In this document: piece by piece, positions 1-64,000 of the stretch | How the letters are laid out: each line of letters opens with the position of its first letter | How positions within the stretch are numbered: position 1 is the first letter of the stretch | NCBI GenBank assembly: GCA_027623015.1 | Contig: JAQBVR010000002.1 | Coordinates: 1-64,000, forward strand | Source: a bacterium | GTDB taxonomy: Bacteria > Patescibacteriota > Gracilibacteria > Peribacterales > Peribacteraceae | Direction: 5' to 3' | DNA length: 64,000 bases | Made by a program: the position numbers and the translations under genes | The notes under the pieces: generated by a model | Databases searched by the model: none | The model's input: the letters and a program-made list of their open reading frames with translations, nothing else | Told to the model about the DNA's origin: nothing

Positions 1-2
1 AG

Positions 3-545
3 GCAAAAGGTAGGACTCCTGCTGAAAGAGTAAAAGAAAGAGAAAATCTATCTGATGAAGTACGAATGCAGGCGGGATTGGAATATATGGATCCAATAGA
101 ATGGGATACTGATGAATGGAGGAGATGGGAGACTGCTTATAAGAAGGTTCTATCAAATTGTTTAAAGGCTAGAAAAACAGATGGCTGGAAAGAACAAAGA
201 GATATGTCAGACTATAAGGCTTCTCGAGAAAGTTTTGCGGCTGAATGTTCGGCTTATGGAGATATGTATACAACAGTTCCTGTTGATGGGTTTCGTGAAG
301 AAATTTCTAGTAAAAGTGGCTTAACTAGATTTCATGTATTCCACCCACATAGTAGGATCACAGACGGCAATAAGCGAAATGTAGAGTTGCCCAAAAAATA
401 TCAGGATATTGTCTATTTGATGAGAAGAAGTGTTGATCCTGATAAGAATAATGCATATTCTATAAATGTATCTCATGTTGTAGATTCAAGATTTAAAGGC
501 AAAGTATTGAATCATTATGTAGAAACCATGGCAGAAAGATGCTAA
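3..545 (+). CDS. Hypothetical protein, 5' end cut by the window edge
   Basis: The reading frame is open from base 3 to a TAA at 543-545. The 21 codons before the first ATG at 66 contain no stop, so the gene probably begins outside the window and the listed ATG is not necessarily its start. The visible part is soluble, rich in Lys, Glu, Asp and Arg, with no signal peptide or membrane segment. I do not recognise a family. A new promoter-like TATAAT lies just after it, before the next gene, so the two need not be one transcript. Confidence 0.55.
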   Translation, partial: AKGRTPAERVKERENLSDEVRMQAGLEYMDPIEWDTDEWRRWETAYKKVLSNCLKARKTDGWKEQRDMSDYKASRESFAAECSAYGDMYTTVPVDGFREEISSKSGLTRFHVFHPHSRITDGNKRNVELPKKYQDIVYLMRRSVDPDKNNAYSINVSHVVDSRFKGKVLNHYVETMAERC

Positions 546-599
546 TTACTTCTTAGACACTTTGTGGTATAATAATTAGATTTATTATACCCAAATGAA

Positions 600-1139
600 A
601 TGTCTAAAGGACCAGAAAATAACAAGCCACCGGTAGATTCGAATGAATCAACTGACAATGAAAAGGAAAAAGCTGAAAGCCTTAATCCTAAGGTTAAGGC
701 AGTATCAGAAACTCAAAAAATAAATGTTACAGTTACAGAAGCTAACCTTACTGAGGATGAGCTAATGAAGATAGCTGGTAATAAAAGTATTGATAAATCA
801 CAAAAAGTTGAGGTAGATGACAAGGTAAAGGATCCTGTATGGTCAATGATTACTAAATCCAATAATAAAAGTGGTAAAATGGGTGTAAAGAAAGGCTCAC
901 CTGAATGGGCTGTAAATAGGCAGGAGGCTATTGATGATGCAAAAAATAAAACAATCGAAAAGCCTATATCAAATATAAAAGATGGAGTGATAGACGCAAA
1001 TGGTCCTCCTAAAAATGCAGCAGAACAAAAAGAGTTAGATGCTAAGCAAAAGCGAATCGATGAAAAGCTATCTGTAGAGCTTGGCCCAGACGGAAAATCT
1101 AATCTTACAAATGAATACGATAAGGTTCTTCAAGGATAA
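600..1139 (+). CDS. Lys/Glu-rich unknown protein, probably N-terminal half of a frameshifted gene
   Basis: This 179-residue ORF has a strongly charged, low-complexity composition (Lys, Asp, Glu, Asn), no Cys, and looks largely disordered. TATAAT at 568-573 lies upstream of the ATG. Its last 29 bases overlap the next ORF from that ORF's ATG at 1111, and the reading of the two joins smoothly if one base is skipped near 1130 (KVLQ continuing as DKGKREQAK). I therefore think the two ORFs are one gene split by a +1 shift, either an indel or a programmed event. Function unknown. Confidence 0.55.
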   Translation: MSKGPENNKPPVDSNESTDNEKEKAESLNPKVKAVSETQKINVTVTEANLTEDELMKIAGNKSIDKSQKVEVDDKVKDPVWSMITKSNNKSGKMGVKKGSPEWAVNRQEAIDDAKNKTIEKPISNIKDGVIDANGPPKNAAEQKELDAKQKRIDEKLSVELGPDGKSNLTNEYDKVLQG

Positions 1140-2307
1140 GGGTAAGAGAGAACAAGCCAAACAAAGCTATATAAACTTATTGGCGAAAGAATTAGACATA
1201 GACAACAAGGAAGCAGCTATTATTTACAAGGAATTAGCTAGCTCTCCAGAGGTTTATGACCAATTGCAGAAATTAGAGGTTGCAGAGACGTTGCTCAAAG
1301 AAGACCCAGATGCATTTGAAGAATATGCTGATAAGATTACAGCTGGAGACAAGGAGGGAGCAGAAGCAGTTCTAAAGTCTGTTAAGAGTGAAAAATTCCA
1401 AGCTCGATTAGCGGATGCGCGTGAAGGTCAGCAACTTGCTCAAGATGTTATAGCAATCCAAGAAGTCCGAGCTGCGGAGGCTGCGCTAGACAATAATAAG
1501 ATGTCAGAGAATGCAGGAAACCAAAGTCGGATGAATAGTCTTGGAGTTGGAAACGTGTACTCAGGACTTTCTGAAGAAGGGAAGACTGCTGTGGATGGAC
1601 TTATGAAAAATGCTAAATATTATGGACTCGTAGTATCTACATTTCTTGCTGGTGCAGAAGTCACTAATGATGGTATTACCAATACAGTCGCAGGTGCAGA
1701 AGTCGGACTTGATTTTTCTTCTGGAAAGCTCTTTATGATTGGTCACCATGAGTCCGATACGGCTTTTGTTGGAAAAGTCCCTATAGACCCTCCTACAGTG
1801 CCTGTGTTTAATAATGTATACCAAAATTCTATCGCTCGACAGGATGCCAATAACTATCTGTTGAATAATAATAAACTTGCAGATGCTATGGCTCGGATGA
1901 TCGGAAACTTCAACCCTGAGGGTAGTACACTTGTTACTGCTGATCAGGCGAATAGATACCACAACTACCAAAATGCCATGCTTGGTGCTGGTAAGGAGGT
2001 TGGGGAGGAGCAGAATTTGTATAAGACTCTTGGAGTGGTGGCAGATAGTGGCGCTGTAAATATGCGTAGGATGTTTATGATCGGACAGGCGATGCGTCTG
2101 TATATCGATGACTCTATGGATCAATACAAGCAGCACGGAGATACAGTTGTTGGCAGTGAGGAGCTTATTACACTCACAAGGATATGGGACAGTGAGACTG
2201 AATTTACTCTAGGAGATCCTACATCATTTCCTAGTGCATCTGAGCTAGTCGCTCTTACAGAACAGCGTTTAAATTTTGAGGCTACAGGTGAAATTCAAAT
2301 AGCGTAG
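1111..2307 (+). CDS. Unknown protein, probably C-terminal part of the same frameshifted gene
   Basis: The ORF track opens this frame at a TTG (1081). The first ATG is at 1111, still inside the upstream ORF, and no ribosome-binding site precedes either. The first ~150 residues are helical and charged (KEAAIIYKELASSPEVYDQL style). The rest is mixed and soluble, without Cys clusters or membrane segments. No family recognised. The product reads as the direct continuation of the preceding ORF after a +1 shift, which would give a protein of roughly 570 residues. It ends just before a strong promoter for the next gene. Confidence 0.55.
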   Translation: MNTIRFFKDKGKREQAKQSYINLLAKELDIDNKEAAIIYKELASSPEVYDQLQKLEVAETLLKEDPDAFEEYADKITAGDKEGAEAVLKSVKSEKFQARLADAREGQQLAQDVIAIQEVRAAEAALDNNKMSENAGNQSRMNSLGVGNVYSGLSEEGKTAVDGLMKNAKYYGLVVSTFLAGAEVTNDGITNTVAGAEVGLDFSSGKLFMIGHHESDTAFVGKVPIDPPTVPVFNNVYQNSIARQDANNYLLNNNKLADAMARMIGNFNPEGSTLVTADQANRYHNYQNAMLGAGKEVGEEQNLYKTLGVVADSGAVNMRRMFMIGQAMRLYIDDSMDQYKQHGDTVVGSEELITLTRIWDSETEFTLGDPTSFPSASELVALTEQRLNFEATGEIQIA

Positions 2308-2311
2308 GGTA

Positions 2312-2340
2312 TTGTACAATATGTCTAAATATTGTATAAT
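2312..2340 (+). promoter_or_regulatory. Sigma70-type promoter of the 2356 membrane-protein gene
   Basis: TTGTAC (2312-2317) and a perfect TATAAT (2335-2340) are separated by 17 bp. The predicted transcript start is about 9 nt before the ATG at 2356, so the mRNA has almost no leader. This rules out the upstream TTG start of the ORF track, which would overlap the -10 box. Confidence 0.75.
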
Positions 2341-2355
2341 ATATTTAACATACAC

Positions 2356-2946
2356 ATGAAAAACACTCTTCACTTCTCTCGCCGTTTTGCTCATTTCCAT
2401 GACGATATGCCTGCTTTTCATGCAGGATATTTGGTACTGACGTTCTTGGTGGCTTCGCTGTTTAACCTTGGAGCATTTGCGTTACTTATTGCTGCGCATA
2501 TGGCGTTGGACTTTGTGAAGTATCGCGAGCATCACAACTACTCGCTACACGATACTTTTGAAGGTATGATCCGTGAGAGCTTGATCGACATTACTTTGCT
2601 GTTTGTTGCTATCGTGTTTTCTGTATATTTGCATCATAGTGTTGTTGGTGTAGCGAGCTTGAGTGGACTTGTGCGTGCAGAAGTTACTCTTGTTCGTGCT
2701 GCTGCGCTTCTTGTGCCAAAAATGAAGATCCTGCATCACTTTTTGAAGGTGGTGTCACACTTGCATCACTATATGCAGCAAACACAGAAACAGATATCTA
2801 AAGGTTGGGGACAACTCGACAAACTGTGTTTCCTCTTTGTCGGCATATCTGTGTTCCTCATTGTCTTCGCATCTGCGATAACTGGAACTGATCAAAGTAC
2901 GATCAATTGGGTCCTTATGGAGGAAATGATTCCTTGGAACATCTAG
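2356..2946 (+). CDS. His-rich multi-pass membrane protein, unknown function
   Basis: 196 residues with four or so hydrophobic segments (around residues 25-60, 75-95, 95-120 and 160-185). Histidines are concentrated near the membrane borders (HFHDD near the N-terminus; HHF, HLHHYM in the middle). The start at 2356 is chosen from the promoter. The ORF track start at 2332 is a TTG within the -10 box. The stop codon overlaps the stop of the convergent TsaE gene (CTAG shared). It resembles conserved CPR inner-membrane proteins in style, but I cannot name a family. Metal binding by the histidines is only a guess. Confidence 0.7.
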   Translation: MKNTLHFSRRFAHFHDDMPAFHAGYLVLTFLVASLFNLGAFALLIAAHMALDFVKYREHHNYSLHDTFEGMIRESLIDITLLFVAIVFSVYLHHSVVGVASLSGLVRAEVTLVRAAALLVPKMKILHHFLKVVSHLHHYMQQTQKQISKGWGQLDKLCFLFVGISVFLIVFASAITGTDQSTINWVLMEEMIPWNI

Positions 2947-3953
2947 AAGGGGACTCCGTCTGGAAACAATTCCGCTTCTACAGCTTTTGTTTCTTCTTTC
3001 CATTGTTTTCCCTCTAGAGTTTCCTTTCCTTCTGTATAGCGGTTTTGAAAGTCTTCGAATCGCTCTTCTACTGTGACGATCTTATCGACGATTGCACGCT
3101 TGTCCGCGTAAAAGAGTAGCTTTTGCTCTGTTGTATCCCTGCTACCAATCATCTTACTTCCTGGGCCGTGTGCTTGTACGATTGTTGCAAGATCTGGAAA
3201 GCCCCGTTCTCGTAGGAACTCAGCGCACGCTTGTTCATGGCGCATGCCTTTGAATTTGTCTTTGATGTCCTTCCATACTGTGTGCTGTTCGTTGGTGTGT
3301 TCGATATCTGAATGTGACGCCCCCAATGTGAAGTCTACAAAGCGGAAGAGATCGTGGATCTGTCCTGCTCGTTCGACTGCTTCTGAGCGTACTATCGTCC
3401 CAGACCCTATCATGTGTAGTGCGAGGTCTCTAGCGACCATAGCAACAGCATCACAGTGGTCACAGATGTGTGCAGGGAGCATCATTTCTTTTCGCCACTT
3501 GAGGATGTCTTGATACGACGGCAAAGGCATATCGTCAAATGAGATGCTTAGTTCGCGTCCTTCTTTCTCTTTTGGGTCTGTGATAAAGATCTTGATGCCA
3601 TCATCGAGAGGGGAATCTAGTCTTTCAGCCCATTCGATGCAGCGGATGGCTTCGTGGTCATCTGTCGATGCTACGAGTTTACGGGCATCTTCTGTCGAGA
3701 GTCTATAGAGGTCGAGATGGAGTAATTCGAGGCTATCTGTTTCATATCGCTGTTCCAGAGCATATGTTGGACTCGTCAAATAGTCCGAAATGCCTAGTGC
3801 AGTAGAGAATCCGTTTAAGAATGTTGTTTTACCTGCTCCTAGCTCACCGTCTAAATATATGGTCACTGGTCTATATATACTCTGAGCTAGTGAAAAACCG
3901 CAAGAATTGGTGTTCTCGGCTTCCCTTAGCCATATTGTAGGTTTACTGGTCAT
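2943..3953 (-). CDS. tsaE: TsaE-type tRNA t6A ATPase fused to an HD phosphohydrolase-like domain
   Basis: Residues ~1-150 match TsaE, the ATPase needed with TsaB/TsaD for threonylcarbamoyladenosine at position 37 of tRNAs. The P-loop GELGAGKT is at residues 36-43, followed by the family's SPTYAL and HLDLYRL motifs and a WAERL segment. TsaE is usually about 150 residues, but this protein has 336. The extra C-terminal half (about 155-265) carries spaced HD-superfamily motifs: HCDAVA, IHDLF, RHEQA and VQAHG. That suggests a metal-dependent phosphohydrolase of unknown substrate. The gene starts divergently from the M23 peptidase gene. The TsaE call is strong; the HD call is moderate. Confidence 0.85.
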   Translation of the reverse strand: MTSKPTIWLREAENTNSCGFSLAQSIYRPVTIYLDGELGAGKTTFLNGFSTALGISDYLTSPTYALEQRYETDSLELLHLDLYRLSTEDARKLVASTDDHEAIRCIEWAERLDSPLDDGIKIFITDPKEKEGRELSISFDDMPLPSYQDILKWRKEMMLPAHICDHCDAVAMVARDLALHMIGSGTIVRSEAVERAGQIHDLFRFVDFTLGASHSDIEHTNEQHTVWKDIKDKFKGMRHEQACAEFLRERGFPDLATIVQAHGPGSKMIGSRDTTEQKLLFYADKRAIVDKIVTVEERFEDFQNRYTEGKETLEGKQWKEETKAVEAELFPDGVPF

Positions 3954-3981
3954 TGCTAAATACTATAAAATAATGTATAAT
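3953..3981 (+). promoter_or_regulatory. Promoter of the M23 peptidase gene
   Basis: TTGCTA (3953-3958), a 17-bp spacer and TATAAT (3976-3981). The start codon chosen for the peptidase (4006) is about 18 nt beyond the predicted transcript start. The ORF-track start at 3907 lies upstream of this promoter and inside the opposite gene, so it is rejected. Confidence 0.7.
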
Positions 3982-4005
3982 AATAGAAAGATAATACATA
4001 CATAC

Positions 4006-5544
4006 ATGTTAAACACACATATAGTTTCAGGCAAAAGTATGGGTTTTGCTCTCCATCCTCTCAACCCAAAAAAGGAACCACATCCCATGTTCTTCCTTGG
4101 ACAGAAGAGTTCATTTTGGATTGCAACATTGTCTGTGATGGCTTTTCTTATAGGAAACATGATGGGGCAACATGGATGGCACTTGTTCTGGGCTTCAGTG
4201 CTTGGACAAGGAGATGATAGCTTGATTGTGTACACAGGCACAGTTGCTCCTGTTGCCGAAGTGCCAAACTACAGTACCTGGTCTCAGTATGGTGGTGATG
4301 ATACCAATTCATATCGCCAAGTTCCAAAGGATGTACTCATGGAGTTGCCCTCGTATCTTGCTTCTGATTTGCACTCTGTGTATTCCGTTGCAAATATGGG
4401 GTCTTATGCAGTCGATACTGAAGGCGCTGGAAGTCATCCAGGTGTCGATATTCGGATGCCTGAAGGAACGCCTATTCTTAGTATAGCAAATGGTATCGTT
4501 GATCGTGTAAAGAGTGATGCAGGTTATGGAAATGTTATTGTTGTTCGGCATCCAAATGTTCCAGATCCTGAGTCTCCAGGAAGACGAACGACGCTTTACT
4601 CAGTGTATGCTCACTTAGAAACGACTATGGTTACAGAAGGATCCATCGTCATGAAGGGTGAACAGATTGCGACCTCTGGTTCTACAGGATTTGCATCTGG
4701 CCCGCACCTTCACTTCCAGATAGATAGAGAAAGTGCACCGTGGCACCCTTACTGGCCGTTTACTTCATCTGAAGCTAGAGAGGCTGGTCTAAGCACGACT
4801 GCTGCAGTTAATAGTGGTTTCCACCAATCTCGTCTGAAGGCATACACCGTTAACCCAATGATGTATGTTCAGCAGCACAATGCAGTTGTAAAGCGCGTCT
4901 CTACATTTGCAAGTGCAGAAGTCCCTGCAGTTCCATATGTTTCTAGCCCTGAGCCTGTACGTAGTGCTGCATCTGTGATCTTTTCTAGTAGCTCATCTCA
5001 ACGATCAATTTCTTCATTTTCGAGTTCATCGAAGATCACCGGTTCAATCCGTAAGACTTTAGCTTTGCAGATTCGAGATAGACGTGCACTACGAGTTTCA
5101 TCTCGTTTGCAGGCTCGCAGATACACAACTACTACATCTGCACTACGCATACCAGATCCTTTACCTGTATTTACTCAGGCAGTTATTGGGTCACAAGCTG
5201 TTGTTTCTCTTTCTCCAGAGTCTGGTTTGTCGCCCATCACCTTAGTTACTAGTGTAGAGATTCACCACGATGGTTCATATTCTGGACGAGGATGGGAGAA
5301 GATAACTGTTACACTCAAGGACGCAGATGGAAATGTTGCTACCAATCCTGAGCTCAATAAAGACATCTACCTGCGTACAGACTATGGTGAGGCTGAGTTT
5401 CGTCCATCTATGCTGACAGTTATTGACTTTATTCAGGGTAGTGCAACAGTTCATATGCTTCCTCGTGGACGTAGAACTATCATCCTTAAGGCACAGCCAT
5501 TTGGGGAGATCAGTGCTCCTATGATTTACAGCAAACAGCACTAG
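4006..5544 (+). CDS. Membrane-anchored M23/LytM-family peptidase with C-terminal Ig-like domain
   Basis: Secreted or membrane-anchored peptidoglycan endopeptidase candidate, 512 residues. A single hydrophobic segment follows a basic N-terminus (FWIATLSVMAFLIGNMMG). The LytM zinc motifs are intact: HPGVD gives H145 and D149, and HLHF gives H234 and H236. A Ser-rich linker follows (about 325-360). The last ~100 residues look like an invasin/Big-type beta-sandwich (KITVTLKDADGNVA). Such enzymes cleave peptide cross-links in the wall. The start is fixed by the promoter at 3953-3981. The stop overlaps the convergent lipoprotein gene's stop. Substrate not determined. Confidence 0.85.
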   Translation: MLNTHIVSGKSMGFALHPLNPKKEPHPMFFLGQKSSFWIATLSVMAFLIGNMMGQHGWHLFWASVLGQGDDSLIVYTGTVAPVAEVPNYSTWSQYGGDDTNSYRQVPKDVLMELPSYLASDLHSVYSVANMGSYAVDTEGAGSHPGVDIRMPEGTPILSIANGIVDRVKSDAGYGNVIVVRHPNVPDPESPGRRTTLYSVYAHLETTMVTEGSIVMKGEQIATSGSTGFASGPHLHFQIDRESAPWHPYWPFTSSEAREAGLSTTAAVNSGFHQSRLKAYTVNPMMYVQQHNAVVKRVSTFASAEVPAVPYVSSPEPVRSAASVIFSSSSSQRSISSFSSSSKITGSIRKTLALQIRDRRALRVSSRLQARRYTTTTSALRIPDPLPVFTQAVIGSQAVVSLSPESGLSPITLVTSVEIHHDGSYSGRGWEKITVTLKDADGNVATNPELNKDIYLRTDYGEAEFRPSMLTVIDFIQGSATVHMLPRGRRTIILKAQPFGEISAPMIYSKQH

Positions 5545-5912
5545 TTTTCTCTTGAGATTGTTTGTATAACAGTACTTTCTATTTGAGATATAGGTGTTAT
5601 AACGATAGTCATTACCATATCTTCTTTTTGCGTAGTAAATGTCCGCTTCTCGTCGATATTCTTAGATGTGAGTATTTCCCACTCTGCTCCATCTAGCAGC
5701 CGTTTATACATGCCAGCTGTCCATGCAGCCCCCTCTTTTACGTCGACTTCTACTCTAATGTTTTTTGCTGATGTTTTTATGTCTACGATCTTTGCAAACT
5801 CCTGATCTTGGTATATTGGCACTTCGCTAATGTTGATGGGCGAAGTTGTTTCAGTATTACGACACGATGTCATAGCTAGGCAGAGAAGAACTGTGGAGAT
5901 GGTGCGTTTCAT
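5541..5912 (-). CDS. Small lipoprotein, unknown function
   Basis: 123 residues beginning MKRTISTVLLCLAMTSC, a short basic, hydrophobic signal ending in a lipobox-like MTSC. It is probably lipid-modified at Cys17 and surface-exposed. The mature part has beta-rich character and no recognisable motif. It starts 7 nt downstream of the end of the WecA/MraY-like gene on the same strand, so the two are likely cotranscribed. Its stop codon shares bases with the stop of the convergent peptidase gene. Confidence 0.75.
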   Translation of the reverse strand: MKRTISTVLLCLAMTSCRNTETTSPINISEVPIYQDQEFAKIVDIKTSAKNIRVEVDVKEGAAWTAGMYKRLLDGAEWEILTSKNIDEKRTFTTQKEDMVMTIVITPISQIESTVIQTISREN

Positions 5913-5919
5913 ATCTTTA

Positions 5920-6939
5920 TTATTTCTTTGTATAGATACTTAGCGCAACCATTATGGTAAAGAGAATTCCTGCCGCTATGAGTTTCTCTTCTGTTGTTAG
6001 AAATAGAGCACTGATGCCAAATGTAACTCCCAATAAGCCAGTTAGTGAGATAATCTGCCTATCATTCCAGCCTTTTGATCGTAACCGATGATGCAGATGC
6101 TCGTCAGTGGTGTTGCTTGCGAGTGGCGACTTACCCTTACTGATCCTATGAAGGATGACAAGGAAAAGATCTATAAGGGGGACACCAAGAACGAGAAATG
6201 CTGTTGCTACTTTTCCACCACTGTAGATTGTAAGAACGCCAAGCATTAATCCAAAAAACATCGCTCCAGTGTCACCACTAAGAACTTTGTTTGGTGGGTA
6301 ATCAAAAATGAGAGATGCACATGCAATAGCAGATAAGATGAATGCGAGTAATGCGAGTTCTGGCTGATCAACTCTTGCGCTTATAGCTAAGCAACCGATC
6401 GTGAGGAATCCGATCGTAGAGAGCATGTTTACTTGGCCAGGGATTCCATCAAACCAATTGAGTGCGTTGATAGTGACCATGAGCCAGAGTATGGTGAATA
6501 TTCCACTTAGGAGTGGTAGGGGGCCAAGGATATTTGTATAGATGTCGATGGTGTCAAGCTTGATGAAGCTTGAAACGTCCATGGGGTTTGTCAATGTGTA
6601 GATTCGACTGCCCGTAGCAAATATGATAAAGGCGACTCCGGCCTGCACTCCCAAACGTATCCATGAGGCTATGGGTGCCCTGTCGTCACGGAAAGAGGTA
6701 AAGAGTAGTATAAGTATTCCAAGGAGTACTCCTGCTGTTTGTAGAGTCCATGGAGCTATGATGGCGTACAGTATGACAAATGTCAGTGCTCCAAGTATTC
6801 CTGTTGGATAGGGGATAGGTGATCTACTGAGTCCGTATCGCTTCGGAAAATCTGTCAGCTGAAGCTTCGGAAACTCTCGCAAAGCAAGCATATGCAGTAG
6901 TACACAGAAAATGAATGCCGTAATCGGTAGAGTGAGCAT
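5920..6939 (-). CDS. WecA/MraY-family glycosyl-phosphate transferase
   Basis: Polytopic membrane enzyme (339 residues, about ten hydrophobic segments) of glycosyltransferase family 4. It transfers a UDP-sugar phosphate to undecaprenyl phosphate. Family motifs are present: NWFDGIPG, GDTGAMFFG and HHRLRSKG. Since a separate, classical mraY lies at 32.6 kb, this copy more likely acts as a WecA/TagO-type initiator of another glycopolymer, but the sequence does not fix the sugar. It is followed 7 nt later by the lipoprotein gene. The ATG at 6939 starts the first membrane helix and suits the family. Confidence 0.85.
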   Translation of the reverse strand: MLTLPITAFIFCVLLHMLALREFPKLQLTDFPKRYGLSRSPIPYPTGILGALTFVILYAIIAPWTLQTAGVLLGILILLFTSFRDDRAPIASWIRLGVQAGVAFIIFATGSRIYTLTNPMDVSSFIKLDTIDIYTNILGPLPLLSGIFTILWLMVTINALNWFDGIPGQVNMLSTIGFLTIGCLAISARVDQPELALLAFILSAIACASLIFDYPPNKVLSGDTGAMFFGLMLGVLTIYSGGKVATAFLVLGVPLIDLFLVILHRISKGKSPLASNTTDEHLHHRLRSKGWNDRQIISLTGLLGVTFGISALFLTTEEKLIAAGILFTIMVALSIYTKK

Positions 6940-6972
6940 AGAGATATCTGTAGTATAGAGTCCAAACTCCTT

Positions 6973-7338
6973 ATGACAAAGACGCGTACATCGCCGGACA
7001 GGGAATTGTATGGAATTCTTGGCACATTTCCAGACGTTTCAAGGCTACAGTCTCATTGGAATACATATTTCGATAAATGTAACATAGATGCATTTATCAA
7101 TAAGTATCCAACAACAGTATCTACTATTCCTGAACGACTGAGTGAGATGTTCCATTTTGATCGTCGTATGTACTTTATCGGTCCTTCATTGCGACTTTGT
7201 ATTTGTCAGTATCTTGATGGTATCGATTGTCCTGAGGAGCACATAAACTGCGTCGTTAACATTGGTGGTGTTTTTTATGGAAGATGTGTTGATGATCCCT
7301 TTAACATTGAGGAAGTTCTCGCTACAATTCTGACATGA
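6973..7338 (+). CDS. Small unknown protein, weakly like the shikimate dehydrogenase N-terminal fold
   Basis: 121 residues. The opening ELYGILG..., then NTYFDKCNIDAF, with a following Leu-rich helix, resembles in spacing the substrate-binding domain of shikimate dehydrogenases (YGLIGNP...HNAAF...DAVY). The catalytic Lys and Asp motifs of those enzymes are not evident, and there is no NADP domain. This may be a degenerate or diverged relative, or a coincidence. It is translationally coupled to pgk: its TGA overlaps the pgk ATG in ATGA. Confidence 0.45.
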   Translation: MTKTRTSPDRELYGILGTFPDVSRLQSHWNTYFDKCNIDAFINKYPTTVSTIPERLSEMFHFDRRMYFIGPSLRLCICQYLDGIDCPEEHINCVVNIGGVFYGRCVDDPFNIEEVLATILT

Positions 7339-8546
7339 GCTACCCCACACTCGATCTTGCAGACCTCTCTGGTAAGACAGTGCTCATGCGTGCTGGGTTT
7401 GATGTCCCACTTGATAATGGCGTTGTAGTAGATGAAACTCGCATAGAATCAGTTCTTCCAACAATGAAATACATTCTCGATGCAGGAGCAGCTCTTATAC
7501 TTATGGCTCACCAGGGTCGCCCTAAAGCAAAACCTGTTCCTGAGATGAGTCAGAAGCCACTCGTTTCTGTTCTTGAAAAACTTCTTGGCATCGATGTACT
7601 GTTTGCTCAGTCTTGCATTGGTGTTGAAACGAAGTCAATGGCTGACGCACTAAAGCCTGGACAAGTCCTTCTTCTCGAAAATCTACGGTATGAAGAAGGT
7701 GAGAAGAAAAATGACCCTGCTTTTGCATCTGAATTGGCTAGTTTTGCAGATATCTACGTTAACGATGCTTTCACGAATTCTCATCGTAGCCATGCGAGTA
7801 TGGTTGGTGTCCCGATGCTGATTCCAGGCTTTCTGGGTTTACATATTGCAAATGAGATTACCCAACTGAGTAAAGTGACCAATGACCCTGTTCATCCCAT
7901 AACACTCATCATCTCTGGTGCAAAGATGGAAACAAAGATTCCAGTTATTGAGAACTTCCTTTCTATTGGAGATAATATTCTCGTAGGAGGCTGTATAGCA
8001 AATACGTGTATTGCTGGACAAGGCTACGATGTTGGCACATCTCGTTATGAGCAAGAGTGGATGGAAAAGGCTCAGGAGTGCATGTTGAAGAGTGAGGTAG
8101 AGGGCAATGCAACTGTTCATGTTCCTACTGATGTTATTTTGGCAACTGAGCCAAAAGACCACGCTACAAAAGTATGTCTTCCCGTTGAAGATATTATGGG
8201 AGATATGTCTGTCTTCGACATCGGTAAGATCACCATTGAGCACTATAAAGATGTTATCGCTTCTTCTCGAACAATAGTTTGGAATGGTCCTCTTGGAATG
8301 CATGAATACAACTGCTTTTCTCATGCCACTAAGCGTATAGCTGAGGCAATCGCAGATGCTACAGCGCATGGCGCTGTATCTATTGTCGGAGGAGGGGACA
8401 CACTAGACTTCCATGAGCGATACAATTACCCATTGAGTGCATACACACATGTGTCCACTGCCGGAGGTGCGATGCTAGACTTCATCTCTGGAAAAGTGCT
8501 TCCAGGCTTACACGTGCTCGAAGAGCAAATGGTTTCGACTAACTAA
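7335..8546 (+). CDS. pgk: Phosphoglycerate kinase
   Basis: Cytoplasmic glycolytic/gluconeogenic enzyme interconverting 1,3-bisphosphoglycerate + ADP and 3-phosphoglycerate + ATP. At 403 residues it has the family length. Visible motifs are RAGFDVPL near the N-terminus (the usual RVDFNVP is altered), HQGRPK, ENLRYEEGE, the NDAF/SHR substrate loop, and C-terminal GGGDTLDF with STAGGAML. It overlaps the preceding small ORF by ATGA, which implies coupled translation. The FBPase and two GAPDH genes elsewhere in the window act in the same pathway. Confidence 0.97.
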   Translation: MSYPTLDLADLSGKTVLMRAGFDVPLDNGVVVDETRIESVLPTMKYILDAGAALILMAHQGRPKAKPVPEMSQKPLVSVLEKLLGIDVLFAQSCIGVETKSMADALKPGQVLLLENLRYEEGEKKNDPAFASELASFADIYVNDAFTNSHRSHASMVGVPMLIPGFLGLHIANEITQLSKVTNDPVHPITLIISGAKMETKIPVIENFLSIGDNILVGGCIANTCIAGQGYDVGTSRYEQEWMEKAQECMLKSEVEGNATVHVPTDVILATEPKDHATKVCLPVEDIMGDMSVFDIGKITIEHYKDVIASSRTIVWNGPLGMHEYNCFSHATKRIAEAIADATAHGAVSIVGGGDTLDFHERYNYPLSAYTHVSTAGGAMLDFISGKVLPGLHVLEEQMVSTN

Positions 8547-8567
8547 TTCCTGTAAGCTCACGTGGCT

Positions 8568-10151
8568 ATGTCTTCACTATTTGTTTTCATCCCAGAGGAG
8601 GGTGAATCCCCAGCGGCTTTTCTCAAGCGTGCAGAACTAGAGAAGGGTAGTCTCGTTCTCGTCTTGACAGGAATAGACTTGATGCTTGCTGCAGATAAAG
8701 ATCTTCTTTCTATGTTTATAGATGATCTGGCGTCTATCAGTAGTCGAGTTCGCATAGCTACAAAACAGCGAAAAATAATGGAAGCGGCACGAAACCGCGG
8801 GATTCGCGTCGTAGGGAAGTTGTCGGACTTGCAGCATCTTCTTGAGGGGCATCGTAGTCTTGATGATGCAGTGCATGCGTTTTCTCCTCATGTATGGCAA
8901 CAGAAATTGCGATCAAATTTACAATCGATGGGTTTGCTTTCTCTTCCACGTATTCGTATATGGATCCTGATTGGATTGAGTTTGTCTTTGTTCTCTTTTG
9001 TCTTTCTGCGGTTACTTCCTTCTGCAACGGTACATATCTCTCCTCGTGAAGATACTATTTCACAAACTGCTAATATTTTCCTTGTTTTGTCTGGTGCAAC
9101 GGTTGATATTCCGAAACGCGTTCGAACATTAGAGCTTATGCCTATTGTTGTTTCTTCAGATCAAACACTCACATTTGATCAGATTTCGAAAGAGTTCATC
9201 GGTACGAGCGCGCGGGTTGTACTTACTATGTATAACGATACAGCAGATATTTATCCTATTCGAAAGTGGACACGTGTCATGAACCAGGCAGGTATGGTAT
9301 TTCGCATACAGGATCCCATTGTGCTCGACCCAGGTGAACGTATTTCTGTGCGAGCAGAGGCAGATGATCACGATCTCTATAATGAGATTATTGGTGAGAG
9401 AGGAAATGTACCAGAAGGGCTACGTTGGAAGCTTCCAGGACTTTCAGAAGATGAGCAAAAGCTTGTCTATGCCATTAATTCTAGTAAAGGATTTGGTGGT
9501 ACGACTGCCTTTAGAACTGTTCTTCATCAAGGTGATCTTGATATTGCTACAAAGAAACTAGAGCAAGATTTGCTAGCAACTGTAAAGCAATTGGTAGATG
9601 AGCAACGCCTTTTGTACAATGCAGCACATTTAGAGCATAATATGGAGATCTTGTATTATGATGAATTGACAAAGACTACATTTACTGGCTTCGTGCTACC
9701 TCTAGAGTTCTTAGGTGAACCAGTTACCTCCATACCGGTGAAGGGGAGTGTAGTGTATACAGCTTATGCATATAATTCACAAAAAGTTTTAAATCTACTA
9801 AGTGAAGAGCTATATTCACATGTTGAAGATGGCAAAAGATTACTAGAAGACAGTGTGACTCTCGAAAGACTTATCGCACACGTCATCGACTATAACGATA
9901 AGCTTTCGTGGATTAAACTTACTGTAGACCTTTCGGGTACTGAGCAGTTTATTCTCGATCCACTTAGTCCTACTGGTGCAAAGTTTGCAAAGCGCATTCG
10001 AGAGATGATAACAGGTAAGGAAAGTGACATTGCCGAGCGTATTATCAAAAACCTTCCTGAAGTTCGTCATGCGGAAGTATCTATTTGGCCACCGTGGAAT
10101 TCTGTATTGCCTCATATTCCATCACATATCGTTATTGAAATAGACTCTTAA
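8568..10151 (+). CDS. Membrane-anchored protein with baseplate-J-like region
   Basis: About 527 residues. The N-terminal ~110 residues form an alpha/beta cytoplasmic domain (alternating strands such as SLVLVLTGIDLML and Rossmann-like spacing). One membrane helix lies at about 130-150, and a large extracytoplasmic part follows. That part contains GERGNVPEG, the signature-like segment of Baseplate_J proteins, and ends with an IWPPW-type tail. This architecture recurs in CPR genomes in my recollection; its function is unknown. An ATG at 8568 and a GTG at 8562 are both possible starts. It sits 3 nt before the SanA-like gene, so they are cotranscribed. Confidence 0.6.
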   Translation: MSSLFVFIPEEGESPAAFLKRAELEKGSLVLVLTGIDLMLAADKDLLSMFIDDLASISSRVRIATKQRKIMEAARNRGIRVVGKLSDLQHLLEGHRSLDDAVHAFSPHVWQQKLRSNLQSMGLLSLPRIRIWILIGLSLSLFSFVFLRLLPSATVHISPREDTISQTANIFLVLSGATVDIPKRVRTLELMPIVVSSDQTLTFDQISKEFIGTSARVVLTMYNDTADIYPIRKWTRVMNQAGMVFRIQDPIVLDPGERISVRAEADDHDLYNEIIGERGNVPEGLRWKLPGLSEDEQKLVYAINSSKGFGGTTAFRTVLHQGDLDIATKKLEQDLLATVKQLVDEQRLLYNAAHLEHNMEILYYDELTKTTFTGFVLPLEFLGEPVTSIPVKGSVVYTAYAYNSQKVLNLLSEELYSHVEDGKRLLEDSVTLERLIAHVIDYNDKLSWIKLTVDLSGTEQFILDPLSPTGAKFAKRIREMITGKESDIAERIIKNLPEVRHAEVSIWPPWNSVLPHIPSHIVIEIDS

Positions 10152-10153
10152 AT

Positions 10154-10783
10154 ATGATTCCAACAGTTGCCCACCTTCGTTTATTACAATTTCTTGTTAT
10201 TACGACTTGTATAACAATTCTATTCATCATTCTGTCAACGATTTTCTATGTGTGGACTGAGTTCGATGGCAATAGTAACTTTCCTGTAGAGTGCGCTCTT
10301 GTCTTCGGAGCTTCGGTACATTCAAACGACCAACCTGGCCCAGGCATAAAGAGAAGAGTTGCCACTGCTGCAGAGTTGTATAATGATGGCTCTGTGTCTC
10401 GAATCATCGTTACTGGTGGTAAGGGCGATGCATTCAAAGACTCAGAAGCACGTGTCATGCAGCGAGAAGCAATGCGAAGGGGAGTTGATCCAGAAGATAT
10501 CTTCCTTGAAGAGACTGCTGTATCTACATGGCAAAACATTTCACACACAGTAGACCTTCGTAAGGGTTGTGACGGAGTCGTTGCTGTATCCGATAGATAC
10601 CATCTTGCAAGGATACGTCAACTAGTTGCCAAGCAGGGAGAAGTGTTGGACATTTATACATATCCAGCAGGGGATCACCCAAACGTATTTTTCGAATTTA
10701 AAAGTGTTCTGCGCGAGGCGTTCGGAATCATCTATTACACAGTAGGTGATTACACATCTTTAGATATATTTGCTGAAAAATAA
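10154..10783 (+). CDS. SanA/YdcF-family (DUF218) membrane protein
   Basis: 209 residues with one N-terminal membrane helix and a periplasmic-side DUF218 domain. Recognisable family motifs are ALVFGASV, KRRVATAAELYNDG, IIVTGGKG, the ETAVSTWQN segment and VSDRYHLAR. SanA/ElyC/YdcF proteins are linked to envelope integrity and lipid-carrier handling in other bacteria; the reaction is not settled. It starts 3 nt after the preceding envelope gene. Confidence 0.8.
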   Translation: MIPTVAHLRLLQFLVITTCITILFIILSTIFYVWTEFDGNSNFPVECALVFGASVHSNDQPGPGIKRRVATAAELYNDGSVSRIIVTGGKGDAFKDSEARVMQREAMRRGVDPEDIFLEETAVSTWQNISHTVDLRKGCDGVVAVSDRYHLARIRQLVAKQGEVLDIYTYPAGDHPNVFFEFKSVLREAFGIIYYTVGDYTSLDIFAEK

Positions 10784-10838
10784 CAACAAGTTCCTATGTA
10801 TTGTTATGTAAACAAAATGTATACCGAGCACTTCTTCG

Positions 10839-10902
10839 TTATCCACAGTCAATTGAATATTAACATAAAAAGCATTATGTTAAGTATGATGAATTGTGGA
10901 CA
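10839..10902. promoter_or_regulatory. Two DnaA-box-like sequences flanking the dif-like site
   Basis: TTATCCACA (10839-10847, + strand) is a perfect match to the classical DnaA box. TGTGGACAA (10894-10902) is the reverse complement of TTGTCCACA, one base off. They flank the dif-like palindrome. Two 9-mers could occur by chance in AT-rich DNA, so binding is unproven. Confidence 0.4.
10858..10885. other. dif: dif-like chromosome dimer resolution site
   Basis: TATTAACATAA (10858-10868), a 6-bp centre AAAGCA (10869-10874) and TTATGTTAAGT (10875-10885). This has the 11-6-11 layout of bacterial dif, and the right arm TTATGTTAA is identical to the XerD half of the known Escherichia coli site. The inner 9 bp of the arms are perfectly inverted. 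It lies about 100 bp upstream of a complete Xer recombinase gene, the arrangement known for XerS/difSL. Very likely the site where that recombinase resolves chromosome dimers. Confidence 0.85.
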
Positions 10903-10988
10903 AGTACACAAAAGGTGTTCAATCGTCCCAGAAGAGCTAAATTCTTCACTCCCCCACCATTACTGACATTACGCCACTATCACAGGCA

Positions 10989-11891
10989 ATGGATCGTTAC
11001 ATAGTTTTCCTACAAGCAGAAGAGAACAAGTCCCCTCTCACTGTTGCGAACTACCGACGTAGTTTGAACCTTCTTCTAGAGCTCATGGATGTGTCTGCTC
11101 CTGAAGATATCAATAAGATGTCTATACGTAGCCTAAAAGTCGCACTTCACTCGTCTAAGGCCCGCAAAGGCTCGGCCCTTACCATAAGTACCAAAAACTA
11201 TCATCTTACAGTACTTCGTGCCTTCCTTCGGTACCTACTTCAAGATGAAGAGCTGGAAGTGTATTCACCAGATCGTGTGCGAAGATTTAAAGAAGGAGAA
11301 CGACAAGTGAAGGTTTTATTTCATGATGAGTTGCAACGACTCCTCGAAGCACCAGACACTTCGACAAAAATTGGCAAACGCGATAAAGCTATGCTCCAGT
11401 TATTCTTTTCCACAGGGATGCGTCTTGCAGAACTTCGAAGTCTCGATCGTAAAGATCTAAACTTTGACACAAGGGAGATATCTGTTCGTGGTAAGCGTAG
11501 TAAGATCCGTGTCGTCTTTCTTTCCGATGATGCTGTCTTTGCACTGAAGGAATACCTTGAGGCTAGAATCGACCACATAACCCCCCTTTTCATTCGTAAT
11601 TTTGACAAGGCGCGCGATGCGATGCCACCGGGAGAAGAGTTTAGACTCTCTCGTATCTCCATTTACAATGCTGTAAAGAAATACGCTCGTGCTGCGGGTA
11701 TCGTATCGGATCCTTCACCACACACGCTTCGCCACTCCTTCGCTACAGATCTCCTACGCAATGGTGCAGACTTGCGTTCAGTTCAAGAGTTACTGGGACA
11801 CCAAGATCTTTCTACGACACAGATCTATACACACGTTACAAATCCTCAGCTGAAGGAGGTGCATAAGAAGTTTCATGATTCTTCTACTTAA
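10989..11891 (+). CDS. xerC: Xer-type tyrosine recombinase
   Basis: 300 residues, typical Xer length. An N-terminal SAM-like core-binding domain (about 1-95) precedes the catalytic domain, with all active residues visible: Arg in GMRLAELR, Lys in VRGKRSK, the HTLRHSF box (His and Arg), His in LGHQDLS and Tyr in QIYTHV. It resolves chromosome dimers at dif. The dif-like site directly upstream supports this as the cellular Xer and not a phage integrase. Whether it works alone or with a second Xer cannot be seen here. The 3' end overlaps the convergent gene by 8 nt. Confidence 0.92.
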   Translation: MDRYIVFLQAEENKSPLTVANYRRSLNLLLELMDVSAPEDINKMSIRSLKVALHSSKARKGSALTISTKNYHLTVLRAFLRYLLQDEELEVYSPDRVRRFKEGERQVKVLFHDELQRLLEAPDTSTKIGKRDKAMLQLFFSTGMRLAELRSLDRKDLNFDTREISVRGKRSKIRVVFLSDDAVFALKEYLEARIDHITPLFIRNFDKARDAMPPGEEFRLSRISIYNAVKKYARAAGIVSDPSPHTLRHSFATDLLRNGADLRSVQELLGHQDLSTTQIYTHVTNPQLKEVHKKFHDSST

Positions 11892-12936
11892 CCATTGGTG
11901 GTCTTGCACTGAGAATAAGTGGCTTCATTATATTTATACATTCGTAGACTCGAATAGCTACCATCTCGTTATTGATGTCGTGGCCATTTCCATTTTTATG
12001 ATATAGCGAATCTAGAACTAGAGCTATCTTCCTTCGAAATTCAGAATTTTTGTTCTCAGCATCTTGACGAGATATGTTATTTACATTATTTAGTCCAAGA
12101 GCACGTAAAAATACCATAAGATTTCCTCGAACAAAACGTTGATCTCCGTTTAGTTCAATTTCTTCTCTCAGCTCAGCAGGTTTTATTGAATATACTTGGG
12201 CATATGGCCTTTCTCTTGTTTCGATTGCTTCTTGAGCAAGGTGTTTTGCATAGGTTTTTTCTGGTAAGAAGTGCAGGACGTCATTTATAGCATCTATCTC
12301 TCTTATGCTTGAGCCTTGGTTTCTTTTGAGTACGGCAAGAGATGTGTTCTTATTCACACCCATGGCATCTAGATACGGTGTACCGATTCCATGCAATGCG
12401 AGAGTTTGCATAAGACGGATGTTAAACATTTGTCTTGCAAATTTCGTACTTCTTCTTTTATCGCTAGTGCTTACTAATTTCTCATCTTTCGCAATTCTTA
12501 GTAAATGATCTGTGATTATATCGGCTCGCTTATCTACAGTCTTTTCTTGCTGGGTTATCCTGCTTGTAACCAGATGTATATCTCTTCGTACATTTGCTCT
12601 GTGGTCTGGTAGAGTTCGAAAATTACTCTCCCCTCCTTCTTCAGTGCAGAATCCTGCAGCTGTTAGAACATACTCTGCAGAGAGAGATTCTATTCCAGAC
12701 TTCATCATTGCAGGTAATATCGACTTTGCTAGTATGTCGTCTACTAAACAGGAATCTCGAAGCGTAAACATGCATCGACTTTCAGGTGGTAATTTTCTTA
12801 GTATTGCCATTCGATCTTTTAAAGGCATCTTTGTCCAATCCCCTTCTAATCCTGTAGGCAAGACATTTTCAGTAAGTTGACCCCTTAGGTCTTTCAGGAA
12901 TCTAATTTCCGTTTCTATAAAAGCATTTATTGGCAT
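11884..12936 (-). CDS. Hypothetical protein, mostly helical
   Basis: 350 residues from the ATG at 12936 (MPINAF). No membrane segment or signal. Charged and helical, with several Cys but no clear metal cluster. Family unrecognised. The ORF-track start 12975 would sit in the -35 box of a good promoter (TTGATT-17-TATAGT), so the internal ATG 10 nt after the -10 box is preferred. Adjacent upstream is the remnant of a hydrolase gene, which marks this stretch as evolutionarily unstable. Confidence 0.65.
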   Translation of the reverse strand: MPINAFIETEIRFLKDLRGQLTENVLPTGLEGDWTKMPLKDRMAILRKLPPESRCMFTLRDSCLVDDILAKSILPAMMKSGIESLSAEYVLTAAGFCTEEGGESNFRTLPDHRANVRRDIHLVTSRITQQEKTVDKRADIITDHLLRIAKDEKLVSTSDKRRSTKFARQMFNIRLMQTLALHGIGTPYLDAMGVNKNTSLAVLKRNQGSSIREIDAINDVLHFLPEKTYAKHLAQEAIETRERPYAQVYSIKPAELREEIELNGDQRFVRGNLMVFLRALGLNNVNNISRQDAENKNSEFRRKIALVLDSLYHKNGNGHDINNEMVAIRVYECINIMKPLILSARPPMVK

Positions 12937-12946
12937 AGTGGAGGGC

Positions 12947-12975
12947 ACTATACTTGACAAAAATAATGGAATCAA
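12947..12975 (-). promoter_or_regulatory. Promoter setting the start of the 12936 gene
   Basis: On the minus strand, TTGATT (12975-12970), a 17-bp spacer and TATAGT (12952-12947). The ATG at 12936 is 10 nt beyond the -10 box, so the transcript is nearly leaderless. Confidence 0.65.
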
Positions 12976-12977
12976 GT

Positions 12978-13128
12978 CTAAAAGCTATATGATGCTAGTA
13001 ATTCATCAAACTCTACATATCCTGCTTCTGCGTTAAAATGTCCTGCATTTGGAATAAGAGAAAGTTCAATCCCTAGCAGAGCTTCGGAATCAGGTCTCTC
13101 ATGCGCTGTGCTAATTTTTCGTTATACG
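12978..13128 (-). pseudogene. Decayed C-terminus of a YdeN/RBBP9-like serine hydrolase
   Basis: Reading the minus strand, an out-of-frame pair of segments gives NEKLAQRMRDLIP and then, after a shift, LSLIPNAGHFNAEAGYVEF ending in a stop at 12980-12978. IPNAGHFNAEAG(Y)xEFxELL is the recognisable C-terminal block of the RBBP9/YdeN alpha/beta hydrolase family and includes the catalytic His. No open frame links it to an N-terminal half and no start is present, so I call it a remnant. The ORF track misses it. Confidence 0.55.
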
Positions 13129-13174
13129 CCATATTCGAGTGGTATTATCTCATAGTTTCTGTAGTATATCTTCA

Positions 13175-13660
13175 ATGATTCTCGCTTTACTCATTGCATC
13201 GGCCACTTGTTACGGTCCTAGTGACTGTGTAGCGCCTATGGTTTGTAGTTCAGGAAAGCGTGGAAGCATCCCAGGTGTATGTAGAATGACAAAGGAAACA
13301 CACCCTACAGGCGCAGATTCCATCAAGCCTATCCCCGTAGTAAATCCAAGTACATCTACACCACCCGTTCCTGCGCCTCCAGCTGCAGCACCGGCTTTCT
13401 CCCCTCCTCTAGCACCACCCGCTCCTCCTGCTGAGTTTGAGATTCCTGATGCACCTAAGCCACCAAGATTTGAGGATTCATCAAGCAGTGATGACGACGA
13501 TGCATCAAGTTCTGCATCCTCCGAATCAGATGATGACAATGATGAGGAGGTGAATCAAGGGCCTGTTGCGAAAGTGGTCAACACTATTATCGTAACCCCT
13601 GCAACTCTAATCATAGAGTCTGTGAAAGACTTCTGGTGTTTGTTGTTTGGCTGTAACTAA
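13175..13660 (+). CDS. Secreted Cys-motif protein with Pro-rich and acidic Ser/Asp linkers
   Basis: 161 residues from the ATG at 13175 (the ORF-track start at 13139 is not an ATG). A short hydrophobic leader (MILALLIASATC) could be a lipoprotein signal. A four-Cys block follows, with spacing C-x6-C-x4-C-x10-C within the first 40 mature residues. Then come a Pro/Ala-rich stretch, an acidic Ser/Asp run, and a short hydrophobic C-terminus. The Cys block resembles the C-terminal block of the lipoprotein at 28.9 kb. Function unknown. The stop overlaps that of the convergent small gene. Confidence 0.6.
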   Translation: MILALLIASATCYGPSDCVAPMVCSSGKRGSIPGVCRMTKETHPTGADSIKPIPVVNPSTSTPPVPAPPAAAPAFSPPLAPPAPPAEFEIPDAPKPPRFEDSSSSDDDDASSSASSESDDDNDEEVNQGPVAKVVNTIIVTPATLIIESVKDFWCLLFGCN

Positions 13661-13875
13661 GAAGTTCGTGGACCTGTCTCGATAGTGATAGTTACAGTGC
13701 CTGACTCTCTTCCTTTTAAGAGTCTTTCCATTTTCTTATCATTAATATTTAGAACGGCACTTCGTAATATCGCTTCTACTGAAGCTCTTGTCATAGTAAG
13801 CTTACTTTCTATGGGTATAATTATTCTCACTTTCCCAGTTACTTTGTTTGCACTGAGTATTACATCAACTTCCAT
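13657..13875 (-). CDS. Small hypothetical protein
   Basis: 72 residues, beta-rich and basic, without Cys or membrane segments. It starts 11 nt before the end of the 687-residue gene upstream on the same strand, so it is most likely translated with it as an operon. Family not recognised. The convergent neighbour's stop shares bases with this stop. Confidence 0.55.
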   Translation of the reverse strand: MEVDVILSANKVTGKVRIIIPIESKLTMTRASVEAILRSAVLNINDKKMERLLKGRESGTVTITIETGPRTS

Positions 13876-15928
13876 GCTTAACGAATGTAACGGGTATAAG
13901 TCGAATAGGTTTGTTTGGCCCAGCTGTTTCTACAAATAGAAACTCATACTTGTCTGTAAGACTTCTGGCATCTATCATGAGTTTTTCTATCATTGCTAGA
14001 GTATCTGGTGTGTGTGAAATCTCTATATCTTCTTCATTTGCTATTTCGAGTCCACACTCTCTGAGTATTTCTTCGCGTGGTGACACTCCTTGTATTAGCG
14101 GCATCGTCCACAGTCGAGATGGGATCTTACTAGTTTCGTAACCAAATTCCCTTTTTAAGGTTTTGGACCATTTCTCCATAGTAGAATGCAGCAATGAGTT
14201 CGCGCTTTCAAACTCCCCTCCTGTTGCTGCATTTAATTGCCTTGCTCCAGATGCATTCAGTCTTTCTACAGTTTGCAGATATAAGTGCCCTTTATCGTTA
14301 TATATTTCTGATCCATCTTCTGCTTCCCCTCCTGCTAAGTGATGCTTTGCAACATTTATTGATTTGCATGTAAAGTTTAGTACATTTTGTACATTTGAAA
14401 TATGTACATATACAACAAGATTACCATTTGGATTTTTTTTGTTTTTCAGTAGAGCTAGAAAATTTTCTCTTAGCCTTTGAATATCATGAGGGTTAAACAA
14501 TTTCGCGCCCATATCGTCTAGCGAAATTGACTTAACACTATCCCCCTTTAACCTGAGAGCAAGCAAGCCATTGCGCATGGACTTACGTGCTGTCAATACT
14601 AACTGACTTCTAGGAATATCTAGTTCATCTTGTAACTTTGCAAGAATTGGTGCTAGTTCTCGCACTGCATTCTCTTCTTCCAACTTTGCGTCTAGCTCAG
14701 TATGGGAAGCATATGATGCAGATGCTTCTTCTTCTCTTTCGTAGCTATCTACAGCACCCCAGTCAGCTATGTCTTCGGGAATATTGTTAAGATCTTCACT
14801 ATGTACAAATACTTGTACTATGTACTCATAGCCATACTGACTTATGTCTACTTCATCCGTTCTCATCATAATTTGCAGCCGCGTCTTTCCAGGCATGTTA
14901 TTTGAGATGTACTCAAGATCATTTCTTAGTTCTGTAAAATCGGGGGTCTTTGCTTCTAGATCTCTAGTATAAGCAAGTGTTGCTACTATATTCTTTTGAT
15001 ATTCACTAGTAGGAGACATCACCAAACCTATATCTTTCATAGGATTCTTTTCAAATTCTGTTGTTAATGCAGCGTGAAGTTTTTCATGATTCATCTGCAT
15101 ATAGTTGATTGCAGGTTCCACTACCTCATTCTTTACTTTCTGCTTTTTAGTATCTTCCTCCTCCTGCTCAATCTTCTTAGCATAGGTTACCAAAACCCAC
15201 TCTCCACTATCTATAGCACTCTCTATTTTGGTTTTTACATACCCTACTTCATTAAAAGTGATTGCAAACTCTTCAGCATTTTCTATATACACAACATTTC
15301 CCGCTTTCCGGAGTGCCTGTATTTCCTCAACGATGCGATCGAGAAAAATTCCTCCATCGCCACATGTAGTTTTTGCTACTCGATGCTCCTTTTTTACATA
15401 CCCATTTTCTTTTGTGAGCCATGCACGTTCTGCGTCATGCGTTACTATCTTTAGATCCAAAGACTCTCCTTCGTCTTCTGGAAAGATCATTTCGATAGCA
15501 TTACGTGGAGCTTCCATCCTTCTTACTGCTTCTTCTTTACCTTCTTCATTTCTCTTAATTCTTTCTGCAATTAGATCAATTCGAATCATAATCTTTTCTA
15601 GGAAATCTTTCCATGTCTTACTTTCTACAGGTAGCCCTAATTCCGTATTAGGAAAGTCGAGATCTTCAACGTAGATCTCAACTGGTATAGAATCATAGGA
15701 AAGATAATCGACCCTTACAATAGCTCTTCCTTCTTCTTTCTTTAGGGCAAATCCTAAAAAGATATATCTTACATCTAAATTATACCTCTCAAGTTGTAAC
15801 TGTAATCCATTTCGTAAGTATCTTTCTAACTCACTTCCTCCATTTTTTACGCTGACTTCTTTATCATCAGGAGATAATTCCCCCTGTTGTCTCTCATGTT
15901 GAAGCCGAGAAAATTCGTCATCAGACAT
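13865..15928 (-). CDS. Large hypothetical cytoplasmic protein
   Basis: 687 residues, highly charged, with helical and mixed segments and no signal peptide or membrane helix. There is a Glu/Lys-rich region around 255-280. I see no catalytic motif I can name. It leads a two-gene operon with the 72-residue gene (11-nt overlap). The upstream intergenic DNA contains a short perfect palindrome (AGAACAA-G-TTGTTCT at about 15940) that might be an operator. Confidence 0.65.
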   Translation of the reverse strand: MSDDEFSRLQHERQQGELSPDDKEVSVKNGGSELERYLRNGLQLQLERYNLDVRYIFLGFALKKEEGRAIVRVDYLSYDSIPVEIYVEDLDFPNTELGLPVESKTWKDFLEKIMIRIDLIAERIKRNEEGKEEAVRRMEAPRNAIEMIFPEDEGESLDLKIVTHDAERAWLTKENGYVKKEHRVAKTTCGDGGIFLDRIVEEIQALRKAGNVVYIENAEEFAITFNEVGYVKTKIESAIDSGEWVLVTYAKKIEQEEEDTKKQKVKNEVVEPAINYMQMNHEKLHAALTTEFEKNPMKDIGLVMSPTSEYQKNIVATLAYTRDLEAKTPDFTELRNDLEYISNNMPGKTRLQIMMRTDEVDISQYGYEYIVQVFVHSEDLNNIPEDIADWGAVDSYEREEEASASYASHTELDAKLEEENAVRELAPILAKLQDELDIPRSQLVLTARKSMRNGLLALRLKGDSVKSISLDDMGAKLFNPHDIQRLRENFLALLKNKKNPNGNLVVYVHISNVQNVLNFTCKSINVAKHHLAGGEAEDGSEIYNDKGHLYLQTVERLNASGARQLNAATGGEFESANSLLHSTMEKWSKTLKREFGYETSKIPSRLWTMPLIQGVSPREEILRECGLEIANEEDIEISHTPDTLAMIEKLMIDARSLTDKYEFLFVETAGPNKPIRLIPVTFVKHGS

Positions 15929-16174
15929 GAAGAAAGCCTACCAGAACAAGTTGTTCTTACAAGGAGAAAGAGCGTTAGAGCCCTTAAGCTAGCTCAAAAC
16001 GCACTATTCCGCTCTTCTAACGCCTATTTGCCCGATAGCAGAGCTACGTATAGTACTTCAGGATACAATGAGTCACTTCAGCAAATTACAGTGAATAAAA
16101 TTGAATATCTTGAAAGACATATACATGAGAAGAAAGATCAGCTTTTCACTGGAATCTTCCGATCGAACGTTCCT

Positions 16175-17335
16175 CTATGCCCTCTTTCGGATAGTTATAC
16201 GCAGGAACTTACGCTTTCCTACGCGAACTACACCTTCTTGTACTACCGAGTCTGTTGACGTTATTGCTTTGTCGTTTAACTTGATCCCCCCTTGCTCTAC
16301 CAAGCGCCTAGCTTCAGAAGTCGATAGAACTGTCTTTGTTTTGACAAGGAACTTGATGAGGTCATCACCTTTAGCGGCCTCTGCCTCTGGCATGTCATCA
16401 GGAGTCCCCTTCTCTGTGAAGACTTTTGTAAATTCTTCTTCTGCTTTATCAGCTTCTTTTGTTGAGTGGTACATTGTCACGATCTCTTTTGCGAGTCGGA
16501 CTTTGGCATCTCTTGGGGCTCCTTTGAGGATGGACTTGATCTCACTTTCCTCTATGTCTGTACAACATTCGAAGTATACAGGCATGAGATCATCGTTTAT
16601 CGACATAAGTGCTCCAAACATATCGTTTGGTTTGTCGTCGAGATACACACAGTTCTCGTAGGATTTACTCATTTTACGCCCGTCGGTTCCCTCTATGAGT
16701 GGTGTTGTTAGGACGAACTTCTCACGCTTGCCCATATTCTTCTGCAGAGTTCTTCCAACTAACATATTAAATTCTTGGTCTGTCCCACCAATTTCACAGT
16801 CAACATCTAAGTGCAGTGAATCGTACCCAACAAGTAATGGATACATAAACTCATGCATAGCGATTGGTTGATCATTTGCAATGCGTTCTTTAAACATCGC
16901 TCTTTGAGACATTTGTTGGTATGTGAAATTTGAGCTTATCTTTGCAAGATCTTCAAATCCTAATTTTTCAAGCCATTCGTGGTTATAGCATACTTCGACT
17001 TTTGAAAAGTCTATCACTTTCTCAGCTTGCTTCTTGTACGTCTTAAAATTTTCTTCAACTCCCTTTCGTGTTAGAGGCTGGCGCATGGATTCCTTACCTG
17101 TAGGATCTCCTATCATTGCTGTGAAACTTCCAATAAGTAATATGGCTTTATGCCCTGCATCTGCGAAAGCTTGTAATTTTCTCATTGAAATAGAGTGTCC
17201 TAGGTGAATGCGTGAACCTGTTGGGTCTATTCCCCAGTAGACTCTTAGCTTCTTTCCACCAGAAAGTTTCTTCTCTGCTAGATCTGCAGGGATCACTTTT
17301 GCGACGCCACGTGTGAGGAGGTCCTTATTATCCAT
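16175..17335 (-). CDS. tyrS: Tyrosyl-tRNA synthetase
   Basis: Class I aminoacyl-tRNA synthetase charging tRNA-Tyr, 386 residues. The HIGH box is HLGHS after WGIDPTGSRI. KMSKS is intact (GRKMSKSYEN), and the tyrosine-site segment GGTDQEFN is present. The last ~65 residues are an S4 RNA-binding domain (SEARRLVEQGGIKLN). The N-terminal pattern is that of the TyrS2/TyrZ-like subgroup. Divergent from the pseudouridine synthase gene with a 54-bp shared promoter region. Confidence 0.95.
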   Translation of the reverse strand: MDNKDLLTRGVAKVIPADLAEKKLSGGKKLRVYWGIDPTGSRIHLGHSISMRKLQAFADAGHKAILLIGSFTAMIGDPTGKESMRQPLTRKGVEENFKTYKKQAEKVIDFSKVEVCYNHEWLEKLGFEDLAKISSNFTYQQMSQRAMFKERIANDQPIAMHEFMYPLLVGYDSLHLDVDCEIGGTDQEFNMLVGRTLQKNMGKREKFVLTTPLIEGTDGRKMSKSYENCVYLDDKPNDMFGALMSINDDLMPVYFECCTDIEESEIKSILKGAPRDAKVRLAKEIVTMYHSTKEADKAEEEFTKVFTEKGTPDDMPEAEAAKGDDLIKFLVKTKTVLSTSEARRLVEQGGIKLNDKAITSTDSVVQEGVVRVGKRKFLRITIRKRA

Positions 17336-17389
17336 ATATTTAGTCTACAGGTATTCGTTATCCCTGAGAATATAATCTATAGTTACTCC

Positions 17390-18334
17390 ATGATCTCCAA
17401 ATGGACTACAACAGAGCTACAAAGACTCGATGCTTTTATTGCTCAGAATTCTCCTGACCTGAGCAGAAGTCGCATCCAAAAGCTTATCGCACTTGGTGGT
17501 GTAGAGGTAAACGGAGAAGAGGTTGTGAAGTCATCCCACAAACTTCATGTTGGCGATAGTGTTTCTCTCGATCTCGATGTGCAGTCCGTCGTCGATGTCA
17601 GTATCACTCCTGTGGATATTCAATTAGAGATTTTGTATGAAGATCGTGATTGTATGGTCATCAATAAGCCTGCTGGGTATGCGGTTCATCCAGGTTCTGG
17701 TATGGCTGCTGACGAGACCACTATTTTGCATGGCGTTTCATTTCTCTTCGCTGCACATTCTATTCCATTTAACGAAAGTTCTATACTCGTCCACCGACTC
17801 GATAAAGACACGACAGGATGTTTGCTGATTGCCAAATCTGAGAAAGCACACACAGATCTACAGAAACAATTTGCGCAGCGTGATGTGTCGAAGAAGTACC
17901 TTGCTATAGTTGCTGGGACTCCAGACCCTGCTACAGCTATTATAGATGCTCCCATAGGACGAAATCTTACAGACAGGACAAAGATGTCTGTCATGCGTAC
18001 AAGCATCAGTCGTGAAGCTAAGACTTCGTATGAGACTATCGATAGTTGTGGTAAATGCTCTCTTCTCTGCTGTGACCTCTACACAGGTAGAACGCACCAG
18101 GTGCGTGTGCATCTTTCTTCCATTGGGTATCCTATCTTAGGTGATACTACATATGCTTCTCCTTCTAGCGGTGAATTGTCTAAAAAATTAGACATTTCAT
18201 CTTTGTGTCTCCATGCATGGAAACTTACTTTCGTTTCCTTGAAGGAGATGAAGGACATCGTTGTGGAGTGTGAGCCACCTGAAGCATTTACTGCAGCGTT
18301 GACAGCTGCAGCATTGGAAATGAGTACTACATAG
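17390..18334 (+). CDS. rluD: RluA/RluD-family pseudouridine synthase with S4 domain
   Basis: Converts specific uridines of 23S rRNA to pseudouridine. It is 314 residues with an N-terminal S4 domain (about 8-65) and the RluA catalytic domain. Motif II VHRLDKDTTGCLLIAKS includes the catalytic Asp, and the C-terminal GRTHQVRVHL and LHAWKL blocks are present. A TATAGT 6 nt before the ATG suggests a leaderless mRNA. The exact target uridines cannot be read from sequence, so the rluD symbol is by family resemblance. Confidence 0.88.
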   Translation: MISKWTTTELQRLDAFIAQNSPDLSRSRIQKLIALGGVEVNGEEVVKSSHKLHVGDSVSLDLDVQSVVDVSITPVDIQLEILYEDRDCMVINKPAGYAVHPGSGMAADETTILHGVSFLFAAHSIPFNESSILVHRLDKDTTGCLLIAKSEKAHTDLQKQFAQRDVSKKYLAIVAGTPDPATAIIDAPIGRNLTDRTKMSVMRTSISREAKTSYETIDSCGKCSLLCCDLYTGRTHQVRVHLSSIGYPILGDTTYASPSSGELSKKLDISSLCLHAWKLTFVSLKEMKDIVVECEPPEAFTAALTAAALEMSTT

Positions 18335-18370
18335 TACAAATGTCACTCTTAGCCTAGCACCTTACTCTCT

Positions 18371-18519
18371 TGCCAGCCGCCTTGTTTGAAAGAGGGCATG
18401 AGATAGTTGGCTCATCCAGTCCATGAGTGCCAAGTGACCCGCTGGTCAGCTTGGTCGAAGTGTGAACAGTAATGAAAAGCAAGAATGTCCCGAGTGAGGC
18501 TCGGCTGGCAGCGTTTTTT
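18371..18519 (+). ncRNA. Candidate structured RNA closed by a 9-bp stem and ended by T6
   Basis: Inside the 388-bp gene-free gap between two convergent genes. TGCCAGCCG (18371-18379) pairs perfectly with CGGCTGGCA (18502-18510), followed by TTTTTT at 18514-18519. Between them CCAAGTGACC / GGTCAGCTTGG forms a 10-bp hairpin with one bulge, and CCGAG/CTCGG a further small one. No open frame of note covers it. It could be an independent RNA or an elaborate 3' UTR/terminator of the upstream gene. It matches no family I recognise (not tmRNA, RNase P or SRP core). Confidence 0.4.
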
Positions 18520-18633
18520 GGTCCACTTTTTCGCGTAAAAAAGATGGAATGTAGTTTGGGATAAAAGACAGAAATGGCACATCTGCTATCTTCATCAAAA
18601 CATTTGGAATTCTCCTCGAACCCTCCCCTAGTC

Positions 18634-18651
18634 CCCTCCCTAAAGGGAGGG
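18634..18651. repeat. GC-rich perfect hairpin, REP-like
   Basis: CCCTCCCT-AA-AGGGAGGG, an 8-bp perfect inverted repeat in the remainder of the same gene-free gap, not followed by a T run. The flanking CCTCCCCTAGTCCCCTCCC is reminiscent of dispersed intergenic palindromes. Only one copy is in this window. Confidence 0.45.
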
Positions 18652-18722
18652 TGCCCTGCATAGGAGTACGAGAAAGCAAGGGGAATACATTTAACTATAC
18701 ATTGCTAGGTTACGCTTATTCC

Positions 18723-20456
18723 CTAACTTCTCCCTGCTCTGTAGATCACTGTGTATCTTGTTTTGTCTAATACTCTTCCATCTCCATCTCTAGCGATAAT
18801 CTCATAGAGGTTCTGCCCTCGACTCAGCGTTCCAAGTTGGCTATCTGCGATATAGTTCCAGAAGTCTTTTCCAGACTCGTAGAGTCGTAGTCTGTAGCCA
18901 TTTACCCAGACGCTCTCTGTAGCAGTACTTGTATGACCTTCTATTAACAACGAAGACCCTGTAGCGGTGTGCTTACTTCCAGCCGTCGGAGCGAATATAC
19001 TAAGGGATCCGGGTTGAATGGGGTCATTGTTGAGTATGATCATCTCTGATGACGAAGTTGATAGTGTTGTAATCTCAACTGAACTATTACTTTTTCCATC
19101 TGTTGTTTCTACAAGTCCTTCTGTGCCTTCTTCGATGAGTATTGTGATACTGGCAACATCACTCTTGTAACCCCCCTCGTTGAATGCATAGACGTTGTAG
19201 GTATTTCTTCCTGGGTTTAGATTATCGATATTGGTACTAGCGAGATAAGACCACGTTTCATCACCAGGTGAGAATAGTTGTAACCTGTAGTCATTGACCA
19301 TTACGCTTGTTGTACCTTCTGCTACCGTACCTTCTATGGTAAATCTACTTCGGAGTGTTCTGTATGTATCACCATTTTTTGCAGGACTTAAGATAGTAGG
19401 TGCTTCTGGTGGCTCTCTATCGCGTTTGATTTGACGACGTACTTCAGACAGTAGGTCTCCTCCTTCATCTAGAGCTGCAATGATGATTTCCACTTCATCT
19501 TGTTCTGGTAATGCAAGTTCTAGGCTAAATGTTCCTTTCTCTTCATTCTTCTCTGCTGTGTATCCATTTATGCGAACTCTATTGACTGCCTTGGAAATGC
19601 TACCTTCTACGACTATCACACTTTTTTGCACAGTGATGTCATTGTCTGGACTTGAAACGATAAGTGCTTCATTTCCTGTGTTTTCTGCAACTGTTGATTC
19701 TGATCCTTCTTTTATGTTTGTAACTCTTCGGACCTTTCTGCTGGTTGCAACAAAGTCAGACTTAAGTGCGAGTGGGTCTAGGGGGGAGCGATACTTGTAC
19801 AAGTCTTCACCATTTTGTATTTCATTTGGCATCGTAAATTGTTGCCCCTCACCGACGATGATGGGTATAACGCCATCTTTGTGGTTGACTGTTACGCCTA
19901 TGCCATCTGCTGCAAAGACAATGAGAGATCGTGATCGAACAATGCCTTCACTGCGGGATGGTACTGTCGCTTTCAAGACAGGAGTTTCTATAGATCGAAT
20001 AATCGATCCACTATATGACTGTGCTGTCGGAGTTGAAAACCAAAGCGCCCCCTGAGTAACACGTATGCTGATTTGTGATTGTGTCTGGCCAATGAAACTT
20101 TCTTCAATAGTAATTTCAGATAACTCGTCTAGTCTACCAAACGATCCATCGAAGAATTGCATTTGTGCATTTCCTCCAGCTCCAGTAGTAACAGTATCTC
20201 CGGGAAATAACTTCTGGTCATCTTCTGCTTTCTTGAATTCACTTCCTTCTATACTTACTTGCACAGATCCCCCACCTTCTACTATTAATGTTACAGCACT
20301 TCTTGCTATAGCATTGCCTACGCCGAAGAGTTTCAAAACCCAGCTACCAAGAAAGAAAAGTATGGCGATGATGATGACTATCCCTATGATGGGTTGCAAC
20401 ACATTTGGTTGTCTTTCATATCTATGCCCATGGCGTCTTGGGATTCGCTTTCGCAT
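18723..20456 (-). CDS. FecR-domain membrane protein with three Ig-like repeats
   Basis: 577 residues. A basic cytoplasmic N-terminus precedes one membrane helix (about 22-45). Then comes a FecR-like domain (about 58-200, with the SVQVSIEG...GDTVTTGAGGNAQMQFFDGS pattern). Three extracellular repeats follow, each with a VEG/IEG..VWVNGYRLRL-like core at about 285, 375 and 500. They look like Ig/glucodextranase-B-type sandwiches. Probable surface or wall-associated scaffold. No partner FecA/sigma factor is nearby, so a FecR signalling role is not supported. Ends convergently toward the structured gap. Confidence 0.75.
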   Translation of the reverse strand: MRKRIPRRHGHRYERQPNVLQPIIGIVIIIAILFFLGSWVLKLFGVGNAIARSAVTLIVEGGGSVQVSIEGSEFKKAEDDQKLFPGDTVTTGAGGNAQMQFFDGSFGRLDELSEITIEESFIGQTQSQISIRVTQGALWFSTPTAQSYSGSIIRSIETPVLKATVPSRSEGIVRSRSLIVFAADGIGVTVNHKDGVIPIIVGEGQQFTMPNEIQNGEDLYKYRSPLDPLALKSDFVATSRKVRRVTNIKEGSESTVAENTGNEALIVSSPDNDITVQKSVIVVEGSISKAVNRVRINGYTAEKNEEKGTFSLELALPEQDEVEIIIAALDEGGDLLSEVRRQIKRDREPPEAPTILSPAKNGDTYRTLRSRFTIEGTVAEGTTSVMVNDYRLQLFSPGDETWSYLASTNIDNLNPGRNTYNVYAFNEGGYKSDVASITILIEEGTEGLVETTDGKSNSSVEITTLSTSSSEMIILNNDPIQPGSLSIFAPTAGSKHTATGSSLLIEGHTSTATESVWVNGYRLRLYESGKDFWNYIADSQLGTLSRGQNLYEIIARDGDGRVLDKTRYTVIYRAGRS

Positions 20457-20476
20457 GAAACGAAGGAAGGTCTACC

Positions 20477-20506
20477 ATCATAGGAAATACTCTTCCTATA
20501 ACGCAA
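20477..20506 (-). promoter_or_regulatory. Possible promoter of the FecR-domain gene
   Basis: Minus strand TTGCGT (20506-20501), 18-bp spacer, TATGAT (20482-20477), about 20 nt before the ATG. Plausible but weaker than the others. The remaining ~175 bp up to the ATPase gene hold nothing I can call. Confidence 0.45.
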
Positions 20507-20682
20507 GGGTTATGGACCATTTTGGTACTCAGCTTACTCTGCATTCCTATCCATTATTTTCTCGGGTTCGTATTTATTCAAAAGGATTGTTGGACTATTG
20601 GAATACTGGAATATTAGGAATTGAACAATATTATCATAGTCTATTATCCTATTTTCTGTATTTCATTACAGCAATATTCTGA

Positions 20683-21810
20683 TTAGGTCGTCACTCTCTT
20701 TACTTCAGACTGTGTTGTAATCTTCTTTTCTACAAACTTCGCACCCCAGTCTGCCATGGTCATGTACCCAAGCTCTTTAGCCTGCTTCTCTATAGTTGAA
20801 GCAGTTTCATTCAGTAGTATTAATTCTCGAATTTCAGGAGTTATTACAAGGAGCTCAGGAACTGCCTTCACACCGTTGTATGTATTGTGGTCCGCAGGAT
20901 CACAGTTTGCGCCATCAACTTTGCATTCATCTGTAATTGTTCGCACGAGTCTCTGTGCTAGTATTGCTCTTATCGAAGGTGCAAATGTATAGGGACTTAC
21001 TCCCATAGAGAGAAATCGTGGGATGGCTTCTATAGCGGAGTTTGTGTGTAGTGTACTTAACACAAGGTGGCCAGTGAGCGCTGCATCGATAGCAGTCTGA
21101 GCTGTTTCCATGTCTCGGATCTCACCAACGAGGATGATGTCTGGGTCATGACGTAGTATAGAACGTAGTCCACTAGAGAAGTCGTAGTCGTGGTCGTGGT
21201 CTATCTGGCTTTGAACGATACCTGCAAGCTCGTATTCAATTGGGTTTTCCAATGTGATGATGTTGCGCTCTTTTCCTACCATCGTATTTAGTAAAGAGTA
21301 CAGCGTTGTTGTCTTACCAGATCCTGTAGGACCTGTAACGAGAATCAATCCATTTGGCAGCTTCATCAACTCTGAAAGTGATTCGTGAATCATGCTTGGA
21401 AATCCGAGTTCTTCCAGAGGGACGATACCCTTATTTGGATCGAGCAATCGGAGTGTATATGTCTCTCCAAATCGTGATGGAATGCTCGCCACACGAACGT
21501 TGACTGTTCGCCCTGGAGCTTCAAACGTATATTGACCGTCTTGTGGGATGTTTGTAACGTTTAGTTTGAGTTTAGATTTGAATTTTACACGACGTATTAA
21601 GTCTATGTACGCTTCTGTTCCTAGTTTTGAAAGCAGCATAAGAACACCATGTAAACGTATCTCTAGTCTAACAAAGTCCTTCTCTGGTGAGGTGTGAATA
21701 TCGGACACTCCTTTCTCTACACTATATTGTTCCAGCGCATCAAGTAGATGAGTACCGTCTAGTGTATCCCATTGTAGGGTGTCCCAATCTCTGGCAGGAG
21801 TCTCGTTCAT
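20683..21810 (-). CDS. GspE/PilB-type secretion or pilus ATPase, short form
   Basis: 375 residues, lacking the N-terminal GspE_N domain of full-length (~550 residue) PilB. The N2 domain (SDIHTSPEKDFVRLEIR) is followed by Walker A GPTGSGKTTTLYS, the Asp-box TLENPIEYELAGIVQSQ, Walker B ILVGEIRD and the His box STLHTNSA. A CX5-6C pair (ECKVDGANC) corresponds to the zinc-binding loop of GspE/PilB. It should power a type IV pilus or type II-like machine, but no pilin or platform gene is next to it. Divergent from the PBP gene. Confidence 0.85.
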   Translation of the reverse strand: MNETPARDWDTLQWDTLDGTHLLDALEQYSVEKGVSDIHTSPEKDFVRLEIRLHGVLMLLSKLGTEAYIDLIRRVKFKSKLKLNVTNIPQDGQYTFEAPGRTVNVRVASIPSRFGETYTLRLLDPNKGIVPLEELGFPSMIHESLSELMKLPNGLILVTGPTGSGKTTTLYSLLNTMVGKERNIITLENPIEYELAGIVQSQIDHDHDYDFSSGLRSILRHDPDIILVGEIRDMETAQTAIDAALTGHLVLSTLHTNSAIEAIPRFLSMGVSPYTFAPSIRAILAQRLVRTITDECKVDGANCDPADHNTYNGVKAVPELLVITPEIRELILLNETASTIEKQAKELGYMTMADWGAKFVEKKITTQSEVKRVTT

Positions 21811-21817
21811 TCATCTT

Positions 21818-21846
21818 ATTTTACCACAAATCGACCCCTTTGTTAA
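21818..21846 (-). promoter_or_regulatory. Promoter of the PilB-like ATPase gene
   Basis: Minus strand TTAACA (21846-21841), 17-bp spacer, TAAAAT (21823-21818), 7 nt before the ATG at 21810. Near-leaderless. The -35 overlaps the PBP start codon on the other strand. Confidence 0.6.
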
Positions 21847-24440
21847 TGGCTTTGCTGCACTCTATCACACGCTCACCTGACGATTGGTCTACAATCTCAT
21901 CCTCTATGCTTGCACAATATTCTCAGATATCGGAAACACAGCGCAAGCGTTCTATTGCTCAACGGCTATGGATAGTCCATGGAGCCTTACTCTTTTGTGC
22001 TTTGATCATTGTTGCACGCCTTCTTGAGTTGCAAGTTATTAAAGGAGAGGAGTATCACGCTCAGGCACAAGCTCAGCATTTTGGGGGGGTAGTGCTTCCT
22101 GCGAAACGCGGAGAGATATTGAGCCGAAACAGTAAAACATTTGAAACAAGCATCTTAGCGACGAACACCACACTGGATATGGTATATGTAGATCCTCTAA
22201 TAACAGAGTCTCCATCTATTATTGCTCAGGAGTTATCGGAAATATTGCTAACGAAAGAATTCCATGAATTTTGTGCTAGTGGTCATTCAGATTGCCCGCG
22301 TGAATTTGTAGAATTTTACTCAGGTGCATTTGACCCTATTCAAAGACTTAATGCTCTTTATACAGGTGCTCTACTAGAGCCTATCCCAGAAAATTTGCCA
22401 GCTATCTCTGCTAGTGAGATCCCAGACCTTGAAAGTGTGCGTCGGTCTTTTGCTCGCAATATTGAGGATCGCATTTCCGAAAAACGCGTGACATTTGTTC
22501 CCTTAAGCTATGGTGCGACTAAAGCACAGATGACTGAGGTTGCTGATCTTTCTATTCCTGGAGTGACTGTTGCTTTTAGCACACAGCTCATTTACGCAAA
22601 TCCTGAACAGATTGACCAGTCTCACATCGCAACTATTTCTCGTCGCTTGAGTGTTCCACTTGAAGCAGATGCAGATGTTATTCGTCGATTACTGCGCACT
22701 CGTTCATTGCGTTATGTTCCTATCATGCGACAGCTTCCCCCTCTACTATCTTCTCGTCTCCGTGAACGTAAAAGTGAATCAGCTGCATCCACAGCAGACC
22801 GTCGTAAACGATCTGCAACGTCTGAAGAGGCTCAGGCAATCATCGATCCACTCTGGAGTATCGCTCTCATACCAGAGCATTGGCGTTTTTACCCCGATGA
22901 AACTGTTGCCTCTCATGTCATAGGATTCCTGAATACAACACAGGAAGCACAGTATGGTATTGAGCGTACGTTTGACCCTCAGCTTCGTGGCCAAGAAGGT
23001 CTCATCCGAACTCTTAGTGACCCATCTGGTGGTCAGATCCTTACCGCTGAGCAAAGAGTGATAGACCCACGAGATGGCGATAGCGTCATCTTGACTATCG
23101 ATCGTTACATCCAGCGAGAGGTAGAACGTCTCATGCAAGATGCTGTAGAGCGATTTAACGCAGACAGTGGTCAGGCTATTGTCATGGAGCCTGATACTGG
23201 ACGTATTCTTGCGATGGTCAACGCGCCTCTGTTTAATAGTAATAACTATGGTACTGTGTATGAGTATGCTCCTGTCTATCTAGACTCTCCGAGCCAAAAG
23301 GAGATCGTTGTTGAGCTCTACCATCCTAAGACTCGAGAATTTATCTTACGTGCGTATTGGGGTGACCTCTTCACAGAGGCTGGCCGTAAAATCATCAGTG
23401 TGGAGAAGCAACAGAAAATTACTGCAGTTGAAATACTGTATAACCTTAAAGATGTCGTTCGGTACTATATGTATATAGGAGAAAATAGCCGACGGGAGAT
23501 TTTCCCTACAAACCGTGCAGACATCTGGCTGAAGTATAAAAACAACATCGGTGTCGGTGCGTACTTGAACAGAACTATTCAAGAGATCTATGAACCAGGG
23601 TCTGTAATGAAACCCATCACTATGGCTATCGCTCTTGACCAAGGAGAAGTCACCCCAACAGACACGTATCTTGACGAAGAACCAGTAGAGGTAGATGAAT
23701 TCACTATTCGTAATGTGTTAAACAGGTACTTCGGCTTAGTCACGATGACGAACTGCCTTGAGCAGTCCATCAATACGTGTATGACGACAGTCTCTGGAAA
23801 ACTTGGACGGAAACTCTTTCACCGTATGCTAGAGAGATTTGGCTTTAGCAACATCACCGGTATTGAGTTAGAGGATGAGCTCCCTGGTGAGATGCTCCCG
23901 TGGAGAAATTGGAGTAATGCTCTTCTTGCAACGTCTGCGTATGGCCAAGGAATATCTGCGACTCCCCTTCAGGTGATTACAGCGTTTTCTGCACTTGCAA
24001 ATGGTGGACGTCTTATGCGTCCGATGATTATCGATAGTATTCTCAAGGGGGATGGAACAGTAGAACGTTCGAAGCCACACATTGTCGATCAAGTCATCAC
24101 AACAGAAACGTCGGAAACTATCTCTGCTATGCTTGTGAGTTCAGTCGACAATGGTGTAGCGCGACCTGCTAAGGTACAAGGGTATAAGATTGCTGGTAAG
24201 ACAGGAACAAGTCAGATCGCAGGACCAGGGGGGCAGTATGAGTATGGTACAGGAGCAAACATCACCTCGTTTGTGGGCTATGCTCCCATTCATAACCCTG
24301 AGTTCATCATTCTTGTAAAGTTCGATAGGCCTCGTGGCGATAGGTATGAGTATGGATCTCAAACTGCGGCTCCTATCTTTAAAGAGATCGCAGCGTTCTT
24401 GTTTAAGTATTATGGAATACCGCCTGATGACAACGGCTAA
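21846..24440 (+). CDS. Class B penicillin-binding protein (FtsI/SpoVD-like transpeptidase) with large insertion
   Basis: 864 residues from the ATG at 21846. The ORF track start (21687) lies inside the opposite gene. One membrane helix is near residue 50. A PBP dimerisation domain is followed by the transpeptidase domain, with intact SxxK (S586 in GSVMKP), SxN (S641 in QSINTC) and KTGT (K785). It cross-links peptidoglycan at septum or wall. Unusually, about 100 residues are inserted at ~470-575, between MVNAPLFNSNNYG and IYEPGSVMKP, where related enzymes have ~20. The protein has no PASTA repeats. A terminator follows. Confidence 0.92.
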   Translation: MALLHSITRSPDDWSTISSSMLAQYSQISETQRKRSIAQRLWIVHGALLFCALIIVARLLELQVIKGEEYHAQAQAQHFGGVVLPAKRGEILSRNSKTFETSILATNTTLDMVYVDPLITESPSIIAQELSEILLTKEFHEFCASGHSDCPREFVEFYSGAFDPIQRLNALYTGALLEPIPENLPAISASEIPDLESVRRSFARNIEDRISEKRVTFVPLSYGATKAQMTEVADLSIPGVTVAFSTQLIYANPEQIDQSHIATISRRLSVPLEADADVIRRLLRTRSLRYVPIMRQLPPLLSSRLRERKSESAASTADRRKRSATSEEAQAIIDPLWSIALIPEHWRFYPDETVASHVIGFLNTTQEAQYGIERTFDPQLRGQEGLIRTLSDPSGGQILTAEQRVIDPRDGDSVILTIDRYIQREVERLMQDAVERFNADSGQAIVMEPDTGRILAMVNAPLFNSNNYGTVYEYAPVYLDSPSQKEIVVELYHPKTREFILRAYWGDLFTEAGRKIISVEKQQKITAVEILYNLKDVVRYYMYIGENSRREIFPTNRADIWLKYKNNIGVGAYLNRTIQEIYEPGSVMKPITMAIALDQGEVTPTDTYLDEEPVEVDEFTIRNVLNRYFGLVTMTNCLEQSINTCMTTVSGKLGRKLFHRMLERFGFSNITGIELEDELPGEMLPWRNWSNALLATSAYGQGISATPLQVITAFSALANGGRLMRPMIIDSILKGDGTVERSKPHIVDQVITTETSETISAMLVSSVDNGVARPAKVQGYKIAGKTGTSQIAGPGGQYEYGTGANITSFVGYAPIHNPEFIILVKFDRPRGDRYEYGSQTAAPIFKEIAAFLFKYYGIPPDDNG

Positions 24441-24457
24441 ATCCCAAATTACAAGCA

Positions 24458-24505
24458 CCAAATCCCAATACTTGTGTTAGTTTGGGATTTGGGATTTGGT
24501 TTTTT
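24458..24505 (+). terminator. Terminator of the PBP gene built from AAATCCC-type repeats
   Basis: CCAAATCCCAA (24458-24468) pairs with TTGGGATTTGG (24482-24492) over 11 bp, and a T6 run follows at 24500-24505. Short TTTGGGATTT units are repeated in it. Confidence 0.7.
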
Positions 24506-24604
24506 GGGATTTCATAGGTTGTAGTATTTGACTACTACGTAAATGAATCATATCATCACACGTAGTTTTGGATCATTCACAGCAGCGGAATATGTATATG
24601 TATA

Positions 24605-24830
24605 CCTACAATTCATTGTAGGCCTAACTTTTTAGGAGATTCTGTCTCTTATGAGGTTGGGCTTATAATGTGCCCTATGTAAAACCATCAACCGCCCGGT
24701 TGACTTCTTTGAAAATAGGTATTCATAAATTGGCCAAGATTACGTCGGCCTAACACATTCCACACTGCAATGTGAAAATACCGGGACTCAAGAAGAGCTG
24801 AACATGTGCGCCGCACATGACTCAGCTCTT
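24605..24830. other. Series of hairpins in a 574-bp gene-free gap, candidate ncRNA
   Basis: No ORF of note lies between 24441 and 25014. The region holds consecutive hairpins: CCTACAA/TTGTAGG (24605-24622), CCTAA/TTAGG (24623-24636), then after a TATAAT (24664-24669) CAACC/GGTTG, TTGGCC/GGCC, CACATT/AATGTG, and a long one at 24793-24830 (AAGAGCTGA / TCAGCTCTT plus CATGTGC/GCACATG). Direction is probably + from the TATAAT, but its -35 is poor. I do not recognise a known RNA family. Confidence 0.4.
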
Positions 24831-25014
24831 CATCCTATCTGAAATAGTCCATTGTCTGAACCAAGATTTTCTTGATTTGAAAGATTAACGTGATTATGTA
24901 TTTTGCCTCCTGCCTATCCATTAAATCCTTTAATTAAGGTTCAGATAATTGGTGATGCTTTATCTATGTTTCTTTCACCCAAAATACACAAATTACCCTT
25001 CTTACCCAAGATAC

Positions 25015-26793
25015 CTATTTCACTGTGACGCTTTTGGCTAAGTTTCTAGGCATATCGGGGTCCTTCCCTCTTTTGACGGCAAGATAGTATGCGAGGACTT
25101 GTATCGGAATGATGTTGATGAGTGCTTGAGCATTTCCCACATCTGGTACTTTGAGCCATTCATCAAAAGCCTCGTTGTTTTCTGGCGCTACACCTATAGT
25201 CATGGCTCCTCGTGACTTTATTTCTATGGTATTGGAGATGATGTCTGTGGTTACTTCGTCGTTTCCTACAAGAGCGATGCATGGTGTCCCCTCCTCGATC
25301 AACGCAATGGGTCCGTGCTTGAGCTCTCCGCCAGCGAAACCTTCTGCATGGATGTAACTGACCTCTTGGATCTTGATCGCGCTCTCGAGTGCCATAGGGT
25401 AGTTCCAGCTTTTTCCTATGATGTATAGGTCTTCTTTGTCTTGAATCATTTCCGCAAGCTTCTCTATACGCTCGACGTATCGAGGGTTGAGGAGCTCAGT
25501 GATCTGTCCTGCAGACTCGAGGAGTAGAGTTTTTCCTTCGTGAAGTTGGTTCTTCATTGCATAGGCGATCATCATGAGCACCGCCATCTGTCCTGTGAGA
25601 GCTTTGGTAGACGCTACTGCTCGTTCTGGTCCTGCGTTTATGAGGAGAGTGTAGTCTGCCTCTCTGTCGATGCTTGATCCTTCGACGTTCACGATAGCGA
25701 GAACTTTAGCTCCTTTGGACTTGGCGACTTTCATTGCTTCGAGTACATCTGCTGTTTCACCACTTTGACTTACAGCTATCATTAAGCTCTCTGGCTGGAG
25801 GAAGTGGTGGTAGACTTTGAATTCTGATGCAGGAGCAAAGTTGATGTGGTGCTCTGCGATAACAGAGAAGAAGTACTCAGCAGCCATGCAAGCCTTGCCT
25901 GCTGTACCGCATCCTACAAGGAATGTTCCTTTTGCATCGGTGATTGCTTTTGCAATAGTTTTGATCTGCTCTTCATCTTGGTTTACAGCTCTGGCGATAC
26001 TTTCTTTCTGGTCCATGATCTCCTTCAGCATGAAGTGCGCGAATTCTCCTTTGTGTGCCTGTTCTACAGACCATGTTATCTCTACCTCACGCTTTGGTCG
26101 CTCTTCTCCTGATGCTATATCTGTAAAGAGTATAGACTTGCCATCACAGACAACCATCTCTCCATCATCGAGGTATTGCACTGTTTTCGTGTGCTCGGCA
26201 AATGCAGGAATGTCAGAAGCGATAAAGTACCCTCCTTTTGTCTTGTTTACTCCGACAATAAGTGGTGAGCCTGTTCTTGCTGCAACGATAGTTTCGGATG
26301 TCGTGTTCATAGCAAGAAGTGCATAGCGACCATCAAACATCTTACATGCGTTTCGTACAGCATGAGCGAAGTCATCTGTGGATTTCATCTCTTCTTCTAT
26401 GAGGTGTGGGATGATCTCCGTATCTGTTTCAGATTTGAACGTGTGCCCTTTGGTTATTAGGTCATCTCGTAGCTCCTGATAGTTCTCAATGATTCCATTG
26501 TGCACGACAGCGATTGTGCCGTCTCCACTCATATGCGGATGAGCGTTGACTGATGTGACACCTCCGTGAGTGGCCCACCTCGTATGAGCGATAGCGAGTG
26601 AGGATGTACTACAAAAAATACTACTATCTACTCCACTGATCTTTCCTGTGTCTTTTTGAATCTTGATGGCACCATCTTGCTTACATGCAACACCCCAAGA
26701 GTCGTACCCTCTGTATTCCAGATGTTTTATACCATCGCTGACGATTTTGCCTGCATCGGTACGTGGTCCGACATATCCAGATATTCCACACAT
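25015..26793 (-). CDS. glmS: Glutamine-fructose-6-phosphate aminotransferase (isomerising)
   Basis: Makes glucosamine-6-phosphate from fructose-6-phosphate and glutamine, the entry to UDP-GlcNAc for the cell wall. It is 592 residues. The N-terminal Ntn glutaminase begins MCGISGYVG, with the nucleophilic Cys2. RWATHGGV and the HNGIIENY motif are present. Two SIS domains follow (SQSGETADVLEA, TKALTGQMAVL) and the protein ends in KSVTVK, the family's catalytic C-tail. No glmS ribozyme sits upstream: the promoter is only 8 nt before the ATG. Confidence 0.97.
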   Translation of the reverse strand: MCGISGYVGPRTDAGKIVSDGIKHLEYRGYDSWGVACKQDGAIKIQKDTGKISGVDSSIFCSTSSLAIAHTRWATHGGVTSVNAHPHMSGDGTIAVVHNGIIENYQELRDDLITKGHTFKSETDTEIIPHLIEEEMKSTDDFAHAVRNACKMFDGRYALLAMNTTSETIVAARTGSPLIVGVNKTKGGYFIASDIPAFAEHTKTVQYLDDGEMVVCDGKSILFTDIASGEERPKREVEITWSVEQAHKGEFAHFMLKEIMDQKESIARAVNQDEEQIKTIAKAITDAKGTFLVGCGTAGKACMAAEYFFSVIAEHHINFAPASEFKVYHHFLQPESLMIAVSQSGETADVLEAMKVAKSKGAKVLAIVNVEGSSIDREADYTLLINAGPERAVASTKALTGQMAVLMMIAYAMKNQLHEGKTLLLESAGQITELLNPRYVERIEKLAEMIQDKEDLYIIGKSWNYPMALESAIKIQEVSYIHAEGFAGGELKHGPIALIEEGTPCIALVGNDEVTTDIISNTIEIKSRGAMTIGVAPENNEAFDEWLKVPDVGNAQALINIIPIQVLAYYLAVKRGKDPDMPRNLAKSVTVK

Positions 26794-26800
26794 GATAGGT

Positions 26801-26829
26801 AGTTAACTTGAATTTCGTTATTTAGTCAA
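26801..26829 (-). promoter_or_regulatory. glmS promoter, near-leaderless
   Basis: Minus strand TTGACT (26829-26824), 17-bp spacer, TTAACT (26806-26801), with the ATG at 26793. The leader would be zero to a few nucleotides. Confidence 0.65.
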
Positions 26830-26838
26830 TACAAGGTA

Positions 26839-35709: not shown

Positions 35710-36042
35710 CTACTCCCAGTACGGTTGTTCCATAGATAAATCTATTGCTTTATTCAGATCGATATAGTTTTCTGTATCTCGTTCTTTTCCCTCTATTCTG
35801 TAGAGTTTTTTCATGGTTCTATACGTACCCCAAGGGTAGTAACGTGTTTTCTTTTTTCGAATATAACGACCTTTTGGCTTTTCTTCTTCATCATTTTCTT
35901 CGTGCTTTTCATCACGTTCATCGACCATCTCTAATGGCTCTACATTTCCATCTTTAGTCCAGTTTACAGCGGAAACTATTTGTTTCTTTTTTGGATTAAC
36001 ATATACAAGGTCTTCGTCGTTGTATGTAACAGTATCAGTCAT
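35710..36042 (-). CDS. Hypothetical charged protein
   Basis: 110 residues, with an acidic central run (DERDEKHEENDEEE) followed by a basic, Tyr-rich tail. No domain recognised. The ATG overlaps the stop of the upstream membrane-protein gene (TAATG), so translation is probably coupled and the two may work together. Confidence 0.6.
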   Translation of the reverse strand: MTDTVTYNDEDLVYVNPKKKQIVSAVNWTKDGNVEPLEMVDERDEKHEENDEEEKPKGRYIRKKKTRYYPWGTYRTMKKLYRIEGKERDTENYIDLNKAIDLSMEQPYWE

Positions 36043-36590
36043 TATGAACGGTGAGGACGATGTTGCTCGGCACTTGGAGGTGTCGGCGGTCTTGGTCTTT
36101 CAGTGTGTGCATCATTTTGGTGGAATAGATTCTGAACATCAATCTTTTTCTTATCTTGGTATTTTAGATATGCATACAGCGTAGCTACAAGACTACCGAT
36201 TAGTGACACATACATTCCAAATCGTATTTCCATTCTTGTAAAGTCTAGTGTCGCATTTGCAATAACGGAGAGTGCAGCAAGGTTTAGTATAGTTGCTTGC
36301 AGTGTAGCGAAGTACCGTACACCATCTATAGATTTCTTTTGTATGAGGTTAGGTCCTCCTGTTAGGGGTAGAAAAGTACTCAGGAGAATAAATCCGTGCA
36401 GTAAAAAAATGGCTGCACCAAGGACTCCTGTATAGAAGCCAAATCCGTTGTACGCAACAGTATCTCCTCCAAGCCACTCTCCTCCTGCCCATGGGAGGAA
36501 TACTCCAATCACGGCTATAGCTGAACCAATATTAAGAATTTGCTCTTCTAGGTCCATAGAGGAAACCATACGTGTAAGCTTTTTAGTCAT
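36042..36590 (-). CDS. Hypothetical four-helix membrane protein
   Basis: About 182 residues. Four hydrophobic segments (AIAVIGVFLPWAGG, TGVLGAAIFLLHGFILL, ATILNLAALSVIA, YVSLIGSLVATLYAYL) and a Pro/His-rich cytoplasmic tail. Family not recognised. ATG at 36590 preferred to the GTG at 36596. Coupled by TAATG to the charged 110-residue gene. Confidence 0.65.
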   Translation of the reverse strand: MTKKLTRMVSSMDLEEQILNIGSAIAVIGVFLPWAGGEWLGGDTVAYNGFGFYTGVLGAAIFLLHGFILLSTFLPLTGGPNLIQKKSIDGVRYFATLQATILNLAALSVIANATLDFTRMEIRFGMYVSLIGSLVATLYAYLKYQDKKKIDVQNLFHQNDAHTERPRPPTPPSAEQHRPHRS

Positions 36591-36679
36591 ATACACTAGA
36601 TTACTCTAATTTGTACGAAAAACGTAACCTTCAATAGCTTTTTTTGTACTCACTACAAGGAGTTCTATATCCTCTTTGT

Positions 36680-37717
36680 ATGAAGATTGTTATAGATGTT
36701 CGTGAGGCATGTCGTGTACATCGAGCTGGAAAGGGTCAGTGGACCTACGGTTTTGTATCTGAGCTACTTTCTAGGGGTCTAGACATTACTTTACTTTCAG
36801 ACTCCCCTCTTCCTAAGGAGTGGAATTGTAATTTTCGTATATTGCGTTCTGGCTGGCGTTGGCATCTAGAAGCTCTTTCTTATATAAAAGAGCAATCCTT
36901 AGATCTTTATATAAGCCCAACTAGTTATATCTTACCTGCACTATTCCATTCAATTCCAACAGCCCTTGTTGTTCATGATATGATTGCATTTCGCCGTGAG
37001 CCACACGATAAGAAGGCTTCTATCATAGAACGTTTCACACTTAAACGTGCATTGCGTTTCTCCTCGCATGTTTGCACTGTTAGTAAATCTACAGCGTTAG
37101 ACTTGCATGATAGATACCCCTATCTTCCACATGGTAATCCAAATGTTATCTATGCAGGTCCTATGCACACATCGCCATCTATGAATGTATCAGACAAGCG
37201 CACTATTGTTTGCATTGGTACGATCTGTCCTCGTAAGAATCAGCACAGACTTGTGCAGGCATATAATCTCTTGCCTACAGATATACGGTCACAGTACATC
37301 TTAAATATCGTTGGTAACGATGGATGGCATTCATCTGCTACTCTTAGACTTATTGAGGAGTCAGAAGGTGTGACATGGTCTGGATATGCGTCTCAAAAAG
37401 AGTACGGTGCCCTTCTTTCTTCTTGCAGTGTTTTAGCACTTCCTTCTTTATACGAAGGTTTTGGTATGCAGATCCTTGATGCACTTCAGCGAGGAGTACC
37501 TATTCTTACTTCGGATTGTGGAAGTCTAGCTGAAGTTGTCGGAGATTCTGCAGTCTTGGTAGAGCCAATGTCCGTTGAAAGTATTGCACTGGGGCTTGAG
37601 AAGATTATCACCGATGACCTTCTTAGAGCACGTTTACAGACGACTGGCCCAGTTCAGGCAGCAAGATTCTCTTGGAAAAGGACCGTAGATAGCTTTTTAG
37701 ACTGTATTAAAAGCTGA
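36680..37717 (+). CDS. GT4-type glycosyltransferase
   Basis: 345 residues from the ATG at 36680, GT-B fold. IDVREACRVHRAGKGQWTYGF is an N-terminal acceptor loop. The donor-side block YEGFGMQILDALQRGVPILTSD with the EX7E acidic pair is clear, followed by GSLAEVVGDSAVLVEP. It transfers a nucleotide sugar to an unknown acceptor, probably in envelope glycan synthesis. A second GT4 lies at 41.3 kb. nadK follows, with its own promoter inside the end of this gene. Confidence 0.87.
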   Translation: MKIVIDVREACRVHRAGKGQWTYGFVSELLSRGLDITLLSDSPLPKEWNCNFRILRSGWRWHLEALSYIKEQSLDLYISPTSYILPALFHSIPTALVVHDMIAFRREPHDKKASIIERFTLKRALRFSSHVCTVSKSTALDLHDRYPYLPHGNPNVIYAGPMHTSPSMNVSDKRTIVCIGTICPRKNQHRLVQAYNLLPTDIRSQYILNIVGNDGWHSSATLRLIEESEGVTWSGYASQKEYGALLSSCSVLALPSLYEGFGMQILDALQRGVPILTSDCGSLAEVVGDSAVLVEPMSVESIALGLEKIITDDLLRARLQTTGPVQAARFSWKRTVDSFLDCIKS

Positions 37718-37723
37718 TATACT
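37696..37723 (+). promoter_or_regulatory. nadK promoter, near-leaderless
   Basis: TTTAGA (37696-37701), 16-bp spacer, TATACT (37718-37723, preceded by TGA as in extended -10 sites), 6 nt before the ATG at 37730. It overlaps the end of the glycosyltransferase gene. Confidence 0.5.
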
Positions 37724-37729
37724 TCACTC

Positions 37730-38611
37730 ATGCTCATGTATAAACGTGTCGGGATAACAGTGAAGTCTGGCTTGGACTATAAGAATGAAGCTGTCACGAA
37801 GGTGATAGAAATTCTAAAATCTTTGGGTACAGAGATTCTTGTTGATGCGAGTCGTGTCGATGAATCGGGAACAGAATACCCATCATATCTTTCTGAAGAT
37901 GATATAGACCTTTTAGTAGTCATTGGAGGAGATGGCACAATTCTAAGAGCTATCCGTGACCTAAAGACTTTTACGACTCCTATACTCAGTGTTAATCGAG
38001 GAACTGTAGGATTTCTTGCAGAAACAGAACTAGATGAGGCAAAGGAAATTCTTCCAATTCTCCTTTCTGAGGAGGGTGTTCTCGAGACACGTAGCATTCT
38101 CGATGTAAAAGCAATGAGGGGAACAGAAGTGATCTACTCTGGTTATGCATTGAATGAGGCCGTTGTAGCTCAGGGTACTATTGCAAGACTTGTAGACCTA
38201 AAGACTGAGGTAAACGGAGAAGATCTTACTACTTTTCATGCAGATGGTTTGATCATCGCGACACCTACAGGTTCTACTGCGTATTCTCTCGCTGCGGGTG
38301 GGCCCATCGTTCATCCAGCTCAGCTAGCGACTATTCTTACGCCTATAAACCCTCATAGTTTTAGCCAAAAACCAATAGTCTTACCATCTAGTGATGAGAT
38401 TAAGGTTACTGTTCTCACAAAAGAGAATAAGTTTAAAGATGCAGAGGTTATCCTCACGCTCGATGGCCAAGTGTATGTTCCCCTAAAAAATGGTGATGTA
38501 ATTCATGCGTCTGGATGCAAGACAACTGTACAGTTCCTTCGACGAAAGCAAGATACATTTTTTGGAACGTTGAGGACTAAGCTTAAATGGGGTGAGAGGC
38601 TGGAGAATTAA
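37730..38611 (+). CDS. nadK: NAD kinase
   Basis: Phosphorylates NAD to NADP. 293 residues. VVIGGDGTILRA is the GGDG substrate loop with the catalytic Asp, ALNEAVV the conserved NE motif, and HADGLIIATPTGSTAYSLAAGGP the diagnostic C-domain block. Start at 37730, or at the ATG two codons later. Its stop abuts the stop of the convergent hypothetical gene. Confidence 0.94.
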   Translation: MLMYKRVGITVKSGLDYKNEAVTKVIEILKSLGTEILVDASRVDESGTEYPSYLSEDDIDLLVVIGGDGTILRAIRDLKTFTTPILSVNRGTVGFLAETELDEAKEILPILLSEEGVLETRSILDVKAMRGTEVIYSGYALNEAVVAQGTIARLVDLKTEVNGEDLTTFHADGLIIATPTGSTAYSLAAGGPIVHPAQLATILTPINPHSFSQKPIVLPSSDEIKVTVLTKENKFKDAEVILTLDGQVYVPLKNGDVIHASGCKTTVQFLRRKQDTFFGTLRTKLKWGERLEN

Positions 38612-39211
38612 TTATGCCGATTCAACAACGCTATGCAGTCTACTTAGTGAATTGTCATGCTGCATGGACTTAATATCGTAGTACGAAATAAACCCAGAAA
38701 CTTCAGCATCAAGTGTAGTCATTACTTCACTATTAGTTCGTGCTGTTAAGACATTGCTGTTTTGATCTTGATCCTCATGCAATAAGCGAAGGGGTGCAAT
38801 CCTGTTTAGACCTTTTCGAATACCTAATGCATATTCAGTATCACATTTATGAGTTGAAACAATCATGCAGTGTCTAAGCTTCCTAGCAGCAAATAAAATT
38901 AATGATCCAACCTCTGGTCCTACATGAGCAAGTCCATCGACAAATACAATGCTGTATTCAGCATCTCCATATGGTGATTCCTGTAAATAATTAAATCCTC
39001 CTCCTCTTCCTCCTTCATCTTCTGCTTTTGGCCATTTATGACCGTTAAATTTTGCAGTCAAGTGATGTTGTTTCAAAACTCTTTGAACTAAATTCACAAA
39101 TCTCCTTCTATCTGGATCCATCTCTCCTATATCTCTCGGGCCTTTTCCATGTCTATCTGGATGAAAGTCAGTTCTTTCAAATACATTGAGAGTTACTGGG
39201 ATATCTTTCAT
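38612..39211 (-). CDS. Hypothetical soluble protein
   Basis: 199 residues. An N-terminal ~70 residues of mixed charge precedes a probable alpha/beta core (AEYSIVFVDGLAHVGPEVGSLILFAARKLRHCMIVSTHK). Family not recognised; the HPDRHGKGP segment faintly recalls a J-domain HPD but lacks the rest. It has a very good own promoter (TTGACA-17-TAATAA) with the ATG 7 nt beyond. Confidence 0.6.
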   Translation of the reverse strand: MKDIPVTLNVFERTDFHPDRHGKGPRDIGEMDPDRRRFVNLVQRVLKQHHLTAKFNGHKWPKAEDEGGRGGGFNYLQESPYGDAEYSIVFVDGLAHVGPEVGSLILFAARKLRHCMIVSTHKCDTEYALGIRKGLNRIAPLRLLHEDQDQNSNVLTARTNSEVMTTLDAEVSGFISYYDIKSMQHDNSLSRLHSVVESA

Positions 39212-39217
39212 GTTTAA

Positions 39218-39246
39218 TTATTACGCCACACACAGCCATTTGTCAA
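39218..39246 (-). promoter_or_regulatory. Consensus promoter of the 39211 hypothetical gene
   Basis: Minus strand TTGACA (39246-39241), 17-bp spacer, TAATAA (39223-39218), with the ATG at 39211. The -35 box overlaps the last codons of purA. A clear leaderless-type start. Confidence 0.75.
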
Positions 39247-40466
39247 TGCTTAACGATCATCTCTTCACGACCTTGCCCTGTTCCTATGAGTCCTACGGGT
39301 ACTTTTGTTTGCTCTTCGATAAACTGGATGTACCCTTTTGCATTCTCTGGAAGGTCACTGTAGTTCGTCATACCAACTGTTGAAGACTGCCACCCTGGGA
39401 GTGTCTTTACTTTTCCGTCACCGATACCAACAGGAATCTCATGCAGGTCGTCTAAGACATCGAGCTTCGTAATGTTCCAGTGCGTGAAGCCATTAATTTG
39501 TGCTGAACGAATAAGGTCTGGGATATTCAGCCAGCCACAACGTCTTGGTCGACCTGTTGTAGCTCCGTATTCACCTCCTTTTTCGCGTAGTGCATTTCCG
39601 ATTTCTCCTTCGAGTTCAGTTTCGAATGGACCGTCACCAACACGTGTGCAATATGCTTTTGCAACACCGATGCAACTTTTAAGAGCTGATGGAGGAAGGC
39701 CTAGTCCTTGCAGTGCCCCAGTAGCAGTTGTCGAACTACTTGTGACAAATGGATAGGTCCCATGGTCGATGTCTAGCATGCTTGCTTGTGCCCCTTCGAC
39801 GATGATCGTTTTCCCACTACTGTGAAGTTCATGAATCAATGTAACTGTGTCTTTCACACAGCAGCCAATTGCATGATTTGCTGTCTCTAGATTTTCTATT
39901 TCCAGTGCAACATCTGTATGGATGCCAAAAACGCGGTCGTTACATTTCGCTTTCTTTTCAAGGATAGCGGTCATGTTTGTTCCTAGGCTTTCCATACGAA
40001 CTCCACTGCGTACAGCTTTGTCTGTATATGCAGGACCGATTCCCCTCTTCGTTGTCCCAATTCCCTCACCTTCTTTTTTACGATCTTCTTCCATCGCAGC
40101 GTCTATATCTTTGTGAAAGTCGAACACAATATGTGCAGCATGTGAGATGTGCAGTCTTGGGATGATGTCTATGCCTGCAGTCTTAAGAGTTTCAATCTCT
40201 TCGAGGAGTGTTGGCAGATGTATGACCATTCCAGATCCAAGGATTACTGGTTTGTTTTCATGAAGACAACCAGACGGTAGTAAATGGAATACATGTTTCT
40301 GACCATTTACAACTATAGTATGTCCTGCATTTGCACCACCACATGCTCGTGCGATAACGTCAAAATGCTCTGTGAGGATATCTGTAACCTTCCCCTTCCC
40401 CTCATCTCCCCACTGCGCGCCAATGACCGCAATTACTTGACCGAGAGATTTGCTGAACGCTTTCAC
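39243..40466 (-). CDS. purA: Adenylosuccinate synthetase
   Basis: Condenses IMP and aspartate with GTP in AMP synthesis. 407 residues with GAQWGDEGKGKV at the N-terminus, GGANAGHT, TTKRGIGPAY, GAQASMLDIDHGTYPFVTSS and TTGRPRRCGW, all classical. The ORF begins with GTG (40466) and a TAGAAT lies just upstream. It follows prmC by 21 nt on the same strand. Confidence 0.96.
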   Translation of the reverse strand: MKAFSKSLGQVIAVIGAQWGDEGKGKVTDILTEHFDVIARACGGANAGHTIVVNGQKHVFHLLPSGCLHENKPVILGSGMVIHLPTLLEEIETLKTAGIDIIPRLHISHAAHIVFDFHKDIDAAMEEDRKKEGEGIGTTKRGIGPAYTDKAVRSGVRMESLGTNMTAILEKKAKCNDRVFGIHTDVALEIENLETANHAIGCCVKDTVTLIHELHSSGKTIIVEGAQASMLDIDHGTYPFVTSSSTTATGALQGLGLPPSALKSCIGVAKAYCTRVGDGPFETELEGEIGNALREKGGEYGATTGRPRRCGWLNIPDLIRSAQINGFTHWNITKLDVLDDLHEIPVGIGDGKVKTLPGWQSSTVGMTNYSDLPENAKGYIQFIEEQTKVPVGLIGTGQGREEMIVKH

Positions 40467-40487
40467 GTTTAGATTCTACCACCCGTT

Positions 40488-41285
40488 TTACTCCTTCGCG
40501 AGTAGTTTTTTAGCTTGTTCTGTACGACACTCTAGTATGATCCCCTGACAGTAGGGGTTCTCTTTCGCACTGCTACATATCTCTGATAGAAGATCTGCTC
40601 CATCTTCCCCGCTGAAAAGCGCAATATGCGGCTCATAGTTAAAGACGTCATCCATAGGCCTTTCTCCCGATGGTACATAGGGAGGATTTGTGATAATGAG
40701 AAAGGGTGAACATAGATCTAAAATCGGCTCTAATCTATCCCCTTCTTTAAATGTTATTCGGTCTGATACGTTATAGCTATGTGCATTCTTTTTTGCTATT
40801 TCTAATGCTTGAGGACTTATGTCTGTTGCGATGATGTGCATATCAGGAATTTCTAATGCTAGCGTAACCGCTATACATCCACTCCCTGTACATACATCAA
40901 CTATCGTTTCGATTTTTTTCTCTCTCCACGCAATAGATTGTGATACGACTGCTGTGTCTACTTCTGTAGTTATAGTTGTTCTTTTTTGTAAAAATGTCTT
41001 TGTTGCCTCTATCAATCCCTCTGTTGAGGATCGTGGAATCAGTACATCGCTTGATACAGTAAATGATCTCCCAAAGAATTCTTGGCATCCAAGAATGTAT
41101 GCAACAGGCTCACTATGCATTCTTCTTCGTATATACGATTCGAAAAGTGAAATTTGCTTTCCAGAGAGTTGGTACTCTTTGTGTGCACATACCCATGTTC
41201 TGTTTTTGCCAATAGATGCAGAAAGAAGTAGCTCTGTGTCTAATGCAGATAATGGTGAACTCTTCAGTGCCTTTATAATCTCCAT
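40488..41285 (-). CDS. prmC: Release factor glutamine methyltransferase PrmC
   Basis: Methylates the GGQ glutamine of release factors using SAM. 265 residues from the ATG at 41285 (MEIIKAL). The ORF-track start at 41384 would lie inside the divergent glycosyltransferase gene. An N-terminal helical domain, VDVCTGSGCIAVTLAL (SAM loop) and catalytic TNPPYVPSG are present. Only 20 bp separate it from the divergent gene, so the two promoters must overlap. Confidence 0.9.
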   Translation of the reverse strand: MEIIKALKSSPLSALDTELLLSASIGKNRTWVCAHKEYQLSGKQISLFESYIRRRMHSEPVAYILGCQEFFGRSFTVSSDVLIPRSSTEGLIEATKTFLQKRTTITTEVDTAVVSQSIAWREKKIETIVDVCTGSGCIAVTLALEIPDMHIIATDISPQALEIAKKNAHSYNVSDRITFKEGDRLEPILDLCSPFLIITNPPYVPSGERPMDDVFNYEPHIALFSGEDGADLLSEICSSAKENPYCQGIILECRTEQAKKLLAKE

Positions 41286-41305
41286 GTATGTATTATGCAC
41301 TATGT

Positions 41306-42334
41306 ATGACTCATATTGGTATTGATTGTCGCTTTTCTGGCACACACTCTGGGCTTGGTCGTTACTCGCGAGAATTAGTAACACATCTTGTATCTATTTC
41401 TTCAGATACGTCTTATACACTTTTTGTGCGTAGTATCTCTGAGCCATGGCTTATTTTACTACCGGATTCAGTAAAGCTCGTTGAGGTTGATATACCCCAT
41501 TACTCTCTGGCTGAGCAATTTTTACTATCTCGTTTCTATAAGAAAGCAGATATAGATATCTTGCTTTCTCCGCACTTCAACACTCCTTTTTTCTACCATG
41601 GTCCATTTGTCATTGTGATACATGATCTTATACTGCATAGGTATCCGAACAATGCCTCTTTTATAAAAAGATGTGCCTATAAAGTTCTTTTATATCGTGC
41701 TCTTCGTAGAGCTAAGAAAGTCATTGCTGTTAGTACATTCACTGCTACGGAGATCTCTCGTATGTATGGAAAACGCATAGCAAAAAAAGTTCAGGTAGTA
41801 GGAGAGGGGGTATCTGATGCTTTTGCTCCTGCTAGTAAGGAGCGTATATCTGAGACACTTTTACGACACAATCTTTCTTGCCCTTTCTTCCTCTATGTAG
41901 GGAATGCAAAGGAGCACAAAAACGTACAAAAGCTTATAGATGCCCATAAGAAATCTGGTACAAGTATTTCACTAGTTCTTGTTTCAAATCCTGCAAACCT
42001 TACCCTTCACGATAGTGTTACTGTTCTTTCAAATATTCATGATGATGATCTTCCTTCTCTCTATTCGGCTGCTACAGCATTTGTTTCCGCATCTGCTTAT
42101 GAGGGATATGGACTTCCGTTTATCGAAGCTCGTGCTTGTGGATGTCCAGTAATCGGAATAACTGGCTCAAGTGTCGATGAGGTTGTCTCTGAGGGTGGCT
42201 TACTTTTAGAAAATTCAGATGATGCTCTAATACTTGCATTACAAAATCCACCTACAGTAGTATCAACTTCAGTTCCTCAGTGGTCCAAAGCTGCTTCTCT
42301 TGTTCATAAACTACTGCAAGAATTGACTGCTTAA
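41306..42334 (+). CDS. GT4-type glycosyltransferase
   Basis: 342 residues from the ATG at 41306, GT-B fold. HIGIDCRFSGTHSGLGRYSREL is the opening, VIHDLILHRYP a mid-block, and SAYEGYGLPFIEARACGCPVIG the donor site with its EX7E pair. It resembles mannosyl- and rhamnosyltransferases of polysaccharide synthesis. Acceptor and sugar not deducible. Downstream is the small DUF721-like gene after 14 nt. Confidence 0.87.
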   Translation: MTHIGIDCRFSGTHSGLGRYSRELVTHLVSISSDTSYTLFVRSISEPWLILLPDSVKLVEVDIPHYSLAEQFLLSRFYKKADIDILLSPHFNTPFFYHGPFVIVIHDLILHRYPNNASFIKRCAYKVLLYRALRRAKKVIAVSTFTATEISRMYGKRIAKKVQVVGEGVSDAFAPASKERISETLLRHNLSCPFFLYVGNAKEHKNVQKLIDAHKKSGTSISLVLVSNPANLTLHDSVTVLSNIHDDDLPSLYSAATAFVSASAYEGYGLPFIEARACGCPVIGITGSSVDEVVSEGGLLLENSDDALILALQNPPTVVSTSVPQWSKAASLVHKLLQELTA

Positions 42335-42348
42335 GCTATAGTTTCCTT

Positions 42349-42642
42349 ATGGATAGAATAGGTCACATATTACCGAGAGTGTTAAAGAGGCGTGGATTGC
42401 TTCACCACGCAGTTGCCTCTTCTGCAGTAGAATTTACTCAGATTTGGATAACAGAACACCTGCCTGCTGTATCTGGCGATCTTCGTGCGCAGTTTCTGAA
42501 AGAGACAGTTGTCATAATTTACTCAGACTCCTCTATAGCAGCACAGGAGTGCCATCTAGTTATGGAGGATCTCACTGCCTCTCTAAGAAAAGAATACGGT
42601 AATTCTGCTATTTCTGGCTGTCGGATAGTCAGATCTGACTAA
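42349..42642 (+). CDS. Small protein, possibly DUF721/DciA-like
   Basis: 97 residues. The layout (a basic N-terminus LPRVLKRRGL, a Trp-containing helix, then LKETVVIIYSDSSIAAQECHLVMEDL and a final helix) fits the short DUF721 domain, which in DciA loads DnaB-type helicases. The match rests on pattern and length only. With dnaB in the window and no dnaC/dnaI seen, the role is plausible but unproven. Confidence 0.45.
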   Translation: MDRIGHILPRVLKRRGLLHHAVASSAVEFTQIWITEHLPAVSGDLRAQFLKETVVIIYSDSSIAAQECHLVMEDLTASLRKEYGNSAISGCRIVRSD

Positions 42643-42718
42643 GACTCTCTTGCAAATACCGTAATTTTACTTGCCTAGAAGCGTATTGTTGGTAGACTCT
42701 CGTGGCTATTTAGCTTAT

Positions 42719-43261
42719 ATGCTCGTAATTCGTTTACAACGCACAGGCCGCAGAAACGCTCCAGCATACCGAATTGTTGCTGCAGAGAAGACATCGCCTG
42801 TAAAAGGTAAGTTTGTCGAAATGCTAGGTCATTACGTTCCTAAGCATAATCCTATTGAGATCAAATTTAACGAAGAACGTATTCGTACTCTTATCTCCAA
42901 TGGAGCTGTTCCTAGTAATACTGTTGCTAGATTACTCTCAAAACAGGGTATGAAGGGCCTTGATAAGTTTGTAGCTCGTTACAGTAAGCAGAAGAAGCGT
43001 AATCCATCTGCAGAAGAGGCAGCGCCACCTCCAGCTCCTGAGGCACCTAAAGAAGAGAGGGCTGAAGCACCAAAAGAAGAGCCTACAAAGGACGCAGCTC
43101 CACTAGAAGAGACTCCAAAAGAAGAAACACCACCTGAGACTGAGGAAGGTCCCTCCGACGCTCCCCTCTCCAATCCCTCCGTGGCCGACAAAATGGCTAC
43201 ATCCGATGACAATCCTGAGGGAGCTATGGACGATAGGGGTGACAAGCCTGAAAAAGAGTAA
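42719..43261 (+). CDS. rpsP: 30S ribosomal protein S16 with long acidic Pro/Glu tail
   Basis: S16 binds 16S rRNA during small-subunit assembly. The first ~82 residues are a standard S16 (MLVIRLQRTGRRNAPAYRIV, FVEMLGHY). A tail of about 95 residues follows, made of Pro, Glu, Ala and Lys (APKEERAEAPKEEP type), ending in Asp/Glu-rich sequence. S16 is normally 80-115 residues. The ATG at 42719 replaces the ORF-track start. khpA lies 14 nt downstream, as in many bacteria. Confidence 0.93.
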   Translation: MLVIRLQRTGRRNAPAYRIVAAEKTSPVKGKFVEMLGHYVPKHNPIEIKFNEERIRTLISNGAVPSNTVARLLSKQGMKGLDKFVARYSKQKKRNPSAEEAAPPPAPEAPKEERAEAPKEEPTKDAAPLEETPKEETPPETEEGPSDAPLSNPSVADKMATSDDNPEGAMDDRGDKPEKE

Positions 43262-43275
43262 TACACTACACCTAC

Positions 43276-43557
43276 ATGATTGATTCGACACACTCTGACC
43301 TTCCGGGCATCTCATTTATACGCTATGTACTAGAAGCACTCGTCCTTGAAAAGGATAAGCTTGTTATTGAAGCAAAAGAAGATGACATGGGTATTTTGCT
43401 TACTATTCAAGTAAGTGATAGTGATATGGGTAAGCTTATCGGAAAGAGTGGTCAGACTATTAAGGCACTACGAACTCTCGTACGTACAATTGGGAGCAAC
43501 TCAGCTAAGCGTATAAATCTTAAGGTTCTGGAGCCAGAAAACGCTCAGCCTGCGTAA
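43276..43557 (+). CDS. khpA: KH-domain RNA-binding protein KhpA
   Basis: 93 residues, a single KH domain with GKLIGKSGQTIKALRTLV (GxxG loop). In Gram-positive bacteria KhpA partners with KhpB (Jag) and binds many RNAs. The rpsP-khpA order is the common one. N-terminal acidic stretch, no membrane segment. Confidence 0.88.
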   Translation: MIDSTHSDLPGISFIRYVLEALVLEKDKLVIEAKEDDMGILLTIQVSDSDMGKLIGKSGQTIKALRTLVRTIGSNSAKRINLKVLEPENAQPA

Positions 43558-43584
43558 CCTTTACTACTTCGTCCCCCACTCCTC

Positions 43585-43902
43585 ATGCTTAGAGACCTCC
43601 TAGAAAATGCCAGTGTTATTGAAATCATTGCAACTTTTGTAGCGTTTGGACTAATCGTCGCAACAATTCTTTGCTTAGTATATACCATATTTGGAGGTAT
43701 ATCTTTTATTCTCTCTGCAGGAAACGAGGAAAAGATCAAAAAGGCAGTACACACTATTCGTTTTGCAGTTGTAGGATTATTCGTCTCGTTCTTCGCATAT
43801 TTCCTTGTTCGTTTTATCGCAAATCTTCTTGATATTCCTTTTGAGCTTAACTTCTCAGATATTGTAGATCTCATGCAAGAGCTATTTAATTCTTTTCAGT
43901 AA
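43585..43902 (+). CDS. Small two-helix membrane protein, TrbC/VirB2 pilin-like
   Basis: 105 residues, two membrane segments (IATFVAFGLIVATILCLVYTIFGGISFIL and FAVVGLFVSFFAYFLVRFIANLL) joined by a short basic loop SAGNEEKIKKA. This hairpin is typical of the TrbC/VirB2-like small proteins frequent in CPR genomes. No other conjugation gene is present, so function is open. A hairpin terminator follows. Confidence 0.55.
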   Translation: MLRDLLENASVIEIIATFVAFGLIVATILCLVYTIFGGISFILSAGNEEKIKKAVHTIRFAVVGLFVSFFAYFLVRFIANLLDIPFELNFSDIVDLMQELFNSFQ

Positions 43903-43927
43903 AACAGCCAGCGCTTCGCTGACTGTT
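43903..43927. terminator. Hairpin between convergent genes, probable terminator
   Basis: AACAG-CC-AGCG-CTT-CGCT-GA-CTGTT, then TTCTACTTTT. It begins right at the stop of the upstream gene. The internal CC/GA mismatch makes it moderate. Confidence 0.5.
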
Positions 43928-43944
43928 TCTACTTTTATAGCTAT

Positions 43945-45726
43945 TTATATTAGGAGCTTCCTTCTTTGAGCAATAGTTTGCAGTGCTCCTATTAGTCCAG
44001 TGATCGATACAAATATTCCTCCGAAGCCTACTCCTGTAGGAGGTAGGTTTCTGATCACATTCATACTTGATGTCATAACTCTCTCATTAAGAGATACTGT
44101 TTCCATACCATCTCCACTTACTGAAACTACATTATTTAGTTCAATGCCATGTGGTACAAATGAGGCTACACGAGCTGTGTACTCTACAGACCATTCTTCT
44201 CCTGGCGCGAGTACGGGGATAGTCCATCGTAGTGTGTCACCTTGAATCTGTCCGTATTCTGAGCCAAGTACTTCCATGTATGCTCTATTCATACGGTCTT
44301 GAACTTCTATGTTGTTAAATGCTCGGTTACTGTTGTTCCTCATGTAGATGGTGTAACGAACATTATCACCAGGTTGTACTTCTGATCTATCAGCAATTTT
44401 TCGCAATGTAAGAGGTGATGTGTTTTTTGCAACTTGCTGTGCGTTTCCTTTTCCTACTCTACTTGTAGAGATTCCTGTATTGTCCACAGCTGTTTGCCCT
44501 CGAATCTCTACGCTGTTTCGTAGTTTTGCTCCGTATGTTGCATCGCTACGTACTCTTGCTGTTACAAACAATGTTCGCTGTCCGTGTGGGCTTACAGTCA
44601 TGCCTTCCCATCGAACATTTTTTCCTGTCCATTGTCCTCCTTCAGATGAATCTACATATTCAGTAAATGAAGGTAGTGCGTTATTTACATCTACTTCAGT
44701 TGCAAGCTTATTTGTTCGGTTTTGGATATTGATAGCGTACGTAAGTAGATCGCCAGGAGTAGCTTGGTCTACACCATCACTAACTGTAACACTGAAGGCT
44801 GAGTCTAAAACTCCGGTGTATACCTGTGTAGTATCTTTTGCGTGTCCATCTGCTATAGATGCTGTTAGCTGTAGTGGGAAGTTATCTGGTGTCTCTCGTT
44901 CTACATCTGCAACAATGGTATATTCACGGTATTCGTTGTGTCCTATTTCTTGTTCTACCCATTCTAGTACTCTGTGATTCCTTTGTGGCTGGTGACTGGC
45001 ACTATTAAATACAAGATACGTGGATAACTCAGATCGAAGTCTAAACTTCTGGGCTGGGCCATTTGGATTTTCTACACGAATGGTGTAGTTCAGTCTTTCA
45101 TTTGGCTCTGCAAACTTTTTATTATCTGATACAGTAATACGCAAACGAGATTTGTTTAGAGAAGATTCTTTTACACGAGTAGTGTCTATTGCCTTTTCAC
45201 CTTCACTTGTAGCCTCTGCTACAATAAGAAGATCTTCTATAGCATGAGGTGTTACGCTTACGTTTACGTACAGCTTTCGTTCAGTACCTGGATAGACGGT
45301 AACATTTCTCCATACAACATAGTCGCCTACTTTGCGTCCTGCATTACTTGCGTCAATCAAGTTTGTCTGGTGAGGGACGAAGAAGTGCACATCTACATTT
45401 CGTGTGTCTTCTCTTTCTGTTCTTACACCTATTGTGTAGGTAATGTGACCAGACGACTCTACAACTTCTAATCCGTCATTGATTCTCAAAAATACTCCAC
45501 GTCCTGTAGGACCTTCGGATTCGTCATGGAGAGAAAGGCATTGTGTATCTTGTGGGTAATCGATAAATCCGTCGAAGTCATTGTCGATTCCATCGGCACA
45601 CTCATTGGACGCTGCGTGTGCTGTCTCAACAGTAAAACTGCTGATGCTTGGCTGTAGAATAGTTATCAGAAGACCTGATAGAGACAATACAGCAAGGTGC
45701 TTTACGCGAGGGAAAATCGTTGTCAT
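43945..45726 (-). CDS. Surface protein with DUF11 repeats, Ca-type loop and LPxTG-like anchor
   Basis: 593 residues. A signal peptide ends near AHAA. Then DGIDNDFDGFIDYPQD resembles a calcium-binding/thrombospondin-3 loop. Several DUF11-type beta-sandwich repeats follow (RYTIYMRNNSN, NYTIRVENPNG, TYAINIQNRTN signatures). The C-terminus NLPPTG, hydrophobic helix, QRRK tail fits a sortase sorting signal. Probably displayed on the surface. No sortase gene is in the window. It has its own promoter. Confidence 0.8.
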   Translation of the reverse strand: MTTIFPRVKHLAVLSLSGLLITILQPSISSFTVETAHAASNECADGIDNDFDGFIDYPQDTQCLSLHDESEGPTGRGVFLRINDGLEVVESSGHITYTIGVRTEREDTRNVDVHFFVPHQTNLIDASNAGRKVGDYVVWRNVTVYPGTERKLYVNVSVTPHAIEDLLIVAEATSEGEKAIDTTRVKESSLNKSRLRITVSDNKKFAEPNERLNYTIRVENPNGPAQKFRLRSELSTYLVFNSASHQPQRNHRVLEWVEQEIGHNEYREYTIVADVERETPDNFPLQLTASIADGHAKDTTQVYTGVLDSAFSVTVSDGVDQATPGDLLTYAINIQNRTNKLATEVDVNNALPSFTEYVDSSEGGQWTGKNVRWEGMTVSPHGQRTLFVTARVRSDATYGAKLRNSVEIRGQTAVDNTGISTSRVGKGNAQQVAKNTSPLTLRKIADRSEVQPGDNVRYTIYMRNNSNRAFNNIEVQDRMNRAYMEVLGSEYGQIQGDTLRWTIPVLAPGEEWSVEYTARVASFVPHGIELNNVVSVSGDGMETVSLNERVMTSSMNVIRNLPPTGVGFGGIFVSITGLIGALQTIAQRRKLLI

Positions 45727-45755
45727 CCGTGAGCTGGGTAGTAAAAAAGGAATAT

Positions 45756-45784
45756 ACTATAATGTCTTACAATTCTACTGTCAA
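45756..45784 (-). promoter_or_regulatory. Promoter of the DUF11 surface-protein gene
   Basis: Minus strand TTGACA (45784-45779), 17-bp spacer, TATAGT (45761-45756). The leader is about 25 nt, longer than for most promoters in this window. Confidence 0.7.
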
Positions 45785-45865
45785 GTAAGGAAACCACACA
45801 ATTTTTGGTACTAATCACTCTTTTCTTATCCGAATTTGCACTGTAGTATCCTGTTCAAGTCATTA

Positions 45866-45943
45866 GGGCGCATAGCTCAGTTGGTTTAGAGCGACTGGTT
45901 TACACCCAGTAGGTCGGGGGTTCGATTCCCTCTGCGCCCACCA
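45866..45943 (+). tRNA. tRNA-Val (UAC), CCA encoded
   Basis: Full cloverleaf: acceptor GGGCGCA/TGCGCCC, D arm GCTC/GAGC, anticodon stem ACTGG/CCAGT with loop TTTACAC (anticodon UAC), T arm GGGGG-TTCGATT-CCCTC, discriminator A and genomic CCA. The 3' end runs into an 8-bp hairpin (CAACCTCC/GGAGGTTG). Confidence 0.95.
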
Positions 45944-45996
45944 ACCTCCGCAGGAGGTTGTCAACCATAGCCTCGTCGAAGCGAGCGAAGGTTGAC
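45942..45996. repeat. Two hairpins directly after tRNA-Val
   Basis: CAACCTCC-GCA-GGAGGTTG (45942-45960), then GTCAACC...GGTTGAC (45960-45996). The first could terminate or shape tRNA processing; no T run follows. The next ~80 bp up to secG contain further TTGGTC/GGCCAA pairing and no gene. Confidence 0.5.
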
Positions 45997-46079
45997 CTAT
46001 CCTAATTTGGTCTCCTGTCTACGGTTGGCAGGCCAAACTCTGCGAAGGTTGCCCCCGTAGCCATTACCACTCTCTCATT

Positions 46080-46295
46080 ATGTCTATCTACACTATTGTC
46101 CACAGTATAGTCAGTATCCTTCTTATCATCACTATTGTGCTTCAGCACAGAGCATCTGGCTTATCTGCAACATTTGGAGGCTCAGGAGAGTCCGTAGTAC
46201 AACGTAGAGGTGCAGAGAAGGTCATCTACAAGTTCACAATTATTCTAGCCGTTGTGTTTTTCTCCATGACTATCTTGCAGTGGTACACTTTTTAA
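46080..46295 (+). CDS. secG: Preprotein translocase subunit SecG
   Basis: 71 residues, two membrane helices flanking a conserved loop with LSATFGGSGES and RRGAEK, typical SecG. It supports SecYEG protein export, used by the signal-peptide proteins of this window. No other sec gene is nearby. Confidence 0.9.
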   Translation: MSIYTIVHSIVSILLIITIVLQHRASGLSATFGGSGESVVQRRGAEKVIYKFTIILAVVFFSMTILQWYTF

Positions 46296-46355
46296 CTTGG
46301 CGAACTCCGTCTCTACTCTAGATAAGCAACTGCATACGCTATAAACTATCTCGGT

Positions 46356-48551
46356 ATGTTACGTCTTCTTCGTGCCTTTGTTCGCTTTGAGAGAATCCTA
46401 CTTGCAGGGCTATTGTTTATTTTTCTGATTACGACAGTGTTCTTTCTTCGTCGATTCTATCTAGAAAATACGATGGTTGTCGCTGCTGAAGGTGGAACGT
46501 ATATAGAAGGATCTGTAGGAGAGCTGCAACCTCTTATCCCTTGGTTTACTGTCACAAATGATGTGAATCGAGATATCGTATCGCTTGTTTTTAGTGGTCT
46601 TCAGAAATACAACCCAGAAACCAAAAGTGTAGAAGATGATCTCGCAGTCCTTGAAGTGACTGATGATAATATGTTTTATACCGTAACTCTTAAAGAAAAT
46701 ATCTTCTGGCATGACACTACAGAGTCAGACCCACACCCTGTAACAGCAGACGATGTCGTCTATACATTTACAACTATTCAGGAAGTTGATTTTCCAAATA
46801 GCCTCCTTCGTCAGAATTTTCTTGGTGTTACCATAGAAAAACTCTCTGATAGAAAAGTACGATTTGCTCTCGAGAAGCCATACCGCTTTTTTGCTAGCAA
46901 TCTAACACTTGGTCTTATTCCTGAGCGTTCATTTATTAGTATTCCCCCATCGAAATTAGATCAGGCACTAGGTTTTGGATTTCATCCAATAGGATGCGGT
47001 CCTTATGCTTTTCGTGGTCTTGTACAAACTGAGCTTAGTACAGAGATCAGTCTCGCTAGATTCGACAGAACTATAGAGCCTTATTATCACTTAGAAAGTG
47101 TTATCTTCCGTATATTTCCTGACTATAGTACTTTGTTAGCTGATATTCGAAATGTTGATGGTATACGTCTTGTACCTACAAATGAGCAAGGATATCCCAT
47201 CATTCCAAAGAGTCTCAAGTCTCTTCACTACACACTTCCTCAATACGTAGCGTTGTTCTTAAATTTATCTCAGCCTATCTTACAGGATAGAAATCTTCGT
47301 CTAGGACTTCAGCTTGGTACTGACAAGCAAAATATTGTTAGTACTATTGGTGAGTCCATTATTGTGGATACTCCCCTACTAGAACTAAATACAAATGACT
47401 GGCAGTACAAGTACGACTCACAGGCTGCCCAGGGAGCATTCTTTGCTTCTGACTGGCATCTTCCTGAAAAGGTTCGCCTTCAGCGTCTCCTTGAACTCTA
47501 TGATGCTAACTCTGTTGGTCTTCTCCAATTAGAGCCTATCACTCTCCTTGATACTGGGGCATCACTAATTATAACAGGCTCGCTTCTAGATATATCTTTA
47601 GATGCAACAGTTCATGGTATTCAGATCGAGCAATCTACAGAGACAGGTACTTGGATTGTTGCTCTTCCTACGCATGGTGGTACTGGAAGTATCAATCTTG
47701 GGTTCAATGCCATTCGCCTTGAAGATAAAGGAGATACCATAGATTCATTTTATCTTTGGCGTACTACAAAGAGTCAGGAGTTTAAACGTGCTTCGCAAGA
47801 GCAAGATCTTTTGGATCAATTTATAGCATCTCGAAATGGTGATCTTGTAGAAGCGGATCAAATTGGTGTTCAGAATCTGTTCCTTGAAAATGGAATGTTG
47901 CGCTTGCGTTTATCTACCGACCCCACAGATATCCGCATCAATGATAATGGTGAAAAGCTTTCTCTCCGCCTTCTCACAAGTAATTCTCCAGCTCATTATC
48001 AGGTAATCGCTGAGAACATAAAGGCTCAATGGGAGGAGCTCGGTGTTCATGTAGGAATTGAAATACCTGAGACACGAGCTAAATTTGAACAAAAGCTCAT
48101 AAATCGAGATTATGATATCCTTCTCTTCGGACAGTCATTGCTCGATAACCTAGATAGTTATCCGTATTGGCACAGTTCTGGTGTACAAGATCTTGAAGGA
48201 GAGCGAAGTGAACTTCGCATAGATTCTTACAATCTTTCTCAATACTCTTCTCTTGAGGCAGATAGTCTTCTCGAAGTGATAAGGGAGACTGGGAGTACTG
48301 AAAAGCAAGACCTTGCTCTTTTGGAACTTCGTGAGGTCTTAAAAGAGGAAATACCTGCTATATTTCTGTACTCACCTCTTTATACGTACGCCTACAATCC
48401 AAATCTTCATGGTGCTGTAATTGGTAATCCGTCTTTACATTCAGACAGATTTCTCACTTTACATCGCTGGTATATGAAGAAAGATAGAAGCTTTAAAACT
48501 GGTAAAAACTGGTTATCTGCTGTTCCTTGGCTGTTTTCTTCTGTTAAATAG
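46356..48551 (+). CDS. Membrane-anchored family 5 solute-binding protein (oligopeptide-binding type)
   Basis: 731 residues. A hydrophobic helix near 15-35 (LLAGLLFIFLITTVFFL) anchors it, and there is no lipobox. The SBP_bac_5 domain includes VNRDIVSLVFSGL, the signature-like PVTADDVVYTF and a C-terminal lobe ending near YNPNLHG. Longer than typical OppA (~540); the middle (about 370-530) seems to carry an insert. No ABC permease or ATPase gene is adjacent, so transport partners lie elsewhere. Confidence 0.82.
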   Translation: MLRLLRAFVRFERILLAGLLFIFLITTVFFLRRFYLENTMVVAAEGGTYIEGSVGELQPLIPWFTVTNDVNRDIVSLVFSGLQKYNPETKSVEDDLAVLEVTDDNMFYTVTLKENIFWHDTTESDPHPVTADDVVYTFTTIQEVDFPNSLLRQNFLGVTIEKLSDRKVRFALEKPYRFFASNLTLGLIPERSFISIPPSKLDQALGFGFHPIGCGPYAFRGLVQTELSTEISLARFDRTIEPYYHLESVIFRIFPDYSTLLADIRNVDGIRLVPTNEQGYPIIPKSLKSLHYTLPQYVALFLNLSQPILQDRNLRLGLQLGTDKQNIVSTIGESIIVDTPLLELNTNDWQYKYDSQAAQGAFFASDWHLPEKVRLQRLLELYDANSVGLLQLEPITLLDTGASLIITGSLLDISLDATVHGIQIEQSTETGTWIVALPTHGGTGSINLGFNAIRLEDKGDTIDSFYLWRTTKSQEFKRASQEQDLLDQFIASRNGDLVEADQIGVQNLFLENGMLRLRLSTDPTDIRINDNGEKLSLRLLTSNSPAHYQVIAENIKAQWEELGVHVGIEIPETRAKFEQKLINRDYDILLFGQSLLDNLDSYPYWHSSGVQDLEGERSELRIDSYNLSQYSSLEADSLLEVIRETGSTEKQDLALLELREVLKEEIPAIFLYSPLYTYAYNPNLHGAVIGNPSLHSDRFLTLHRWYMKKDRSFKTGKNWLSAVPWLFSSVK

Positions 48552-48589
48552 ACTTTACGAACGTTCAAATTTTTAGTGTTGATCGACCA

Positions 48590-48618
48590 TTGACAACAGT
48601 TTTGTTGATCTGTAGACT
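48590..48618 (+). promoter_or_regulatory. rplI promoter
   Basis: TTGACA (48590-48595), 17-bp spacer, TAGACT (48613-48618), leader about 27 nt. Confidence 0.65.
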
Positions 48619-48651
48619 GGCGCGGCTTTCGATTATTACCTTTCAAAACTT

Positions 48652-49098
48652 ATGGAAGTTCTCCTCCTACAAGATCTACCAGGCATCGGAAAGAAAAACG
48701 ACCTTCTCGTCGTTGGTGATGGATATGCCATGAACAACTTGCTCCCAAACAGGATGGCACTCGTTGCTACTCCTACAGTCCGTCGTCGTTATGCAGAACA
48801 GATTCGACGTCGTGCAGTTGAAAAGGTTTCTGAGCTAGCTACACAAGCTGACAGTGCTTCGTCCCTTAAGGGTAAGACTCTTACATTTGAGCGCAAGGCA
48901 ACGAAGGCTGGAAAGCTTTACGCTGCTATCACTGAGAAGGTTCTCTCTGAAGAGCTCAAGACTCAACTAACGATGGATATAAAAGCAGATGCTATCGTTA
49001 TAGGTGAGCCTATCAAGTCTCTTGGCGATTTTGAAGTGAAGATCAAGATGGCTGACGCAGAGCATGCACTTGCAGTCGCAGTTGTTCAGGAAAAGTAA
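48652..49098 (+). CDS. rplI: 50S ribosomal protein L9
   Basis: 148 residues. The N-terminal rRNA-binding domain MEVLLLQDLPGIGKKNDLLVVGDGYAMNNLLP, a long connecting helix and a C-terminal domain are all in place. It belongs to the large subunit base of the L1 stalk. Some CPR lineages lack L9, so its presence is a minor taxonomic clue. Confidence 0.94.
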   Translation: MEVLLLQDLPGIGKKNDLLVVGDGYAMNNLLPNRMALVATPTVRRRYAEQIRRRAVEKVSELATQADSASSLKGKTLTFERKATKAGKLYAAITEKVLSEELKTQLTMDIKADAIVIGEPIKSLGDFEVKIKMADAEHALAVAVVQEK

Positions 49099-49136
49099 TC
49101 AACGGAATCGCAAAAGTTTGGTATAATGATTCAGGT

Positions 49137-49213
49137 GGGCCACTAGCTCAGCTGGTTAGAGCACCAGACTTATAAACTGGCGGTCCTGAGTTCAAGTCTC
49201 AGGTGGCCCACCA
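49137..49213 (+). tRNA. tRNA-Ile (UAU), CCA encoded
   Basis: Acceptor GGGCCAC/GTGGCCC, D arm GCTC/GAGC, anticodon stem CCAG/CTGG with loop CTTATAA giving anticodon UAU (an A31-A39 mismatch closes the loop), T arm CTGAG-TTCAAGT-CTCAG, discriminator A, CCA encoded. It reads AUA directly. Most bacteria instead use a CAU tRNA modified by TilS. TATAAT at 49122-49127 is the likely -10. The tRNA borders an accessory island. Confidence 0.9.
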
Positions 49214-49283
49214 ATTACTTTATGGCTTATGGAAGCCAATTGTAAGTAATCTAAGCTTGGGAAACACTCAGTCTGCGGAACCT
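49207..49283 (+). repeat. Direct repeat copy A: tRNA-Ile 3' end plus flank, att-like
   Basis: CCCACCAA, a 7-nt variable spacer, ATGGCTTA, GAAG and, ~35 nt on, AACACtCAGtCTGcGGAaCC. The same ordered blocks recur at 51096 with identical spacing over the first 30 bp. Copy A includes the last bases of tRNA-Ile, as in integration sites. Confidence 0.6.
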
Positions 49284-49342
49284 ATTCTCATGAGAGTCTA
49301 TTTAGGCAAGCGTAAAAACCGTGGATCTGCTATAATGTTCTG

Positions 49343-50953
49343 ATGACTGACGAAAACAAAAAACTTGAAGATACGACGATAAACATTGATCAGATCGATC
49401 AATGTCGGAGCTTTGATGAACTCAGGCAAAGTGCTTTGTTTCGACAGTTCATGAGAATATTCTACAGGAAGCATCCAGAACTCTTTTCGTTGGAAAAAGC
49501 TGGGGAGGTACTATCGGAAGAAGTACTTGTTGATTTCTTTGCCACTCATCCAAGTATTTGGAATGAAGCAGAAAAATTCTGGAAAAATGACATACGGAAG
49601 GAAGGCAATAGTCTCGATAGTTTTCAGCTCGCACAAAACATATCGAATCATATTAGAGAATTGATAGCCCATGCCCTACAACAGGGGGGACTACACTTGG
49701 CAGAAGGTGAGGATGCAAGCAAAATTTTTGATTTTGATTCACAAAAAAACAGACCAAACAGAGCATGGCAACCAGAGTTTTCGAATCCTGATGATGTTGT
49801 AGGAAATGGCATTGCTGAAATGGGATTTGATCTCAGTCCTGCCATTCAAGCAGCCAGAATTCCCAGAGAAGGTGATGAAGGATACACTGAAGTACCAGAT
49901 GAATTGTACGAGGCCACGAAGAAATGGCTGGAGAAAACACACAACGGTTGGGAAGTACACAATAAAGACATCATCTATATGCGAGATTCTTTGACAGCAG
50001 TTCAAGAAGCAGTGAAAGCATTCACGGGTACAAGAATCACAGGCACCTTCAGAAAAAAAGAGGAGAGGGGTAACGTTGTAACGTGTACGCCTACCTACGG
50101 CGGACTCTTACATCACCCAAAAAAGGTATTTGGCACAGACACCAAAACGATCCCTTTGATAAACAGCGGAGAGCAACTCATCATTGATACAAATGCGCTG
50201 CAAATTACTCTGCAAAAGGGCGATGTATTTATTCTCTGCAATCCCCAAAATCCAGGCGGGCATGTCTACAGTAGATCTGAATTATTGGAGATCAAAAAAA
50301 TATGTAAACAGAAAGAAGTAAAAATAATCATCGATGAGCTCCATGACGGCCTCGTCTTCGATGATAATTTTGTCTCAATGGGAAGCCTGTACGAGGGAGA
50401 AGAAAATCCAACGGCTACACTTCTTTCGACGGGTAAGTCATTTAACCTGAGTGATCAGCCTTGTCACATGATGGTGATACCAGATAAGGATATGCGTCAG
50501 GCATTTAACCGCAATCGTATTCAAGCATTAACGCCGACAGCCATTCCAAATCGAGCCGCCATTGCTGCATTTGAACAGAGTGATGAGTGGCGAATAGAAC
50601 TTCTACATTATCTGCATGGAAATGCCGATTACCTTTACGATCGAATCAAAGCAATGCCCGGACTGAAAATGGTCAAACCACAAGCAACATACCTCGCGTG
50701 GATTGATGCACGAGAGGCCGGACTTGAGGAGGCTATAAAGAAAGAATTTACAGAAGATGACCCGACACAGAGAGGACCGGCTGACTATTTTGAAAAAGTC
50801 GCAAATGTTGCAGTTTTAAACGGTAGTAATTTTGATACCAGTGGAGCAAGCAACATGTTCTTCCGTCTCAATTTTGCAGTGCCACGATCAGAACTTAGGG
50901 AGATGCTCGATAGAATTGAACGAGCACTGCCCAAAGGCAGGAGAGGCGCTTGA
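49343..50953 (+). CDS. MalY/PatB-like PLP-dependent aminotransferase/C-S lyase with N-terminal extension
   Basis: 536 residues. The C-terminal ~380 match the MalY/PatB subgroup of fold-type I enzymes: CNPQNPGGHVYSRSEL, DELHDGLVF, the PLP lysine in STGKSFNLS, and ATYLAWIDAREAGL. These act as cystathionine beta-lyases or aminotransferases. About 140 extra residues at the N-terminus are acidic/helical with no recognised domain. TATAAT ends 6 nt before the ATG (leaderless), though its -35 is poor. It is flanked by two diverged repeats of the tRNA-Ile 3' end, as if inserted as a unit. Confidence 0.85.
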   Translation: MTDENKKLEDTTINIDQIDQCRSFDELRQSALFRQFMRIFYRKHPELFSLEKAGEVLSEEVLVDFFATHPSIWNEAEKFWKNDIRKEGNSLDSFQLAQNISNHIRELIAHALQQGGLHLAEGEDASKIFDFDSQKNRPNRAWQPEFSNPDDVVGNGIAEMGFDLSPAIQAARIPREGDEGYTEVPDELYEATKKWLEKTHNGWEVHNKDIIYMRDSLTAVQEAVKAFTGTRITGTFRKKEERGNVVTCTPTYGGLLHHPKKVFGTDTKTIPLINSGEQLIIDTNALQITLQKGDVFILCNPQNPGGHVYSRSELLEIKKICKQKEVKIIIDELHDGLVFDDNFVSMGSLYEGEENPTATLLSTGKSFNLSDQPCHMMVIPDKDMRQAFNRNRIQALTPTAIPNRAAIAAFEQSDEWRIELLHYLHGNADYLYDRIKAMPGLKMVKPQATYLAWIDAREAGLEEAIKKEFTEDDPTQRGPADYFEKVANVAVLNGSNFDTSGASNMFFRLNFAVPRSELREMLDRIERALPKGRRGA

Positions 50954-51002
50954 TTCAACATAAATATTCGGCAGTTCAGATAACAGCCAAACCTCGGAGC
51001 CA

Positions 51003-51110
51003 TCACGCCATCCTCAACCCCCGCAGCCTCTTCAGCACGTCGTTCCCTTTCAGGAACTGATAAATCTCCCTCAGTTCAGAAAGCAGCTTCCATGTCCCAC
51101 CAAGTGTTGT
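51003..51110 (-). pseudogene. Possible C-terminal gene remnant in the 370-bp gap
   Basis: The 370 bases between the PLP enzyme and the GT fusion hold no full gene. On the minus strand, the last ~35 codons of a short frame read GGTWKLLSELREIYQFLKGN... and on to a stop at 51003, which looks like a genuine helical C-terminus. The sequence before it is the repeat copy B, so the rest of the gene is missing. Family not identified. Confidence 0.3.
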
Positions 51111-51169
51111 ATGGCTTACAGAAGACATCTTACAAATTTTGAGTTCGGAAAACACCCAGCCTGTGGATC
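51096..51169 (+). repeat. Direct repeat copy B, att-like
   Basis: Repeats the block order of copy A: CCCACCAA, ATGGCTTA, GAAG, AACACcCAGcCTGtGGAtCC. It is diverged but collinear and lies on the far side of the PLP-enzyme gene. It may be the other end of an integrated unit. Confidence 0.55.
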
Positions 51170-51323
51170 CAAATGAATCAATTAAAAGCAAACATAATGT
51201 AAACTCTGGATATGAAAAAACTCTCTAATCTTTTTATAGCTGGTTTTCTTGTCACTTTTCCTTTGAGATGAGTGGTGCTACCTTTATAATTTCTGGCCGA
51301 GTACCAACGATAAAAGAAAGCAT

Positions 51324-53138
51324 TTATTGGGTGGGTCTGCGCATAAGAGTGTTGTAACGCCCGATATTCGCACGCAGTTCTTCCTGTTCTTTTTCTTCGG
51401 AGCCTGAGTGCGACGGGAGATTGATGCTGTAACTTCCGCAGGAAAGAACGGGGATAATCTTTGCACCCTTCGTGAGTCCCACCGCCCCAAAGTACGTATC
51501 TTCCATGCCCCATCCTCTAAACTCCTCCGAGAAGCCCCCGATCTTTTCAAACATATCTTTCGTGACGGAGACGAAATACGTAGCGTACATCGAAGGCAAA
51601 TCGTAGGGGCCTATGCGCCTCCCATAGCCGTACTTGCGGAAATTATCCGTGTCCTTGAGAATTTCTACTGTCACATCAAATGGATAATCCGAACCGGGTG
51701 ATCCTGCGGGGATCGTTTCTGATGTGCGAAACTCATTGAACGTCTCAGGTTTCGGTAAAGGCTCCTGTCGCTCATAGTACGGGTGCAAATCTTTCTTCAC
51801 GTCAGCAGGAAAAACGTTAGCGACGAGCGACGTGTACAGTTGATCGGGCGCTAGCTGGTTGCGTACTGCGTGTTCTCGCAGGGAATTGCCAGACAGCAGA
51901 TTATCCGCATCCAGGAAAACCAAAATATCGTGTGAGGCATTATTTGCACCGATATTCCTTGCCGAAGACCTGCCACCGTTTTGCGGGCAGGTGATGAGCT
52001 TCAAGCGGAACCGATACTGTTTCCCCTCAAGCATCTCTTTGATGTCATCCTTCGACCCATCATCAACCACAATGACTTCAACATTCTTCATTTCCTCTTC
52101 CGAGAGATTCTGAAGTTCGATGGATTGTAGCACATCCATGATGGTGCTGGCCGAGCGATAATACGGAACGACGACAGAGACCGGATAAAACGGCGTACCC
52201 TGCTCCATAGTCTCAGTATCATCAAGTTCTCTTCCTGTCCGCTTACGAAAATTCCTGCCTATCTCTGAGTAATCATTGGATGTCGAATTCACTTGCCCTT
52301 GAATGGAATCGGCGGACACGCGCATCCTTTCTTCCAAAAATGTTCTCGCCCGTTCGAGAATGGAGAGCCACTTGGGCACATCAATGCCCGAAAGATCAAA
52401 AGAATGTACTCGCCCGTAATCATCTTTGTACTCCTTTTCAATCTTAGCCTTATAGACATCCCAACACTGGAAGTACAATTCCTCGGGTAAGACAGCCTCA
52501 CCACTTTCCTGAAGCGCCTTGATCTGCAGTAGCAGGAGCAACGTAATATCCTGACCGCAGAAAACTACGAGTTCTTTCTCGTGCCCCGCATGGGCATCGG
52601 CCAGTAACTTCTCCAGAAACGTATATTGTCGAATCAAAAAGTCTGCTTCTGACTCACCAATCGAATCGAATTTTCCAATCAGTTTTGTTTCTTTTTTTGA
52701 GCCCGTCCACGGATCGCCAAATCGGTAGCCAATATTCTTGTCTCCGAATGTAGCTTCACAAAATGTATCCCATGCATCATCCAATGCCTGCAAGCGATCA
52801 CCGTCTTTGAAATCAGGAGGCACAGAGGGCCGACCCTGATTAAAATGCGTCAAATCATCCTCGGGGCTGATGGTGGTGGTGATACGCTCCGAAAGCGCGG
52901 CACCGACTCTCCTAGCCGATTCTGCTGTACGCTGTAGACTGGGAGAGTAAAGGATTTTCACACAATCGTGTCGTGTGCTCTCCACAGCATCTAGGAGTGT
53001 GGTGACAATTTCCGCTTCGCGTTGTTCATTGATTCCATCATTCACCAATGGACTATCCAGAGCATGCGTTTTTAGGGCATCGACATCTTGCAGATGTCGG
53101 AATCCCAGAACCGTGCGAGGAAGTGTCTTGTCAGACAT
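51324..53138 (-). CDS. Histidine-phosphatase-like domain fused to GT2 glycosyltransferase
   Basis: 604 residues. Residues ~1-260 look like the histidine phosphatase superfamily (GFRHLQD for the RH motif, a NDG segment, YSPSLQRTAESA), but the second catalytic His region reads FCGQD, so activity may be lost or altered. Residues ~325-600 are a GT-A glycosyltransferase 2 domain: VSVVVPYYRSASTI, VIVVDDGSKDD, FLDADNLL (metal-binding Asp residues) and GWGMEDTYFG (galactosyltransferase-C type). Cytoplasmic, no membrane helix. Second gene of an operon after the alpha/alpha-barrel gene (12-nt gap). Confidence 0.75.
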   Translation of the reverse strand: MSDKTLPRTVLGFRHLQDVDALKTHALDSPLVNDGINEQREAEIVTTLLDAVESTRHDCVKILYSPSLQRTAESARRVGAALSERITTTISPEDDLTHFNQGRPSVPPDFKDGDRLQALDDAWDTFCEATFGDKNIGYRFGDPWTGSKKETKLIGKFDSIGESEADFLIRQYTFLEKLLADAHAGHEKELVVFCGQDITLLLLLQIKALQESGEAVLPEELYFQCWDVYKAKIEKEYKDDYGRVHSFDLSGIDVPKWLSILERARTFLEERMRVSADSIQGQVNSTSNDYSEIGRNFRKRTGRELDDTETMEQGTPFYPVSVVVPYYRSASTIMDVLQSIELQNLSEEEMKNVEVIVVDDGSKDDIKEMLEGKQYRFRLKLITCPQNGGRSSARNIGANNASHDILVFLDADNLLSGNSLREHAVRNQLAPDQLYTSLVANVFPADVKKDLHPYYERQEPLPKPETFNEFRTSETIPAGSPGSDYPFDVTVEILKDTDNFRKYGYGRRIGPYDLPSMYATYFVSVTKDMFEKIGGFSEEFRGWGMEDTYFGAVGLTKGAKIIPVLSCGSYSINLPSHSGSEEKEQEELRANIGRYNTLMRRPTQ

Positions 53139-53150
53139 AACGCAAAATGA

Positions 53151-54416
53151 TTAGACGAGTAAATCAAAACGTTCACCCGGTTTCGGGATCAAATTTTTGT
53201 TTTGATACAGAGCAAGTGCTTGCAGAGCGAATGCCGTGGCCCAGAAGTTCACATGCTCATGCGTCTTACTGTAAGCGATACCTCCTTTCTCTGAACCATT
53301 ATCCGCGTTCGACTGGTAGCGCAGAAGTATATCCTTCAGTTGCTTGAGTTTCTCGTCATTGGAATAGAGAAGCCCCATGCGCAAAACCTGCGCGATGACA
53401 TCAGATCGCTGGAAGTTGCTGAACTGGCCTGTAGCCGGATAATAGACCTCATTGATTCCATTTTGGTCCACATGTGCCAGCGCCCACTCAGTCGCCTTCC
53501 TTGCTGCTTCGATGAACTCCTGTTTTCCGAAAACCGAACCGGCATAGGATAGTCCTTCAATTGCGTAACAGTGAGGATGCAGATGTGTGCAAAGCGATGC
53601 ATCATCCGTCACGAATCTTCCGCTGCCATCTTGCTTTGTCAGTGCGTAATCGCACGCTCTGATAGCCGAATCCTTGTACTGCTCATCTCCAGTCAGCTCA
53701 TACATATTCGTCAGACCGATGGCATTTTTTGCATGGAAGCTGCCAGATTGAGTAGACCACTTCTTCGTGGAGTTTGGCACTTCTCCGGTCTTCTCATTGT
53801 AAATTGCCATAAACGACCCATCCGGCTTCTGCATGGTATTCACGAGGAAGTCCGCCATCTTTCTAGCCTCGGTCAGGTATCGTTCATTATGAGTAGCTTT
53901 GTATAGATTGGTGAACCCATCCAGCACCATTGCCGTATCGAAGGAGAAGACATTGCCGCCTGAGAATGATGTGTGCTCATCTACTGCCTTGTCATCAATG
54001 AAATAGCGGGTCTTCACACCGCCGCACTCGCTCATCGCTTTTTGCATGAGCCAGTCAGCAGCTTTTTCCGCTTGGCGGAGGTATTGCTCATCTCCATAGA
54101 GCTTGTAGAGATAGAGGAAAGTGGTAATGGCGTACCCCGTGATTTCCGAATACAGGTAGCTATGCTCGTTCTTCTCCGCATCGTACCAGGCATAGACGCC
54201 GCCATCCGGCGATTGGATTTCCGAATGAGCCATCCACTCCGCGATGGCCTTCACGGGATCGTGTTCTAATCGTTCTTTGGTTCCGATTGCTGTTGCCTGA
54301 AGAACGCTACTGATTACCTGCCCCGGCTCTGCGATAGAGCTAGTTCTATTTGCTGCTTGAGGCAAGATTTCCGCTACATTCTCCTCTTTCCCTGTTTGTT
54401 GTTTATCAGGAAGCAT
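53151..54416 (-). CDS. (alpha/alpha)6-barrel protein, glycoside-acting enzyme candidate
   Basis: About 421 residues. Repeated helical-hairpin units (YLYKLYGDEQYLRQAEKAADWL, LYKATHNERYLTEARKMADFL, MYELTGDEQYKDSAIRACDYAL) define an alpha/alpha toroid as in AGE epimerases, GH88/GH105 or GH127-type enzymes. A conserved HLHPHCYAIEG is a possible active-site block. No signal peptide. The start is taken at the fourth codon of the ORF (54416), because TAAAAT of a TTGACA-17-TAAAAT promoter overlaps the first ATG. First gene of the operon with the GT2 fusion, so it may act on the same sugar chain. Confidence 0.65.
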   Translation of the reverse strand: MLPDKQQTGKEENVAEILPQAANRTSSIAEPGQVISSVLQATAIGTKERLEHDPVKAIAEWMAHSEIQSPDGGVYAWYDAEKNEHSYLYSEITGYAITTFLYLYKLYGDEQYLRQAEKAADWLMQKAMSECGGVKTRYFIDDKAVDEHTSFSGGNVFSFDTAMVLDGFTNLYKATHNERYLTEARKMADFLVNTMQKPDGSFMAIYNEKTGEVPNSTKKWSTQSGSFHAKNAIGLTNMYELTGDEQYKDSAIRACDYALTKQDGSGRFVTDDASLCTHLHPHCYAIEGLSYAGSVFGKQEFIEAARKATEWALAHVDQNGINEVYYPATGQFSNFQRSDVIAQVLRMGLLYSNDEKLKQLKDILLRYQSNADNGSEKGGIAYSKTHEHVNFWATAFALQALALYQNKNLIPKPGERFDLLV

Positions 54417-54423
54417 ACTTGAC

Positions 54424-54452
54424 ATTTTACACTATTTAACATATTATGTCAA
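54424..54452 (-). promoter_or_regulatory. Promoter of the island glycan operon
   Basis: Minus strand TTGACA (54452-54447), 17-bp spacer, TAAAAT (54429-54424). A leaderless start at 54416 follows. This host-style promoter suggests the operon is expressed here. Confidence 0.65.
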
Positions 54453-54500
54453 TGTGCAGTCCACGGATTGCACTTCGTTCCTTCAAATGTTGCACAAAAA

Positions 54501-54551
54501 CCTTCTCCCTTTTTGGGTTCTTTCCTATCAGAGAATCTAAAAGGGAGAAGG
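54501..54551 (+). promoter_or_regulatory. 13-bp perfect inverted repeat in the leader of the exonuclease cassette
   Basis: CCTTCTCCCTTTT (54501-54513) and AAAAGGGAGAAGG (54539-54551), loop of 25 nt containing a further TTCT/AGAA pair. It lies 57 nt before the exonuclease start. It could be a leader attenuator or part of the transferred cassette. Confidence 0.55.
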
Positions 54552-54607
54552 CATACCGCCAAGCTCCGAATCTCGTGCCCTTCCATGGGCAAGAAAGGAC
54601 AATTGTC

Positions 54608-55129
54608 ATGAAGAAGCTCCTCTCTTTCGACGCCGAGACCAATGGGCTGTGGGGCAAGACGTTCGCCATCGGCGCTCTCGTCTACGACGAGAATGGCGTC
54701 GAGGTGGCCCGCTTCGTCGGTCGGCTGCCGGACACGGAGGTCACCGACAACTGGGTCAAGGAGAACGTCCTGCCGCAGATCACCGGGATCACCGTCACCC
54801 ACGACACATACGAGGCGCTCCTCGCCGACTTCGCGGTCTTCTACAAGGCCAACAAGGAAGGTGCGGACGTTCTCGTACACATGGGGTACATCGTGGAGGC
54901 GGGTTTGCTCCGCGACATGCACTCCAACGGCGTCATCGGCGACTGGGACGGTCCCTACCCGATGCTCGACGTGTCGGGCAACCTGCAGCAGGCAGGCGAA
55001 GACCCGACGTCGGTCGACAGCTACATGAAGAAGTACGAGCTGTCGGCTGGAGAGTTCGAGGGCGGAACGCACAACCCGCTCTACGACTCCGCGGTCGCGG
55101 CGGTCGTCTACCGCCACCTGCGGAACTAG
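54608..55129 (+). CDS. DEDD-type 3'-5' exonuclease-like protein, horizontally acquired
   Basis: 173 residues with an RNase H-like exonuclease plan: FDAETNGLWG (first acidic pair), a middle Asp around PMLDVSG, and HNPLYDSAVAAVVYRHL (His...Asp, DEDDh type). Base composition is visibly GC-rich, with nearly all third positions G or C, unlike every neighbour. It has a true Shine-Dalgarno (AAAGGA 8 nt before the ATG) and a canonical terminator, both unusual here. The source is probably a high-GC bacterium or its phage. An assembly chimera should be excluded. Confidence 0.8.
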   Translation: MKKLLSFDAETNGLWGKTFAIGALVYDENGVEVARFVGRLPDTEVTDNWVKENVLPQITGITVTHDTYEALLADFAVFYKANKEGADVLVHMGYIVEAGLLRDMHSNGVIGDWDGPYPMLDVSGNLQQAGEDPTSVDSYMKKYELSAGEFEGGTHNPLYDSAVAAVVYRHLRN

Positions 55130-55157
55130 AGCCTGGCTGGTTCACGCGCAACATTTC

Positions 55158-55199
55158 AGCCTCAGTGACTCCTTCGGGAGTTGCTGGGGCTATTTTTTT
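55158..55199 (+). terminator. Rho-independent terminator of the GC-rich cassette
   Basis: AGCCTCAGTGACTCC-TTCG-GGAGTTGCTGGGGCT with a T7 run at 55193-55199. A stable UUCG tetraloop hairpin, the most classical terminator in the window. Confidence 0.9.
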
Positions 55200-55269
55200 G
55201 TGGATAGATTGAATTTGTATCAGGCAGCATGTGTCCTTAAAAGCAAGTTTGAGATAGGATTTGTTTTAC

Positions 55270-55737
55270 ATGAGCATTAAGAATCAACTTCAAGATGTGC
55301 ACAGTCGCATCATGGCAGCCGATAGGTCCGAAGACCTAAAAAAATTGCTGCCATTTGAGCTTCTGCCTCTTATTGAAGAAAACGACATCCTCAACAAGTT
55401 CTTCACAGAGCATCTTGAGTACTACGAAAAACTTTCAAAGGACAAGAAGTACCTCGATCTCATCAAGGAAATCCACGATTTGATGAGGCAGCTGCATGAA
55501 GTGATTGACCCTTCGAGACTTCCAGACTCTCCCCGATTGCTCGCGCCAAAGCGCGAAGATCCGGAAGATGAACCATGGATTCCGATGAAAGAGCTTCATG
55601 CCATGCTTATTGATGAAAAATCATGGTGGTACTTGGGAGGTGTGACAATTATGTCTGTTGAGGACTCCGTGAAATGTCCGTGGAATCCTATTATTAGACA
55701 GTACGAGATTGCCTTAGGTCTAGTGAGAACGTGGTGA
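55270..55737 (+). pseudogene. Hypothetical gene truncated by the transposase element
   Basis: From the ATG at 55270 the first ~120 residues look like a genuine helical, charged protein (KNQLQDVHSRIMAADRSEDLKK). The last ~25 residues cross into the DNA that precedes the transposase frame and overlap it. The natural C-terminus is therefore probably lost. Family not recognised. Confidence 0.45.
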
Positions 55738-56284
55738 AGAACCTGCTCATGGAAACAGAGCTGGAGAGACCGAACCACATCTGGGTCACGGACTTCACGC
55801 ACATCGACTGGGGCAGTACCAAACTCTATTTCTGTACGATGATGGATCTCTTTACGAGGAGAATTGTAGGATTCTCTGTGCTGACGAATCACAGCGTACA
55901 GCTCATCATCAATGCGCTCTTTTCTGCCATCCACAAGCATCCTCCTACGGAGATTCTGCATTCAGATCGAGTGAGTGAATACACCGGCAAAGATATGAAG
56001 ATGGTTCTCTTCTGTCTTGGAACAGCGCAATCCATAAGTGCCGCAGGATGCCCGTGGGAGAACGGCTACCAAGAATCCTTCCACAACCAGTTTAAGATTG
56101 ATCTGGGTGACCCAAACAGATGTTCTTTTTTGGAGAGCTGGTGTACGAAATCTACCGTTTGATCTATGTGTATAACACTTCACGGATTCACTCTGCTGTA
56201 AAGATGCCACCACAGGCGTATGCACTGCAGTATCAAACCTCTCAATTTCTCTTAGAAAAAGTGTCCGACGAAAGGGGTACTTGA
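55731..56284 (+). mobile_element. 5'-truncated, frameshifted DDE (rve/IS3-like) transposase
   Basis: The frame encodes an integrase-core domain: HIWVTDFTHI (first Asp), HSDRVSEYTG (second Asp; the usual Gly after Arg is Val), and CPWENGYQESF (Glu). The ORF ends at 56160-56162, but the -1 frame from a T6 run (56126-56131) continues GELVYEIYRLIYVYNTSRIHSAVKMPP to a TGA at 56282-56284, the normal IS3-type C-terminus. The HTH-bearing N-terminal half is missing upstream, so this is an element fragment. No matching terminal repeats found. Confidence 0.8.
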
Positions 56285-56382
56285 CACTCCGTACTAAGTG
56301 AACGAAGTTTGTCTTGGGTTTTTGCTGAAGTCTCAGCATTGCGATTTCTTTGATTTCTTCCACAGCTATACTAATAGATTAC

Positions 56383-56421
56383 ATGGTCTTTAAAGCAATA
56401 TGGTCTTAATATAAGACCATG
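56383..56421 (+). promoter_or_regulatory. Palindromic operator candidate covering the proB start codon
   Basis: ATGGTCTTA-ATA-TAAGACCAT (56400-56420) is a 9-bp perfect inverted repeat that contains the A and T of the proB ATG. ATGGTCTTT at 56383-56391 is a direct repeat of the left arm. TATACT at 56367-56372 could be the -10. A repressor, or an mRNA hairpin burying the start, could control the operon. Confidence 0.55.
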
Positions 56422-57498
56422 AAACCGCAGTACAAAACCATCGTAGTAAAGATTGGGACAAATGCTCTTCTTGCAGAAGATGGTACAGTGCACACTAAGC
56501 GAATTGTCAGCATTGCTAAACAGATTATCCATTTGCGTAAAAACGGTGTGAAAGTGATTTTAGTCTCCTCTGGAGCTATGGGCTGTGCGAGAGCTCTCAT
56601 TTCACCGTCTAAAGCTCGAAGTCCTGTAGAGGAAAGGCAGCTTCTGGCTGCAGTTGGCCAAGTAGAGCTTATGTTAGCTTACAAAAAAGCATTTAGTACT
56701 AGTGGTATCACTGTTGCACAGGTCCTAGCTACCAAAGATGATTTTCGTAGCCGAGGTCACTACCTCAATATGAGGCAATGCTTTGAGATACTACTCAAAG
56801 AGGGCGTTGTACCTATCGTAAATGAGAATGATGTAGTCTCTGTAGAAGAACTGATGTTTACCGACAACGACGAATTGGCAGGACTTGTTTCTTCTATGAT
56901 GCAGGCGGATGCTCTTATCATGCTGACATGTCTAGATGGAGTCATCGCAGAATCCAGTGACAGTAAAACTCAAAAGATTATAGATGTTATCGATCCTAGT
57001 AAGACTATCGATGCTATTGAGTGTAAGGGGAAGTCCTCGTTTGGTCGTGGTGGCATGGAAACAAAGCTTCATGTCGCTAAAAATGTTTCTTCTCTTGGTA
57101 TCACTACCCACATCGTCAATGCCGCTACTTCTGACATTCTTGGACGCATCGTCTCCGGAGAAAAGATAGGGACGACCGTTCTCCCAAAAAAAGTAAAACG
57201 CTCTAGTACCCAACGGTGGCTTGCAAGTTCTACGACTGCTAAGCAGGGTTCTGTCACTGTAAATGGATGTGTCGCTGATGTACTCATGAGTGATAAGCCT
57301 ATCAACTTACTTCCTATTGGCATACTCTCTGTTACTGGTGAGTTTGTGAAGGGCGATGTGGTTTCTGTCTCTAGTCCGAAAGGCAAAGTGATTGGTATAG
57401 GAAAAGCGGGGTACGACAGTGCTAAACTACAGAAGGTCCTTGGAAAGAAAGGCCAAACAGCATTTATTCGTTCTGCATACTTCGTTCCCCTCTCGTAA
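56419..57498 (+). CDS. proB: Glutamate 5-kinase
   Basis: First step of proline synthesis: phosphorylates glutamate. 359 residues with the amino-acid kinase domain (VVKIGTNALL, VSSGAMGCAR, NENDVVSVEE, FGRGGMETK) and a C-terminal PUA domain (about 270-355). First gene of a proB-proC-proA operon. The palindrome over the start codon suggests regulation. Confidence 0.95.
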   Translation: MKPQYKTIVVKIGTNALLAEDGTVHTKRIVSIAKQIIHLRKNGVKVILVSSGAMGCARALISPSKARSPVEERQLLAAVGQVELMLAYKKAFSTSGITVAQVLATKDDFRSRGHYLNMRQCFEILLKEGVVPIVNENDVVSVEELMFTDNDELAGLVSSMMQADALIMLTCLDGVIAESSDSKTQKIIDVIDPSKTIDAIECKGKSSFGRGGMETKLHVAKNVSSLGITTHIVNAATSDILGRIVSGEKIGTTVLPKKVKRSSTQRWLASSTTAKQGSVTVNGCVADVLMSDKPINLLPIGILSVTGEFVKGDVVSVSSPKGKVIGIGKAGYDSAKLQKVLGKKGQTAFIRSAYFVPLS

Positions 57499-57499
57499 C

Positions 57500-58285
57500 G
57501 TGATAAAAACAGCAATCATTGGCGCAGGAAACATGGGTAAGGCGTTCTACGACGGCATTGCCTCAGATGATGTGCACCTCTGCGATCATAACGAAACAAA
57601 TATCTCTAGCGTACCAGAGACCTGTCGTTTTACAGATGCTCTTAAGGCAACAGAGAATGTCGAATGCATAATCTTGGCGGTAAAGCCTCAGTCGTTTACA
57701 GAGCTTATGAAAGAAGTAGGAGATGCATGGTCTAACAAATTTATCATTTCGATAATGGCTGGCATCTCACTATCTCAACTAGAGAAACTTACATCTTCCT
57801 CTCACATTGTTCGCTCTATGCCAAACCTTGGAGCGAAGATACAGCGAGGAATTACTGGTTGGTGTACGAGTGCTGATGTAACAGAAAGTGAACGTGCGCA
57901 CATGGAGTCACTCTTCTCTGCCGTTGGTACCAACTTTGAGCTATCTTCCGAGGACGCCATAGATGCGTTTACAGTCATAGCAGGTTCTGGACCTGCGTAT
58001 GTGTTTGGTCTTGCACAACTTCTGCAACAAAACGCAGTAAAGACACTTGGACTCAGCGAAGAAGATGCATCTCGGATAGCTACGGAAGTCATCGCTGCAG
58101 GTAGCCTCTTACTAGAAAAAGGAAATGTGAGTGCGTCTGAGTGGAGAGAGGCAGTTACCTCTAAAGGTGGAGTGACTGAGGCTGCTCTACATGTCTTTGA
58201 GGAGAAAGGCCTTACAGACATATTTGATAGCGCCTTAGAGGCAGGTGCAGTACGATCTAAAGCCCTCTCAAGTGATAATGACTGA
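57500..58285 (+). CDS. proC: Pyrroline-5-carboxylate reductase
   Basis: Last step of proline synthesis, reducing pyrroline-5-carboxylate with NAD(P)H. 261 residues from a GTG at 57500, one base after the proB stop. The ORF-track start (57419) lies inside proB. KTAIIGAGNMGKAF is the Rossmann loop, ILAVKPQ, VRSMPNLGAKI and the C-terminal VTSKGGVTEAAL are diagnostic. Overlaps proA by 8 nt. Confidence 0.94.
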   Translation: MIKTAIIGAGNMGKAFYDGIASDDVHLCDHNETNISSVPETCRFTDALKATENVECIILAVKPQSFTELMKEVGDAWSNKFIISIMAGISLSQLEKLTSSSHIVRSMPNLGAKIQRGITGWCTSADVTESERAHMESLFSAVGTNFELSSEDAIDAFTVIAGSGPAYVFGLAQLLQQNAVKTLGLSEEDASRIATEVIAAGSLLLEKGNVSASEWREAVTSKGGVTEAALHVFEEKGLTDIFDSALEAGAVRSKALSSDND

Positions 58286-59525
58286 TATAGAAACATCGTT
58301 GGCTAGTACAAAAGACGCGAGTCGCGCACTTGCATCCGTACCTGACGACAAGATCAATAGTACTCTTCTCGCTCTTGCTGATGCTTTAGTTGAAAACACT
58401 AATGACATCCTCGAAGAAAATGCAAAGGACCTTGCTCGTATGGATAAAGAAGACCCTAAGTACGACCGCTTACTTTTGGATGCTGAAAGGATCTCTAGTA
58501 TCGCCAGTGATATTCGAAATGTCGTCACTCTCCAGTCCCCTATCGGAAAAGAGCTTGTTACACGCACACTAGACAATGGATTAGAGCTTTCCAAGATCAC
58601 CACTCCTATAGGTGTCATTGGTATCATCTATGAAGCTCGTCCAAACGTAACAGTAGATGCGTTTGCTCTATGCTTTAAGTCTCGCAATGCTGTTGCCCTA
58701 AAAGGAGGAAGTGACGCTGAGTTTTCCAATAAGAAACTTGTCGACTGTATTCATACAGTTTTAAAAGAGTCTGGAATTTCTAAGAATGTGATCTACCTTC
58801 TCCCTCCAGATCGTGAGGCAGTAAAGGAATTACTCCATGCACAAGACTACGTTGATCTGGTCATACCAAGAGGTAGCCAAGCATTGATCAATTTTGTCCG
58901 AGCTGAGGCTACTGTACCGACTATAGAGACGGGCGCAGGTATCGTTCATGTCTACGTCGATAGTTCTGCAGATGTTCAAAAGGCTACGGACATCATTGAT
59001 AATGCAAAAACACGCAGACCAAGTGTCTGCAATGCAGCCGATACTGTCATCATCCACAAAGACCTTCTTACAAGCTTGCCTGCAATATGCTCACCTCTAG
59101 CAGCCAAAAGCGTTGAGATATTTGCAGATGCAAAGTCGCTTGCAGTTCTTACAGGTTCATACCCTGCTGAGCTACTTTCTCTAGCTACAGAAGATCACTT
59201 CGGTACAGAATTTCTTTCTCTTAAGTTATCTATCAAGACAGTAGATAGCCTGGATGAAGCACTTCAGCATATAGCCAAGTACTCCTCAGGTCATAGCGAG
59301 TCTATCGTCGCTGAAGACTCTGCTGCTATAGATACGTACCTTCAGCAGGTCGATGCTGCAGCTGTGTATGCAAATGCTTCTACATCCTTCACAGACGGTG
59401 CTCAATTTGGCCTAGGTGCTGAGATAGGCATCAGCACACAAAAGCTTCATGCAAGGGGCCCTATGGGGCTCGAAGAGCTCACAAGTTACAAGTGGGTCAT
59501 CCGCGGTGATGGGCAGATTCGCTAA
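58278..59525 (+). CDS. proA: Glutamate-5-semialdehyde dehydrogenase
   Basis: Reduces gamma-glutamyl phosphate to the semialdehyde. 415 residues from the ATG at 58278, overlapping the proC stop (ATGACTGA). PIGVIGIIYEARPNVTVDA, LKGGSDA, the catalytic Cys in RRPSVCNAADT and the C-terminal LHARGPMGLEELTSYKW are all family hallmarks. The operon covers the whole glutamate-to-proline path. Confidence 0.95.
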   Translation: MTDIETSLASTKDASRALASVPDDKINSTLLALADALVENTNDILEENAKDLARMDKEDPKYDRLLLDAERISSIASDIRNVVTLQSPIGKELVTRTLDNGLELSKITTPIGVIGIIYEARPNVTVDAFALCFKSRNAVALKGGSDAEFSNKKLVDCIHTVLKESGISKNVIYLLPPDREAVKELLHAQDYVDLVIPRGSQALINFVRAEATVPTIETGAGIVHVYVDSSADVQKATDIIDNAKTRRPSVCNAADTVIIHKDLLTSLPAICSPLAAKSVEIFADAKSLAVLTGSYPAELLSLATEDHFGTEFLSLKLSIKTVDSLDEALQHIAKYSSGHSESIVAEDSAAIDTYLQQVDAAAVYANASTSFTDGAQFGLGAEIGISTQKLHARGPMGLEELTSYKWVIRGDGQIR

Positions 59526-59588
59526 AAGAGTGACCTTAGACCAAAAGAGGTAAAGTATTTTTGGCTTCTAAAAGCCATAAAGTAGCTA

Positions 59589-59720
59589 TTTACTTTTCAT
59601 ATTCTTCACGTATAGTGCCGCGGCTTAGTTTCTACTAAGCTCTGCTCTTTGACATCTTCTACAGATATATTGGCTTCCCCTTCTAGGGTTTGTACTTGAA
59701 CTTTAGACAGGGGAGCCATT
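59589..59720 (+). promoter_or_regulatory. Promoter and structured leader of the 59730 gene
   Basis: TTTACT (59589-59594), 16-bp spacer, TATAGT (59611-59616). The transcript would begin at a hairpin GCTTAGT-TTCT-ACTAAGC (59623-59640). A second hairpin, GGCTTCCCC/GGGGAGCC (one bulge), ends just before the start codon. A leader of ~100 nt is unusual here. Confidence 0.45.
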
Positions 59721-59729
59721 GTGGTTTCT

Positions 59730-60254
59730 ATGGTTTTGACACTTTTCAAGGAAGAGATTCTTATGGATTCGTTTAGTTGGGCAGCAGCAGCAGTTGTCGA
59801 TGTTTCTGCTGCTCTAGTACATGGCAAGAGAGACACTAGGATTTTCCACAGCGATGTACTTTCATCGCCTACCGATCCTAATCGGGTTGTAGGTCTTCGT
59901 GACCTCCAGTTTCAGATGTTGTTTTCATCTTCACTTTCTTCCATCGACACAGAAAGAATCGGATTATCAAGTAAGCTATCACCTCTCTCACTTCCAGTTT
60001 TGGCTCGAACGTCTGGGTCATTCGTCGATGTGAGTGTCAGAGGAGATGAGTCAATTGTCATTTTAACCCTTAGTAAATCAGGAGCACGCGGGAATTCGAT
60101 CACATTCAAGTGCGTCGGAGGAGAATGGTCAGTTTTTATGATCGATCTTCACCAGTGCGCTTCGCACAAAGAGTTGCTCGATCCGATTCGGAGAATTTCC
60201 TCTATCTACCTCATTAAACACGAAGGATTTCAGAGGGCACTTCGCATAGTCTAA
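59730..60254 (+). CDS. Hypothetical protein
   Basis: About 174 residues, mostly beta-rich with Ser-rich stretches, no signal peptide or membrane segment. Family not recognised. Three starts compete: GTG 59721, ATG 59730 and ATG 59763 (MDSFSW); the last also suits the protein well. A minus-strand frame at 59606-59836 overlaps the start and is considered a shadow. Ends in a strong bidirectional terminator. Confidence 0.55.
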   Translation: MVLTLFKEEILMDSFSWAAAAVVDVSAALVHGKRDTRIFHSDVLSSPTDPNRVVGLRDLQFQMLFSSSLSSIDTERIGLSSKLSPLSLPVLARTSGSFVDVSVRGDESIVILTLSKSGARGNSITFKCVGGEWSVFMIDLHQCASHKELLDPIRRISSIYLIKHEGFQRALRIV

Positions 60255-60280
60255 CTGCCTCTGTAGAAAGTCAAAGAGCA

Positions 60281-60316
60281 AAGCCCTGTCCGAGTATTCG
60301 GACAGGGCTTGCTTTT
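60281..60316. terminator. Bidirectional terminator between convergent genes
   Basis: AAGCCCTGTCCGA-GTAT-TCGGACAGGGCTT, a 13-bp perfect stem, with GCTTTT on the + side and AAAGAGCA on the other. Confidence 0.85.
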
Positions 60317-60325
60317 GTATACTCG

Positions 60326-64000: not shown

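Follow-up and report, generated by a model that had tools for sequence, protein, structure and literature searches.

Tiny genomes and a life presumed to be spent on other cells characterise the Patescibacteria. At one tRNA gene of a member of the Peribacteraceae, three unusual genes stand side by side: one encodes a C-S lyase-like PLP enzyme, one an α/α-toroid sugar enzyme (the barrel) and one a degenerate histidine phosphatase joined to a family 2 glycosyltransferase (the fusion). A preliminary description took them to be a single accessory cassette for a modified glycan or glycoconjugate, which raises the question of whether the three genes belong together and what they might do. The window, meaning the whole stretch of 64,000 nucleotides that was analysed, holds all three as intact open reading frames, with tRNA-Ile(tat) just upstream of the first (Table 1). 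Our overall explanation, which we consider probable, is that the barrel and the fusion were acquired laterally and make up a two-gene cassette for glycan assembly; the PLP enzyme is judged to be an independent neighbour.

Table 1 Features of the locus, in window coordinates.
Feature	Position	Strand	Remarks
tRNA-Ile(tat)	49137-49213	+	Adjoins PLP gene on its upstream side
Direct repeat, left copy, ~140 bp	49204-49344	+	Begins at tRNA-Ile 3' end
MalY/PatB-like fold-type I PLP enzyme, 536 aa	49343-50953	+	Not part of the cassette
Direct repeat, right copy	51093-51229	+	Followed by short truncated ORF (ATG at 51213)
Fusion of degenerate histidine phosphatase and GT2 (P0002), 604 aa	51324-53138	-	Second cassette gene
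GT-A (GT2) region of fusion	51324-52229	-	DDG (359-361), DAD (410-412), WGMED (543-547); GC3 0.57
Pseudo-histidine-phosphatase region of fusion, residues 1-303	52230-53138	-	From hhalign and Uhrbacteria alignment
α/α-toroid sugar enzyme (barrel; P0003), 424 aa	53151-54425	-	First gene of two-gene cassette
Divergent promoter-like pair	54419-54452	both	Between barrel and exonuclease genes
DnaQ-like (DxET, HNPLYD) exonuclease-type gene, 173 aa	54608-55129	+	GC3 0.90; divergent from cassette
Transposase remnant, rve integrase core	55731-56162	+	Pfam rve E 7.5e-20; far end of accessory region

The barrel and fusion genes as a probable unit

The fusion and barrel genes share the minus strand, separated by a gap of 12 bp, and their GC3 values (0.52 and 0.55, z-scores of 2.9 and 3.4) exceed those of all 42 other ORFs measured in the window (mean 0.348, maximum 0.459). 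The G+C-richer composition first ascribed to all three genes thus holds for these two and not for the PLP gene, which, with a GC3 of 0.385 (z 0.6), is core-like and inconspicuous among the window ORFs. Both genes have homologues (66% identity for the barrel, 51% for the fusion) that share a contig in a distantly related, ultra-small bacterium, Candidatus Uhrbacteria RIFOXYC2_FULL_47_19. The order there, on a single strand, is exonuclease-type gene, 265-aa ORF, barrel, wecB, Mac/hexapeptide acetyltransferase and fusion, so that a UDP-GlcNAc 2-epimerase (wecB) and a sugar O-acetyltransferase lie between the two. Neither wecB nor an acetyltransferase is found next to the pair within our window. 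The single three-gene cassette is therefore reduced to the barrel and fusion, which co-occur in this second genome and which very probably form one unit; the PLP gene is absent there. Occurrence without co-occurrence, named beforehand as the finding that would refute the cassette, thus applies to the PLP gene and not to the other two.

The pair is known from these two genomes only. One close homologue of the barrel was found among ~380 sampled Patescibacteria, ~35 genomes of the same family gave no full-length match, and a scan of the genome collection with the fusion recovered the Uhrbacteria protein as the sole true relative. A second match of that scan, in Bryobacterales, was a chance pattern in an ordinary glycosyltransferase locus. 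Because close homologues were not found in the sampled relatives, the barrel and fusion look laterally acquired.

Apart from the Uhrbacteria copy, relatives of the barrel share just 20-36% identity with it, and most of those examined, in Patescibacteria and haloarchaea, reside in polysaccharide or nucleotide-sugar loci. One (G686) has a formyltransferase and a GT4 directly on either side, another (G239) stands in the order wecB-GT4-barrel, and just 3' of a third (G173) is a run of nucleotide-sugar dehydrogenase, Gfo-Idh, acyltransferase and DegT genes. The Halobellus relative has wecB, a dehydrogenase and aglF nearby, and a Haladaptatus relative of the Halobellus protein has wecB and a dehydrogenase nearby. 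Inspection by eye found no glycan genes around the patescibacterial relative G390. Across the barrel relatives, wecB is a recurring neighbour.

The pair's own recurrence with wecB and an O-acetyltransferase, together with the location of most barrel relatives in polysaccharide loci, supports a glycan role, and we consider it likely that the pair acts in glycan assembly. The modified-glycan pathway originally envisaged is thereby retained for the α/α enzyme and the fusion and dropped for the PLP enzyme.

Mobile-element traces beside the cassette

The exonuclease-type gene abuts the cassette in both genomes, being upstream in Uhrbacteria, and is 80% identical at the nucleotide level to the cassette-adjacent Uhrbacteria copy. 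It has matches in only 4 others of the ~380 sampled Patescibacteria, two of them close, and relatives on 6 IMG/VR viral contigs, one of which lies near an integrase-like gene; by these matches the gene is predicted to be phage-type. A PDB search with it returned chance matches only. In the transposase remnant, the reading continues out of frame.

An exonuclease-type neighbour with viral-contig relatives, its adjacency to the pair in both genomes and a transposase remnant would all fit a decayed phage or mobile-element module for surface modification (moron-like) that alters the host glycan, a reading about how the genes were carried in, which can stand alongside the chemistry proposed below. 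We nevertheless hold it to be unlikely: no relatives of the barrel or fusion were found in viral contigs by single-protein and alignment pattern scans, which miss distant ones, there was no barrel relative in phage records, no phage structural genes were seen near the cassette, and the 3' end of the tRNA had no other copy within 3 mismatches over 20 bases. A single-protein pattern scan, again blind to distant relatives, found none of the PLP enzyme in viral contigs, and PADLOC gave no defence-system match.

The barrel resembles sugar epimerases and glycosidases

The initial view of the barrel as an intracellular α/α-toroid enzyme is borne out by its matches to toroid glyco-enzyme families and by the lack, by eye, of a signal peptide. 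Pfam gives partial matches to the GH76, C5-epim_C, GH88, GH127 and AGE families. The AGE (N-acylglucosamine 2-epimerase, PF07221) match falls short of the gathering score (21.7 versus 23.4 bits), and the best match is GH76 (50.6 bits versus a cut-off of 25.9), which is also the top PDB sequence match. If the barrel were not an isomerase but a GH76-type glycosidase (endo-mannanase-like) that turns over glycans in the cytosol, these scores would be accounted for. However, the match spans just positions 131-259 of the 366 in the profile, and the first Asp of the catalytic pair FNDD faces Phe (FSFD in the barrel) in the one alignment over that pair, a weak local one. The barrel does not clearly conserve the catalytic residues of either GH76 or AGE. 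The structure model (pLDDT 58) is closest in fold to cellobiose 2-epimerase, GH76 and AGE, and among its Foldseek neighbours (cellobiose 2-epimerase, D-mannose isomerase, AGE) sugar epimerases rank first, which also speaks against the glycosidase, a reading to which we give little credence. We propose that the barrel is an isomerase/epimerase or a trimming enzyme in glycan assembly; that it acts as an isomerase is a serious possibility, advanced tentatively.

Upstream of the barrel, the divergent promoter-like pair reads TTGACA-17-TAAAAT on the minus strand and TTGACA-17-TATTAT on the plus strand (each 11/12). The 9 promoter-like sites in the region equal the shuffle expectation, and the pair is suggestive only as candidate promoters of the barrel and exonuclease genes. 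Since the minus-strand -10 (TAAAAT) overlaps the listed ATG of the barrel, the true start may lie downstream.

A degenerate histidine phosphatase joined to a glycosyltransferase

The C-terminal part of the fusion is recognised unambiguously by Pfam as GT2 (E 2e-22) and also as Glyco_transf_7C (E 2e-7), its best solved relative is chondroitin synthase, and D360-G361 and the DAD motif are kept in the window and Uhrbacteria fusions. By Pfam alone the histidine phosphatase is not significant (E 0.037 over 47 residues), and in the Uhrbacteria homologue Pfam gives no such match at all. Profile-profile comparison (hhalign) of the N-terminus with 10 genuine histidine phosphatases, however, gave P 2.8e-6 and a score of 33.4; none of 30 column shuffles scored above 10.4. 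These results uphold the described joining of a degenerate histidine phosphatase to a GT-A domain. The hhalign alignment pairs RHL with RHG and FCGQ with SHG. R14-H15 is conserved in both fusion copies, with the Gly of RHG replaced by Leu, and Arg70 is retained; the position of the general-acid Glu is not conserved. At the second catalytic His the window protein has F193-C194-G195-Q196-D197 and the Uhrbacteria protein LCTQS, so the reported replacement of this His by FCGQD is real and the residue is missing from the homologue too.

The structure model of the fusion is poor (pLDDT 39), and a fold search with it gave nothing significant; phosphoglycerate mutases recurred weakly, an observation given no weight here. 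Limited literature searches found no description of a histidine phosphatase-glycosyltransferase fusion and, as far as they show, the pseudo-phosphatase::glycosyltransferase is an undescribed architecture.

GpgS makes a glycosyl-phospho-glycerate-type compound, together with the histidine phosphatase GpgP. The pair here could by analogy serve an intracellular solute pathway, in which the glycosyltransferase makes a glycosyl-phospho-glycerate-like compound and the α/α enzyme hydrolyses the product, as in glucosyl-/mannosylglycerate metabolism; GT-A, histidine phosphatase and α/α hydrolase are the same trio of folds, the proteins are soluble, and by eye no membrane or signal segment is present. 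This explanation is improbable, given that the dephosphorylation step would fail with the second His absent from both phosphatase copies, that the glycosyltransferase is nearer to chondroitin synthase than to GpgS-type enzymes, and that both the relatives found in glycan loci and the neighbouring wecB and O-acetyltransferase genes point to polysaccharide.

The PLP enzyme is an independent neighbour

Consistent with its description as a C-S lyase-like enzyme with ~140 extra residues, the MalY/PatB-like core begins near residue 128-150, so that some 130-140 residues precede it as an N-terminal extension. The PLP-lysine, Lys365, and flanking active-site motifs align with 5z0q and 4dgt, and the protein scores below the curated cut-off for PatB C-S lyase (TIGR04350; 201.8 versus 340). 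It had no match in the pair-bearing Uhrbacteria genome at E<=1e-5 or in other sampled Patescibacteria at E<=1e-15. The longest plasmid matches (H34, H35) were rejected as instances of the extension elsewhere, as they extend over an adjacent annotated gene, which was confirmed for H35. The copies of the direct repeat flanking the gene are 63% identical (blastn E 6e-8 within the window); a search of its own genome with the repeat returned the query alone, missing the known second copy, and was thus too insensitive to assess dispersal.

The PLP enzyme is excluded from the cassette because it has no Uhrbacteria counterpart, lies on the opposite strand, convergent with the pair, has a host-like GC3 unlike that of the pair and is flanked by a separate direct repeat, and these same points make it very improbable that all three genes form one modified glycan or glycoconjugate pathway in which the C-S lyase-like enzyme supplies a sulfur- or amino-acid-derived group, even with the genes adjacent within 5.1 kb beside a tRNA and the catalytic residues of the PLP enzyme retained.

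Proposed working of the pair

For the two-gene cassette, we suggest that the GT2 domain, in the cytoplasm, would add to a glycan acceptor a sugar that is likely to be an N-acetylhexosamine taken from a UDP donor. The phosphatase domain joined to it, predicted to lack the residue needed for phosphoenzyme turnover, might instead dock a phosphorylated or lipid-phosphate-linked acceptor, a role put forward with reserve from the motif alignments. The soluble α/α enzyme would then isomerise (AglQ/Agl32-like) or trim a residue of the glycan. Donor, acceptor and surface destination of the glycan are inferred. A bolder and doubtful version is that the histidine-phosphatase domain, keeping the phospho-accepting His and unable to release phosphate, is a phosphate-bearing or -sensing acceptor module for the GT2, with the cytosolic α/α isomerase editing the product, which would represent a new form of glycosyltransferase control. 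Acquired glycan genes may bear on attachment or surface variation in Patescibacteria.

Comparison with known systems

The PLP enzyme shares its Lys365, NPxNPGG, DExH and C-terminal Arg stretches with the PatB/MalY C-S lyases (TIGR04350; PDB 5z0q, 6qp3, 1d2f) but differs from them in its ~130-residue N-terminal extension. Residues 1-266 of the fusion match the profile of histidine phosphatase branch 1 (GpmB, CobC type), with the RH, second Arg and GES motifs aligned; unlike branch 1 enzymes, the fusion is without the second catalytic His and the general-acid position and is joined to a GT2. Residues 303-560 match the N-terminal GT-A of chondroitin synthase (K4CP, PDB 2z86/2z87), including the DNxR and WGxED stretches, whereas the fusion has one glycosyltransferase domain, with the degenerate histidine phosphatase in front rather than a second such domain.

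For the barrel, the nearest parallels are haloarchaeal: AglQ, a soluble, isomerase-like protein of N-glycan assembly (PMC3827465), and Agl32, an N-glycan C5-epimerase that is predicted to be all-helical and has cellobiose 2-epimerase, D-mannose isomerase and AGE as fold neighbours (PMC13308652). The barrel has the same closest fold neighbours as Agl32, and the genes for Agl32/AglQ and for most barrel relatives lie among those for glycosyltransferases and nucleotide-sugar enzymes; the proposed likeness is one of fold neighbours and gene context. The cassette described here differs in being bacterial, in its fused glycosyltransferase and in that no oligosaccharyltransferase was seen nearby. The α/α family may extend the barely characterised haloarchaeal glycan-editing enzymes to bacteria.

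The pair and its PLP neighbor

The three ORFs that the preliminary description grouped at a tRNA, as a possible pathway for a modified glycan or glycoconjugate, are present at the positions claimed, downstream of tRNA-Ile. On the minus strand the gene for the alpha/alpha toroid protein (barrel) precedes that for the phosphatase-GT2 protein (fusion) by 12 bp, and the PLP enzyme gene lies on the opposite strand, convergent with this pair. The GC3 values of fusion (0.52) and barrel (0.55) exceed those of all 42 other measured window ORFs (mean 0.348, maximum 0.459), while that of the PLP gene (0.385) is unremarkable by the same measure. Hence the suggestion of a G + C-rich cassette is correct for two of its three genes, the PLP gene being ordinary.

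The PLP enzyme is a MalY/PatB-like fold-type I protein with Lys365 and the active-site stretches intact, which scores below the PatB cut-off. Its N-terminal extension of ~130 residues has no detected relatives among the fetched loci. At E ≤ 1e-15 the enzyme had no match in other sampled Patescibacteria, nor was one found at E ≤ 1e-5 in the genome of Candidatus Uhrbacteria RIFOXYC2_FULL_47_19; weaker matches in other genomes were ordinary aminotransferase-type relatives. A direct repeat of ~140 bp (63% identity, E 6e-8) brackets the PLP gene, its left copy beginning at the tRNA-Ile 3´ end and its right copy being followed by a short truncated ORF. The PLP gene looks to have arrived independently.

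Coordinates of features in the window and in two other Patescibacteria loci (L050, Uhrbacteria; L067, genome G183)
Feature	Locus	Positions	Strand	Length
tRNA-Ile(tat)	Window	49137-49213	+	
Direct repeat, left copy	Window	49204-49344		
PLP enzyme	Window	49343-50953	+	536 aa
Direct repeat, right copy	Window	51093-51229		
Fusion	Window	51324-53138	-	604 aa
Barrel	Window	53151-54425	-	424 aa
Exonuclease-type gene	Window	54608-55129		
Terminator-like hairpin	Window	55158-55191		15 pairs
ORF, then transposase remnant	Window	55261-56300		158 aa (ORF)
ORF 5´ of barrel	L050	4797-5594		265 aa
Exonuclease-type gene	L050	5690-6304		
Exonuclease-type gene	L067	8096-8629		

Distribution of the pair

Among ~380 sampled Patescibacteria, one close barrel homologue was found (66% identity), in a genome that another scan showed to be the Uhrbacteria one, where a fusion homologue (51%) lies on the same 31.5-kb contig. 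There, the exonuclease-type gene, the 265-aa ORF, barrel, wecB, a Mac/hexapeptide acetyltransferase gene and fusion follow one another on a single strand. Pfam matches to the 265-aa ORF do not rise above chance, and the window lacks a counterpart of it. Full-length matches to barrel or fusion were absent from the ~35 same-family genomes searched, and a search of 381 Uhrbacteria-class genomes yielded, in addition, solely a more distant barrel. The pair is known from two genomes, the scans being pattern-based. The rarity of the fusion is less firmly established because it was sought in 59 relatives, five barrel-bearing genomes and pattern scans. In two genomes (G044 and G055), several glycosyltransferase matches contain in-frame TGA codons, which a reassigned code in some Gracilibacteria would lead one to expect.

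The exonuclease-type gene has DnaQ-like motifs and, at a GC3 of 0.90, is GC-rich for a window of 43% GC. It lies next to the pair in each of the two genomes, its orientation relative to the pair being reversed from one to the other, and the two copies share 80% nucleotide identity. It is rare (four further sampled genomes have a match, close in two cases), and relatives occur on six viral contigs. A third Patescibacteria genome carries it at 64% identity with the pair not nearby. Possibly, this gene is a trace of a mobile vehicle; the gene itself is read as standing outside the glycan pathway. The Uhrbacteria copy diverges abruptly after ~residue 149 and is apparently frameshifted near its end. 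In the window, a hairpin lies 3´ of the gene, and further on an ORF of unknown kind is followed by the transposase remnant, read on out of frame.

The barrel resembles sugar-active toroid enzymes

By Pfam, the barrel partially matches the alpha/alpha toroid families GH76, C5-epim_C, pectate lyase, GH88 and GH127, and the top fold matches of its model, which is of modest confidence (pLDDT 58), are cellobiose 2-epimerase, GH76 and AGE-type enzymes. Positions invariant across eight relatives, which apart from the Uhrbacteria copy share 20–36% identity with the window barrel, include Tyr98, His283, Gly291 and Trp395; by eye, the AGE catalytic histidines had no recognizable conserved counterpart.

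Distant relatives mostly lie among glycan genes (in the Patescibacteria loci, gene names come from inspection of the sequences by eye or, for some genes, from a Pfam scan). That of G686 is directly flanked by formyltransferase and GT4 genes, with an aminotransferase and a flippase nearby; that of G239 sits in a wecB-GT4-barrel arrangement; that of G145 neighbors a methyltransferase and a GT; and that of G173 is followed by nucleotide-sugar dehydrogenase, Gfo/Idh-type, acyltransferase and DegT genes. Archaeal relatives accompany aglF, a dehydrogenase and wecB (Halobellus), aglF and GTs (Halomarina), and wecB, a dehydrogenase and GT4s (Haladaptatus, reached via the Halobellus protein). Around the G390 barrel no glycan genes were seen by eye.

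The fusion joins a degenerate phosphatase to a GT2 enzyme

From residue ~317 to its C-terminus, the fusion is a GT2-family enzyme of the GT-A type that includes a Glyco_transf_7C stretch (Pfam). Its N-terminal 300 residues gave a sub-threshold Pfam match to histidine phosphatase (E 0.037) and no PDB sequence match, Pfam found no histidine phosphatase in the Uhrbacteria homologue, and the predicted structure was of too low quality for use. The region was compared, profile against profile, with ten proteins that plasmid records annotate as histidine phosphatases, retrieved with an E. coli GpmB sequence. The comparison gave a score of 33.4 (P 2.8e-6, probability 76%), where 30 column-shuffled versions reached at most 10.4, and paired RHL with RHG, QRTAESA with GRTRRTA, GES with GES and FCGQ with SHG (fusion and phosphatases, respectively). 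Arg14, His15 and Arg70 are retained in both known copies and the second His is lost in both (FCGQD in the window, LCTQS in Uhrbacteria), which bears out the degenerate phosphatase proposed earlier. Because of this loss, a canonical phosphatase cycle would be unlikely; the domain may possibly bind a phosphate group. The same loss is at odds with a glycosylglycerate-like solute pathway, with which the trio of folds would be consistent.

Proposed role and comparison with known systems

The pair most likely works in cytoplasmic glycan assembly; gene context in two lineages, together with relatives, supports the glycan role. The GT2 domain would transfer a sugar, the inactive phosphatase domain may dock the acceptor, and the barrel would isomerize or trim, a specific chemistry that could be wrong. 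The best solved relative of the fusion is chondroitin synthase (E 5e-13, residues 303–560, PDB sequence comparison), the shared match including the DNxR and WGxED stretches. The barrel has the same fold neighbors as those published for Agl32, a haloarchaeal N-glycan C5-epimerase (PMC13308652). Also comparable is AglQ, a soluble, isomerase-like protein that acts in N-glycan assembly (PMC3827465).
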